Of a stretch of 44,538 nucleotides of DNA, positions 1 to 44,538 are shown in pieces; the first letter of the stretch is position 1, and each line of letters opens with the position of its first letter. This DNA comes from Terriglobales bacterium. Its GTDB lineage: Bacteria; Acidobacteriota; Terriglobia; Terriglobales; Acidobacteriaceae. The DNA lies in assembly GCA_035937135.1 (NCBI GenBank), contig DASYVL010000038.1, positions 1-44,538 of the forward strand, given 5' to 3'. Both the position numbers and the translations under genes were made by a program. Under the pieces are notes generated by a model, which was not told the origin of the DNA, searched no databases, and saw nothing but the letters and a program-made list of their open reading frames with translations.

Positions 1-294
1 TGCCGAAGCCGCCAGCACCGCCAGGTGGGCCCTTCCCTGGCGCCTTCTGGCGCGTTGCGCCAACCCGTGGGCGTAGCCGTATCCCGCCAGCAGCAGCGCC
101 TGGAAGAAGAGCATGCACGTGGTCCACACCGCCGGGGCCCCGCCGAACCACGGCAGGATGTACTTGCCCATCAGCGGCTGGAGTTGGAAGAGCAGAAAGG
201 CGCTGAGGAAGATGGTGAGCGCGAACAGCGGCCGCCCGCTTCTTTGGGCTTCCGGCCTGCGAGTCTCTTGAGGGAGCTTCCCGGAGGGCGGCAC
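1..294 (-). CDS. Fused MFS/spermidine synthase-like membrane protein (N-terminal part, runs off window)
   Basis: Reading the minus strand gives a hydrophobic segment containing FLSAFLLFQLQPLMGKYILP, followed by WFGGAPAVWTTCMLFFQALL and GYGYAH. This is the characteristic first transmembrane hairpin of the membrane proteins that carry a spermidine-synthase-like (SAM-binding) domain further on. Only about 98 codons are inside the window, so the catalytic part is not visible and function cannot be tested. I placed the start at a GTG at 294; a TTG two codons upstream is also possible. The gene is divergent from mutY with about 30 bases between the starts, so their promoters must overlap. Family recognition is fairly secure; the start codon is not. 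Confidence 0.7.
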   Translation of the reverse strand, partial: MPPSGKLPQETRRPEAQRSGRPLFALTIFLSAFLLFQLQPLMGKYILPWFGGAPAVWTTCMLFFQALLLAGYGYAHGLAQRARRRQGRAHLAVLAASA

Positions 295-326
295 GGGCAA
301 AGTATAGAATGCGGGGCGGAAGGGTC

Positions 327-1325
<999 letters not shown>

Positions 1326-1346
1326 AATTAGAGCGGAGGAGGGAAC

Positions 1347-1844
1347 ATGACAGCTCTCGACGCCGGCGTTAGCGCCCCCGACTTCGCGCTGAACGGCATG
1401 AACGGGGAGAAGATTTCCCTGGCCGAGGCTCGCAAGAAGGGCCCGGTCGTCGCCGCCTTCTTCAAGATCAGTTGTCCTGTCTGCCAGTACGCCTTTCCGT
1501 ATCTGGAACGCATCTTCAAGGCCTACCCCAGCAGCCCGGTGACGCTGGTGGGCGTGTCGCAGAACGAAAAGAAAGAAACTGCCGGCTTCGCGCGCGAGTA
1601 CGGCATCACCTTTCCACTGCTGCTCGACGACCCCAGCGCTTACCTGGCCTCGAACGCGTATGGGCTGACCAACGTGCCGACCATCTTCCTCATCGCGCCC
1701 GGCGGCAAGATCGAGCTTTCGATCGTGGGCTGGAGCAAGCGCGACCTCGAGGACCTGAACGCGCGTGTCGCCCAAGCCTGTGGCGTCGCTGCTGCGAAGC
1801 TTTTCAAGTCCGGCGAGCAGGTGGACGAATTCAAGCCCGGTTGA
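1347..1844 (+). CDS. Peroxiredoxin / TlpA-like thiol-disulfide protein
   Basis: A 165-residue thioredoxin-fold protein of the AhpC/TSA-redoxin type. It opens with the family GVSAPDFAL segment, then FFKISCPVCQYAFPYL, in which Cys43 and Cys46 form a CxxC redox pair, and has the cis-proline motif NVPTIFLI. No signal peptide is present, so it should act in the cytoplasm as a thiol peroxidase or disulfide reductase; the sequence does not decide which. The purine-rich stretch GGAGGAGGG just upstream of the ATG is a strong ribosome site. It starts 21 bases after mutY, so the two oxidative-damage genes are probably co-transcribed, although a TAGAAT hexamer lies between them at 1322-1327. Confidence 0.8.
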   Translation: MTALDAGVSAPDFALNGMNGEKISLAEARKKGPVVAAFFKISCPVCQYAFPYLERIFKAYPSSPVTLVGVSQNEKKETAGFAREYGITFPLLLDDPSAYLASNAYGLTNVPTIFLIAPGGKIELSIVGWSKRDLEDLNARVAQACGVAAAKLFKSGEQVDEFKPG

Positions 1845-1896
1845 GGGTCTCTCAACTAGCCCGCGGTCGCGGGCCGGCGTCAGCAATCACACTCGC

Positions 1897-3441
1897 ATGA
1901 GAATCCTACAGACCGCGTTTCGCTGGCTGGCACTCCTGACGGTGCTCTCCTGCGCCGCCTCCGCCGGGACACTCCTCCTCCAGAACGCCGTGGTTTATGA
2001 CGGCACCGGGCGCCCGGGCTTCCGCGCCGACGTTCGCATTGACGGCGAGCGCATCGTCGCCGTCGCCCCGCATCTGAAGCCCCGCCCCGGCGAAGCCGTG
2101 CGCGACGTCTACGGCCTGGCGCTGGCGCCCGGCTTCGTGGACATGCACAGCCACGCCGACGCCCGCATCCTCGAGCTGCCCACCGCTGACAACGTCATCC
2201 GCCAGGGCATCACCACCGTACTGGTGGGGCAGGACGGCGCCTCTCCCTATCCGCTCGCCGATTTCCTGGGCCGCCTGGAAAAGGCTCCGCCCGCGCTCAA
2301 CGTGGCCAGCATGGCCGGACACGGCACGCTGCGTGAGCAGGCGATGGGCAGGGACAAAGACCTGCTGCGCCCCTCGACCGCCGCCGAATTGGAAAAGATG
2401 CGCGGGTTGCTGGATCAGGAGATGCAGGCCGGAGCCTTCGGCCTCTCCAGCGGACTGGAGTACGACGCCGGTCACTTCGCGACCACCGACGAACTGGTGG
2501 AGTTGGCCAAGGTGGCGCATCGCTACGGCGGCTTCTACATCTCGCACGTGCGCGACGAGGGCAACGGCGTCTTCGACTCTTTCCGCGAAGCCATCGGGAT
2601 CGGCCGCCGCGCCCACGTTCCGGTGGAGATCTCGCACATCAAGCTTGCCACCACGCCTAACTGGCATCTCGCCCGCAGCAAGATGCCGGAGATCTTCCGC
2701 CTGGCGCGCACGCAAGGCGTGGACCTGAAGGCCGACGTCTATCCCTACACTTTCTGGCAGTCGGAGCTGCGCGTCATCGTGCTCGACCGCGACTACTTCA
2801 ATCCCGAAAAAGTCGCCAAGGCCATCGCCGAGAACGGCGGCGCGGAGAACCTGCGCTTCACCCGCTACCAGCCCGACCTCGAGCTCTCCAACAAGACGCT
2901 GAAGGAATTCGCCGACCACTGGCAGGTGGCTCCGGCCGAAGCCTTCATGCGCATCGTGCGCGAGACCATGCCCGGTCCCGACGGCAAGTCGCGTGAGGAC
3001 GACATCCTCGGCACCTCCATGGTCGAGGACGACCTGCGCTGGTTCCTGGCCCATCCCCGCATCATGTTCTGCACCGACGGCGAGATCCGCGGCAAGCATC
3101 CGCGCAGCGCCGGCGCCTTTCCCCGCATCCTGGGTCCCTACGTGCGCGACCAGAAGGTGCTCCCGCTCGCCGCCGCCATCCACAAGATGACCGCGCTTCC
3201 GGCCGCGCAGCTCGGCCTCGCCGACCGCGGGCGCATCGCTCCCGGCTACTGGGCCGACCTGGTGCTTTTCGATCCGGCGCAGGTGCGCGACGCGTCCACG
3301 GTCGAGAGTCCCGACGCCCCGCCCGACGGCATCGTTGGCGTGATGGTCGCCGGCCAGTGGGTGGTGGAGCAGGGTCAGGTCACCGGCGCGCGCCCAGGCA
3401 AGGTGCTGCGGCATCATGGCACGGGGAGAGCGCAGCACTGA
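1897..3441 (+). CDS. Secreted N-acyl-D-amino-acid deacylase-like amidohydrolase
   Basis: A 514-residue metal-dependent amidohydrolase (D-aminoacylase family). From the ATG at 1897 there is a clear signal peptide (MRILQ, hydrophobic stretch, cleavage near ASAGT), which is why I prefer this start to the longer frame beginning at 1765 inside the previous gene. Visible motifs are the metal-binding MHSHAD (His84, His86), QGITTVLVGQDG, GLSSGLEYDAG, ISHVRDEG with a metal-binding His, VEISHIK with a second one, and CTDGEIRGKHPRSAGAF, which is typical of D-aminoacylases. It should hydrolyse N-acylated D-amino acids or related amides in the periplasm. No good ribosome site precedes the ATG. The following gene is also a secreted peptidase, which suggests peptide scavenging. 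The exact substrate cannot be read from the sequence. Confidence 0.85.
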   Translation: MRILQTAFRWLALLTVLSCAASAGTLLLQNAVVYDGTGRPGFRADVRIDGERIVAVAPHLKPRPGEAVRDVYGLALAPGFVDMHSHADARILELPTADNVIRQGITTVLVGQDGASPYPLADFLGRLEKAPPALNVASMAGHGTLREQAMGRDKDLLRPSTAAELEKMRGLLDQEMQAGAFGLSSGLEYDAGHFATTDELVELAKVAHRYGGFYISHVRDEGNGVFDSFREAIGIGRRAHVPVEISHIKLATTPNWHLARSKMPEIFRLARTQGVDLKADVYPYTFWQSELRVIVLDRDYFNPEKVAKAIAENGGAENLRFTRYQPDLELSNKTLKEFADHWQVAPAEAFMRIVRETMPGPDGKSREDDILGTSMVEDDLRWFLAHPRIMFCTDGEIRGKHPRSAGAFPRILGPYVRDQKVLPLAAAIHKMTALPAAQLGLADRGRIAPGYWADLVLFDPAQVRDASTVESPDAPPDGIVGVMVAGQWVVEQGQVTGARPGKVLRHHGTGRAQH

Positions 3442-3497
3442 CCCCTTCGCGTAGAATCATGGATTGCATTTCTATTTCTCTTCCGGAGAGTGATTGC

Positions 3498-5195
3498 ATG
3501 CGCAGATTGGCCATGGCATTCCTTGTACTTCTGTTGGCGGTGGGAGCAGCGGCGCAGGAGAAGGCGGCCAAGCCCGCCGCGGCCCCGAAAGCATCCGCCC
3601 CGGCTCTGCCTGCGGCTGCGGCGGCGGCCATGAAGTCCATCGATCCGGAGCGCATCCGCGCGCACGTCCGCTTCCTCTCCCACGACCTACTCGAAGGACG
3701 CGGCACCGGCCAGCGCGGCGGCGATGTCGCCGCCGAATACATTGCCACCCAGTTCGCCCTCTACGGTCTCAAGCCGGCAGGTGACAACGGTTCCTACATG
3801 CAGAAGGTCCCGCTGGTGGGCGTGACCACGCTGCCCGATACCACCTTCACCATCATCCCCGAGCATGGCGAGGCGATGAAGCTCAAGATGAGCGACGACT
3901 TCGTGGCCATGGACGAAAGCCTCAACAAAGTGGCCGAAATCGACGCCCAGATTGTCTTCGTTGGCTACGGCATCGATGCCCCCGAGTACCAGTGGAACGA
4001 CTACAAGGACGCCGATGTCCGCGGCAAGGTCCTGCTCATGCTGGTGAACGAGCCGCCCTCGACGGACGAAAAGTTCTTCAAGGCGCGCGCCCTCACCTAC
4101 TACGGCCGCTGGACCTACAAGTACGAGCAGGCGGCCCGCAAGGGCGCCGTCGCCGTCATCTTGATTCACAAGACGGAGATGGCCAGTTACGGCTGGGACG
4201 TGGTGCGCAACTCCTGGTCGGGCGAGCGCTCCAGTATTCGTACCCAGGCTCCTCGGCTGCAGGCCGCCTCCTGGATCCAACTGGAGGTCGCGCACAAGGC
4301 CGTGGCCACCGCCGGCTTGAACCTCGAAGAACTGATGGAAAAAGCCAAGTCGCGCGATTTCCGTCCCATCCCGCTCTCGCTTCGGCTGCGCGCGCACATC
4401 GACAGCCAGGTGCGCCCCGTGCAGTCGAGCAACGTGGTCGCCATGCTGTCCGGCTCCGATCCCAAGCTGCGCGCCCAGGCTGTGCTGTACACCGCGCACT
4501 ATGACCACCTGGGCATCCGCGCCGGGCAGGCGGGCGACAACATCTACAACGGCGCCGCCGACAACGCCACCGGCTGCGGCATCCTGCTGGAGCTGGCGCG
4601 CGCCTTCGCCTCCTCATCCCAGAAGCCGCGGCGCTCCATCCTCTTCGCTGCCGTCACCGCCGAGGAGCAGGGACTGCGCGGCTCCGAGTACCTGGGCCAG
4701 AAGCCGCCCATCCCGGCCAAGGACATCATGCTCGACCTGAACTTCGACGACGTCCCCCCTCTGGGCGAGCCGGAGGAAGCCGAGCTAGTGGGCTCGGAGC
4801 GCACCACCTTCTATCCCGTGGTGAAGGCCACGGCGCGGGAGTTCGGCCTGGTCATACGCCCCGACGCCCGTCCCGAGGCCGGGCACTACTATCGCTCCGA
4901 CCACTTCAGCCTGGCGCGCGTGGGCGTGCCCGCCTTCTCCGTCAACGAGGGGGAGAAGTTCAAGGGGCACCCGAAGGAGTGGGGCCAGCAGCAGGCCGAG
5001 GAGTACACGGCCAAGCGCTACCACCAGCCCTCCGATGAATACCATCCGGAGATGGACTTCACCGGGGACGCCAAGATGGCGCGCTTCGGCTTCGCGCTGG
5101 GGTGGAAGGCTGCCTCGCAAGCGGGCTCGATCGGCTGGCAGCCCGGCGACGAGTTCGAGGCCGCCCGCAAGGCCAGCCAGTCGGGCACTCCCTAG
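3498..5195 (+). CDS. Secreted M28 family zinc aminopeptidase with PA domain
   Basis: A 565-residue exported di-zinc peptidase. The ATG at 3498 begins a signal peptide (MRRLAMAFLVLLLAVGAAAQ) and has GGAG about nine bases upstream. An Ala/Pro-rich linker follows, then an inserted protease-associated domain (around DVRGKVLLMLVNEPP), then the M28 catalytic core. The metal and catalytic residues are visible in order: HYDHLG, NGAADNATG with the bridging Asp, TAEEQGLRGSEY with the Glu-Glu pair, LDLNFDD, and YRSDHFS with the last His. It should remove N-terminal amino acids from peptides outside the cytoplasm. A TAGAAT hexamer at 3452-3457 may be its -10 box. Family membership is very secure; the preferred residue is not predictable. 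Confidence 0.9.
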   Translation: MRRLAMAFLVLLLAVGAAAQEKAAKPAAAPKASAPALPAAAAAAMKSIDPERIRAHVRFLSHDLLEGRGTGQRGGDVAAEYIATQFALYGLKPAGDNGSYMQKVPLVGVTTLPDTTFTIIPEHGEAMKLKMSDDFVAMDESLNKVAEIDAQIVFVGYGIDAPEYQWNDYKDADVRGKVLLMLVNEPPSTDEKFFKARALTYYGRWTYKYEQAARKGAVAVILIHKTEMASYGWDVVRNSWSGERSSIRTQAPRLQAASWIQLEVAHKAVATAGLNLEELMEKAKSRDFRPIPLSLRLRAHIDSQVRPVQSSNVVAMLSGSDPKLRAQAVLYTAHYDHLGIRAGQAGDNIYNGAADNATGCGILLELARAFASSSQKPRRSILFAAVTAEEQGLRGSEYLGQKPPIPAKDIMLDLNFDDVPPLGEPEEAELVGSERTTFYPVVKATAREFGLVIRPDARPEAGHYYRSDHFSLARVGVPAFSVNEGEKFKGHPKEWGQQQAEEYTAKRYHQPSDEYHPEMDFTGDAKMARFGFALGWKAASQAGSIGWQPGDEFEAARKASQSGTP

Positions 5196-5316
5196 CCGCG
5201 GCGGGCGGTTTCAGTCCGGGAAATCACCCAAAGGAGATGCACCACCGGGTGCTGGCCCGGCATCCCGGATGTGATACATTTTTCCGCTTGGCGGCCGCCC
5301 GGCCCCACGGGTCCCT

Positions 5317-7569
5317 ATGGCACGCTTTCCTTTCCTACAACGCGGCAACCTCGCCGACCACGCCCGCGAGCTCAGCCTGACCACCTACACGCCTGCCATC
5401 GCCCTGGAGAACCTCCTCACCGGCGTGGACAACGTGCGGCACGACGTCTTCCTCAGCCCGCGCTTCACCGAGGTGGCCCGCCTGCACATTGCCAAGCTCA
5501 TCACCAAGTACGGGAACGTGGAGGAGTTAGTGGCGGAAGATGCGTTCGTCTCGCGTAGCCCCGTCGGCGGCCCCGGCCAGGTGGGCGCAAGCGACAAGAT
5601 GAAGGCGCTCAAGACCGCCGACCCCGCCGACTTCAAGCGCATGCTGGCTGACCTGCAGGTGATGGCGGTCAACCGCGCTAAGGCGGACGGCAATCTTTCC
5701 CTGGACCTGCTGGCGCGCCTCGCCGTCCTCAAGTTCCAGCGGACGGAACTGTCGGCGCAGTTCGCCCAGGTGATGGAGCGCTGCCGCGCCAAGCTGAAGA
5801 GCTACGAAGGTCCGCGGCAGACGGCGCAGCAGAGGGGGGTGGAGCTGCGCGAGCGCTTCGCGCAGTTCCAGGTGAGCAAGCGTGCGGTGCTACGCCGCGC
5901 CGGACAGGAGCTGTTCGAGACCCTGCGCGAGATCGAGAAGGAGACGCTCAGCAAGATGCGGCGCTCGCTCTTCGGCGAGGCCGGCGCCAGCGCCTACGAC
6001 CTCTTCCTCAACCGGCTGCTGTTCACCGAGGACGGCCGCGACGACTACCTGAATGCCGAGCACTACGTCATGCTGGGCAACTTCGAGCGCGACCCTGACC
6101 GCTTCCACATCATGCTGGAGATCGCCTTGGGCTTCCTCAAGTCCCTGAACCTCACCTCGGACGGCGGAGAGGAGGCCGCGCTCGACGCCTACCTCAGCGC
6201 CCCCGAAAATGCCCAGGAGCTGGTGGCCGGCGGCGCGCCGGATGAATCCACCCCGCGCGGCAAGGGGCAAAAGGCGCTGCTGGCGGCCTGGCTCGAGGCT
6301 CTGGAGCGCGGGGCCGTCATGGACAACGTGGTCGCTTCCTATGAGTCTGTTCCCCTTCTGGCCCAGTACTCGCCTCCCATCAACGCGCAGCAGCTCAAGA
6401 ACGCCCTCATCTCCCGCACCGAACGCAAGCGCGTGGAGACCCTGCTCGAGGGACATGGCAAGATCTCTCCCGACGCTCTGCACTCCGCCGTCAAGCGCAT
6501 GGGGAGCTGCAAAGGCGCGGAGCGAGCCAAGATGGCGGGACGCTTCCTCAACGACTTCATGCGCTACCACCGCGACCTGCGCCGCCTGGAGGCCATCAAC
6601 TCCGCCCTGGATAGCGTCAACGTCATCGGCAACGAGAAGCTGCGCCAGCTTTCCGCCATCAATAACACTCTCTACGAGTTCCCGCTCTCCGAGGAGCAGC
6701 GGCCGGCCGAGGACCGGGTGCTGCGCCACGTCATCCTGAAGGCCGACATCCGCGAATCCACCGCCATGACTCGCAGCCTGTTCGAGCGCGGGCTGAACCC
6801 CGCTTCCTACTTCAGCCTGAACTTTTATGACCACGTGAACAAGCTGCTGCCCAAGTACGGTGCCGTCAAGGTCTTCATCGAGGGCGACGCCGTCATCCTG
6901 GCGCTGTTCGAAAGGGAAGGGGAGGCGGGCTTCGGGGTGGCCCGCACCTGCGTGCTGGCCAAGGAGATCACCGAGATCGTCTCGGCCTACAACGAGCAGT
7001 CGCGCAAGGCCGGCCTGCCGACTCTGGAACTGGGCATGGGCATCGCCTTCGAGGATTCCCCCCCCATGTACCTGATGGATGGCTCCACCCGCATCATGAT
7101 CTCACCCGCGGTCAACGAGAGCGACCGCCTCTCCTCCTGCACCAAGGGAGCGCGCAAGCACCTCGCCGCCACTCCTACGCTCTTCAACGTCTATTCCTTC
7201 CAGACGGTCGAGGACGCCGACACCGGTGGCATGCCCGACGAGTTCCTGATGCGTTACAACATCGGCGGCATTCACATCAACGAGGCCGCCTTCGCCAAGC
7301 TGACCCAGGAGATCTCCCTGCAGTCCCACGACCTGGAGATCCCCACCCTCTGGGACAAGGAGGTGGTGCGCCTGTACAGCGGCATGGTGCCGGTGGCCTC
7401 CGGGGCGTTCCACCGGCTGGTGGTGCGCGAGGGCCGCATCGCCTTCATCGACGCGCGCGAGTTCTCCCTCAAGCGCTGGACCGACCGCCGCTACTATGAG
7501 GTCTGCGTCAATCCCACCCTCTACGAATACGTGCAGGGCGGCCGCTCCACCGCCGCGGCGGCTTCCTGA
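5317..7569 (+). CDS. Uncharacterised 750-aa protein with divergent class III nucleotidyl-cyclase domain
   Basis: Residues 1-465 are mostly charged helix with no family I recognise and no membrane segment. Residues about 468-640 look like a class III adenylate/guanylate cyclase domain. ADIRESTAMT carries Asp477 and EGDAVILALF carries Asp524, at the spacing of the two metal-binding Asp residues. AVNESDRL supplies the Asn600-x3-Arg604 pair that stabilises the transition state in known cyclases. The position that normally holds the adenine-selecting Lys is Phe520, and no Asp is seen at the partner position near 593. The last 110 residues are unassigned. It is followed by a 20-base direct duplication of its own 3' end. 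The start has no clear ribosome site. I am confident of the fold resemblance and unsure of activity and product. Confidence 0.65.
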   Translation: MARFPFLQRGNLADHARELSLTTYTPAIALENLLTGVDNVRHDVFLSPRFTEVARLHIAKLITKYGNVEELVAEDAFVSRSPVGGPGQVGASDKMKALKTADPADFKRMLADLQVMAVNRAKADGNLSLDLLARLAVLKFQRTELSAQFAQVMERCRAKLKSYEGPRQTAQQRGVELRERFAQFQVSKRAVLRRAGQELFETLREIEKETLSKMRRSLFGEAGASAYDLFLNRLLFTEDGRDDYLNAEHYVMLGNFERDPDRFHIMLEIALGFLKSLNLTSDGGEEAALDAYLSAPENAQELVAGGAPDESTPRGKGQKALLAAWLEALERGAVMDNVVASYESVPLLAQYSPPINAQQLKNALISRTERKRVETLLEGHGKISPDALHSAVKRMGSCKGAERAKMAGRFLNDFMRYHRDLRRLEAINSALDSVNVIGNEKLRQLSAINNTLYEFPLSEEQRPAEDRVLRHVILKADIRESTAMTRSLFERGLNPASYFSLNFYDHVNKLLPKYGAVKVFIEGDAVILALFEREGEAGFGVARTCVLAKEITEIVSAYNEQSRKAGLPTLELGMGIAFEDSPPMYLMDGSTRIMISPAVNESDRLSSCTKGARKHLAATPTLFNVYSFQTVEDADTGGMPDEFLMRYNIGGIHINEAAFAKLTQEISLQSHDLEIPTLWDKEVVRLYSGMVPVASGAFHRLVVREGRIAFIDAREFSLKRWTDRRYYEVCVNPTLYEYVQGGRSTAAAAS

Positions 7570-7614
7570 CTGCTGGCAAATTACTTGGAGTGCCCGCCGC
7601 GGCGGCTTCCTGAC
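7551..7614. repeat. 20-bp direct repeat across the stop of the cyclase-like gene
   Basis: Positions 7551-7570 and 7595-7614 are identical (CGCCGCGGCGG followed by CTTCCTGAC). The first copy encodes the last residues and the stop codon of the preceding gene; the second lies 44 bases further on in non-coding DNA. This looks like a short local duplication rather than a regulatory site. Confidence 0.8.
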
Positions 7615-7637
7615 CGCGGACGAATTCCTTTGGATTT

Positions 7638-7710
7638 GTCATCCCGACCGAGCCCGAGGGATGTCGCCTTGGCGACCGGACTGAGGGCGAGTGGAGGGAC
7701 CTGCTTGTCG
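7638..7710. repeat. Diverged copy of dispersed TCATCC-type repeat
   Basis: The stretch starts GTCATCCCGACCGAGC and ends in GAGGGACCTGC. It resembles the ends of the elements at 33553-33695 and 36902-36936 (GTCATCCTGAGCG ... GAAGGACC). It fills most of the convergent gap between the cyclase-like and TonB-like genes. Confidence 0.5.
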
Positions 7711-7741
7711 ATCTGGAAGTGCCGTGGCGTGAGACGGATGT

Positions 7742-9490
7742 CTAGAACGGCGTCTTGCGCACGGCAAACGGGATGAAGATCACCGCCTCCAGCTCCACCG
7801 GGGCGCCATTCTTGGTGGCGGGACGGAAGTGCCAGCGAGCGAGGGCGGCGCGAGCGTTCTCATCCAGCCGGTCATCGATGCCGCGCAGCACCCGCACCTG
7901 GGTGACGCTGCCGTCGCGATGGATGACGGCGTAAAGCGTGACCGTCCCTTCGATGCGCTTGCGGATGAACTCCGCCGGGTAGCCCGGATCCGCCTTGCTG
8001 GTGACCACGGGTGCGCTCAACTCGCCGGGGCTGGGATTCTCCGCCAGCTCCGCGAAACGCATGATCCAGCTTCCCCCCGCCGAGCTCAGGTTGGGCATGT
8101 TGATGGTCATCGAGTAATAGCGCTTGGGCCCGAAGACCTCGTCCTCGATCTTCCCTGTGCCGCTGCGATCGATGATGGTCGAGGGCCCGGTGGATCCGGG
8201 CGCGCCCGAATCTAGTCCACGGCCGCCGTCCGAGCCTGTGCCAATCCCGCCGCCCCGGCCGTTTCCCGAGCCACCCGAGCCCGGTCCACCCTGGCCCGGC
8301 ATCCCGCCCTGCGAGGGATTCCTGGCGATCATCGCCACCATGCCCGCGTTCGACGGTCCTCCCACGTAGACGCCGGAGGGATTCCCGGCCCCCGAGCCGC
8401 TTCCTGGGCCGCCCGCGCCGCCCGTTCCCGTCCCGCCCGGCCCGTTGCCACAGCAGGCCACGTCCGGCGTTCCCGGCGCGCCCGGTTTGCCCTCGGGAGT
8501 GGCCGCGAACTGACCGCTGCGACTGCCCTCCGGCATGGTCACCGGCCCCGTGGGCATGGTGGGATGGATCCCCAGCGCGATCAACTGTCCCATGGCCTGC
8601 ATGCCGCTGCCCGCTCCCTGGGTGGTGGGCGCCGGAGGCGCCGTGTCGGCGCCTTCCTTGTTCCCGGCCACGGCCCGCTGTTCTTCCACAGGAAGCTTCG
8701 GCGCGCCTACCGTGGGCTCGATGTGCCCGATGTAGATGTCTCCCACCTTGCGCTCCAGCGCCGCGATATCGGGCGGAGCTACGATCACCGCCGCCTCCGG
8801 CAGCTTGGGCAGCCGCATGTCGGCCAGGTTGCGCTTGGTGACGTCCGGCGGCGCCGGCGCCACCGTCACCGCCATCATGGGAACTTTCAACTGTCCCGCG
8901 GAACGAGCCGTCGCCGCCACCGGCATGCGCGCCGGCACCGGAGTCCAGATCACCATGTTGGGCAGCGGCACGTTCTGGGAGAGGATTCTGGTTGTGGTCG
9001 GGTCCACGATGGTCTGCGAGAAGTTGTCCGGATTCGGCGGCAGGGAGATGATGGGCTGCTTGTTGTACTCCGGCTGGCCCTTCTTCGCCACCCTGGCGGG
9101 CGCGCTGCCCGAGTTGAGCGCCGGAAGGTAGTCGGAGACGTCGTAGTAGGTGATGGTCCTCTCCGGGATGGCCGTGACTGGCGCGTTCCGGCGGGCGAGA
9201 GACAGGGTTGAGAGGCCGAACAGCACCGCCAGCAAAAGCGCGTGGCCGGCCGCGGACTGCCCCAGGCCGCGCATGGGCAGCGGCGTGGGCACGAGGACGT
9301 CCTTCCAGAAAGTTCCGGGAGCGAAGGCCAGGTGCAGCGGCGGCTGCTCCCGCCGCAAGACCAGGTCGCCCAGGTTCTCCCGGAAGGTCTTGCTCCAGGG
9401 CTCCAGCTCCACCAGTAGACGCGGCATGCGAGCGGAGGTAGGGCGGGGCAGAGCGGAGGGGTCGCGGGTTGGGGCAGCGCCTTCGCCCAT
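7742..9490 (-). CDS. TonB-family energy transducer-like protein with Gly-rich spacer
   Basis: A 582-residue protein. An N-terminal region of about 75 residues precedes one membrane helix (roughly 78-97, HALLLAVLFGLSTLSLA). A long periplasmic spacer follows that is Pro-rich first and then extremely Gly/Ser-rich around residues 340-430. The last 90 residues form a TonB C-terminal domain, with PGYPAEFIRKRIEGTVTLY, DGSVTQVRVLRG and ARWHFRPATKNG as the recognisable core. TonB proteins pass proton-motive energy to outer-membrane receptors; no ExbB, ExbD or receptor gene is nearby. The Cys-Cys pair in the spacer (near residue 346) is unusual. An internal ATG at 9427 is a possible alternative start. 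A TATAAT hexamer at 9528-9533 (minus strand) could be its -10 box. Confidence 0.75.
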   Translation of the reverse strand: MGEGAAPTRDPSALPRPTSARMPRLLVELEPWSKTFRENLGDLVLRREQPPLHLAFAPGTFWKDVLVPTPLPMRGLGQSAAGHALLLAVLFGLSTLSLARRNAPVTAIPERTITYYDVSDYLPALNSGSAPARVAKKGQPEYNKQPIISLPPNPDNFSQTIVDPTTTRILSQNVPLPNMVIWTPVPARMPVAATARSAGQLKVPMMAVTVAPAPPDVTKRNLADMRLPKLPEAAVIVAPPDIAALERKVGDIYIGHIEPTVGAPKLPVEEQRAVAGNKEGADTAPPAPTTQGAGSGMQAMGQLIALGIHPTMPTGPVTMPEGSRSGQFAATPEGKPGAPGTPDVACCGNGPGGTGTGGAGGPGSGSGAGNPSGVYVGGPSNAGMVAMIARNPSQGGMPGQGGPGSGGSGNGRGGGIGTGSDGGRGLDSGAPGSTGPSTIIDRSGTGKIEDEVFGPKRYYSMTINMPNLSSAGGSWIMRFAELAENPSPGELSAPVVTSKADPGYPAEFIRKRIEGTVTLYAVIHRDGSVTQVRVLRGIDDRLDENARAALARWHFRPATKNGAPVELEAVIFIPFAVRKTPF

Positions 9491-9583
9491 TGCTCACACC
9501 AGGCGGCCGGCGGGCCGCATAGGCGCGATTATAGCGTAGGAAAACCGCAGGCCGCCTCGCCTCCAAGCCGCCGCTCGTAGCCT

Positions 9584-9625
9584 CTTTGGGACGGGGCTGC
9601 CCCACTTTGGGACCGGGTTGCCCCA
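9584..9625. repeat. Two adjacent 21-bp tandem units
   Basis: Positions 9584-9604 and 9605-9625 each read CTTTGGGAC-n-GGG-y-TGCCCCA and match at 19 of 21 positions. They lie in the divergent gap between the TonB-like gene and the gene at 9758, which otherwise holds only promoter-like motifs and a remnant reading CCTGAGCGAAGCCGAAGG. Confidence 0.75.
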
Positions 9626-9734
9626 CCCTTGCCGTTCCCGGCCCTGGAGCGGCAGAGCTGCCCTGAGCGAAGCCGAAGGGGAAGTTCCTTCCGTCGTTGC
9701 CCTTCCGGCCTGTTCGAGGCGCTACCCGCCGTGA

Positions 9735-9740
9735 TTTAAT
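9735..9740 (+). promoter_or_regulatory. Candidate extended -10 box for the small secreted protein
   Basis: TGATTTAAT places a TG one base ahead of TTTAAT, 17 bases before the ATG at 9758. No good -35 box is visible. Transcription from here would give a very short leader. Confidence 0.35.
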
Positions 9741-9757
9741 AGAGGGGTCCCCAAGCT

Positions 9758-10279
9758 ATGACTGCAAGCCTCAAGACCCTGTTCACGGCACTGCTTTTGC
9801 TGACCGTCGCGGCGCTGGCCCAGGCCGGCTCTCCCAAGCATTCCGCTGCCAGCAGTCCCAGCGCATCCGTCGGGGACTTCTCCGGCACCTACACCTTCCT
9901 GCGTGAGGACGAGGACCTGCAGATCAACGTGCGGGATGGGAAGCTGGACGGCTACCTCACCCGCTATGGTGAGACCGAGGGCGATAAGAGCGTGCAGCTA
10001 CAGCACCTCATCGAAAAGTCCTCGCTCACCGGGGATGAGATCAGCTTCACCACCACCAAGATCCACGGCGTGTGGTTCGAGTTCAAGGGCAGGGTGCGGC
10101 GCGGGGAGGGCAAGACCGCCGGGAACGAGGGGTACTACGTCCTGGAGGGGACCGTCACCCGCTACGAGACCGGCGCCGACAAGAAAACCACCGCCAAGTC
10201 CCGCGAAGTCCAGTTCCGCTCGCTTCCTTCGGACTTCGGCCTCACCATGTCCGGCCAGAAGAGCCAGAAGAAGAAGTAG
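9758..10279 (+). CDS. Small secreted protein of unknown function
   Basis: A 173-residue protein with a clear signal peptide (MTASLKTLFTALLLLTVAALAQAG) and a mature part rich in charged beta-strand-like segments (GDFSGTYTFLREDEDLQINV, GKLDGYLTRYG). It ends in a basic tail, SGQKSQKKK. The pattern of alternating short strands suggests a lipocalin-like or small beta-barrel exported protein, but I do not recognise a family. It converges on the M16 gene pair with only 14 bases between the stop codons, so any terminator must lie inside coding sequence. No conserved metal or catalytic motif is visible. Confidence 0.7.
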   Translation: MTASLKTLFTALLLLTVAALAQAGSPKHSAASSPSASVGDFSGTYTFLREDEDLQINVRDGKLDGYLTRYGETEGDKSVQLQHLIEKSSLTGDEISFTTTKIHGVWFEFKGRVRRGEGKTAGNEGYYVLEGTVTRYETGADKKTTAKSREVQFRSLPSDFGLTMSGQKSQKKK

Positions 10280-10293
10280 CCCGGCCTGGAACG

Positions 10294-11721
10294 CTAGAAC
10301 GTCGGCTCGGTGATGGACTTGGTGTCCATCTTCGGCGCGTACTTCTTGACCACGGCCTGGATCTCGCCCGCCTTCCCGATGAGCACAAAGACGAGGTTGT
10401 CCTCGGGGAAGTACTGCCCGATGATCCGTTTGGAATCGGCCAGCGTCATGGCGTCGATGCGGCGGTAGTAGCCGTCGATCTCCGTCTGGTCGAGGTTGTA
10501 GAACGCGAGCGTCGCCATCAGCCGCGCCAGTTGGTCCGAGGTCTCGATGCGTGGCGGAAACTGCCCCTTGATGTATTCCTTCGCCGACTTCAACTCCTCC
10601 TCGGTAAAGCCTTTTGCATGCAGGCGATGCAGGACTTCCAGCGTCATGTCCAGCGCCTGCTCCGTGCTCTTGTTCTTGGTGAAGGAGAAGATGACGAACG
10701 GCCCCGGCACGCGCCGCCGGTCGAAGCTGGAGCGCGCGCCATACGTGAGCCCCGAGTTGATGCGCAGCTCCGAGTTCAGCATGGAGGTAAAGCGCCCGCC
10801 GAAGAGCGTGTTCACCACCTCGATCTGCACCCGGTCGGGATTGTTGCGCGTGATGCCGAGGTTCCCGATCTGGAAGAAGGTCTGGGTGGAATCCGGCTTG
10901 TCCACCAGCAGCAGCTTCTTGCCGTGGAAGGGCGCGGGCTCCGGCAGGGACGCCGCCGGTACCGGGCGCGCCTTCCACTCGCTGAAGCGCTGCGCCAGCA
11001 GCTTCTCCATCTCTGGAGTGGAGAAGTCTCCGGCCACCGACAGAACGGTGTTTCCCGGCGCGTAGTAGGTCTCGAAGAACTTCACCGCATCTGCTCGCTG
11101 GATACGCGTCAGCGAACTCTCGTCACCGTCGGTGGGCCGCCCATAGGGATGCTTCCCGTAGAGGTAGGATTGGTAGTAGCTTCCGATGACGCCGCGCGCC
11201 TCGTCCTTATCCGCCTTGATGCCATCGATGCGCTGCGCCAGCATCTTCGTGACCTCGGCTTCGGGGAAGGTCGGGTTCAGCAGCACGTCGGCCAGCAGGT
11301 CGAGTCCCCGGTTCAGGTCCTTCTTCAGGAACTCGGCGGAGCCCGAGGTGTAGTCGGCGCTGGCGTCCGCGTCGAATTGGCCGCCGATGAAGTCCAGATC
11401 CGCGGCCACCTGGTCGGCCGTGCGCGTCTTCGTGCCCTTGCGCAGCAGGCCGGCGGTCAGCGACGCCAGACCGTCCTTGCCCTCCGGGTCGGCGATCGCG
11501 CCCGTCTTGACGATGAAGCTAAAGCTGACGATGGGGACCTCGTGCTGCTCCATCAGCAGGATGGTCAGGCCGTTTTTCAGGATGAGTTTCTTGTAGGCCG
11601 GGAGCTTCAGCGCCGATCCCGCCGCGGTTTGCGCGCTCGCCGGCACTGCCAGCAGGGTGACGACCGCCAAGATTGCCAAAGAGAGAAGCCGGTTGCGTGT
11701 GAGGCCCTTAGCCCTGGTCAT
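10294..11721 (-). CDS. M16 peptidase family protein, inactive-type subunit
   Basis: A 475-residue exported M16 homologue (signal peptide ending near VPASAQ). The family fold is clear from KNGLTILLMEQHEVPIVSF, the ADLDFIGGQFDADASADYT segment and the second half GITRNNPDRVQIEVVNTLFG with SGLTYGARSSF. At the place where active M16 enzymes have HxxEH it reads GLASLTAGLL, so the zinc site is missing. This matches the non-catalytic partner of two-subunit M16 peptidases such as mitochondrial processing peptidase. Its ATG overlaps the stop of the catalytic gene just upstream by four bases, so translation is probably coupled and the two proteins probably form a heterodimer in the periplasm. Confidence 0.85.
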   Translation of the reverse strand: MTRAKGLTRNRLLSLAILAVVTLLAVPASAQTAAGSALKLPAYKKLILKNGLTILLMEQHEVPIVSFSFIVKTGAIADPEGKDGLASLTAGLLRKGTKTRTADQVAADLDFIGGQFDADASADYTSGSAEFLKKDLNRGLDLLADVLLNPTFPEAEVTKMLAQRIDGIKADKDEARGVIGSYYQSYLYGKHPYGRPTDGDESSLTRIQRADAVKFFETYYAPGNTVLSVAGDFSTPEMEKLLAQRFSEWKARPVPAASLPEPAPFHGKKLLLVDKPDSTQTFFQIGNLGITRNNPDRVQIEVVNTLFGGRFTSMLNSELRINSGLTYGARSSFDRRRVPGPFVIFSFTKNKSTEQALDMTLEVLHRLHAKGFTEEELKSAKEYIKGQFPPRIETSDQLARLMATLAFYNLDQTEIDGYYRRIDAMTLADSKRIIGQYFPEDNLVFVLIGKAGEIQAVVKKYAPKMDTKSITEPTF

Positions 11722-13052
11722 TTCTTCCCCTCCTCCGGCTCCGGCACCAGCGTGGCCACGCTGCGATTCTTGGCGGTGAAGTATTGCTTCGCCACCCGCT
11801 GCACGTACTCTTTCGTCACCTTGTTGTACTGCTCGGCGGCGTCGAACAACTTGTGGTAGTCGCCGAAGAAAACCTCGTAGGTGCCCAGGGTGTTGGCCTT
11901 CCCGCTGATGGTCTTCATTTGCCGGTAGAACCGGGCCAGCAGGATGTTCTTTGCCTTTTCCAACTCCTGGTTGGTCACGCCCTGCGCGCTCACCTTGTCC
12001 AGCTCCTCGTACACCGCTTTCTCCACCGCCGCCGGATCCACGTTGGCCTTGGGCTGGGCATCGATCTCGAACAACGTTGGGTCGAAGGCGAACGGAGAGC
12101 TGCCGTCGATGGAGAGGGCCAGCTGGTCCTTGTCCACCAGACGCTGGTACATGCGCGAGCTTTCGCCCGTGAACAGGATGGTCTGCAGCACCTGCCGCGC
12201 GTAGAAGTCCCCGCTGTCGGTCTGCGGGACGTGGTAGCCCATCATCACCATGGGGAGCTGAGCGAACTTGCGCACCACCACGCGCCGCTCACCGAGCTGC
12301 TCCGGCTCGGCGGTGGTCACCTTGGGTGGCGGGTCGTGCGAGGGGATGGGCTCGATGTATTTCTCCGCCAGTTGGATGACCTCATCCGCGGTGACGTCGC
12401 CGCTCACCACCATGGTCGCATTCGAGGGCGAGTAGCCCATCTCGAAGTGGTGGCGCAGGTCTCCCATCTTCCAGTTCTCGATGTCCACCATCCACCCCAC
12501 GACCGGCCACTGGTAGGGATGCGCCGTGAACGCCGCCGCCCAAAGCTGCTCGGAGAGCAGCCCGGCGTTGTCGCCGTCCACTGACAGTCGCCGCTCGGAG
12601 GCCACCACGCCGCGCTCCGACTCGATCATCTTGGGATCGAAGGCCAAGTCGCGGATGCGGTCGGCCTCCAGGTCGAAGATCTCCGCCATCTGCGCCCGCG
12701 GGAACCAGTCCTGATAGACGGTGACGTCGTTCGAGGTGTAGGCGTTGTTGGAGCCGCCGCCCGCCTCCATCACCCGGTCGAACTCGTGCGGCCCGTACTT
12801 CTTGGCCCCGTTGAACATCATGTGCTCGAAGAAGTGCGAAAGCCCGGTGGTGCCCGGCCGCTCGTTGCGCGATCCGATGCGGTAGAAGATGTACAGCGCC
12901 ACGTTGGGGATGGAGTGGTCTTCCTGCACCAGGATCTTCATCCCGTTCTTCAGGGTGTGAGTCTTGACGTCGAAGTTCTGCGCCGTCGCGCCGGGAGCGC
13001 CCAGCAGGACGAGCAGTGCCGCGCCGGCCAACCATCGGATGAGTGACTTCAT
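11718..13052 (-). CDS. M16 family zinc peptidase, catalytic subunit
   Basis: A 444-residue exported zinc peptidase (pitrilysin/processing-peptidase type). The signal peptide ends near GATAQ. The inverted zinc motif HFFEH is at residues 73-77 (His73, Glu76, His77), and the third ligand Glu lies in IESERGVVASERR about 75 residues later. The substrate-chamber motif NGGSNNAYTS-like GGGSNNAYTSND is also present. It should degrade or process peptides in the periplasm together with the inactive partner encoded directly downstream. Its start lies 72 bases from the end of the trehalose operon. A perfect 14-base palindrome (13086-13099) sits 34 bases upstream of the ATG and may be an operator. Confidence 0.9.
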   Translation of the reverse strand: MKSLIRWLAGAALLVLLGAPGATAQNFDVKTHTLKNGMKILVQEDHSIPNVALYIFYRIGSRNERPGTTGLSHFFEHMMFNGAKKYGPHEFDRVMEAGGGSNNAYTSNDVTVYQDWFPRAQMAEIFDLEADRIRDLAFDPKMIESERGVVASERRLSVDGDNAGLLSEQLWAAAFTAHPYQWPVVGWMVDIENWKMGDLRHHFEMGYSPSNATMVVSGDVTADEVIQLAEKYIEPIPSHDPPPKVTTAEPEQLGERRVVVRKFAQLPMVMMGYHVPQTDSGDFYARQVLQTILFTGESSRMYQRLVDKDQLALSIDGSSPFAFDPTLFEIDAQPKANVDPAAVEKAVYEELDKVSAQGVTNQELEKAKNILLARFYRQMKTISGKANTLGTYEVFFGDYHKLFDAAEQYNKVTKEYVQRVAKQYFTAKNRSVATLVPEPEEGKK

Positions 13053-13085
13053 GGAACCGCCTCTGGGAGGTTTTCGGGAAGAGCA

Positions 13086-13099
13086 AATCCTACAGGATT
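13086..13099. promoter_or_regulatory. 14-bp perfect palindrome upstream of the M16 pair
   Basis: AATCCT-AC-AGGATT lies between the end of the TreT-like gene and the M16 start. Its position would suit an operator or a small hairpin; there is no T-run, so it is not a standard terminator. Confidence 0.4.
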
Positions 13100-13124
13100 G
13101 GCGGAAAAGTGGGAAGGCGGAATG

Positions 13125-14534
13125 CTACGCCGCCCCGCGCGGCTGGACAACGCCCAACATGATTTGAAACAGCACCAGATACCGCTTGAGGTTGGTAGTG
13201 ATCAGGAAATTCTCCTTTACGTGCTCGCGTCCGTTCTTTCCCAGCTGCTGGGCAAACTCGGGATGGGTGAGCAGGTAGCGCAACTGGTAGGCGCAACCCT
13301 CCACCGAGTGCACCAGCGCGCCGGTCAGCTTGTGCACCACCTGCGTCGGGATGCCGCCCACGGCCCCGGCGATCACCGGCTTGCTCTTCCACAGCGCCTC
13401 GGTCACCGTCAGCCCGAATCCCTCTTTCAGTGACTTCTGCACCACCACGGTCGAGATGCGCTGCAGCGCGTTGATCTCCAGCGCGCACCACGGCGGCAGA
13501 TTGAGGATGATGACGTCCGGGTCGTCGCCCACCGCCTCCCGCACCTCCTGCAAGACTGCCGCGCCTTCGGGATCGTCGGAGGCGCTGCCCCCGGCCAGCA
13601 CCAACTGGCAGTCCACATACTTCTTCGCCAGCTTGTAAGCCTGCACCACGCCCACCGGGTCCTTCAATCGGTCGAAGCGCGAGACCTGCGTGATGACCGG
13701 CCGCGAGCGGTCGATGCCAAAGTCGTCGCAGATCTTCTCCAGGTAGCTCTCCTCCAGCTCCTTGTTCTTGTCCGACAGCGGATCGATGCAGGGATAAAAA
13801 AGATACTGCGGGATGCTCAGCTGCCGGGTAAAGGACGGCGAGGAGAAGATGGCGGCGTCGAACTGTTCCACCAGCGGGCACAGGAAGTCCCACACCCCGG
13901 CGTGCGGGCTGGAAAGGTCGATGTGGCAGCGCCAGATCCAGCGCCCGTGGCTCGCCTCCTTGGAGCGCACCAGCCCCGCTGGCTGCGGGTCGTGGATGAC
14001 GATCAGGTCCTCCCCGAACTCCATCCGCTGCCGGTTCTGCTCGTTGTACATGAGGAAGACGTCGAGCGCCTGCTGGGTCAGGTTGTAGTCGGCGCCGTGC
14101 AGCGCGTTGTGAAATCCTTTCGTGACTTCGAAGAAATCGTTGCCGCCGGTGATCACCTCCCACTTGGTGCGCACCTCCACCTCGTTCATCAGCGGGACCA
14201 GGCGGTTCAGGATCTCGGCCACCCCGCCGCCCACCGCCGTGGAGTTCACCATCTTCACCGTCTTGCCGCGCAGGCTGGCCGCCAAGAAGCGCAGCTCGTC
14301 CAGCTCTGGCCTGCCGATAATGGGCTCGTAATCGTCCAGCCGCGGCGGAGGCGACGGCGCGGGCGGAGTCTCGGAGATGCGCGGTGCCCGGCGCCGCTCC
14401 CGCCGCACGACCTCTGCCGGTTGGGGAGCGGGCGCCTCCACCGGCGATGGGGAAGCAATGGACGAAGACGAGGGCGGGGAACTCTTCCGCTGTTTGGCGG
14501 CGGGCTTCGGAGCGGCTGGCTTGCGCCGGGTCAT
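13125..14534 (-). CDS. GT4 glycosyltransferase, TreT-like trehalose synthase
   Basis: A 469-residue retaining glycosyltransferase. After a low-complexity Lys/Ala/Pro/Ser-rich N-terminus of about 85 residues comes MVNSTAVGGGVAEILNRL, then KWEVITGGNDFFEVTKGFHN, the segment that marks TreT-type trehalose synthases. The C-terminal Rossmann half has KEGFGLTVTEALW, the E-x7-E motif that binds the nucleotide sugar, followed by VIAGAVGGIP. TreT joins NDP-glucose and glucose to give trehalose in one step. The ATG at 14534 overlaps the stop of the upstream DUF5752-like gene by four bases, which decides this start over a longer frame. It is the last gene of the trehalose operon. Related enzymes may use other acceptors, so the product is inferred from motif and context. 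Confidence 0.8.
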   Translation of the reverse strand: MTRRKPAAPKPAAKQRKSSPPSSSSIASPSPVEAPAPQPAEVVRRERRRAPRISETPPAPSPPPRLDDYEPIIGRPELDELRFLAASLRGKTVKMVNSTAVGGGVAEILNRLVPLMNEVEVRTKWEVITGGNDFFEVTKGFHNALHGADYNLTQQALDVFLMYNEQNRQRMEFGEDLIVIHDPQPAGLVRSKEASHGRWIWRCHIDLSSPHAGVWDFLCPLVEQFDAAIFSSPSFTRQLSIPQYLFYPCIDPLSDKNKELEESYLEKICDDFGIDRSRPVITQVSRFDRLKDPVGVVQAYKLAKKYVDCQLVLAGGSASDDPEGAAVLQEVREAVGDDPDVIILNLPPWCALEINALQRISTVVVQKSLKEGFGLTVTEALWKSKPVIAGAVGGIPTQVVHKLTGALVHSVEGCAYQLRYLLTHPEFAQQLGKNGREHVKENFLITTNLKRYLVLFQIMLGVVQPRGAA

Positions 14535-15226
14535 GGCGCACTCCTGGCGATTTCCTGCTGCACCATCTGCAGGATCTTGGCGCGCACGTCGTTCAGCGTG
14601 GCCGTGTAGATGTCGATGCGGTTCAACCGGGCCCCCAACGAAGCCAGGTCCAGGTCCTTCTCCAGCCAGGTTGAGAAGTCGTTCCGGGTCAGCGGGGGCC
14701 GCAGCCGCGCCGTGATGAAGTGGTGATGGATGCTGTGCAGGCTCACCCGCTGCAGGCATTCCGCGAACTCCTCCAGATTGCCGGCCACGAATGACGTGGG
14801 CGTCACCACCGTCTCCGAGAGGCAGAAATAGAACGGCTCGAACGCGGGGCGCACGGCCGCCGCCGGGTTCCGCTTCAGGTGCTCCTCGATCGCGGCCACG
14901 ATCCGCTCCCGCAGTTCCCCCAGGGTGGTGAAGTCACGCACGTCCACGGCCGCCAGCCGCTCCGCCAGTTCGATCTCGTTGCACGCTGCGAACACCCACT
15001 GGGCAAAGTCGTTGGAAAACCCGCCACGGATGTAGTGATGCTCCCGCAGCGTTTGGAAGGTGTGGTGGAAGATGGAAGCATCCGGACAGCGCTTCAAGTT
15101 TTCCAGCAGTTCCGCCAGGTTGGTGGCCCGCTCGCGCCCGATGCGCGTCAGGTGAGACTCCGAGTTGAAGTAGAAGGGCGTGCGCGCCGTCCGTGCGCCG
15201 ACAGTGGTGGGTAGTGTGGTTGCCAT
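14531..15226 (-). CDS. DUF5752-like protein in trehalose operon
   Basis: A 231-residue soluble protein, probably of the DUF5752 family. Visible segments are PFYFNSESHLTRIGRERATNL, then FHHTFQTLREHHYI, FSNDFAQWVFAACNE and HSIHHHFITARLRPPLTRNDF. His and aromatic residues are plentiful, but there is no known catalytic motif. Helices dominate. It lies six bases after otsB and overlaps the TreT-like gene by four bases, so it is translated with both. I infer an accessory or regulatory role for the neighbouring glycosyltransferase. The family name is from memory of the pattern and should be confirmed. Confidence 0.7.
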   Translation of the reverse strand: MATTLPTTVGARTARTPFYFNSESHLTRIGRERATNLAELLENLKRCPDASIFHHTFQTLREHHYIRGGFSNDFAQWVFAACNEIELAERLAAVDVRDFTTLGELRERIVAAIEEHLKRNPAAAVRPAFEPFYFCLSETVVTPTSFVAGNLEEFAECLQRVSLHSIHHHFITARLRPPLTRNDFSTWLEKDLDLASLGARLNRIDIYTATLNDVRAKILQMVQQEIARSAP

Positions 15227-15232
15227 CCTGAG

Positions 15233-16123
15233 CTAAGCTCCTCGCAACCGGGGTTCATTCCTGCGCTCTACGGAGTCCGGGGCCCGCTTCTTGTTCTGAT
15301 GCTCTTGGCGGCGGCTGTTGCCCCGGCCAACCGGGATCCTGGCGGTCATCTCCATCTCCAGCTTTTCGAGAAACGACCGCACCTCAATCGGATTCCGCAG
15401 CCGGAAGTGGGCCCGCGTCCGCCGCGGCCGGCCTACGCGCACCGTCAGTTCGCCGCGCAGCGCCGCGAACGCGCGCTCATCGGAGACGTCGTCCCCAATG
15501 AAAATAGAAAGGGTCGGTCGCGGCAGCTCCTCTAGCAGCCGGCACACCGCCACCCCCTTGCCGCCCAGCTCTCGGGGCAACACCTCCCAGACCTTTCTTC
15601 CCGCCAGCACGCGCAGGTCGGGTTGCAGCCACTCCAGGGTCTCGCGGACGATGGGCCGCGCCCGCCGCGCCGTGGAGACCGAGGCGCCGCGATAGTGCAC
15701 CACGAACACCGGACCCTTGTCCTCGATCCAGATGCCCGGCAAGCCGCGCAGGCGCTCGGCCAGCATCCTGCGCGCCAGGCGCATCAGCCGCCGCGTGCCG
15801 GGTCGGGCCGAGGCGCCGTCGCCATGCTCCCAGCCGTGCAGTCCCAGGTACCGCGCCCCCGGCACGTTCACTCGTCTGCGCAGGTCCGCGCGCCGCCGCC
15901 CGCTGATCAGGACCAACGTCACCCGGGGATGCCGCGCCAGCCGTTGCAGTAGGCGCTGGCCGGAATCGTCCAGCCACACCTCTTCCGGGCGCGCGCGCAG
16001 CGGGACGAGCGACCCGTCGAAATCCAGAAAGACGGCCAGATGGCGGGCGGCGCGCAGGCGCCGGCGCACGGTCGCCCAGTGGTCGAACAAGGACTGCGGA
16101 GTGGTGTCGCGCATCGGCGTCAC
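15233..16123 (-). CDS. otsB: Trehalose-6-phosphate phosphatase OtsB
   Basis: A 296-residue HAD-superfamily phosphatase that removes phosphate from trehalose 6-phosphate. The catalytic motif FLDFDGSLVP gives the nucleophile Asp34 and acid/base Asp36. Motif II is VLISGRRR, the trehalose-phosphatase cap follows (YLGLHGWEHGDG), then the Lys motif GGKGVAV and the magnesium motif FIGDDVSDERAF. The GTG start at 16123 overlaps the otsA stop as GTGA, and an ATG three codons later is a possible alternative. The C-terminal 50 residues, rich in Arg and Asn, are unusual and probably disordered. Function is secure from motifs and from its position behind otsA. Confidence 0.93.
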   Translation of the reverse strand: MTPMRDTTPQSLFDHWATVRRRLRAARHLAVFLDFDGSLVPLRARPEEVWLDDSGQRLLQRLARHPRVTLVLISGRRRADLRRRVNVPGARYLGLHGWEHGDGASARPGTRRLMRLARRMLAERLRGLPGIWIEDKGPVFVVHYRGASVSTARRARPIVRETLEWLQPDLRVLAGRKVWEVLPRELGGKGVAVCRLLEELPRPTLSIFIGDDVSDERAFAALRGELTVRVGRPRRTRAHFRLRNPIEVRSFLEKLEMEMTARIPVGRGNSRRQEHQNKKRAPDSVERRNEPRLRGA

Positions 16124-18411
16124 ATTCCGCCCATTCCGCCGCCGCTCCTCGCGTGTGCCTTGGTGCTCTCCGGGGGCTCGATCCGCAGGTCCGCCAGCTC
16201 CGAGATCAGGTTCCCGGCCCAGCGATAGATGTTGTATTCCTTCACCACTCGCCGCATGCGCTGCATGCGCGCCTTCTTCTCCGGCGTGTCCATCTCCAGG
16301 CCCAGACGGATGGCGTCCGCCAGCTCCTCGGAGTCGTACGGGTTCACCACCAGCGCGTCACGCAGTTCGCGGCCGGCGCCGGTGAAGCGGCTCAGGATCA
16401 GTACGCCTTGTTCATCCTGTCGCGCCGCCACGAATTCCTTGGCCACCAGATTCATCCCGTCGTGCAGGGAAGTCACCATGCACAGGTCCGCCGCCCGGTA
16501 GAACGGCAGGATCTCCTGATGACTGTGGTGCCACTTGCGCAGCACGATGGGCTTCCACTTGCCGTTCTGGAAGCGCGCGTTGACGCGCTCGGCCTCGGCG
16601 GCGACCTGGTCGAACAGATCGTGATAGCGCTTGATCTCCGTGCGGCTGGGCGCGCCGATCTGCACGAACGTGAACTGTCCCAGATATACCGGATACTTCT
16701 CAAAAAAGCGCTCGATGCCGCAGAAGCGCTCCAGAATGCCCTTGGTGTAGTCCACCCGGTCCACGCCCACCCCCAGGCGGGTCGCTCCGTTGTTGCCCAG
16801 CTCCGCGAACACCGCGGCGCGCTCCGCTGCGAGCACGTTCGAGGGCGTCGGCGTCGGCGCAGGCTCCGCGAAGTCCACGCTGATGGGGAAGGGCAGCACC
16901 ACCGAGCGGTGACCCTCGCGCTGCACCGAGAAGCGCTCCCAGGAGATGCGCGACTCCAAGACGCGGTCCACCGTTTCCAGAAAGTTGTTGCAGTGCGCCT
17001 GGATGTGGAAGCCCAGCAGGTCGGCGCCCAGCATGCCGCCCAGCAGCTCGCGCTGCCACGGGCAGATGCCGAAGGCCTCCGGGTTCGGCCAGGGGATGTG
17101 CCAGAAGAGGGCTACGCGCGCCTCCGGGCGCCGCTTCTTCACCATTCGGGGCAGCAGCGCGAAGTGATAGTCCTGCACCAGCAGAAAGGGCTGCTCGGCG
17201 CCCTCCATCTCCTCCAGGACGACGTCGGCGAACTTCCGGTTCACCGCCTGATACTGCTCCCAGTCCGCCGCGCGGAAGGTGGGACGCGTATGCGCGATGT
17301 GGCACAGCGGCCACAGACCCTCGTTGGCGAAGCCGAAGTAGTAGCCCTGTTCCTCCTCCTTGGTCAGCCACACCCGCCGCAAGGTGTAGTGCGGGTCATC
17401 CGGAGGGACGCGCAGCCTCGCGTGCTCGTCCACCATTGTCCGGTCGGCATCCCCGCTGCCGTGCGCGATCCACGTCCCCTCGCTGGCGCGCAGGATGGGC
17501 TCCAGCGCCGTCACCAGGCCGCTGGCCGGAACAATCGTTTCCACCGTCCTGCCGTTGATCCGGTGCATGTATGGTTCGCGGTTGGAGACCACCAGCAAAC
17601 GGTTGCCTTGCAGCTTCTTAAGAACGTGAGCGGAAAGTTTCTCCGCCGTCCAAGTCGCGTCCGCGGTCTCGCGCAGCCGCGCCTCTTTTGCCGCCGTCTC
17701 CTTGGCCGCATCCAGGCTCCGCGCGAAACTAGCCACCTCCTTCGCCAAGGGTTCCAGCAGGGTCCCGTCCGGAAGAGCCATTTGTTTGGTCGCCCCTCCG
17801 GTGCGAAGCGCTCTCATCCATTGCGCGGTTTGCTTGATCGGTTCCACAATGCTCCAGCGGATGACCAGCAGCGCCGTGAGCGCGATCAACAGCACTCGCA
17901 GCAGGACACCTAAGGAGGCGTCCCGCCAGATGCGGGACTTCTGAGCGTCGATGTAGCTGGCATCCTCCACCACCGCAAGCACGCCGGCGCGGCCCGCGGC
18001 CTGCCCCGGCAGCACGTAAACGTACACTCGCGACTGTTCCAGCCACAGGAACTCGCCCCTCCCCTGGCTCTCCGCCTTCGCCTTCACCAGGCTGGATAGC
18101 GGAACCGCCAATTGCGTCGCCATGCCCGGCGTTAGGGCCTGCGATATGCCTTGCGAGTCGAAGAGCGCAACTCCCGAGACGTGCTCACCCTTCGCCAGGC
18201 GCTGGACTAATCGCTGAAGTTCCTCCCGGGAACCGGCCTTGGCCTGGGTCGGCAGGTCATCCTGCATGCGTTCGGCTGCTCCCGCGGTACTCCTCTCCAG
18301 GTCCGCCAGCAGACGATGCTCGTCGGCGCGCACCTCCAGGTACGCCAGCGCGAACGTGACCAGGGTGATTCCCGCCACCAGCCAGAGAATCGGACGTAGG
18401 CTCAATTTCAT
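16120..18411 (-). CDS. otsA: Trehalose-6-phosphate synthase OtsA fused to membrane sensor-like N-terminus
   Basis: A 763-residue protein, against about 470 for a standard OtsA. Residues 8-26 form a first membrane helix, 27-164 a predicted periplasmic domain, 166-185 a second helix, and 186-240 a HAMP-like linker (VEPIKQTAQWMRALRTGG) running into a coiled coil. The GT20 catalytic domain begins near 271. Its conserved residues are visible: VVSNREPY, VQDYHFALLP, FWHIPWPNPEAFG, VDRVDYTKGILER, and SLHDGMNLVAKEFVA with the Asp and Glu that hold UDP-glucose. It makes trehalose 6-phosphate from UDP-glucose and glucose 6-phosphate, here at the inner membrane face. The architecture copies that of a chemoreceptor or sensor kinase with the output replaced by OtsA. 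It is the first gene of the four-gene operon. Confidence 0.92.
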   Translation of the reverse strand: MKLSLRPILWLVAGITLVTFALAYLEVRADEHRLLADLERSTAGAAERMQDDLPTQAKAGSREELQRLVQRLAKGEHVSGVALFDSQGISQALTPGMATQLAVPLSSLVKAKAESQGRGEFLWLEQSRVYVYVLPGQAAGRAGVLAVVEDASYIDAQKSRIWRDASLGVLLRVLLIALTALLVIRWSIVEPIKQTAQWMRALRTGGATKQMALPDGTLLEPLAKEVASFARSLDAAKETAAKEARLRETADATWTAEKLSAHVLKKLQGNRLLVVSNREPYMHRINGRTVETIVPASGLVTALEPILRASEGTWIAHGSGDADRTMVDEHARLRVPPDDPHYTLRRVWLTKEEEQGYYFGFANEGLWPLCHIAHTRPTFRAADWEQYQAVNRKFADVVLEEMEGAEQPFLLVQDYHFALLPRMVKKRRPEARVALFWHIPWPNPEAFGICPWQRELLGGMLGADLLGFHIQAHCNNFLETVDRVLESRISWERFSVQREGHRSVVLPFPISVDFAEPAPTPTPSNVLAAERAAVFAELGNNGATRLGVGVDRVDYTKGILERFCGIERFFEKYPVYLGQFTFVQIGAPSRTEIKRYHDLFDQVAAEAERVNARFQNGKWKPIVLRKWHHSHQEILPFYRAADLCMVTSLHDGMNLVAKEFVAARQDEQGVLILSRFTGAGRELRDALVVNPYDSEELADAIRLGLEMDTPEKKARMQRMRRVVKEYNIYRWAGNLISELADLRIEPPESTKAHARSGGGMGGM

Positions 18412-18534
18412 CGTGATCCGTTCACTCCCGGGTTCTGGGGAGCACTCGAGTTCGCCGGGGCGGCCTCGCGGGACATGACACCAGGGCCCGCCGCAGTCTC
18501 TCCGCGCGGAGCGAGGGTCTCCGCTCGCCAGGAC

Positions 18535-18611
18535 TGGTCGGGGCGAGAGGATTCGAACCTCTGACCTCCTGCGCCCAAGGCAGGTGCGCTACCAGGCTGC
18601 GCTACGCCCCG
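18535..18611 (-). tRNA. tRNA-Pro (anticodon TGG)
   Basis: On the minus strand the acceptor stem CGGGGCG pairs with CGCCCCG, and the anticodon stem CCTGC/GCAGG encloses the loop CTTGGGC, giving anticodon TGG. GGTTCGAATCC forms the T-arm. The 3' CCA is encoded at 18537-18535. Confidence 0.95.
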
Positions 18612-18627
18612 ACAGAATCAAGTCCTT

Positions 18628-18633
18628 ATTCTA
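18628..18633 (-). promoter_or_regulatory. Candidate -10 box for tRNA-Pro
   Basis: TAGAAT on the minus strand lies 17 bases upstream of the tRNA-Pro 5' end. The same hexamer precedes tRNA-Arg and tRNA-Thr in this window. No good -35 box is seen here. Confidence 0.4.
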
Positions 18634-18788
18634 GCTTCCTTTTGCGAGCTTGGGGCCACTGTTCCCAGTTTGGATCGTGCCACAAGTGCTTGTCTGCTTG
18701 GTGTGCGGAATAGAACACCCAGTCCCAACCCCGCGTGAGACAACTTGGTGTCCTTCCCGTACGCCCGCGCGTGCGCGCGGGCGACGGC

Positions 18789-19310
18789 CTAGCGGCGCAG
18801 CCAGTGAATCGCCAGGAGGAGCAGCACGAACGGCGCTACCAGCAGCAGCCCCACCGTCCCCACCAGCGCCAGCAGGAAGGCCCAGTCGCGCCAGGTCTGA
18901 CTGCGGCGTTTGGACTCCTGATAGGCCTGGAGCAGGGTGAAGTTCTTCCGATTCGACTTCCATCCCACGTCGAAGGCGTCGCCCAGGACGGGCACCGTCC
19001 CCACCAGCGAATCAATACCGATGTTCACCACCATGCGCGTCAGGGCCACGCGCGGCAGCCCGCGCTGCCATCCCGCCACCAGGATCAGGAACGAGACGGC
19101 GCCTGTGATCCAGTCGCCCACGCCGGGAATCAGCCCGATCAGCGGGTCCAGGCCGAAGCGGATCCCGGTCAGCGGAATGCGGAAGATGTCATCCAGCAGC
19201 GCGACCAGGTATTCCAGGTGCTCGTCGTTGAGGAGGCCCTCCTCCTCCGCCGCGGCGGGCGGCCAGGGCGCATCTGGCGGGATGACTTCGGGTTCCACGG
19301 CAGCACTCAT
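18789..19310 (-). CDS. DUF4112 membrane protein
   Basis: A 173-residue protein with the DUF4112 signature: LDDIFRIPLTGIRFGLDPLI, then GLIPGVGDWITGAVSF, IGIDSLVGTVPVLGDAFDVG and the basic WKSNRKNFTLL segment. Two or three hydrophobic stretches plus a C-terminal helix (FLLALVGTVGLLLVAPFVL) place it in the inner membrane. No biochemical function is established for the family. It is divergent from the 2H phosphoesterase gene and has tRNA-Pro downstream on the same strand. The 175 bases between its stop and tRNA-Pro hold only short GC-rich palindromic sequence and the tRNA -10 box. Confidence 0.85.
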   Translation of the reverse strand: MSAAVEPEVIPPDAPWPPAAAEEEGLLNDEHLEYLVALLDDIFRIPLTGIRFGLDPLIGLIPGVGDWITGAVSFLILVAGWQRGLPRVALTRMVVNIGIDSLVGTVPVLGDAFDVGWKSNRKNFTLLQAYQESKRRSQTWRDWAFLLALVGTVGLLLVAPFVLLLLAIHWLRR

Positions 19311-19404
19311 TCGTAAACTCTGCGGCGCTCGCGCATGTGCCTACACTACAGGAAGCCGGGCGCCCGGAATCAGCCGCGGGACTTCCGCCCACCGCTTGCG
19401 GGCA

Positions 19405-19410
19405 TATAAT
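19405..19410 (+). promoter_or_regulatory. -10 box immediately before the 2H phosphoesterase start
   Basis: A perfect TATAAT ends 11 bases before the ATG at 19422. A start point six to seven bases further on leaves a leader of only about five bases. No convincing -35 box is visible. Confidence 0.5.
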
Positions 19411-19421
19411 CCGCAGTTGGT

Positions 19422-19979
19422 ATGCAGCCGTTGCAGTATGCCCTCGTAGCCTACGTGAAGAATGATCTGGGCCGGTTCGTGGAGGATTTGCGCCGCGAAC
19501 TCCATCCCGAGCTCGGCCACCTGTCCGCGCACATCACCATCCTGCCGCCGCGCATCCTGGAAGGGTCGGAAGCGGAGGCACTGGCCACGCTCGCGCGTCT
19601 GTGCGACGAAGTCCAGCCCTTCGAGGTCGGCCTGGACGTCGTCGAAAGCTTCCAGCCCGTCACTGCCACTATCTATCTTCGCGTGGGCCAAGCGGGGCAG
19701 CGCCTGCACCAGCTGCACGGGCGGCTCAACACCGAGGCGCTCTCCTGCAGCGAGCAGTGGTCTTATATGCCGCACCTCACCATCGTCAAGCTGACAGACG
19801 AGAGGCGCCTGCCCGCCGTGCTTGAACTGGCCCGCCAGCGCTGGAGCGCCTATCGAGGTCCGCGCAGCGCCCGGGTGGAGGAGCTCACCTTCGTGCGCGA
19901 GTGCAAGCGCCCCGGCCAATGGGCCGACCTCGCCCCCGTGCAGCTCGGCCGCGCCTTCGCCACCCCGCCCCGCGGCTGA
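19422..19979 (+). CDS. 2'-5' RNA ligase family (2H phosphoesterase) protein
   Basis: A 185-residue protein with the two H-x-T motifs that define the 2H phosphoesterase superfamily: HITILPP (His37, Thr39) and HLTIVKL (His118, Thr120). The spacing of about 80 residues is normal for the LigT/YjcG group. Members join or hydrolyse 2'-5' phosphodiester bonds or cyclic phosphates; the substrate here is unknown. No ribosome site lies before the ATG and a perfect TATAAT sits 11 bases upstream, so the transcript may be leaderless or nearly so. The upstream neighbour is divergent; the downstream neighbour begins after a 130-base gap holding hairpins. Confidence 0.85.
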   Translation: MQPLQYALVAYVKNDLGRFVEDLRRELHPELGHLSAHITILPPRILEGSEAEALATLARLCDEVQPFEVGLDVVESFQPVTATIYLRVGQAGQRLHQLHGRLNTEALSCSEQWSYMPHLTIVKLTDERRLPAVLELARQRWSAYRGPRSARVEELTFVRECKRPGQWADLAPVQLGRAFATPPRG

Positions 19980-20014
19980 GCGCCGTCTCCGCCAACTCCC
20001 GCGTTATCAACACG

Positions 20015-20093
20015 CCTTCCGTCGCGGAAGGTCATGGCCTTCTTTCGCATTGCGTATGAACTTCGCGAAAGACTACAACTCTCGTTCCCGAGA
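20015..20093 (+). promoter_or_regulatory. Three consecutive stem-loops in the leader of the UDP-glucose dehydrogenase homologue
   Basis: CCTTCCG-TCG-CGGAAGG at 20015-20031, CTTTCGC/GCGAAAG at 20042-20048 and 20065-20071, and TCTCG-TTCC-CGAGA at 20080-20093 are all perfect inverted repeats. They end just before the ribosome site AGAGGG and the ATG at 20112. No T-run follows, so they are not ordinary terminators. An RNA leader element or protein-binding sites are both possible. Confidence 0.45.
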
Positions 20094-20111
20094 AAGAAAG
20101 AGGGCCTCCCC

Positions 20112-21380
20112 ATGCAGATCGCGGTGTACGGCGCAGGATATCTGGGAACGGTGGTGTCCGCATGTCTGGCGGATTTCGGCACACCCGTCATCTGCTATGA
20201 CGACGACACCGCGCGCATCGAGCGCCTGGCCCGCGGCCTCATCTCCTACCACGAGAAGGACCTGAAGGAGATGATTCGGCGCAACGTGCGCGCCGGCCGC
20301 CTGACCTACTCCACCACGCTCGCCACCTTCGCCGAGAAGGCGGAGATCGTGGTGCTGGCCGAAGACTCGCCGCGCTATGCCGGGGATGAGGCGGAAAAGG
20401 TCGCGCGCGTCGCGCCCAAGGACGCCATCCTGGTTATCGTGACGCCGGTGGGGGTGGGCACCGCCGCCAAGATCGAACAGAAGCTGCGCGCCGCCAAGGA
20501 CCAGCGTCCCCTGGTCTCGCACCCGCTCTTCCTCACCGACGGTTGCGCGATCGAGGACTTCAACTGGCCCGACCGCATCGTGCTCGGCTCCTCCTCGCAC
20601 TCGGCCGTGCTCGCGCTCAAGCACCTCTACCGCCCGCTGGCCCTGCGCGGCGTCCCTATCATCGTCACCAGCCACGAGACCGCGGAGCTGGTACGCCAGG
20701 CCTCCACCGCCTTCGTCGCCACCAAGATCTCGTTCATCAACGAGCTCTCCAGCCTGTGCGAGCGCGTGGGCGCCGACTCCGCCGACCTGGCCCTGGCCAT
20801 GGGGCTGGACAAGAAGATCGCGCCCCGCTGCCTGCAACCCGGCGCTACCCTCGGCGGCGCCTTCGTCGAAGCGGACATGGAATCGCTCGCCCACCTCGCC
20901 CAGTGCGCCGGTGTGCCACTCAAGGTCCTGGGCGCCGCGCGCGAGGTCAGCCACTCGCACTCCGACCGCCTGGTGGAAAAGATTTCGCAGACGCTCGACT
21001 CGGTCATGGGCAAGGAGATCGCCATCCTCGGCCTGGCCTTCAAGCCCAACACCAACTCGGTGGCCGCGTCGTCTTCCATGCTGCTGGCCAAGCGCCTGCT
21101 GTCGAAGGGTGCCCACGTGCGCGCCTACGACCCGGTGGCCATCCCCGACGCCCGCGGCGAACTGGATAGCGCCGTCCTTTGCTTCGATTCCGCCTACGAC
21201 GCCGCCGAGGGCGTGGACGCCATCATCGTCGGCACCGCTTGGCCCGAGTTCCGCGCGCTCGACTTCGACAAGCTCAAGCGCATCGTCCACCGCGCCCTCA
21301 TCGTGGATACCAAGAACCTGCTGGACGGCCCCCGCCTCCGCGCCATGGGCTTCCAGTACGTCGGCATGGGAAGGAACTAG
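20112..21380 (+). CDS. UDP-glucose/GDP-mannose dehydrogenase homologue lacking catalytic residues
   Basis: A 422-residue protein with the full three-domain fold of UDP-glucose 6-dehydrogenase. It has the NAD-binding VYGAGYLGTVVSACLA, the central helix segment AELVRQASTAFVATKISFIN, and LGLAFKPNTNSV before a third Rossmann domain. The usual GGSCFPKD reads GGAFVEAD (residues 248-255), so the nucleophilic Cys is Phe251 and the Lys is Ala. The central Lys and Asn are Arg195 and Thr199, and NPEF reads HPLF, losing the Glu. It therefore cannot perform the normal two-step oxidation to UDP-glucuronate. It may be a single-step dehydrogenase, a binding protein or a pseudo-enzyme. ATG 20112 is chosen because AGAGGG precedes it and the NAD motif begins at once. 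Confidence 0.8.
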   Translation: MQIAVYGAGYLGTVVSACLADFGTPVICYDDDTARIERLARGLISYHEKDLKEMIRRNVRAGRLTYSTTLATFAEKAEIVVLAEDSPRYAGDEAEKVARVAPKDAILVIVTPVGVGTAAKIEQKLRAAKDQRPLVSHPLFLTDGCAIEDFNWPDRIVLGSSSHSAVLALKHLYRPLALRGVPIIVTSHETAELVRQASTAFVATKISFINELSSLCERVGADSADLALAMGLDKKIAPRCLQPGATLGGAFVEADMESLAHLAQCAGVPLKVLGAAREVSHSHSDRLVEKISQTLDSVMGKEIAILGLAFKPNTNSVAASSSMLLAKRLLSKGAHVRAYDPVAIPDARGELDSAVLCFDSAYDAAEGVDAIIVGTAWPEFRALDFDKLKRIVHRALIVDTKNLLDGPRLRAMGFQYVGMGRN

Positions 21381-21381
21381 C

Positions 21382-21465
21382 GCGATTGCCCGCCGGTCAG
21401 GACGCTCACGTCCCGACGGCACAAGGGGGCCTGGGATCCCCGGGAACCTCTTAGCGGGCGATCGC
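21382..21465. repeat. Nested inverted repeats between convergent genes
   Basis: Outer arms at 21382-21393 and 21454-21465 match at 11 of 12 positions (GCGATTGCCCGC against GCGGGCGATCGC). Inside lies CGGTCAGGACG/CGTCCCGACGG (9 of 11 pairs, 21394-21419). This may serve as a two-way terminator, though it lacks T-runs. Confidence 0.45.
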
Positions 21466-21472
21466 TGGCCGG

Positions 21473-21898
21473 CTACTTCACCTGCAGCGACTCGATGTAC
21501 TTGGTCAGGTTGCTGATCCGCAGTTGCACCATCGCCTGATCGCCCTTGCTCATGGAGCTGAACACCGAACCCCAGACCGGCATCTCCTTGGAGCCGTGCG
21601 CCGACATCGTCGCGTCCCCTTTGATGACCTGGTAAACGTGGGCTGCGGAGAACTTCGCCTGGTTCCGGCGGCTCAGGGTGGTGAGGTCCGGCGGTGGAAC
21701 CTTGAACGCGACGGCCGCGGGACCATTCCCCTTGCCTGCGACTCCGTGACAGGAAGCGCAATAGTTCACATACATTTCCTTCCCGGAGGCGGGCGAGGTC
21801 TGCGGGGCAGGAACATTCTTGACCACGGGTTTCTGGGCAACCGCCAGGATGGCAAAGGCCACCAGCAGCCCCCACAACAGAAGCGTTTTGCGTGCCAT
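21473..21898 (-). CDS. Exported class I cytochrome c
   Basis: A 141-residue exported c-type cytochrome. A signal peptide (MARKTLLLWGLLVAFAILAVAQ) precedes the haem-binding motif CASCH (Cys47, Cys50, His51). The likely distal ligand is the Met in KEMPVWGSVF. It carries a single electron in the periplasm; the partner oxidase or dehydrogenase is not encoded nearby. The start at 21898 is preferred over an upstream in-frame start because a perfect AGGAGG lies nine bases before it (21908-21913). It converges on the UDP-glucose dehydrogenase homologue and is divergent from the tRNA-His region. Confidence 0.9.
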   Translation of the reverse strand: MARKTLLLWGLLVAFAILAVAQKPVVKNVPAPQTSPASGKEMYVNYCASCHGVAGKGNGPAAVAFKVPPPDLTTLSRRNQAKFSAAHVYQVIKGDATMSAHGSKEMPVWGSVFSSMSKGDQAMVQLRISNLTKYIESLQVK

Positions 21899-22123
21899 AG
21901 GTTTAGACCTCCTCAACCGCATTCGCGCCAGTCTTCAGGGCCAGTTCTCCCTAAGAACAGAGTGGAGCCTTCGCAGGGTTCGGTCTGTGACTCTTGCCAC
22001 ACCGGGTTGTATGGCTTCCCGGCGCGCGCGCCTCCGTCCCAGCGAAGTCGAAGGGAGGCCTCCCGCTTCTACCGCGGCAGGCGGGGGACCATGGGTCGAA
22101 GGGCCTCGGTTCTGACCCCTTGT

Positions 22124-22129
22124 TATAAT
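22124..22129 (+). promoter_or_regulatory. Extended -10 box for tRNA-His
   Basis: TGTTATAAT gives a TG one base ahead of a perfect TATAAT, which ends ten bases before the tRNA. No good -35 box is visible, as is common for extended -10 promoters. Confidence 0.6.
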
Positions 22130-22139
22130 CAACCGATAC

Positions 22140-22215
22140 GGTGGGTGTAGTTCAGGGGTAGAACTCCGGACTGTGGCTCCGGCTGTCGTGGGTTCGAATC
22201 CCACCACCCACCCCA
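22140..22215 (+). tRNA. tRNA-His (anticodon GTG)
   Basis: The acceptor stem GTGGGTG pairs with CACCCAC. The anticodon stem CCGGA/TCCGG encloses CTGTGGC, giving GTG. The extra G at position 22140 opposite C is the G-1 typical of tRNA-His. The T-arm is GTGGGTTCGAATCCCAC and the CCA end is encoded. Confidence 0.96.
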
Positions 22216-22269
22216 GCCTTTCCTTCCCGCCTTCGCCAAACACCCGCAACTTCGTCCGCCACGGACTTG

Positions 22270-22350
22270 CGCGGATGGACCAGGAATTCCTCCGTGGCGC
22301 CGTGGTGAAAATAAGGGTTGGCGCTGACCCGCGTGAATCCGCGGTAAGGG
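22270..22350. repeat. Possible dispersed-repeat remnant after tRNA-His
   Basis: The stretch contains CCTCCGTGGCGCCGTGG, TGAAAATAAGG and GCGTGAATCCGCGG, phrases that look like short dispersed repeats rather than coding DNA. No gene is visible between tRNA-His and the FmdB-like gene. The assignment rests on appearance only. Confidence 0.3.
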
Positions 22351-22353
22351 GTG

Positions 22354-22578
22354 TCAGTTCATCGAGCACGACCCCGGGCCGCGGGGGTCGCCGCAGCTTC
22401 CGCAGGGGCCGGGAGAGGGTAGGGAAGAGGTGCTCTTGCTGGGTCCGACGGCGAAGGCGGAGAGCTGCTGCTCGAGCTTCGCGCTCCGGCAGGATGGGCA
22501 CTCGGATTTCTTGGAGCCCATCACCAGGACCTCGAAGTGATGGCCGCATTCCTTGCAGATGTATTCAAAGATGGGCAT
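22354..22578 (-). CDS. FmdB-type zinc ribbon protein
   Basis: A 74-residue protein starting MPIFEYICKECGHHFEVL, the classic FmdB/CxxC zinc-ribbon opening. Two Cys pairs (CKEC and CPSC) would bind one zinc. The tail is Ser/Gly/Pro-rich and holds two more Cys pairs or singles (GPCGSCGDPRG, SCSMN), which is usual for this group. These proteins are thought to act as small regulators or accessory factors, without a settled function. The start at 22578 is fixed by the conserved MPIFEY; a longer frame upstream is a shadow of the hydrolase gene. It is divergent from the hydrolase with 34 bases between starts, where one arm of a perfect inverted repeat lies. Confidence 0.9.
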   Translation of the reverse strand: MPIFEYICKECGHHFEVLVMGSKKSECPSCRSAKLEQQLSAFAVGPSKSTSSLPSPGPCGSCGDPRGPGSCSMN

Positions 22579-22595
22579 AAGTGACCGGCTCCCTT

Positions 22596-22631
22596 TAGTA
22601 TTCTCCTGAGAAATGCCGCAAGAGAATACTA
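22596..22631. promoter_or_regulatory. 10-bp perfect inverted repeat around the hydrolase start codon
   Basis: TAGTATTCTC (22596-22605) and GAGAATACTA (22622-22631) are exact inverse copies with a 16-base spacer that contains the ATG at 22613. In the RNA this would place the start codon in a hairpin loop; in DNA it could be an operator for both divergent genes. Confidence 0.55.
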
Positions 22632-23686
22632 GCAGACCCGCCGAGCCCAACGAGCCCAACGATCCCAATGGGCCCAACGAGCCCAACGAGCCCGCCGAGC
22701 CCAACGATCCTAGCGCCGCCTTCGTCCCGCGGGCCTTCCTGCGCGGCGGACACGTGCAGACCCTGGCGGCCGCGCTCTTGCCGCGCCGCCACTCGCTCCC
22801 GCCGGCCGAGGAGCGGCTCTTCAACGTGGAAGCGGGCGTCGCAGACATTCAAGTCCTCTGCCACTGTCACTGGCAGGTGGAGCGGCGTGCAGCGGCAACG
22901 CTCGTCCTGCTACACGGACTGGAAGGTTCAAGCGCCGCGCAGTACGTCCTCGGGACCGCCGACAAGGCCTGGGCGGCGGGCATGAACGTCGTCCGCATGA
23001 ACATGCGCAACTGCGGCGGCACCGAGCGGCTCGCGCCCACGCTCTACCACTCCGGGCTCTCCGCCGATCTGGACGCGGTGGTGCGCGAGCTGATTGCCGA
23101 AGACAAGCTGCCGCGCATCTTCCTGGCCGGATTCTCCATGGGCGGGAACATCACGCTCAAGCTGGTGGGAGAGTGGGGCGGGGAAGCGCCGCTGGAGGTG
23201 CGCGCCGTGGCCGCGGTCTCGCCCGCCATCGACCTCGCCGCCTGCTCCGACGCGCTGCATCGCCCCGGCAACCGCCTCTACGAATGGAACTTTCTCTGGG
23301 GACTGAAGCGCCGGCTGCGCACCAAAGCCCGGCTCTTTCCCGGGAGGTATGAGACGCGCGGCCTGCGGCGCCTGGGCAGCGTGCGCGCCTTCGACGACCG
23401 GGTGACGGCGCGCTACTGCGGCTTCACCGGCGCCGACGACTACTACGCGCGCTCCAGCGCCTCGCGCGTGCTGGAGCGCATCGCCCGGCCCACGCTGATC
23501 CTTCACGCCCTGGACGATCCCTTCGTCTCGCTGACCGCGGAGACCCGCGCTAGGCTCGCGGCCAATCCGCAGATCCGGCTGATCGAAACCGCCGGGGGCG
23601 GGCACTGCGCCTTCCTGGCCCCGGCCAACGGCTACGACGGCCGCTGGGCCGAGCGCCGCGTGGTCGAGTTTTTCTCTGCCTTCTAG
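22613..23686 (+). CDS. YheT-like alpha/beta hydrolase with Asn-Glu-Pro repeat tail
   Basis: A 357-residue cytoplasmic hydrolase. After an N-terminal run of PNE/PND/PNG repeats (residues about 10-33) comes FVPRAFLRGGHVQTL, the opening typical of the YheT/EMB8 group. Then follow the oxyanion-hole LLHGLEGSS, the nucleophile elbow LAGFSMGGN, HALDDPFV with the catalytic Asp, and GGGHCAFL with the catalytic His, so the triad is complete. The enzymes are esterase-like with unknown natural substrates. ATG 22613 is the only ATG that covers the conserved start, and it lies within the loop of a perfect inverted repeat. No ribosome site is obvious. The repeat tail is encoded by 9-base DNA units. Confidence 0.88.
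   Translation: MPQENTSRPAEPNEPNDPNGPNEPNEPAEPNDPSAAFVPRAFLRGGHVQTLAAALLPRRHSLPPAEERLFNVEAGVADIQVLCHCHWQVERRAAATLVLLHGLEGSSAAQYVLGTADKAWAAGMNVVRMNMRNCGGTERLAPTLYHSGLSADLDAVVRELIAEDKLPRIFLAGFSMGGNITLKLVGEWGGEAPLEVRAVAAVSPAIDLAACSDALHRPGNRLYEWNFLWGLKRRLRTKARLFPGRYETRGLRRLGSVRAFDDRVTARYCGFTGADDYYARSSASRVLERIARPTLILHALDDPFVSLTAETRARLAANPQIRLIETAGGGHCAFLAPANGYDGRWAERRVVEFFSAF
22643..22711 (+). repeat. 9-bp minisatellite (GAGCCCAAC units) inside hydrolase gene
   Basis: About seven to eight imperfect units of GAGCCCAAC (variants GATCCCAAT, GGGCCCAAC, GAGCCCGCC) stay in frame and encode Pro-Asn-Glu/Asp/Gly. Unit number probably varies between strains by slippage. Confidence 0.85.
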
Positions 23687-23791
23687 CTGCGGCGTCTAGG
23701 ATTTTCCGGCGAAAAGTGTTCTCATAGCAGCCATCGGGGCGTCCCTGCGGGGCATGCTCCGCGGGTGTGAGGGTAGGGGAGAGGGCTTCCC

Positions 23792-24397
23792 GTGCAGACC
23801 GAGGTCAGTGTCGAACTGGGCGCGCAGGACGATTGCCTGGAGATCCCCTGGTCGTCGCCCGAGGGCGAAGTCCGCTACTGCGACCTGCGGCGGCGTCCCG
23901 AACTGCTCCTCAACATCATCGAGACCCACCACAACCGCGAGCTGGGTGAGTTTTTGGCTTCCATCAACTCCGGCCACTCCATCCTCGAGACCGCAAAGTG
24001 CGACACCTGGCTCTCGGACAAGATGACCGAGGAGGAGAGCATCTACGGCGCGGCGTGGAAGTTCGGCTCCTACATCGATTTGATCTTCAACGACCTGGGG
24101 CGGCGGACGTCGCTGGAGCGTCATGAGGAGCTTGCCGATTCCACCTCGCGCCTGCTGCGCCGCGTGCCGGAGATCCCCGCCGCCGCCGAGCTGGTGGTGC
24201 GCCGCTGTTACTACCACGACCCGGAAGCGCCGGATCCCGACGTCTCTGAGACCGGCTTCTGCGTGACCTTCTATTTGTACGGCTATGGCGACGACGAAGC
24301 GGAAGCCCGCCAGCGCTGGGCCATCGCGCTCAAGGTGGTGGAGAATGCGCTGCTGCAGCTCTCTGCCGCGCAACGCCGCGCCGCCGCCGCGGGTTAA
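23792..24397 (+). CDS. Uncharacterised 201-aa soluble protein
   Basis: I do not recognise the family. The protein is acidic and mixed alpha/beta, without a signal peptide or membrane helix. Notable segments are WSSPEGEVRYCDLRRRPELL, then NIIETHHNRELGEFLASINS, TAKCDTWLSDKM and CVTFYLYGYGDDEAEARQRW. Four Cys residues are scattered rather than paired. I place the start at a GTG at 23792, preceded by the purine-rich GGGGAGAGGG; no ATG in that frame covers the conserved-looking N-terminus. It follows the hydrolase after 105 bases on the same strand and ends 37 bases before tRNA-Arg on the opposite strand. Confidence 0.7.
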   Translation: MQTEVSVELGAQDDCLEIPWSSPEGEVRYCDLRRRPELLLNIIETHHNRELGEFLASINSGHSILETAKCDTWLSDKMTEEESIYGAAWKFGSYIDLIFNDLGRRTSLERHEELADSTSRLLRRVPEIPAAAELVVRRCYYHDPEAPDPDVSETGFCVTFYLYGYGDDEAEARQRWAIALKVVENALLQLSAAQRRAAAAG

Positions 24398-24434
24398 ACC
24401 GCAGACTCGAATCGAAGGACGGAAGGGGAATTTC

Positions 24435-24511
24435 TGGTAGGCGCGGCAGGAATCGAACCTGCAACCCCCGGCTTAGAAGGCCGGTGCTCTATCCGTTTGA
24501 GCTACGCGCCC
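24435..24511 (-). tRNA. tRNA-Arg (anticodon TCT)
   Basis: On the minus strand the acceptor stem GGGCGCG pairs with CGCGCCT (one G-T pair). The anticodon stem CCGGC/GCCGG encloses CTTCTAA, giving TCT. The T-arm is GCAGGTTCGATTCCTGC and the CCA end is encoded at 24437-24435. Confidence 0.95.
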
Positions 24512-24531
24512 GCAGCAGGTGTGTTGCTCTC

Positions 24532-24537
24532 ATTCTA
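24532..24537 (-). promoter_or_regulatory. Candidate -10 box for tRNA-Arg
   Basis: TAGAAT on the minus strand, 21 bases upstream of the tRNA. The -35 region is weak. The hexamer is the same as before tRNA-Pro and tRNA-Thr. Confidence 0.4.
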
Positions 24538-24558
24538 ATCTCAGCCGCGTGGATGCCA

Positions 24559-24846
24559 TCACTCCTGCTGCGTCTTTCGCTCCTGCCCGCCATGCCGGAA
24601 TCCTGACTGATACTCGTCGCGCAGCTGGGGTTCGAGCGATTCCTCCGACGCGCGTCCCTCGAAGCTGTCGCGAAAGCCGCGCTTGAAGGCCTCGTATTCC
24701 GGGGTGCGGATCAGCTCCCAGTTGCTGAGCTGGCGTCCGTCGGGGAAGCGGTAGAGAACACTCTCGCCGCCGCCGGGCAAAGTCTCCAGCTTCTTTTCCC
24801 TTAGATAGCAAATGCGGACCAGCGAGGGAAGCGAGGCAGAAGCCAT
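24559..24846 (-). CDS. Uncharacterised 95-aa protein
   Basis: A small soluble protein I do not recognise. It reads MASASLPSLVRICYLREKKL, then a YRFPDGRQLSNWELIRTPEY segment and a charged C-terminus (FKRGFRDSFEGRASEESLEP...). The Phe/Tyr-rich DGRQLSNWELIRTPEYEAF part looks like a folded core rather than random frame. It starts 21 bases after the end of the 493-residue gene on the same strand, so the two are probably one operon. Its promoter-proximal partner is also uncharacterised. The -10 box of tRNA-Arg lies beyond its 3' end. Confidence 0.6.
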   Translation of the reverse strand: MASASLPSLVRICYLREKKLETLPGGGESVLYRFPDGRQLSNWELIRTPEYEAFKRGFRDSFEGRASEESLEPQLRDEYQSGFRHGGQERKTQQE

Positions 24847-24867
24847 GGGGAGAGGCGGATTCCTGAG

Positions 24868-26349
24868 TCAGCTCTGCAATGCCTTGGCCACGAGTGTGGT
24901 TTGGCCCTTCAGCCGCTCCAGGGAAGCCGTCAGGGCCTTGGCCTTGTCCACCAGCCCGCGCTGCTCGGCGACCGCCAGGACGGTAGCGGCATTCGAAAGG
25001 ACGCGCCCCGCCGCCGCCATCAGGTAGGTGAGGGCATCGGCGTGCGGTTTCCACAGGTAGGCGGAGTCGCGCTTGGAGTTGTAATCCTCCAGCTCCGCGG
25101 TCATGCGCACCAGCAAGGCCACCGCCTGCATCAGGAGGGTGGCGTAGTCGCCGCGGAAGCTCCTCTCGGCGTGGGTTTCGGCGCGAAACGCATCTGCCTC
25201 GGCCGCGCTCAGTGCAATGTTCCCGTTGCGTATGGGCATGATGTTCCAGTTGCCTTGCGCCGCCCGGACGAAGCTGCGGATGGATTCCAGGGTCTTCTGC
25301 GTCCGGGCGTACTCGATGGCGTTGCCCACGGCGAACGGCGGCGCCTCGGCCAGCGATTCCAGCTGCGAGGGTCTGGGTTCCATAAGCTTCGGCACAGGGC
25401 GCGACATCGAAGCAAGCGTCGGCGCCGCGGGAGAACTGGGAGCCCCGCTTCCCCGTCCCAATCGCCGGCTGTCCACCGCCTTCTTGAGCTTGGAGACCTT
25501 ATGGAAGGTCTCCTTGGCGCGCTCGTACTCCTGCTTCATGATGTGGGACTCTTCGACCTCGGTCAGATGCTTGACGATGACGTCGCCGTCCACGCGGCTC
25601 ATGATGCTCCCACCATCTTCCAGCACCTTGGCGGCAAAGTTCTTGATCTGTTGGGCGGCGACCCGGAACAGCTCATCAAAGTGGCCACCAAAGAAGTTGT
25701 TGTAGGCGGCCAGCGTGGCCAGCGCCCGAGGGTAGTAAAAGATGTCGCCCAACGATTCCTTGATTCCCCGCACCCGCTCCACCACGCCCGAATCCATCAG
25801 CTGGTCGAAGTGCCCGATGTCGTCCAGCTCTTCCTGGATGAAGTCAAACTCACGCAGCAACTGGCGATACTGCTCCGGCAGGGGCAGGGGCTCGAGGCCT
25901 CCCAGCATGAGGTTGATCTCGCTCTCGAACTCGGTTCCCTGGTCGGTGATGGGGCGCCGCCTGTCGGCCGGATCGGTGGGAGCTTTGCGCCCGGTTTCCG
26001 CGGCCGGATGACGGTAGAGGTAGGTGCAGACAGAGTCGGCCTTGCCGCGGTCGAGCATGCTGTGTGAGTTCTTGAAGGTGTAATACCGCAGCAGGGCCTC
26101 CGGGACCTCTTGCGACGAGGATGCCGGGAGCCCGTCCCGGACCATGGACGGCGTGATGGCCAGATCCAGTAGGTTCAGCCAGCGTTGGAGCGTGCTGATG
26201 GTCTCCAGCAGCACCTCCGGGGCGGGGTTGGGATTCTTGACTTCGTTCGGCGTCGGCACCGGATGGCGCAGCGCTTTCTCGAGGATGGCGGTGTAAAAGT
26301 CGTGGACTGCCTTCAGATCCTGCAGCTCACGAACTGGGTCCTGTGACAA
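24868..26349 (-). CDS. Uncharacterised 493-aa helical protein
   Basis: A long, almost entirely helical soluble protein with no family I recognise and no signal peptide. A first half to about residue 290 contains GTEFESEINLMLGGLEP and LREFDFIQEELDDIGHFDQL. A Pro/Ser-rich hinge spans about 298-335, and a second helical half contains NAIEYARTQKTLESIRSF and ERSFRGDYATLLMQAVALL. The regular hydrophobic spacing suggests helical bundles. The start is a TTG at 26349, supported by AGGAG eight bases upstream; no ATG fits the N-terminus. It lies between the PilZ gene and a small unknown gene, all on the minus strand, so they may be one transcript. Confidence 0.75.
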   Translation of the reverse strand: MSQDPVRELQDLKAVHDFYTAILEKALRHPVPTPNEVKNPNPAPEVLLETISTLQRWLNLLDLAITPSMVRDGLPASSSQEVPEALLRYYTFKNSHSMLDRGKADSVCTYLYRHPAAETGRKAPTDPADRRRPITDQGTEFESEINLMLGGLEPLPLPEQYRQLLREFDFIQEELDDIGHFDQLMDSGVVERVRGIKESLGDIFYYPRALATLAAYNNFFGGHFDELFRVAAQQIKNFAAKVLEDGGSIMSRVDGDVIVKHLTEVEESHIMKQEYERAKETFHKVSKLKKAVDSRRLGRGSGAPSSPAAPTLASMSRPVPKLMEPRPSQLESLAEAPPFAVGNAIEYARTQKTLESIRSFVRAAQGNWNIMPIRNGNIALSAAEADAFRAETHAERSFRGDYATLLMQAVALLVRMTAELEDYNSKRDSAYLWKPHADALTYLMAAAGRVLSNAATVLAVAEQRGLVDKAKALTASLERLKGQTTLVAKALQS

Positions 26350-26444
26350 AGGAGGCTCCTAATCTAGCGGAAAGCTTGTCTCCCAAGTCATTCATTCTAT
26401 TGGAGAACGAAGGTCCCAGGACAAGGGAAACCTGGTTCCGGGGG

Positions 26445-26738
26445 CTAGGCGGAGCCCGGCGGGGGACCTTCGGCCACGAACTCCAGCCCCAGGGCGGCGC
26501 CTTCGCTGTAGCGGACCAGCACGCTGGCGGTGTGGATGACGTGGTTGGTGCCGGCCTCCACCACCGTGATCTTGATGCGGCTGCCCTTGGCCGGGGACTT
26601 CCCGTCCGCTTCCAGCCGGATGCGCATGCCGCCCCCTCCCGCCTCTTCCACCCGTCCCAGCTTCTTCCCTTGCTCATCGAGGGCCACGGGCTGGCCCGGG
26701 ACCCGGATGCGCAGGAACTGTCGGCGATCGTTTTCCAT
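26445..26738 (-). CDS. PilZ-domain protein
   Basis: A 97-residue single-domain protein. It begins MENDRRQFLRIRVP, which fits the RxxxR motif that binds cyclic di-GMP in PilZ domains. The second motif, normally D/NxSxxG, reads VEEAGGGGMRI, so the acidic/Ser part has drifted and binding is uncertain. The final strands VIHTASVLVRYSEGAALGLEF are typical of the PilZ barrel. GAGGG precedes the ATG. It lies 36 bases after the acyl-CoA dehydrogenase on the same strand. It would act as a small cyclic di-GMP adaptor if the first motif is functional. Confidence 0.75.
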   Translation of the reverse strand: MENDRRQFLRIRVPGQPVALDEQGKKLGRVEEAGGGGMRIRLEADGKSPAKGSRIKITVVEAGTNHVIHTASVLVRYSEGAALGLEFVAEGPPPGSA

Positions 26739-26774
26739 GTTCGAACCCTCAGCAAAAGCGAAAAATTTTGCGCT

Positions 26775-27956
26775 TCACTTGCCGCCCAGCACGAGTTTGG
26801 CGATAGTCTGCAACTGCATGTTGGACGTTCCCTCGTAGATCTTCCCGATCTTGGAGTCGCGCCAGTACTTCTCCACCGGATAATCCTTGGTGAAGCCGTA
26901 GCCGCCATAGATCTCCACCGCCAGCGAGGTCACCCGCTCCGCCACCTGGGAGCAGAAGAGCTTGGTCATGGCGGCTTCCTTCACGAAGCTCATCCCTGCG
27001 TCCTTCATGCGCGCGGCATTGTAGACCATCAGGCGCGCGGCTTCGATCTCCGTAACCATCTGCGCCAACTGGAATTGCACTCCCTGGAACTCGGCGATGG
27101 CCTTGCCGAACTGCTTGCGCTCCTGCGCGTACTTGGCAGCGCACTCCCAGGCGCCGCGCGCCACGCCCACCATCTGCGCCCCGATCCCGATGCGCCCCTC
27201 GTTCAGCGTCTCGATGGCGATCTTGTACCCTTTGCCCGCCTCGCCCAGCACGTTCTCCTTGGGGACCTTGCAATCTTCCAGGATCAGCTCGCAGGTGGAG
27301 GAGGCGCGGATGCCCAGCTTGTCCTCCTTCTTGCCCACGCTGAAGCCGGGAAAATCCTTCTCCACTAGGAAGGCGGTGATGCCCTTGTAGCCGGCGGCCG
27401 GGTCAATCGTGGCGAAGAGCACGAACAGCCCGGCTTCCTTGGCGTTGGTGATCCAGAGTTTGCGTCCGTTGAGGACATAGTGCTCGCCCTGAAGCTGGGC
27501 GCGGGTCTGCAGTGCGAAGGCGTCCGAGCCCGAGGCGGCCTCGCTCAGCGCGTAGGCGCCGACCATCTCAGAAGCCATCTTCGGCAGGTAGCGGCGCTTC
27601 TGCTCGGGATTGGCCCAGCGCAGGAGCGCGTTGTTGACCAGGGTGTTTTGCACGTCCACCACCACCCCGGCCGAGGCGTCCACCCGCGAGGTCTCTTCCA
27701 CCGCCAGGATGGCCTCGAAGAAGCTGCCTCCGCCTCCTCCGAACTCTTCCGGGACCTCGATGCCCATCAGCCCCAGCTGGAAGAACTGCTGGATGAGCTG
27801 GGAATCGAAGACGCCCTTCTCGTCCATCTCGCGGGCGCGGGGGCGGATCTTCTCTTCGGCGAACTGCCGGATGTTATCGCGGAACAGGACTTCGTCCTCG
27901 CTCAGCGCCACCAGGGGCAGCGGGCCGGAGGGTCGTTGTGCCAGGGTCTCAGTCAT
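26775..27956 (-). CDS. Acyl-CoA dehydrogenase (short/branched-chain type)
   Basis: A 393-residue FAD enzyme that introduces the alpha-beta double bond in acyl-CoA during fatty-acid or branched-chain amino-acid breakdown. It shows the family signatures GAYALSEAASGSDAFAL and WITNAKEAGLFVLFA for FAD and substrate binding, the QFGKAIAEFQGVQF segment, the end motif EIYGGYGFTKDYPVEKYWRD, and the catalytic Glu in KIYEGTSNMQLQTIA. Its full length is normal and soluble. No electron-transfer flavoprotein gene is nearby. It is followed by the PilZ gene at 36 bases. A TACAAT hexamer upstream on the minus strand might be its -10 box. Confidence 0.92.
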   Translation of the reverse strand: MTETLAQRPSGPLPLVALSEDEVLFRDNIRQFAEEKIRPRAREMDEKGVFDSQLIQQFFQLGLMGIEVPEEFGGGGGSFFEAILAVEETSRVDASAGVVVDVQNTLVNNALLRWANPEQKRRYLPKMASEMVGAYALSEAASGSDAFALQTRAQLQGEHYVLNGRKLWITNAKEAGLFVLFATIDPAAGYKGITAFLVEKDFPGFSVGKKEDKLGIRASSTCELILEDCKVPKENVLGEAGKGYKIAIETLNEGRIGIGAQMVGVARGAWECAAKYAQERKQFGKAIAEFQGVQFQLAQMVTEIEAARLMVYNAARMKDAGMSFVKEAAMTKLFCSQVAERVTSLAVEIYGGYGFTKDYPVEKYWRDSKIGKIYEGTSNMQLQTIAKLVLGGK

Positions 27957-28031
27957 TTGGCCCCTTCAATGGTAGTAAAAAAGTCGGGCGAACCGTGAGG
28001 AAAAAACCGATTGTAGCACCCGAACGGCGGG

Positions 28032-28913
28032 CTAGGAACGTGCTTTGCGGAAGACCACTTGCAGGGGGTCGCCTTCGAGGATTTTCTGGATCTGATTGCG
28101 GGCGTGCACCGCCCAGGGGCCGCGAGTATCCAGGCGGACATAGGTGCGCCAGTGTTCGAGCGCCTTGCGCTGCTGCGCCATCTTCTCGTAGGCCAGCGCT
28201 AGGTTGTAGTGGGCGTCGGCATAGGTGGGCGCCAGCGTGATGGCTTGGCGGTAGGCGAGCACCGCTTCGGGCAACCGTCCGGTCTCGTCCAGGACATTCC
28301 CCAGATCGAAATAGGCGAGCGCGTAGCGCGGGTCGGCGGCGGTGGCGTGGCGATAGTGCTTCTCCGCCTGGGTGTAGTCCTGATGGTTGTAGTAGAGCGT
28401 TCCCAGGTTGATGTGGACGGCGGCGTGCTCCGGTTCCAGCTCCAGCGCCTGGCGGTAGCACTCTATGGCTTCCGCCTGCGTGGTCGGATCCTCCTCCAGC
28501 CCCACGCCCTTGAGGAAAAGCTCCTCGGCCGTCTCTGCCGGGCGCATGTACTTGATCTTGGCGGCCACCAGGTTGTTGCCCGGAGCAAAGTCCATGACGA
28601 ACTGTCCGGCGATGGGCTCCATGGCGTACCCGCTGTGGCGGTAGGCCACGCGGCTCTTGGTGGAGAAGGTCCCCGATTCCATCAGGGGATTCTCCATCCC
28701 CGCCACCTGGCGCTGCATGGCCTGGAGCGACTCGCGGATCACCGCCGGGCGCACCTTTTTGGCGCTCAGGTCGCGAAGCTTTTTCAGTTGCAGGAGGTCA
28801 AAAAAGGAATAGCTCTCGGCGACGGCCACCAGCCCGGTCTTTTCCCAGCCGGAAAGCTGGCGCACCGTGATGCGAAGGATCCGCAGTACATCGGCTCGTT
28901 GGTATCGTTCCAC
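28032..28913 (-). CDS. MerR-like DNA-binding protein with TPR domain
   Basis: From a GTG at 28913 the protein has 293 residues. Residues 1-70 form a winged-helix MerR-type domain (RADVLRILRITVRQLSGWEK, then YSFFDLLQLKKLRDL). A linker of about 75 residues follows, then three to four tetratricopeptide repeats (AIECYRQALELEPEHAAVHI, then NLGTLYYNHQDYTQAEKHYR, AYFDLGNVLDETGRLPEAVL). This joins a DNA-binding head to a protein-binding tail. A longer frame from a TTG at 29048 exists, but a well-formed promoter (28947-28975) and a palindrome lie inside it, which is why I choose the GTG. It is divergent from the phosphofructokinase and probably controls itself; control of the neighbour is inference. 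Confidence 0.78.
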   Translation of the reverse strand: MERYQRADVLRILRITVRQLSGWEKTGLVAVAESYSFFDLLQLKKLRDLSAKKVRPAVIRESLQAMQRQVAGMENPLMESGTFSTKSRVAYRHSGYAMEPIAGQFVMDFAPGNNLVAAKIKYMRPAETAEELFLKGVGLEEDPTTQAEAIECYRQALELEPEHAAVHINLGTLYYNHQDYTQAEKHYRHATAADPRYALAYFDLGNVLDETGRLPEAVLAYRQAITLAPTYADAHYNLALAYEKMAQQRKALEHWRTYVRLDTRGPWAVHARNQIQKILEGDPLQVVFRKARS

Positions 28914-28928
28914 TGGGTACGATTGTCG

Positions 28929-28946
28929 CGTTACCGCTTGGTAACG
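28929..28946. promoter_or_regulatory. Perfect 18-bp operator-like palindrome
   Basis: CGTTACC-GCTT-GGTAACG directly abuts the -10 box of the MerR-TPR gene, covering the expected transcription start. This is the classical place for a repressor operator. A MerR-type protein encoded right behind it is the obvious candidate binder. Confidence 0.6.
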
Positions 28947-28975
28947 ATTATGGGAAGCGCTGGCTCGCTTGGCAA
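28947..28975 (-). promoter_or_regulatory. Promoter of the MerR-TPR gene
   Basis: On the minus strand TTGCCA (28975-28970), a 17-base spacer and CATAAT (28952-28947) each match the sigma-70 consensus at five of six positions with ideal spacing. The start point would fall inside the adjoining palindrome. Confidence 0.65.
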
Positions 28976-29030
28976 GCGCAAACTGTTGACCAATAGGGAA
29001 CTTCTGAGGAAAACCTGCTCCGCGCAGTTC

Positions 29031-29055
29031 GCCCAACTTGTTGTGCAAGTCGGGC
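29031..29055. promoter_or_regulatory. 25-bp imperfect dyad in the MerR-PFK divergent region
   Basis: GCCCAACTTG-TTGTG-CAAGTCGGGC has ten-base arms with one mismatch. It lies 70 bases upstream of the phosphofructokinase ATG and could be a second operator. It differs in sequence from the 18-bp palindrome. Confidence 0.4.
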
Positions 29056-29124
29056 CTCGGCGCGGATCCTGCAGCACACTAGAGCCGACCATCGAGCTTC
29101 GGGTACAAGTATATTAAGAAGGCA

Positions 29125-30306
29125 ATGCAATCAGCCAAAGGCACAATCGGCATTCTGACGGGCGGCGGAGATGTTCCCGGGCTGAACTCGGTCATCAAGT
29201 CGGCCGTGTATCGCGCCAGCGAGATGGGGAGGCAGGTGATCGGCATCCGCAAGGGTTGGGAAGGCCTGACGCACATGAACCCCGCGAAGGATTTGGACCC
29301 CGCCTACCTGTTGCTCCTCACGCGGGGCAACACTCGCACCATTGACCGCAGCGGCGGCACTATCCTGCACACCTCGCGAACCAACCCGCTGCACGTCAAG
29401 AAGTCCAAGGCGCCCTCGCACCTTTCCCAGGCCGACCTCGGCAAGCAGGAAGCGGCGAACGACACCTACGACCTCACTCCCATCGTGCTGCGCAACCTGG
29501 AGCGACTGGGCATCGCCTGCCTGATCGTGATCGGAGGGGATGACACGCTGAGCTTTGCCTCGGTGTTGCGCGACGCCGGGATGCCGTTGATCGCCATCCC
29601 CAAGACCATGGACAACGACGTGCGCGGGACGGAGTACTGCATCGGGTTCTCCACCGCCATCACCCGCGCCAAGGATTTGATCACGCGCCAGCGCACCACT
29701 CTGGGGTCTCACGAGCGCATCGGCGTCTTCCGCATCTTCGGCCGCGACTCCGGCTTCACCTCCCTCTACACCGGCTATGTGACTTCGAGCCGCTGCCTCC
29801 TCCCGGAATATCCCTTCGACCTGGAGCGGCTTTGCTCCCTGTTGGTGGAAGACAAGCGCAAGAATCCCAGCAACTACGCGCTGGTGGTGGTTTCCGAAGG
29901 CGCCGTGTGGCAGGGGCAGGAGGTGGCCGACTTCGGGGAATCCGATGCCTACGGGCACCGCAAGAAGGTGGACATCGGCCATGCCCTGGCAGCGGAGATC
30001 AAGCGCCGCACCGGTGAGGAAACCATGACCAGCGACCTGACCTATGACCTGCGGAGCGGCGATCCCGACTCGGTCGATCAGCTGGTCGCCACCACCTTTG
30101 CCAACCTGGCGCTCGACTTGATCTCCGATGGAGTCACCGAGGGGATGGTTGCGATTCAGGGAGGCCGCTACTCGCACACCGCCCTGCCTGATCCTGGCCT
30201 GGGCCCGCGGCGCGTGGACGTCGCATCCCTATACAACACCGAGCGGTACCGCCCGCAGTATGGCCGCAGGCTAGGCGCCCCCATGTTGCTCAGCTCGGTA
30301 GGGTAG
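29125..30306 (+). CDS. Phosphofructokinase, pyrophosphate-type active site
   Basis: A 393-residue group of the PfkA superfamily. The nucleotide/phosphate loop GILTGGGDVPGLN is at the N-terminus. The two residues that separate ATP from pyrophosphate use are readable: GGDDTLSFA (137-145) has Asp where ATP enzymes have Gly, and PKTMDNDV (159-166) has Lys where ATP enzymes have Gly. Both point to pyrophosphate as phosphoryl donor. The fructose-6-phosphate segment reads VFRIFGRDSGFTSLY. It should interconvert fructose 6-phosphate and fructose 1,6-bisphosphate reversibly in glycolysis/gluconeogenesis. AAGAAGG lies before the ATG. It is divergent from the MerR-TPR regulator. Confidence 0.88.
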   Translation: MQSAKGTIGILTGGGDVPGLNSVIKSAVYRASEMGRQVIGIRKGWEGLTHMNPAKDLDPAYLLLLTRGNTRTIDRSGGTILHTSRTNPLHVKKSKAPSHLSQADLGKQEAANDTYDLTPIVLRNLERLGIACLIVIGGDDTLSFASVLRDAGMPLIAIPKTMDNDVRGTEYCIGFSTAITRAKDLITRQRTTLGSHERIGVFRIFGRDSGFTSLYTGYVTSSRCLLPEYPFDLERLCSLLVEDKRKNPSNYALVVVSEGAVWQGQEVADFGESDAYGHRKKVDIGHALAAEIKRRTGEETMTSDLTYDLRSGDPDSVDQLVATTFANLALDLISDGVTEGMVAIQGGRYSHTALPDPGLGPRRVDVASLYNTERYRPQYGRRLGAPMLLSSVG

Positions 30307-30363
30307 CGGCTGCCGGAGAGTTGGGCCTGTGCGGAAGGGCGTTTGCGCGGAGGCGCCAGGAAC

Positions 30364-30439
30364 TGGAGCCGACGATCGGACTTGAACCGATGACCTGTCG
30401 ATTACGAATCGACTGCTCTACCAACTGAGCTACGTCGGC
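30364..30439 (-). tRNA. tRNA-Thr (anticodon CGT)
   Basis: On the minus strand GCCGACG pairs with CGTCGGC in the acceptor stem. GTCGA/TCGAC encloses TTCGTAA, giving anticodon CGT. The T-arm is ATCGGTTCAAGTCCGAT, and the CCA end is encoded at 30366-30364. Confidence 0.95.
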
Positions 30440-30466
30440 TCGCGCGCGCGGGCGAGAACCTCTTCG

Positions 30467-30495
30467 ATTCTAATTCCATAGGCGCAGGGCGTAAA
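30467..30495 (-). promoter_or_regulatory. Promoter of tRNA-Thr
   Basis: TTTACG (30495-30490) and TAGAAT (30472-30467) on the minus strand are separated by 17 bases and lie 28 bases upstream of the tRNA. This is the best-formed of the three TAGAAT tRNA promoters. Confidence 0.5.
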
Positions 30496-30578
30496 GTTCG
30501 ACCCCGGGCCGGCACGCGAAAAAAATGCTGCGCACTGCGCCCCGGGTGACGGTAGGATGCTGTACCACACCGGCGCCT

Positions 30579-31715
30579 ATGGTCGTGGGAGTACCCAAAG
30601 AGACGCTTGCGGGCGAGCAGCGCGTGGCGCTGGTCCCGGACCTCGTCCCTAAACTGACCAAGTCGGGCCTGGAAGTCGTGGTGGAGCTGGGCGCGGGCGA
30701 AGCCGCCGGGTTCTTGGATTCCGCCTACGCGGAGAAGGGCGCGCGCCTGGAAGCGGGCGCTCTCGAAAGTGCGGATGTGCTGCTCAAGGTCCAGCCCCCC
30801 GCTCCCGCAGATGTGGGCAAGATCCAGTCCGGTGCCACGCTCATTGGATTCCTTCAGCCCTACTCCAACTTGGAGGGCATCCGAGCGCTGGCGGCGCGCG
30901 GGGTGACGGCCTTTTCCATGGAGCTGATGCCGCGCATCACGCGCGCCCAGTCCATGGACGCGCTCAGTGCCATGAGCACCCTGGCCGGCTACAAGGCGGT
31001 GCTGCTGGCCGCCAACCGGTTGCCCAAGCTCTTCCCCTTGCTCATGACCGCCGCGGGCACGCTGACTCCGGCGCGCGTCTTCGTGATCGGCGCCGGGGTG
31101 GCCGGCCTGCAGGCCATCGGGACGGCCAAGCGCCTGGGCGCGGTGATCACCGCCTACGACACGCGGCCCGTGGTGAAGGAGCAGGTGGAGAGCCTGGGCG
31201 CGAAGTTCGTCATGCTGGAGCTGGAGACCAAGGATGCCGAGGACAAGACTGGATACGCCAAGGCGCAATCCGAGGACTTCTACAAGCGGCAGCAGGCGCT
31301 GATGGGGCAGAGCGTCATGGCGGCGGACGTGGTCATCACCACCGCGCTCGTCCCCGGCCAGCGCGCACCGCTGCTCATCCCCGAGGAGATGGTGCGCGGC
31401 ATGCGCCCCGGCTCCGTCATCGTAGATCTGGCCGCCGAACAGGGCGGGAACTGCGCCCTCACCCAGCCCGGCGAGGACGTGGTCCGGCACGGCGTCGCCA
31501 TCCTCGGGCCGCTCAACCTCCCCAGCACCCTGCCCTTCCACGCCAGCCAAATGTACGCGAAGACCGTCACCAACTTCCTGGCGCATCTGCTGAAGGACGG
31601 GAAGATCCAGCTCGATTTAAATGACGAGCTCACGCGCGGCCCTCTGGTCACGCACCAGGGCGAGATCGTGCACGAAGTGGTGAAGAAGGCCCTTCAGCCG
31701 CAGGCCGGGAGCTGA
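30579..31715 (+). CDS. pntA: NAD(P) transhydrogenase subunit alpha part 1 (NAD-binding)
   Basis: A 378-residue soluble domain-I subunit of proton-translocating transhydrogenase, which passes hydride between NADH and NADP. It opens MVVGVPKETLAGEQRVALVP, the standard family start, so I use ATG 30579 rather than the longer frame from 30525. The NAD-binding fold is VFVIGAGVAGLQAIGTAKRLG, and the mobile-loop and Gln/Asp region AEQGGNCALTQPG is present. It ends without membrane helices, so this is the split form; the membrane part of alpha is at the front of the next gene. The ribosome site is poor. The next gene begins 31 bases later. Confidence 0.93.
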   Translation: MVVGVPKETLAGEQRVALVPDLVPKLTKSGLEVVVELGAGEAAGFLDSAYAEKGARLEAGALESADVLLKVQPPAPADVGKIQSGATLIGFLQPYSNLEGIRALAARGVTAFSMELMPRITRAQSMDALSAMSTLAGYKAVLLAANRLPKLFPLLMTAAGTLTPARVFVIGAGVAGLQAIGTAKRLGAVITAYDTRPVVKEQVESLGAKFVMLELETKDAEDKTGYAKAQSEDFYKRQQALMGQSVMAADVVITTALVPGQRAPLLIPEEMVRGMRPGSVIVDLAAEQGGNCALTQPGEDVVRHGVAILGPLNLPSTLPFHASQMYAKTVTNFLAHLLKDGKIQLDLNDELTRGPLVTHQGEIVHEVVKKALQPQAGS

Positions 31716-31746
31716 AGGCTGTGAGTCCGCAGAGGAAAGCGATCCT

Positions 31747-33543
31747 GTGACCTCGGAACTGGAGATCGGGCTCTACATCTTCATCCTGGCGGGGTTCCTC
31801 GGCTACCACGTCATCACCCGCATTCCGCCGCTGCTGCATACGCCGCTGATGTCGGCCACCAACGCCATCTCTGGCATCTCGCTCATCGGTTCGCTGGTGG
31901 TGGCGGGCGCCGATTACAACCGCCTGAGCACCACGCTCGGCTTCCTTGCCGTCACCTGTTCTGCCACCAACGTGGTCGGGGGCTTCCTCATCACCGACCG
32001 CATGCTGCGCATGTTCAAGACCGGCGAGCAGCAAAGCGGCAAGCAGCGGAAATGGCCTCAGGGCCTTCCCGAGGCACTGGGAATGGCGGTTCTGCTCGCC
32101 GCCATCTTCGCGCTCACCCACTGGCTCGGGTTCGCCAAGGCTCACCACGCGGCGGTGACCGAGGCCATCTCTGCCGGGGCGCTGCGCTACTTCTACATCG
32201 TTTCCGCCATCCTCTTCATCCTGGGGCTGAAGGGCCTGAGTTCGCCCAAGTACGCCCGCAAGGGCATGTGGCTGGCCGAGTTCGGGATGCTGATGGCCAT
32301 CCTGGGGACGCTCTTCCACCCGGAGATCGTCAACTACCGCTGGATCCTGACCGGGCTCACCATCGGCACCATCGGCGGCGCCAGCATGGGCCTTTGGATC
32401 CCCATGACAGCGGTGCCGCAGCGCACCGCGTTCTCCCACTCCATGGGCGCGCTGGCCGCGACGCTCATCGGCATCTCTGAGTTCGCGCGGCATGCCGGAG
32501 TGCTCGACCACGTCAAGATGACCGCCATCGGCTTTGAGGTGGTCATCGGCGGCCTGACCGTCACCGGGAGCCTGATGGCCGCCGCCAAGCTGCAGGAGCT
32601 GCTGCCCGGCGCGCCCATCACCTACAAGGGGCAGAACCTCACCAACACGGCACTGCTGGCCCTGATCGGCGGTCTGCTCGTCTATCTGATCTTGGATCCC
32701 TCAAACACTATGCTCTTCTACGTGATGGTCGCGCTGGCGCTGCTCTTCGGCCTCCTGCTGGTGGTGCCCATCGGGGCGGCGGACATGCCCGTGGTGATCG
32801 CACTCTTGAACTCCTACGGCGGCCTGGCCGACGCTGCCATGGGCTTCGTCCTCATGAACAAGATCCAGATCATCACCGGATCGCTCGACGGGACCTCCGG
32901 CTTCCTGCTTTCCATCCTCATGTGCCGTGCTATGAACCGCTCGGCCATGAACGTGCTCTTCGGCGCCTTCGGCAAGTTGCCGGAGAAAACCGCCGGGCCG
33001 GCAGGGGAGGCCAAGGGTAGCGTGCGCAGCATCACCCCGGAGGAGACCGCGGTGCTGTTCGAGACCGCGCGCTCGGTGATCATCGTCCCCGGCTACGGCA
33101 TGGCGGTGGCCCAGGCGCAGCACGGCGTGAGCGAGCTGGCCAAGCTGTTGATGAAGCGCGGCGTGGACGTGAAGTACGCCATCCACCCCGTGGCCGGCCG
33201 CATGCCCGGGCACATGAACGTGCTGCTGGCCGAGGCCAACGTCCCCTACGACCAGCTCTACGAGATGGAGCAGATCAATCCCTACTTCGCCGGGGCGGAC
33301 GTGGCGCTGATCGTGGGCGCCAACGACGTTACCAATCCCGCCGCCAACAACAACAAGAGCAGCCCGCTCTACGGCATGCCCATCCTGGAGGTGGAGCGCG
33401 CCCAATCCATCATCGTGCTCAAACGCAGCATGCGTCCCGGCTTTGCCGGCGTGGATAACGAGCTCTACTACGACCAGAAGTGCATGATGCTGTTCGGCGA
33501 CGCCCGCGACAGCCTCAACAAACTCTTCGCGGCCATGAAGTAG
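31747..33543 (+). CDS. pntB: NAD(P) transhydrogenase alpha-2/beta fusion
   Basis: A 598-residue membrane protein. Residues 1-90 correspond to the separate alpha-2 (PntA C-terminal) subunit: YIFILAGFLGYHVITRIPPL with TPLMSATNAISGISLIGSLV and the VTCSATNVVGGFLITDRML helix. From about 105 onward it is the beta subunit, with about nine membrane helices (the helix around GLWIPMTAVPQRTAFSHSMG lines the proton path). It ends in the soluble NADP domain (IVPGYGMAVAQAQ, KYAIHPVAGRMPGHMNVLLA, then GANDVTNPAANNNKSSP). It starts at a GTG (31747) with AGAGGAAAG upstream. The usual separate small alpha-2 gene is thus fused to pntB. The two genes together make a complete enzyme. Confidence 0.92.
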   Translation: MTSELEIGLYIFILAGFLGYHVITRIPPLLHTPLMSATNAISGISLIGSLVVAGADYNRLSTTLGFLAVTCSATNVVGGFLITDRMLRMFKTGEQQSGKQRKWPQGLPEALGMAVLLAAIFALTHWLGFAKAHHAAVTEAISAGALRYFYIVSAILFILGLKGLSSPKYARKGMWLAEFGMLMAILGTLFHPEIVNYRWILTGLTIGTIGGASMGLWIPMTAVPQRTAFSHSMGALAATLIGISEFARHAGVLDHVKMTAIGFEVVIGGLTVTGSLMAAAKLQELLPGAPITYKGQNLTNTALLALIGGLLVYLILDPSNTMLFYVMVALALLFGLLLVVPIGAADMPVVIALLNSYGGLADAAMGFVLMNKIQIITGSLDGTSGFLLSILMCRAMNRSAMNVLFGAFGKLPEKTAGPAGEAKGSVRSITPEETAVLFETARSVIIVPGYGMAVAQAQHGVSELAKLLMKRGVDVKYAIHPVAGRMPGHMNVLLAEANVPYDQLYEMEQINPYFAGADVALIVGANDVTNPAANNNKSSPLYGMPILEVERAQSIIVLKRSMRPGFAGVDNELYYDQKCMMLFGDARDSLNKLFAAMK

Positions 33544-33552
33544 TAGTCGCGA

Positions 33553-33695
33553 CTGTCATCCTGAGCGAAGCCCGAGCCCGCCGCAGGCGAGCGATGGGCA
33601 GAGACGAAGGACCCCTACCCCCGCGCCAGGCGCCAAGCTATAGGGCTCCTTCGACTCGCGGCGTCGCATGCGCTCGCCGCTCGGTCAGGATGACA
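33553..33695. repeat. 143-bp inverted-repeat (MITE- or REP-like) element
   Basis: The ends are CTGTCATCCTGAGCG (33553-33567) and CGGTCAGGATGACAG (33682-33695), inverse copies with 12 exact end bases. Further matching runs inside include GACGAAGGACCCCTA against TATAGGGCTCCTTCGA. The two halves are diverged head-to-head copies of one unit that also occurs near 7638 and at 36902-36936. It has no open frame and sits between the convergent pntB and CBS genes. Confidence 0.7.
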
Positions 33696-33728
33696 GAAGC
33701 AATCCTTGGGGTAATCGTCCAGAAACGG

Positions 33729-34178
33729 CTACGCCGGATACTTCCCGGCGATGTAGTTGTGCAGGTTGTCGATGGTGGCTTCCTGGGCGGAGATGATCCA
33801 CTTGACCAGGTCGCCGATGGAGAGCATGCCCACTACCCGCTCGTCCTCCACCACCGGCAGGTGCCGGATGCGGTGGTCCGTCATGACGCGCATGCACTCG
33901 TCCACCGTGTCGCTGGGCGAGCCGGTGATGACCTTGCCGGTCATGATCTCGCCCACCTGGGTCTCCTTGGACATCTTGCCCTTCAGGATGACCTTGCGGG
34001 CGTAGTCGCGCTCCGAGAGCACGCCCACCAGCTTGTCCCCGGAGATCACCAGCAAGGCGCCCACGCCCTTCTCCGCCATGCGCTCGATGGCCTGATAGAC
34101 GCTGGCCTCCGGCTCGATGGAAAAGACCTGGCCGCCCTTCGACTTCAGGACTAGGCTGATTGTGTCGTGCAGTTTCAT
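33729..34178 (-). CDS. Tandem CBS-domain protein
   Basis: A 149-residue soluble protein made of two CBS domains (a Bateman module) and little else. The first has VYQAIERMAEKGVGALLVIS with VGVLSERDYARKVIL; the second has TVDECMRVMTDHRIRHLPVV followed by VVGMLSIGDLVKWII. Such modules bind adenosine nucleotides such as AMP or ATP and usually sense energy state. Without an attached effector domain it probably works by binding a partner. The ATG at 34178 (MKLHDTISLVL) is preferred to a frame starting at 34250, whose extra residues are low-complexity. It converges on pntB across the repeat element and is divergent from the permease pair. Confidence 0.9.
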   Translation of the reverse strand: MKLHDTISLVLKSKGGQVFSIEPEASVYQAIERMAEKGVGALLVISGDKLVGVLSERDYARKVILKGKMSKETQVGEIMTGKVITGSPSDTVDECMRVMTDHRIRHLPVVEDERVVGMLSIGDLVKWIISAQEATIDNLHNYIAGKYPA

Positions 34179-34364
34179 GCTCGCTCTGGCCTTGGGCCCA
34201 GGAGGCCGGTTTGAGGGGGCCATCCTAGCGCCGGGGGCGGGCCAGGTCAACGGGAAATGGGTCCTCGCCGGTTCCTCTGGCCCCCCGCGGCAGTCCGGGC
34301 CGCTGGCTTCCTGATAAGCTGTTCTTGCGAACTGTTTTCCCCTACGGTTCGTATTGGACAGAAG

Positions 34365-35615
34365 ATGCTCCCCGGGTTGCCCAAGAGCTTTCCTTTACGC
34401 GAGCCTACGCGCATCGCGCTGGAGACCATCCGCGCCCACAAGCTGCGCACCTTCCTCACCCTGCTCGGCATCATCCTTTCCGTCTCCACCCTGATCCTGG
34501 TGGTGGCGCTGATCGAGGGCACCAATCGCTACATCGCCGACCGGGTAGCCAACATGGGCGCCAACGTCTTTCTGGTGACCCAGTTCGGCATCATCCCCGA
34601 CCGCAAGGAGTTCGTGAAGGCGCTGCGCCGCAACCGCCCCATCACCTGGGAGGACTACGAAGACCTGCGCGACAACCTGGAACTGCCCCTGCGGGTAGGG
34701 CTGGAAAGCCGCCGCACCGGCACGGTCAAGTCCGGGAACGAGAGCATGGAGGACATTGACGTGCGCGGGGTCACCGCCAACATCGGCGAAATGGACGTGG
34801 AGGAGCCGGCCAGCGGCCGCTACATCACCGATCCCGACGACACCCACCGCTCCCAGATCACCTTGATCGGCGCCGACGTGGCCAGGCGCCTCTTTCCCGA
34901 CGTGGACCCCCTCGGCCAGACCCTGCTCATCGACGGCCGTCCCTTCGAGGTGGTGGGCGTCGCCAAACCCATGGGCACCGTCCTCGGCCAGAGCCAGGAC
35001 AATTTCGTCTACATGCCCATCCAGACCTTCCTGAAAATTTACGGCTCGAACCAGCGGAGTATGGCCATCAACATCCAGTCGCGCGGGCCGGATTGGAGCC
35101 TGCGCACCCAGGAGGAGGCCCGCACCCTGATGCGCGGCCGCCGCCACCTCGTCACCGGCGAGGAGGACAGCTTTGGCATCTTCTCCGCCTCCACCGTCAT
35201 GGACCTGTGGAAGCAGCTCACCGCCGCCATCGCCAGCACCATGGTGGGCGTGGTCTCCGTCTTCCTGGTCATCGGAGGCGTGGTCATCATGAACGTCATG
35301 CTCACCAGCGTGACTGAGCGCACCCGGGAGATCGGCATCCGCAAGTCTTTGGGGGCCCGCAAGCGCGACATCCTGCTGCAGTTCCTGGTGGAGTCGGCGG
35401 TGCTGGCCGGCATCGGCGGGGCCATCGGAGTGCTGCTGGCGGCGGGCCTCTCCGCCCTGGTCGGCGCCACCACGGCCGTGCCCATGGCCATCCCCCTCTC
35501 CGCGGTCATCGTCTCCCTGGCCGTTTCCACCGCCGTCGGCCTGTTCTTCGGCATCTACCCGGCGCGCCGGGCGGCGGACCTGGACCCCATCGAGGCCCTG
35601 CGCTATGAGAACTGA
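34365..35615 (+). CDS. MacB/FtsX-type ABC transporter permease 1
   Basis: A 416-residue inner-membrane protein of the MacB type. One helix (RTFLTLLGIILSVSTLILVV, residues about 26-45) is followed by a periplasmic MacB_PCD domain of some 230 residues. Three C-terminal FtsX-like helices follow, with the conserved cytoplasmic coupling segment TSVTERTREIGIRKSLGARK. It ends ARRAADLDPIEALRYEN, as is normal for the family. These permeases use an ATPase partner to drive envelope-side mechanotransmission or export of lipoproteins, peptides or drugs. No ATPase or membrane-fusion gene is in the window. I choose ATG 34365, since residues before it in the longer frame are not helix-like. The second permease follows after 15 bases. 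Confidence 0.88.
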   Translation: MLPGLPKSFPLREPTRIALETIRAHKLRTFLTLLGIILSVSTLILVVALIEGTNRYIADRVANMGANVFLVTQFGIIPDRKEFVKALRRNRPITWEDYEDLRDNLELPLRVGLESRRTGTVKSGNESMEDIDVRGVTANIGEMDVEEPASGRYITDPDDTHRSQITLIGADVARRLFPDVDPLGQTLLIDGRPFEVVGVAKPMGTVLGQSQDNFVYMPIQTFLKIYGSNQRSMAINIQSRGPDWSLRTQEEARTLMRGRRHLVTGEEDSFGIFSASTVMDLWKQLTAAIASTMVGVVSVFLVIGGVVIMNVMLTSVTERTREIGIRKSLGARKRDILLQFLVESAVLAGIGGAIGVLLAAGLSALVGATTAVPMAIPLSAVIVSLAVSTAVGLFFGIYPARRAADLDPIEALRYEN

Positions 35616-35630
35616 TCGGAGTCCGCGGCC

Positions 35631-36887
<1,257 letters not shown>

Positions 36888-36901
36888 AGTCCCTACGCCT
36901 T

Positions 36902-36936
36902 GTCATCCTGAGCCCGCGTCAGCGGGCGAAGGACCT
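36902..36936. repeat. Short copy of the TCATCCTGAG dispersed repeat
   Basis: TGTCATCCTGA is followed by a perfect hairpin GCCCGC-GTCA-GCGGGC and then GAAGGACCT. The same ends flank the element at 33553-33695. Confidence 0.65.
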
Positions 36937-36963
36937 TGCGTTTGGTTTTCGACGGCAAAAATG

Positions 36964-36995
36964 AAAAGGCCACCCGGAAACCGGGCGGCCTTTTT
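36964..36995 (+). terminator. Rho-independent terminator of the permease operon
   Basis: AAAAGGCCACCCGG, an AAA loop, and CCGGGCGGCC followed by five T form a strong stem with one mismatch and a T-run. The A-run in front lets it work in both directions. Confidence 0.9.
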
Positions 36996-37004
36996 CTAGG
37001 GAGA

Positions 37005-37185
37005 ATAGTTCCAACGGTAAAGTGTTCCGTCAAAACTTTCTGGAGAAATCTTATGAGGGGGCTCGTGGGGTGTCAAGTAGTTTTTCTATAATAAATGTCT
37101 TTGTTTTCAATAACTTAACAAATTAACCCAACCAGTCAACCTGCCTGACAAAAAGTGTCATAAACCGCCGGATTTTACAGCGCAA
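37005..37185. other. AT-rich gene-free island between convergent operons
   Basis: Together with the repeat and terminator before it, this fills the 338-base gap between the permease operon and the gene ending at 37226. It is strikingly AT-rich against the surrounding GC-rich DNA. It holds a TATAAT at 37087-37092, a dyad TGACA-AAAAG-TGTCA at 37146-37160, and a 12-codon frame (start at about 37053) preceded by GGAG. I see no real gene; a small RNA or protein-binding region is possible. Confidence 0.4.
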
Positions 37186-37225
37186 ATCCATGCAAGGGAA
37201 CGGCTTAGTAGCCGGGGGGCCCAGG

Positions 37226-38302
37226 TCAGTCCCGCAGGTTCAGCTGGATGATTTCCACATTCTTAGCGCGGTCGAAGACGCGGTCGGGGAACAGGCGTTT
37301 GGCCAGGATGCGCACCCCGCCGAAGGAGATCCCGATGACGAGCGCGAAGAGCAGAAGGACGCCGATGAGCTCGAAGACGCCGATGATCAGGTTGCCGATG
37401 TTGTCCCTCTGGCTGGGAGTCCGCTCGTTCCAGGTGACGTCGGCGTCGTAGTTCACCTGGCTGAGCAGCGCCTTGGCTTCCTCGGTCGAGACCTCCCCGG
37501 CCACCACCGCCACCAGCGGGCCAGTGCGCTTGGCCATAAAGGCCAGCCCGGTTTCGGGAGCTCCCGGGGCGGGCGGCGGCCGGTAGGCGGCCACGGCTCG
37601 TAGCCGCTCGGCGGCGATCTGCGGCGTGGGATAGGCAATCACCATCAGGGTGGCGCTGCCTTGGCCCGTCCGGTAGGTGGCAATCGCGATCTCGGGATTG
37701 CGGCTGAAGTCCAGGACCTCCGCCGGCAGAGGTGCTCCCACCGCCGCCAGTCCGGCGGGGCCCACTACGTATCGGCTGGAGTGCGGCTCGCGAGCCTCAG
37801 CCGGCAGATACTGGGGCAGGCTGGGGCCACGGGTGGCATACGGTGGCGGCTGGGGCAGGGCTTCGGACAGCTGTCGCAGGTCGGCCGCCGACATGGCCGT
37901 CACCTGGTCGAGCTTCACCTCCACCAGGACGTGGCCGCGGTAGAACAGCACTCGGGCGCCGCTCGAGAGCGCTTGGTCGCCGATGGACTCGGCCTGCATC
38001 TGGGGCTGCTGGTAGAAGGTGAAGGCGCCGAAGGCGCCCGTGGCGTCGCCGAAGCGCGCCGCCCGCACCTGGATATTGCGGTCGCCGCGGGTGTAGGAGG
38101 CATCCTCGAAGTCGGTGAATCCGAACTCCCGCAGGACGGCGGCGTGCGCCGGCTCGGCCGCGGCCGCCTCGGTGCTCACCCGGCTGGGCAGGGACTTGTG
38201 CCAGCCCGAGAATTCCGCCGGCAGCAGCGCGGGACCCGCCTGCGCCGCCGCCAGCCCGGCGAGCCCCATCACCAGCAGTGCGAGATATCGGGCAGTCTTC
38301 AT
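37226..38302 (-). CDS. Exported membrane-anchored protein of unknown function
   Basis: A 358-residue protein with a signal peptide (MKTARYLALLVMGLAGLAAAQ) and one C-terminal membrane helix (about 308-332, LIIGVFELIGVLLLFALVIGIS), so most of it faces the periplasm. The mature part has LLPAEFSGWHKS, GFTDFEDASYTRG and repeated strands such as YRGHVLVEVKLDQVTAMSA. The tail RILAKRLFPDRVFDRAKNVEI is basic and cytoplasmic. It resembles the DUF6599 proteins known from Acidobacteriota, but I hold that name loosely. It lies 91 bases after the amidase gene on the same strand, so it may be the third gene of the envelope cluster. No catalytic motif is visible. Confidence 0.7.
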   Translation of the reverse strand: MKTARYLALLVMGLAGLAAAQAGPALLPAEFSGWHKSLPSRVSTEAAAAEPAHAAVLREFGFTDFEDASYTRGDRNIQVRAARFGDATGAFGAFTFYQQPQMQAESIGDQALSSGARVLFYRGHVLVEVKLDQVTAMSAADLRQLSEALPQPPPYATRGPSLPQYLPAEAREPHSSRYVVGPAGLAAVGAPLPAEVLDFSRNPEIAIATYRTGQGSATLMVIAYPTPQIAAERLRAVAAYRPPPAPGAPETGLAFMAKRTGPLVAVVAGEVSTEEAKALLSQVNYDADVTWNERTPSQRDNIGNLIIGVFELIGVLLLFALVIGISFGGVRILAKRLFPDRVFDRAKNVEIIQLNLRD

Positions 38303-38393
38303 CTCTGGGAGGGGCCGTCTTTCTCCATACCTACATTGGACAACCGGCCCTTCTGGAAAGATTCTACGCCGGGGCGGGAAAGTGACGGGCGGG

Positions 38394-40448
38394 CTATTGG
38401 TTGGCGTTCCGGGCCGACTTGGACCCGGAGGCCAGGCTGATCCCGCTCAGCCCGTCCACGTACTTGGCCACGCCCTTGTAGATGGCTTCGGCGATGCGTT
38501 GCCGGTACTCCGGCGTCTTCAGCTTGCGCTCGTCCGTGTCATTTGAGAGGAAGGAGATCTCGGCCAGGATGGAGGGCATATTGGCCCCGATCAGCACCAC
38601 GAACGGCGCCTTCTTCACTCCCCGGTTGCGCACCCCGGGATTCTTCTTGGAGATGCCGGCATGCAGGGCGGTCTGCACGTCGGAGGCGAACTCGCGCGAC
38701 TCCTCGATCTTGTCCTTGAGTGCGATCTTCTTCACCAGGTCCTGCAGCTCGTGGATCGACTTCTCCGAGACCGCGTTCTCGCGCGCCGCCACTTCCAGCG
38801 CGTCCTCCGAAGAGGTGAAATTCAGGTAGTAGGTCTCCACCCCGCGCGCCCCGGAGTCGCGGCTGGAGTTGGCGTGGATGGAGAGGAACAGGTCGGCCTG
38901 GTTCTGGTTGGCCACCGCCGTCCGGCTCTCCAGCGGCACGAAGGTGTCGTCGTCGCGCGTGTACACCACGTCGGCGCCCATCTTGTCCTGCAGCATCCGG
39001 CCCAGCCGCAGGGAGACGTCCAGCACCAGGTCTTTCTCCGTGAAGCCGCCGTGGCCGATGGTGCCGGTGTCGTGCCCGCCGTGGCCGGGATCGATCACGA
39101 TGCGCCCGATCTTCAGCCCCAGAGCCCGGACCAGCGAGTGCTCGCCCGAGGCCGTGGGCCGCGCCTCGCGCCCCAGGGATGGCGGCGCGCTCTTCCGCTG
39201 GCCCTCCCCGCGCGGGGCCACCGCCTCGTAGGTGGGGCCGCTGGTGGGCTTCGAGGTCGCCTTGACCTCCCTCTCCGTGCCCGGCGCAGGCTCGGGTCTC
39301 TCCGCCTCAGCCTTCTTCGCGATCTCCGCCTTGGAAGGCGCAGCCTCGGTCTTGGAGGTCTTGGAGCTCTCCGGCTTGGTGGCCGCTTCGGGCTTGGCTA
39401 CTGCCGGAGCGGGCTTGTCCTTCTCCTTGGCCGCCGTTTCCGTCTTCACCGGCGCCTTGCCGTGGATGTCCACGATCAGCCGGTAGGGGTTGGGCAGCAG
39501 GAAGGCCGAGTACTCGGCCAGGTCCTGGACCTCCAGCACCACTCGCGTCATCCCCCGCTGGTACTGAGCCACCCGGATCCTCTTCAGAAAGCCGTCCTCC
39601 ACGTCGAAGGTCTTACCCACCAGCTCCGAGGCCAGCTTGGTATCGTGCAGGTCGAAGAAGATGCGATCGGGGTCGGCGATGCGCCCCGCCTCGTACTGCA
39701 CTTCGTTCTCCAGGTCGATGGCCACCCGGGTGTAGTCGGGCGTGGACCAGTGCCGGATGCTGGTGACCAGCGGCCTCCCGCTGCGCGGCTCCGGTTGCGG
39801 GGAGCCGGTGTCCTCGGCGACTGCTTTCAGCTCCTGCTTGTCCTTGTGCTCGTTCTTTTTCTCTTGCTTGGCGGCGGCCGGCGCCTTCTTGAAAACCCTG
39901 GCTTGCTTCTGGATCTCAGCCAGGGCTTGCTTGGCCTGCTCCGCCAGGCGGTGGTTGGGATAGCTCTTCAGGAACTCCTGGAAGGTGGCCGTGGCCTGCT
40001 GCGGCTGCTCCAAGTCCTCCCAGTAGATCTGCCCGATGGTGAACAGGGCTTCAAAGCGGTGGGAGCTGCCCGGGTACTCCCGGCGCAGGAACCGGTACTG
40101 GTCGATGGCCTTCTCGAAGTAGGCGTCCTTGCCCAGGACGCGGCCTTCCTCGGCCAGCAGCTCGGCCATGGCCAGCAGGCTCTCGTTGGCGTGCGGAGAG
40201 GCGGGAGAGTAGTGATAGACGCGCCCGTAGGCCTCGATCACCCGGGCGTACTGGCCCTGGGCGCGCTCCTTGACCGGGCGCCCGTTCAGCGCTTCGCGCA
40301 TGCGCTGCGCGGTTTCGAACTGCGATTGAGCCAACTGCCGGCCGCGGCGCGGGTTCTTTCCCTCCGCCGGCAGGCACACCAGCAGCGCCGCCAGCGCTGC
40401 CGCCAGACACATTCCCCCGCGGATTGGATGGATCTTCCTCAAAACCAC
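38394..40448 (-). CDS. N-acetylmuramoyl-L-alanine amidase with TPR-like and AMIN domains
   Basis: A 684-residue exported cell-wall amidase. The signal peptide (GGMCLAAALAALLVCLPAEG) is followed by a helical, TPR-like region (about 30-190, AIDQYRFLRREYPGSSHRFE). Next come an AMIN domain (TRVAIDLENEVQYEAG, LKRIRVAQYQRGMTRVVLEV), a Lys/Ala/Pro-rich linker, and the Amidase_3 domain. Zinc ligands and catalytic Glu are visible: IDPGHGGHDTG, GFTEKDLVLDV, LFLSIHANSS and LAEISFLSN. It cuts the amide bond between MurNAc and the peptide stem, probably at the septum, where AMIN domains locate. The start is a GTG at 40448; an ATG 12 codons later is an alternative. It follows the lytic transglycosylase by 37 bases. 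Confidence 0.92.
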   Translation of the reverse strand: MVLRKIHPIRGGMCLAAALAALLVCLPAEGKNPRRGRQLAQSQFETAQRMREALNGRPVKERAQGQYARVIEAYGRVYHYSPASPHANESLLAMAELLAEEGRVLGKDAYFEKAIDQYRFLRREYPGSSHRFEALFTIGQIYWEDLEQPQQATATFQEFLKSYPNHRLAEQAKQALAEIQKQARVFKKAPAAAKQEKKNEHKDKQELKAVAEDTGSPQPEPRSGRPLVTSIRHWSTPDYTRVAIDLENEVQYEAGRIADPDRIFFDLHDTKLASELVGKTFDVEDGFLKRIRVAQYQRGMTRVVLEVQDLAEYSAFLLPNPYRLIVDIHGKAPVKTETAAKEKDKPAPAVAKPEAATKPESSKTSKTEAAPSKAEIAKKAEAERPEPAPGTEREVKATSKPTSGPTYEAVAPRGEGQRKSAPPSLGREARPTASGEHSLVRALGLKIGRIVIDPGHGGHDTGTIGHGGFTEKDLVLDVSLRLGRMLQDKMGADVVYTRDDDTFVPLESRTAVANQNQADLFLSIHANSSRDSGARGVETYYLNFTSSEDALEVAARENAVSEKSIHELQDLVKKIALKDKIEESREFASDVQTALHAGISKKNPGVRNRGVKKAPFVVLIGANMPSILAEISFLSNDTDERKLKTPEYRQRIAEAIYKGVAKYVDGLSGISLASGSKSARNANQ

Positions 40449-40485
40449 CGTTCGCCTGCCCGACCCGTCCTGCCCCGCCTTGTCT

Positions 40486-41349
40486 TCAATCCGTGTTGCT
40501 GAAGACCAGTGTGCCCCAGCGATCGCGCGTCGCCCGGATGGGCGCCGAATAGAAGCTGCCCATGTAGCGCAGCTTCTGCGGGTCCCCGTTCCAGTACAAG
40601 CTGGTGATCTGACGCACGTAGTTGCGGGTCTCGCTGTAACGCGGGATGCCGTGGTTGCGCTCGACCGCGCCTGCGCCCGCGTTATAGGCCGCGAGCGACA
40701 GGCTGATGTCGCCGCCGAAATTCTCCAGCAGCGTCTTCAGGTGGCGCACTCCTCCGTCCACGTTCTGCTGCGGATCGAAGGGATTCTCCACGTTCAGGTT
40801 CGCCGCCGTAGCCGGCATCAGCTGCATCAGTCCCATGGCACCCTTGTTGGAGCGGGCCCGGGGATTGAAGTTGGACTCCACCTTGATGATGGCTCGCACC
40901 AGGTTGGGATCCACATTGTGGCGGGCGGCCGCCTGTTCGATGGCGGCATCCACTTCCGACGAGGTCACCGAGCGGCCCTGCGTGATCCCGCGGTAGCCGG
41001 GATTGTCGGAGGCCGCGTCCGCTCCGCCATCCGTGCCACGGCTGCTCGGAAGGCTGGCGATGTAGCGCTGGACGTCCGCCGCGGCGTAGCGCGCCTGGCG
41101 CCGTGCCGATGGCGTGTACAAAGGCACAGGCGTCCAGCGCCGCTCCGCCTGGCTCCAGTACACCAGCGGGCCTGAGCGTCGGGCACTGCTTCTTGAGGTG
41201 GTGGTTTTCGGTGGGGTGGAGTCGTCCACAAAGATGGTCCGTCCACCTTCCTTGCTGGGCACAATGCCACCGCCCTGGAAAGCGGGCAGCAGCGTCGGCG
41301 CCAGAAAGGCGGCGAACGCGATCAGGGGAAGAAGATGGTTTCTTCTCAT
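40486..41349 (-). CDS. Exported lytic transglycosylase (SLT domain)
   Basis: A 287-residue periplasmic enzyme that cleaves the glycan backbone of peptidoglycan. The signal peptide is [18 protein letters not shown].... A low-complexity linker is followed by the SLT domain: [20 protein letters not shown] with the catalytic Glu in [16 protein letters not shown], and [19 protein letters not shown]. The last part, [13 protein letters not shown], is typical of this group. It is the first gene of the envelope cluster, with a promoter and an 80-base structured leader upstream. Acting with the amidase next to it, it would remodel or recycle the wall. Confidence 0.93.
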
Positions 41350-41369
41350 AGGTTTGGGTAATCCGAGGC

Positions 41370-41388
41370 GCGGACCTCAACGGTCCGC
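41370..41388 (-). promoter_or_regulatory. Stem-loop in the lytic transglycosylase leader
   Basis: GCGGACC and GGTCCGC form a perfect seven-base stem with a five-base loop, 20 bases before the ATG at 41349. Together with GGTTCGGGGGTAGGG further upstream it suggests a folded leader; no known riboswitch class is matched. Confidence 0.35.
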
Positions 41389-41437
41389 TCCACACCCTAC
41401 CCCCGAACCGGACGGAGAACTCCTCCAGAGTGGCTGG

Positions 41438-41466
41438 ATTATATGCCGTACACGGACCGGGAGCAA
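41438..41466 (-). promoter_or_regulatory. Promoter of the lytic transglycosylase-amidase cluster
   Basis: On the minus strand TTGCTC (41466-41461), a 17-base spacer and a perfect TATAAT (41443-41438) lie about 90 bases upstream of the first gene. Transcription should begin near 41431. Confidence 0.55.
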
Positions 41467-41576
41467 TCGGCCCGCGACGGCGGTATCTACGGAGTGAACA
41501 GGGTAGAAACCCAGAGAAAAATCGATAAAAACCTAAGTTGGAGGTATGAACTCCGGGCTTGGGCCTCCCGCCGCCC

Positions 41577-41604
41577 TTGCCCCCTCTGCGCCTGCGGCTA
41601 TAGT
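41577..41604 (+). promoter_or_regulatory. Promoter close to the Rieske oxygenase start
   Basis: TTGCCC (41577-41582), a 16-base spacer and TATAGT (41599-41604) match the sigma-70 consensus at four and five positions. The start point would be about 12 bases before the ATG at 41623. Confidence 0.45.
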
Positions 41605-41622
41605 TATCCGGCGACGCCTTTC

Positions 41623-42819
41623 ATGCCCGACCCGCTCACCTCCGAAGCCACGGCCGCGCTCCCGCAGAGTGTGGATGCCGTGATGCTCCTCGGCTTCTGG
41701 TATCCGGCGCTGCGCAGCGCGCAGCTCCGCGGCCGGAATCTGGAGCAGGCCATGCTCTTGGGCGTGCCCCTGGTCCTCGGCCGCGACTCCGGCGACCGTC
41801 CCTTCGCTCTGCGCGACACCTGCCCCCACCGCGGCATCCCGCTCTCCTACGGCCGCCTGGACTCGGGCGGCCTGCTCGAGTGCTGCTACCACGGCTGGCG
41901 CTTCGAGCCCGTCAGCGGCCAGTGCAAAGAGATTCCCTCGCTCACCGCCGACTCCAAGCTCAAGGTGGACCGCATCTTCGCCAGCGCCTTCCCCTGCCGC
42001 GAGCAGGACGGCTACTTCTGGGTCTTCCTGCCCGAGCGAGAACCAGTTCGCTCGGAGCGCAGCCTTTCTCAGGAGCATCTTTCGGAGGGGCCCGAGTTCA
42101 CTCGTGCCGTTGAGCCGGCAGTAGGAGAAAGGGCTTTAGCCCCCGAGGCCGAGCCGCCCCAGCTTCCCGTCTTCAGCGACCACTACCGCATGATCCATCT
42201 CTGGGCGGAGATGCCCACCACGGTCGACCACGGCATCATCGGCCTGATGGATCCGGCGCACGGGCCCTTCGTCCATCAGTCCTGGTGGTGGCGCAGCCGC
42301 CACAGCATCCACGACAAGCAGAAGGCCTTCGAGCCCATCCCCAACGGCTTCCGCATGAGCCCGCACGCGCCCTCCTCCAACAGCGCGCCCTACAAGCTGC
42401 TGCGCCTCTACGCCCAGGCCGAGGCCATCACCACCACGATCGATTTCGTCCTGCCCAACCGCCGCCTGGAGCAGATTCGCGCCGGCAAATACTGGTTCTC
42501 CAGCCAAACCACGGTCACTCCCATCACCCGCGAGCTCTGCCGCATCGACTTCTGCGCCGCCTGGAACCTGTTCCGCTGGCTGCCCATCACTCCCGTGCTG
42601 CGCGCTTTCGGCAACCGTTTCATCCGCCAGGACCAGCGCACCATGGAGATGCAGGCCGAAGGCCTGCGCCACAACCCCAGCCTCATGCTCATCGACGACG
42701 CCGACCGCCCCGCCAAGTGGTACTTCGAGTTGAAGAAGGCCTGGCTGGAATCCCGCCGCACCGGCCAGCCCATGCGGCATCCCATGACCGGCCCGGTCAC
42801 GCTCCGCTGGAGAAGCTAG
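41623..42819 (+). CDS. Rieske non-haem iron oxygenase (pheophorbide oxygenase-like)
   Basis: A 398-residue oxygenase alpha subunit. The Rieske 2Fe-2S site is CPHRGIPLSYG followed by CCYHGWRFE. The catalytic iron site reads TTVDHGIIGLMDPAHGPFVH, whose Asp and two His residues fit the family. The overall plan (Rieske, then DHxxxxxDxxHxxxxH and a C-terminal Trp/Arg-rich part) is that of pheophorbide a oxygenase and related enzymes, but these also act on sterols and other compounds, so substrate is open. Residues about 137-181 form a low-complexity insert encoded by repeat-like DNA. No ferredoxin or reductase gene is near. ATG 41623 is used since the frame upstream is not protein-like. The CPBP gene start overlaps its stop. 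Confidence 0.85.
   Translation: MPDPLTSEATAALPQSVDAVMLLGFWYPALRSAQLRGRNLEQAMLLGVPLVLGRDSGDRPFALRDTCPHRGIPLSYGRLDSGGLLECCYHGWRFEPVSGQCKEIPSLTADSKLKVDRIFASAFPCREQDGYFWVFLPEREPVRSERSLSQEHLSEGPEFTRAVEPAVGERALAPEAEPPQLPVFSDHYRMIHLWAEMPTTVDHGIIGLMDPAHGPFVHQSWWWRSRHSIHDKQKAFEPIPNGFRMSPHAPSSNSAPYKLLRLYAQAEAITTTIDFVLPNRRLEQIRAGKYWFSSQTTVTPITRELCRIDFCAAWNLFRWLPITPVLRAFGNRFIRQDQRTMEMQAEGLRHNPSLMLIDDADRPAKWYFELKKAWLESRRTGQPMRHPMTGPVTLRWRS
42034..42150. repeat. Repeat-like DNA inserted in frame in the Rieske gene
   Basis: The stretch holds two short hairpins, GAGCGA/TCGCTC (42034-42053) and GGGCT-TT-AGCCC (42131-42142). It codes for about 40 residues that have no match in the usual Rieske plan. It looks like a dispersed palindromic element that kept the frame open. 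Confidence 0.45.
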
Positions 42820-43616
42820 TGCCGCAACCTGGAGCAGCCGCGCCCCCGTTCGCTTACTGGCCCACCTTTCGTCGGCTGTGGATCACGGCCGTACTGGCCA
42901 CCGTCACCGTGCTGCCGTACGTGCTCACCATCTTGAAGACGATTCCGTTGCCCAAGCCCCTGCCCATCCCCTTGTCGGCGCTGGCGGGGTTGCAGCTGGT
43001 GCAGTCCGCCGTGGTCTTTGGACTGGCCATTGCCGCCGGACTCTGGTTCGCCCCGCGCCTCGGCCTGCGTCTGCCGCTGTTCGCCCACGACTATGAGCCG
43101 GGAGGCGCGGGTGAGGTCTTCCGGCAAGCTCTCCGCGGCGGGATGCCGCTGGGGATGCTCGCCGGCGCCATCGTGCTCGCCCTCGAGCTTCTCTTCTTCC
43201 GCGGGCATCTGCCGCCCTCGATGCTGCAATTCTCGGCGCCCGCCTGGCAAGGGCTGCTGGCGTCCTTTTACGGCGGCATCGGGGAAGAGATCCTGTCGCG
43301 CCTGTTCGTGCTGAGCGCGCTCGCCTACCTTGTGGTCAAAGTCTCGCGACAACCGGCGCCGCCGCTTGCCTCAGGTCCTTTCTGGGTCGCCAATATCGCG
43401 GCCGCCCTGCTCTTCGGCCTGGGCCACCTGCCGGCCACCGCGGCCCTGGCGCCCCTGACCACAGCTCTCGTCGTCCGGGCACTCGTCCTCAACGGCATTG
43501 CTGGGGTGACATTCGGATATCTGTTCTGGAAGCGAGGCCCGGAAGCGGCCATGGTCGCGCACTTCATGGCCGACATCGTCATTCAGAGCGCGGCAGCGTT
43601 CCTCGCGGGCGCCTGA
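42819..43616 (+). CDS. CPBP family intramembrane metalloprotease
   Basis: A 265-residue inner-membrane protein with about seven hydrophobic segments. The CPBP (CAAX/ABI) motifs are present: GGIGEEILSRLFVLSAL has the catalytic EExxxR, LLFGLGHLPA the first His, and MVAHFMADIVIQS the last His with its Asp. Members cut or process proteins within the membrane, some giving immunity to peptides. The start is a GTG whose first base is the last base of the Rieske stop (TAGTG), so translation is coupled. A weak hairpin GGACC-TC-GGTCC with a T-rich tail lies just after the stop. What it processes is unknown; its coupling to an oxygenase is unexplained. Confidence 0.85.
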   Translation: MPQPGAAAPPFAYWPTFRRLWITAVLATVTVLPYVLTILKTIPLPKPLPIPLSALAGLQLVQSAVVFGLAIAAGLWFAPRLGLRLPLFAHDYEPGGAGEVFRQALRGGMPLGMLAGAIVLALELLFFRGHLPPSMLQFSAPAWQGLLASFYGGIGEEILSRLFVLSALAYLVVKVSRQPAPPLASGPFWVANIAAALLFGLGHLPATAALAPLTTALVVRALVLNGIAGVTFGYLFWKRGPEAAMVAHFMADIVIQSAAAFLAGA

Positions 43617-43644
43617 GAGCAGTCGAGGGACCTCGGTCCTGTTT

Positions 43645-44046
43645 CTAGCCAGCCGGAGGAGCTAGCGCGCCCCCGACGGCCTCATCGTCTTCTTTGACCA
43701 GCCAATCCATGGCGGCCTCGCGGGTAGGAAAGGCGTGGTAGTCGCGCGCAGCGAAGTTGCGCACCGCGTCGACCAAGACCTTGGGGACGCCCTCCACGCC
43801 CACCATGGCGGCGCGCTTCACCCGGTCGCGCTCCCGCACCGCCACGATCTTGACCTCTTCGACGGTATCCTTCGAGAACTGTGCGCCAGTCACGTCCACC
43901 AGCGTCAGCACCGACCCCTTGGGCTGCGCCAGCACGATGCGCTCGCGCTCTTTGAGGATGTCGAGCACGGTCTGGCGCGTGCAGTTGGTGTAGTCCACCA
44001 GCAGGATCTGCTTGCCTTGATGAGTTATGAAGCGGACGCGGTCCAT
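43645..44046 (-). CDS. SpoIIAA/STAS-like protein
   Basis: A 133-residue soluble protein with alternating strands and helices: VRFITHQGKQILLVDYTNCT, VLTLVDVTGAQF, VRERDRVKRAAMVGVEGVPK and FPTREAAMDWLVKE. The order of elements and the short C-terminal AAMDWL helix fit the SpoIIAA-like (STAS/Sec14) group that often appears as single-domain proteins. No phosphorylatable Ser in the classical anti-sigma context is clear, so its signal is unknown. I start it at ATG 44046; the frame extends 18 codons further upstream without motif support. It lies downstream of alaS on the same strand and converges on the CPBP gene. Confidence 0.7.
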   Translation of the reverse strand: MDRVRFITHQGKQILLVDYTNCTRQTVLDILKERERIVLAQPKGSVLTLVDVTGAQFSKDTVEEVKIVAVRERDRVKRAAMVGVEGVPKVLVDAVRNFAARDYHAFPTREAAMDWLVKEDDEAVGGALAPPAG

Positions 44047-44118
44047 TGCGGTCCCTCCGGCCGCTCGGACTTCACGGTATACACCGTGGCCCCGCGCCAA
44101 GTCCAGAGAAAGGGAAGG

Positions 44119-44538
44119 CTACTTCAGTAGGGACTCGACCACCGAATACACCTCGGCCAGCGCCGCGTCCAGAGCTTCCGGATCCTTGCCGCCGGCCTCG
44201 GCCAGGTCGGGACGCCCGCCGCCCGAGCCGCCCACTACCTTCGCCACCGGGCCGATGATCTTGCCCGCCGGGAGGCGCTCCACCAGGTCCTTGGTGACTC
44301 CGACAATGAGCGCGACTTTCCCGTCGGCGACCGAGCCCAGCACCACCACGCCCGAGCCCAGCTTCTGACGCAGGTTATCCACCAGCACGCGCATCTGCGA
44401 CCGGTCGAGGTTCTCCACGCGCTGCGCCAGCACCTTGACGCCCGCGACCAACCGCACCTGGTCGTCCGTGGCCGCCACCGACGCCGAGGCCGACTTCATC
44501 CGCGCCCGGTCCAACTCCTTGGTGAGCCGCTTGATCTC
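44119..44538 (-). CDS. alaS: Alanyl-tRNA synthetase, C-terminal part (runs off window)
   Basis: About 139 codons of the 3' end of alaS, open to the window edge. The end of the coiled coil ([15 protein letters not shown]) leads into the DHHA1-type domain, with [20 protein letters not shown] and the diagnostic [20 protein letters not shown] followed by [14 protein letters not shown]. AlaRS charges tRNA-Ala; the aminoacylation and editing domains lie outside the window. The SpoIIAA-like gene follows after 72 bases. No start is assigned. Confidence 0.95.

Follow-up and report, generated by a model that had tools for sequence, protein, structure and literature searches.

Base choice in class III cyclases has long been read from one lysine and one aspartate or threonine; pyrimidine cyclases then showed that there are other pockets and other messengers. 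The gene considered here raises the question of whether a further pocket exists in an ordinary chromosomal gene, and what it would read. It lies in a window of 44,538 nucleotides (the whole stretch of DNA that was analysed) from a Terriglobales bacterium. A preliminary description, made from the letters alone, saw in its product a divergent class III cyclase domain, and envisaged either an active enzyme with a shifted base preference or a degenerate nucleotide sensor. We compared this protein with its homologues, with known cyclases and with predicted and experimental structures, and the outcome is that it is most likely a class III nucleotidyl cyclase of a new family. The protein family carries no cyclase label in any of the libraries searched, and no paper on it was found in the open-access literature searched.

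The open reading frame first described proved exact in its limits, strand and start codon (Table 1). The 750-residue product is soluble and probably cytosolic; its highest 19-residue hydropathy mean is 1.25, and no transmembrane segment is evident. Searches against Pfam, NCBIfam and PDB sequences gave no convincing match; those to Hda_lid, PmtA (NF045881) and similar Pfam or NCBIfam models were set aside as chance, being below cut-off and scattered.

Table 1. Position of the cyclase-family gene in the window, with the domains and motifs of its product
Feature	Position	Strand	Details
Cyclase-family protein gene	5317..7569	+	ATG start, 750 aa
N-terminal all-helical module, residues 1-455	5317..6681	+	AF2 pLDDT 92.5, pTM 0.89
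Class III cyclase-fold domain, about residues 446-736	6652..7524	+	Foldseek E 7e-7, VIA Z 16.1, hhalign 96.6%
K475-A-D477-I-R479-E-S481, first metal Asp	6739..6759	+	K475, D477, R479, S481 148/148
K518-V-F520-I-E522-G-D524, second metal Asp	6868..6888	+	F520, E522, G523, D524 148/148
I593-M-I-S-P-A-V-N600-E-S-D-R604, transition-state Asn/Arg	7093..7128	+	N600, R604 148/148; I593 145/148

A core gene of the Terriglobia

Homologues, 750 to 835 aa long, were found in 27 of 61 related genomes. Across the class Terriglobia (Acidobacteriota), 116 of 399 genomes carry the gene, and they span several families. A species-wide genome collection yielded 458 related stretches, the best 80 of which were all Acidobacteriota by title, and in a sample of the phylum strong matches occurred only in the window's own family, the remaining ones being weak. 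A mobile-element or phage origin was rejected, as the plasmids, phages and viral contigs searched held no match and neighbourhoods are stable; the gene is a conserved chromosomal core gene of Terriglobia.

In genomes related to that of the window, it usually follows the genes for MutY, AhpC/TSA, an amidohydrolase and an M28 peptidase and faces a TonB (TonB_C) gene; in f7, the largest of the other families, the genes before it are those for a SpoIIE phosphatase, an SDR, YjeF/NnrD and TsaE. The search for homologues and their neighbours, proposed at the outset as a check, thus places the gene in a conserved family, and the neighbours are housekeeping genes. No conserved effector, receptor or partner gene stands beside it, a statement that refers to conserved neighbours, individual non-conserved ones having been scanned in part. 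Each of the 16 genomes scanned for domains that bind cyclic nucleotides has them, whether or not it carries the family gene, and these domains therefore single out no receptor. A PF00211 cyclase is absent from 11 of the 28 family-bearing genomes scanned, in which the family gene was the only class III-like gene found.

Two other genes of the window may be recorded here. One, at 16120-18411 on the minus strand, encodes a glycosyltransferase of family 20 (trehalose-6-phosphate synthase type) whose N-terminus is extended by a fused segment, about 260 residues long, with the look of a membrane sensor with two helices; the other, at 13125-14759, is a trehalose synthase (TreT) gene.

A class III cyclase domain beyond the reach of family models

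The cyclase fold was modelled with AlphaFold2 from 26 sequences (pLDDT 84.8). The best PDB matches found by Foldseek were class III cyclases, and so were all 50 VIA rows shown, with Z from 16.1 to 14.9 (top match, rmsd 2.9 over 173 aligned residues); soluble guanylate cyclase, RhGC and adenylate cyclases stood at Z of about 16. Homology was also detected between sequence profiles: a profile of 56 members aligned by hhalign with a profile of 13 canonical Acidobacteriota cyclases at E 6e-10 (probability in Table 1), while reversed profiles reached a probability of 0.2% and the N-terminal profile one of 0.1%. When the family profile was run against the whole genomes of the phylum sample, the five weak matches that fell in the cyclase region, each in another genome, were ordinary class III cyclases, recovered unprompted. 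The presence of a class III nucleotidyl cyclase domain, as first proposed, is confirmed by the agreement of predicted fold and profile homology, and no non-cyclase fold was seen.

None of the Pfam and NCBIfam cyclase models, PF00211 (Guanylate_cyc) included, detects the protein; PF00211 scored above its curated cut-off in 0 of 56 members, and in none in the genome search either. This failure measures divergence only, because a genuine pyrimidine cyclase (PycC, at locus L201 below) is missed by Pfam in the same way. The family shares its fold, the two metal aspartates, the Asn-x3-Arg motif and the motif spacing with class III adenylate and guanylate cyclases (PF00211; CyaC 1wc1, CyaB 3r5g, Cya2 2w01, Ma1120 4wp8), to which its profile is detectably homologous, but differs from them in its base-facing pocket and in its unrelated, helical N-terminus. 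The protein also has an extra residue in beta3, after Gly-Asp, that canonical enzymes lack. A nearly invariant, family-specific motif, LNPASYFSLNF (residues 493-503, positions 6793-6825), lies in the stretch that links helices one and two of the domain and is absent from the canonical cyclases fetched for comparison.

Catalytic residues are invariant

Profile-profile alignment places Asp477 on the first metal aspartate, Asp524 on the second, and Asn600 and Arg604 on the Asn-x3-Arg motif. The spacings reported at the outset, 47 between the aspartates and 76 from Asp524 to Asn600 (80 to Arg604), were reproduced; canonical Acidobacteriota cyclases have the same motifs, with an Asp-Asp distance of 44 in one of them (L117). 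All four residues are conserved in every one of 148 homologues, which come from several families of the class and are related sequences rather than independent samples; Lys475, Arg479, Ser481, Phe520, Glu522, Gly523 and Ala525 are equally constant. Synonymous codons are mixed at all twelve positions checked, so that their invariance is held at the protein level. A phosphate-binding lysine is known from the C-terminal part of class III enzymes (Lys612 in CaGC; PMC7384201). The canonical VKGK motif was not seen in the 750-residue sequence, which counts against the reading as an active enzyme, as does the absence of a conserved partner or receptor gene beside it.

These data bear on the choice between enzyme and sensor, which the preliminary description had left open. 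A protein that binds NTP and metal without cyclising, and signals through its N-terminal helical module, would fit the strong divergence of the domain, the lack of an effector or receptor nearby and the large conserved N-terminal module, and binding without turnover could also account for residue invariance. Degenerate cyclase domains, however, usually lose one or more of the metal aspartates or of the Asn/Arg residues, whereas here the transition-state pair is as invariant as the metal pair. We consider a mere sensor improbable, and the two options as not equally likely: since metal and transition-state residues are wholly invariant, catalysis is favoured, and the family is likely to be a catalytically active class III cyclase.

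A base-facing pocket of reversed polarity

In purine cyclases the base is usually held in a hydrophobic pocket and makes few polar contacts, lysine with aspartate or threonine selecting adenine and glutamate with cysteine or serine selecting guanine (PMC7384201; PMC4215837). At the four base-facing positions, 41 canonical cyclases have Phe (40/41), Lys (39/41), Val, Ile, Leu or Met (39/41) and Thr or Asp (38/41), whereas the family has Lys475, Phe520 and Glu522 without exception among the 148 sequences, and Ile593 in all but three, which have valine. Lys475, two residues before Asp477, faces the base by alignment; Glu522 is two before Asp524; and Ile593 is seven before Asn600, where canonical enzymes have Thr or Asp. 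As aligned, the polarity of the pocket is inverted, Lys/Phe/Glu/Ile standing against Phe/Lys/hydrophobic/Thr-Asp. Neither the adenylate cyclase pair (Lys with Asp or Thr) nor the guanylate cyclase pair (Glu with Cys, Ser or another residue) is present, Phe520 standing where the glutamate would be expected and Ile593 in place of the partner aspartate, whose absence had been noticed earlier.

The register in beta2 deserves comment. In the hhalign alignment, anchored by Tyr514-Gly515 and Gly523-Asp524 at the spacing of canonical enzymes, Phe520 falls on the adenine-selecting lysine, as first reported; a HMMER alignment to one cyclase (L118) shifts the strand by one residue and puts Val519 there. 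The exact residue at this position is thus ambiguous by one in the alignments, with no lysine in either register. The earlier claim of non-canonical base-selecting positions therefore holds, and has been extended by the invariance of Lys475 and Glu522.

Such a pocket might still serve an ordinary adenylate or guanylate cyclase, with Lys475 (one strand away) or Lys518 replacing the missing lysine and cAMP or cGMP as the product. Class III positions do vary: Ma1120 is active with alanine for the transition-state asparagine, and the second position is occupied by many different residues among guanylate cyclases (PMC4215837). Moreover, the family profile is nearer to canonical cyclases than to PycC, and Lys475, being invariant and directed at the base by alignment, could itself contact adenine. 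Against this, all four base-facing positions have changed together, with no reversion in the 148 sequences; Glu522 puts a charge where purine cyclases are hydrophobic; and Lys518 is not invariant (136/148). We therefore regard a conventional cAMP or cGMP producer as rather unlikely, and base choice in the family as probably non-standard.

Comparison with Pycsar cyclases

Base selection in pyrimidine cyclases uses positions equivalent to those of the family's pocket: Y50, D94 and R97 in BcPycC, F60, K104 and F109 in AnPycC, and F100, R142 and Q144 in EaPycC (PMC11224242). Relative to the metal aspartates, these are Asp1-2, Asp2-2 and Asp2+1 in BcPycC, Asp1-2, Asp2-2 and Asp2+3 in AnPycC, and Asp1-2, Asp2-4 and Asp2-2 in EaPycC. 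The class III fold is shared with PycC (BcPycC 7r65 of clade B, AnPycC 8jsz of clade D, EaPycC of clade E; VIA Z 14.9 to 7r65), and the Asp2-2 position, occupied by Glu522 in the family, is non-hydrophobic in all three (Asp94, Lys104 and Gln144, respectively). An acid at Glu522, as at Asp94 of BcPycC, points, though not conclusively, to a base that is pyrimidine-like or unusual in some other way.

Could the protein then be a Pycsar-type antiphage pyrimidine cyclase? The PADLOC PycC models matched 41 of 56 members (best E 6e-5), and the acid at Asp2-2 is that of clade B. Four canonical cyclases of the phylum, used as a control, match the same models far better, however, and the hhalign probability of the family is 10.8% to clade B PycC against 96.6% to canonical cyclases, so the PADLOC matches were rejected as evidence for a pyrimidine cyclase and kept as evidence for the superfamily only. 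Tyr50 and Arg97 of BcPycC correspond to Lys475 and Ala525, leaving the acid alone in common, and the clade B proteins fetched have about 230 aa against 750-835. In Pycsar the effector gene is adjacent, whereas this chromosomal core gene has no CNBD-TIR or transmembrane effector among its conserved housekeeping neighbours, in either the MutY/AhpC/TSA/amidohydrolase/M28/TonB_C or the f7 arrangement, and was met on none of the plasmids or phages searched. A Pycsar role appears very improbable, and because of the low profile match to clade B and the better scores of canonical cyclases on the PycC models, the likeness of Glu522 to Asp94 is, within the limits of this comparison, better taken for a parallel than for a mark of common descent.

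A clade B-type Pycsar operon does occur in another Acidobacteriota genome (G102, L201:538-2175), where a CNBD and CAP12/Pycsar TIR effector is followed by the 232-aa PycC without Pfam detection.

The N-terminal helical module

Folded alone with AlphaFold2, residues 1-455 give an almost wholly helical structure at high confidence (Table 1). Across 61 relatives, a motif G36-x-D38-N39-x-R/H-x-D43-x-x-L46-S47 is conserved. Foldseek found nothing in the PDB with E below 0.07, and the top VIA match had Z 6.3, which is uninformative for a helical bundle; 14-3-3-like, MUN-domain and designed helical proteins (Z <=6.3) were discarded as lying in the range of unrelated helical bundles. The earlier reading of a helical N-terminus of unknown type is in line with these results. 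The module is presumed, plausibly, to be regulatory or sensory; it may be an input domain of a new kind, and an already known fold is possible. In homologues from more distant families (L024-L027, L161-L200), an insert of about 60-80 residues, coiled-coil-like, lies near residues 280-330 of the window protein.

Proposed mechanism and significance

The reading that we favour, with moderate confidence, is that of a competent class III cyclase of a new family whose base-reading pocket would have its polarity reversed. If it resembles the known class III enzymes, it would act as a head-to-tail homodimer. Asp477 and Asp524 of one protomer would hold two divalent metals on the triphosphate of the NTP; the partner protomer would supply Asn600 and Arg604 to stabilise the transition state during attack of the 3'-OH on the alpha phosphate, and the products would be a 3',5'-cyclic nucleotide and pyrophosphate. 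The base would be read by Lys475 and Glu522 against Phe520 and Ile593, instead of by Lys with Asp/Thr (ATP) or Glu with Cys/Ser (GTP). Since the polarity is reversed, neither ATP nor GTP, if recognised in the standard manner, is likely to be the preferred substrate; it may be a pyrimidine NTP, a pyrimidine product being possible from the nature of the pocket. Opening and closing of the dimer would probably be governed by the helical module, acting as the input.

More tentatively, the family may represent a housekeeping cyclase of Acidobacteriota, with a Lys/Glu pocket that evolved independently and an undescribed helical sensor, whose everyday messenger is neither cAMP nor cGMP but, for example, cUMP or cCMP, and serves outside phage defence. 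The family adds a further pocket, fully fixed, in a chromosomal core gene of Acidobacteriota from soil that the libraries searched do not label as a cyclase, together with an undescribed candidate input domain, and the identity of its product bears on whether cyclic nucleotides with bases other than purines have roles beyond phage defence.
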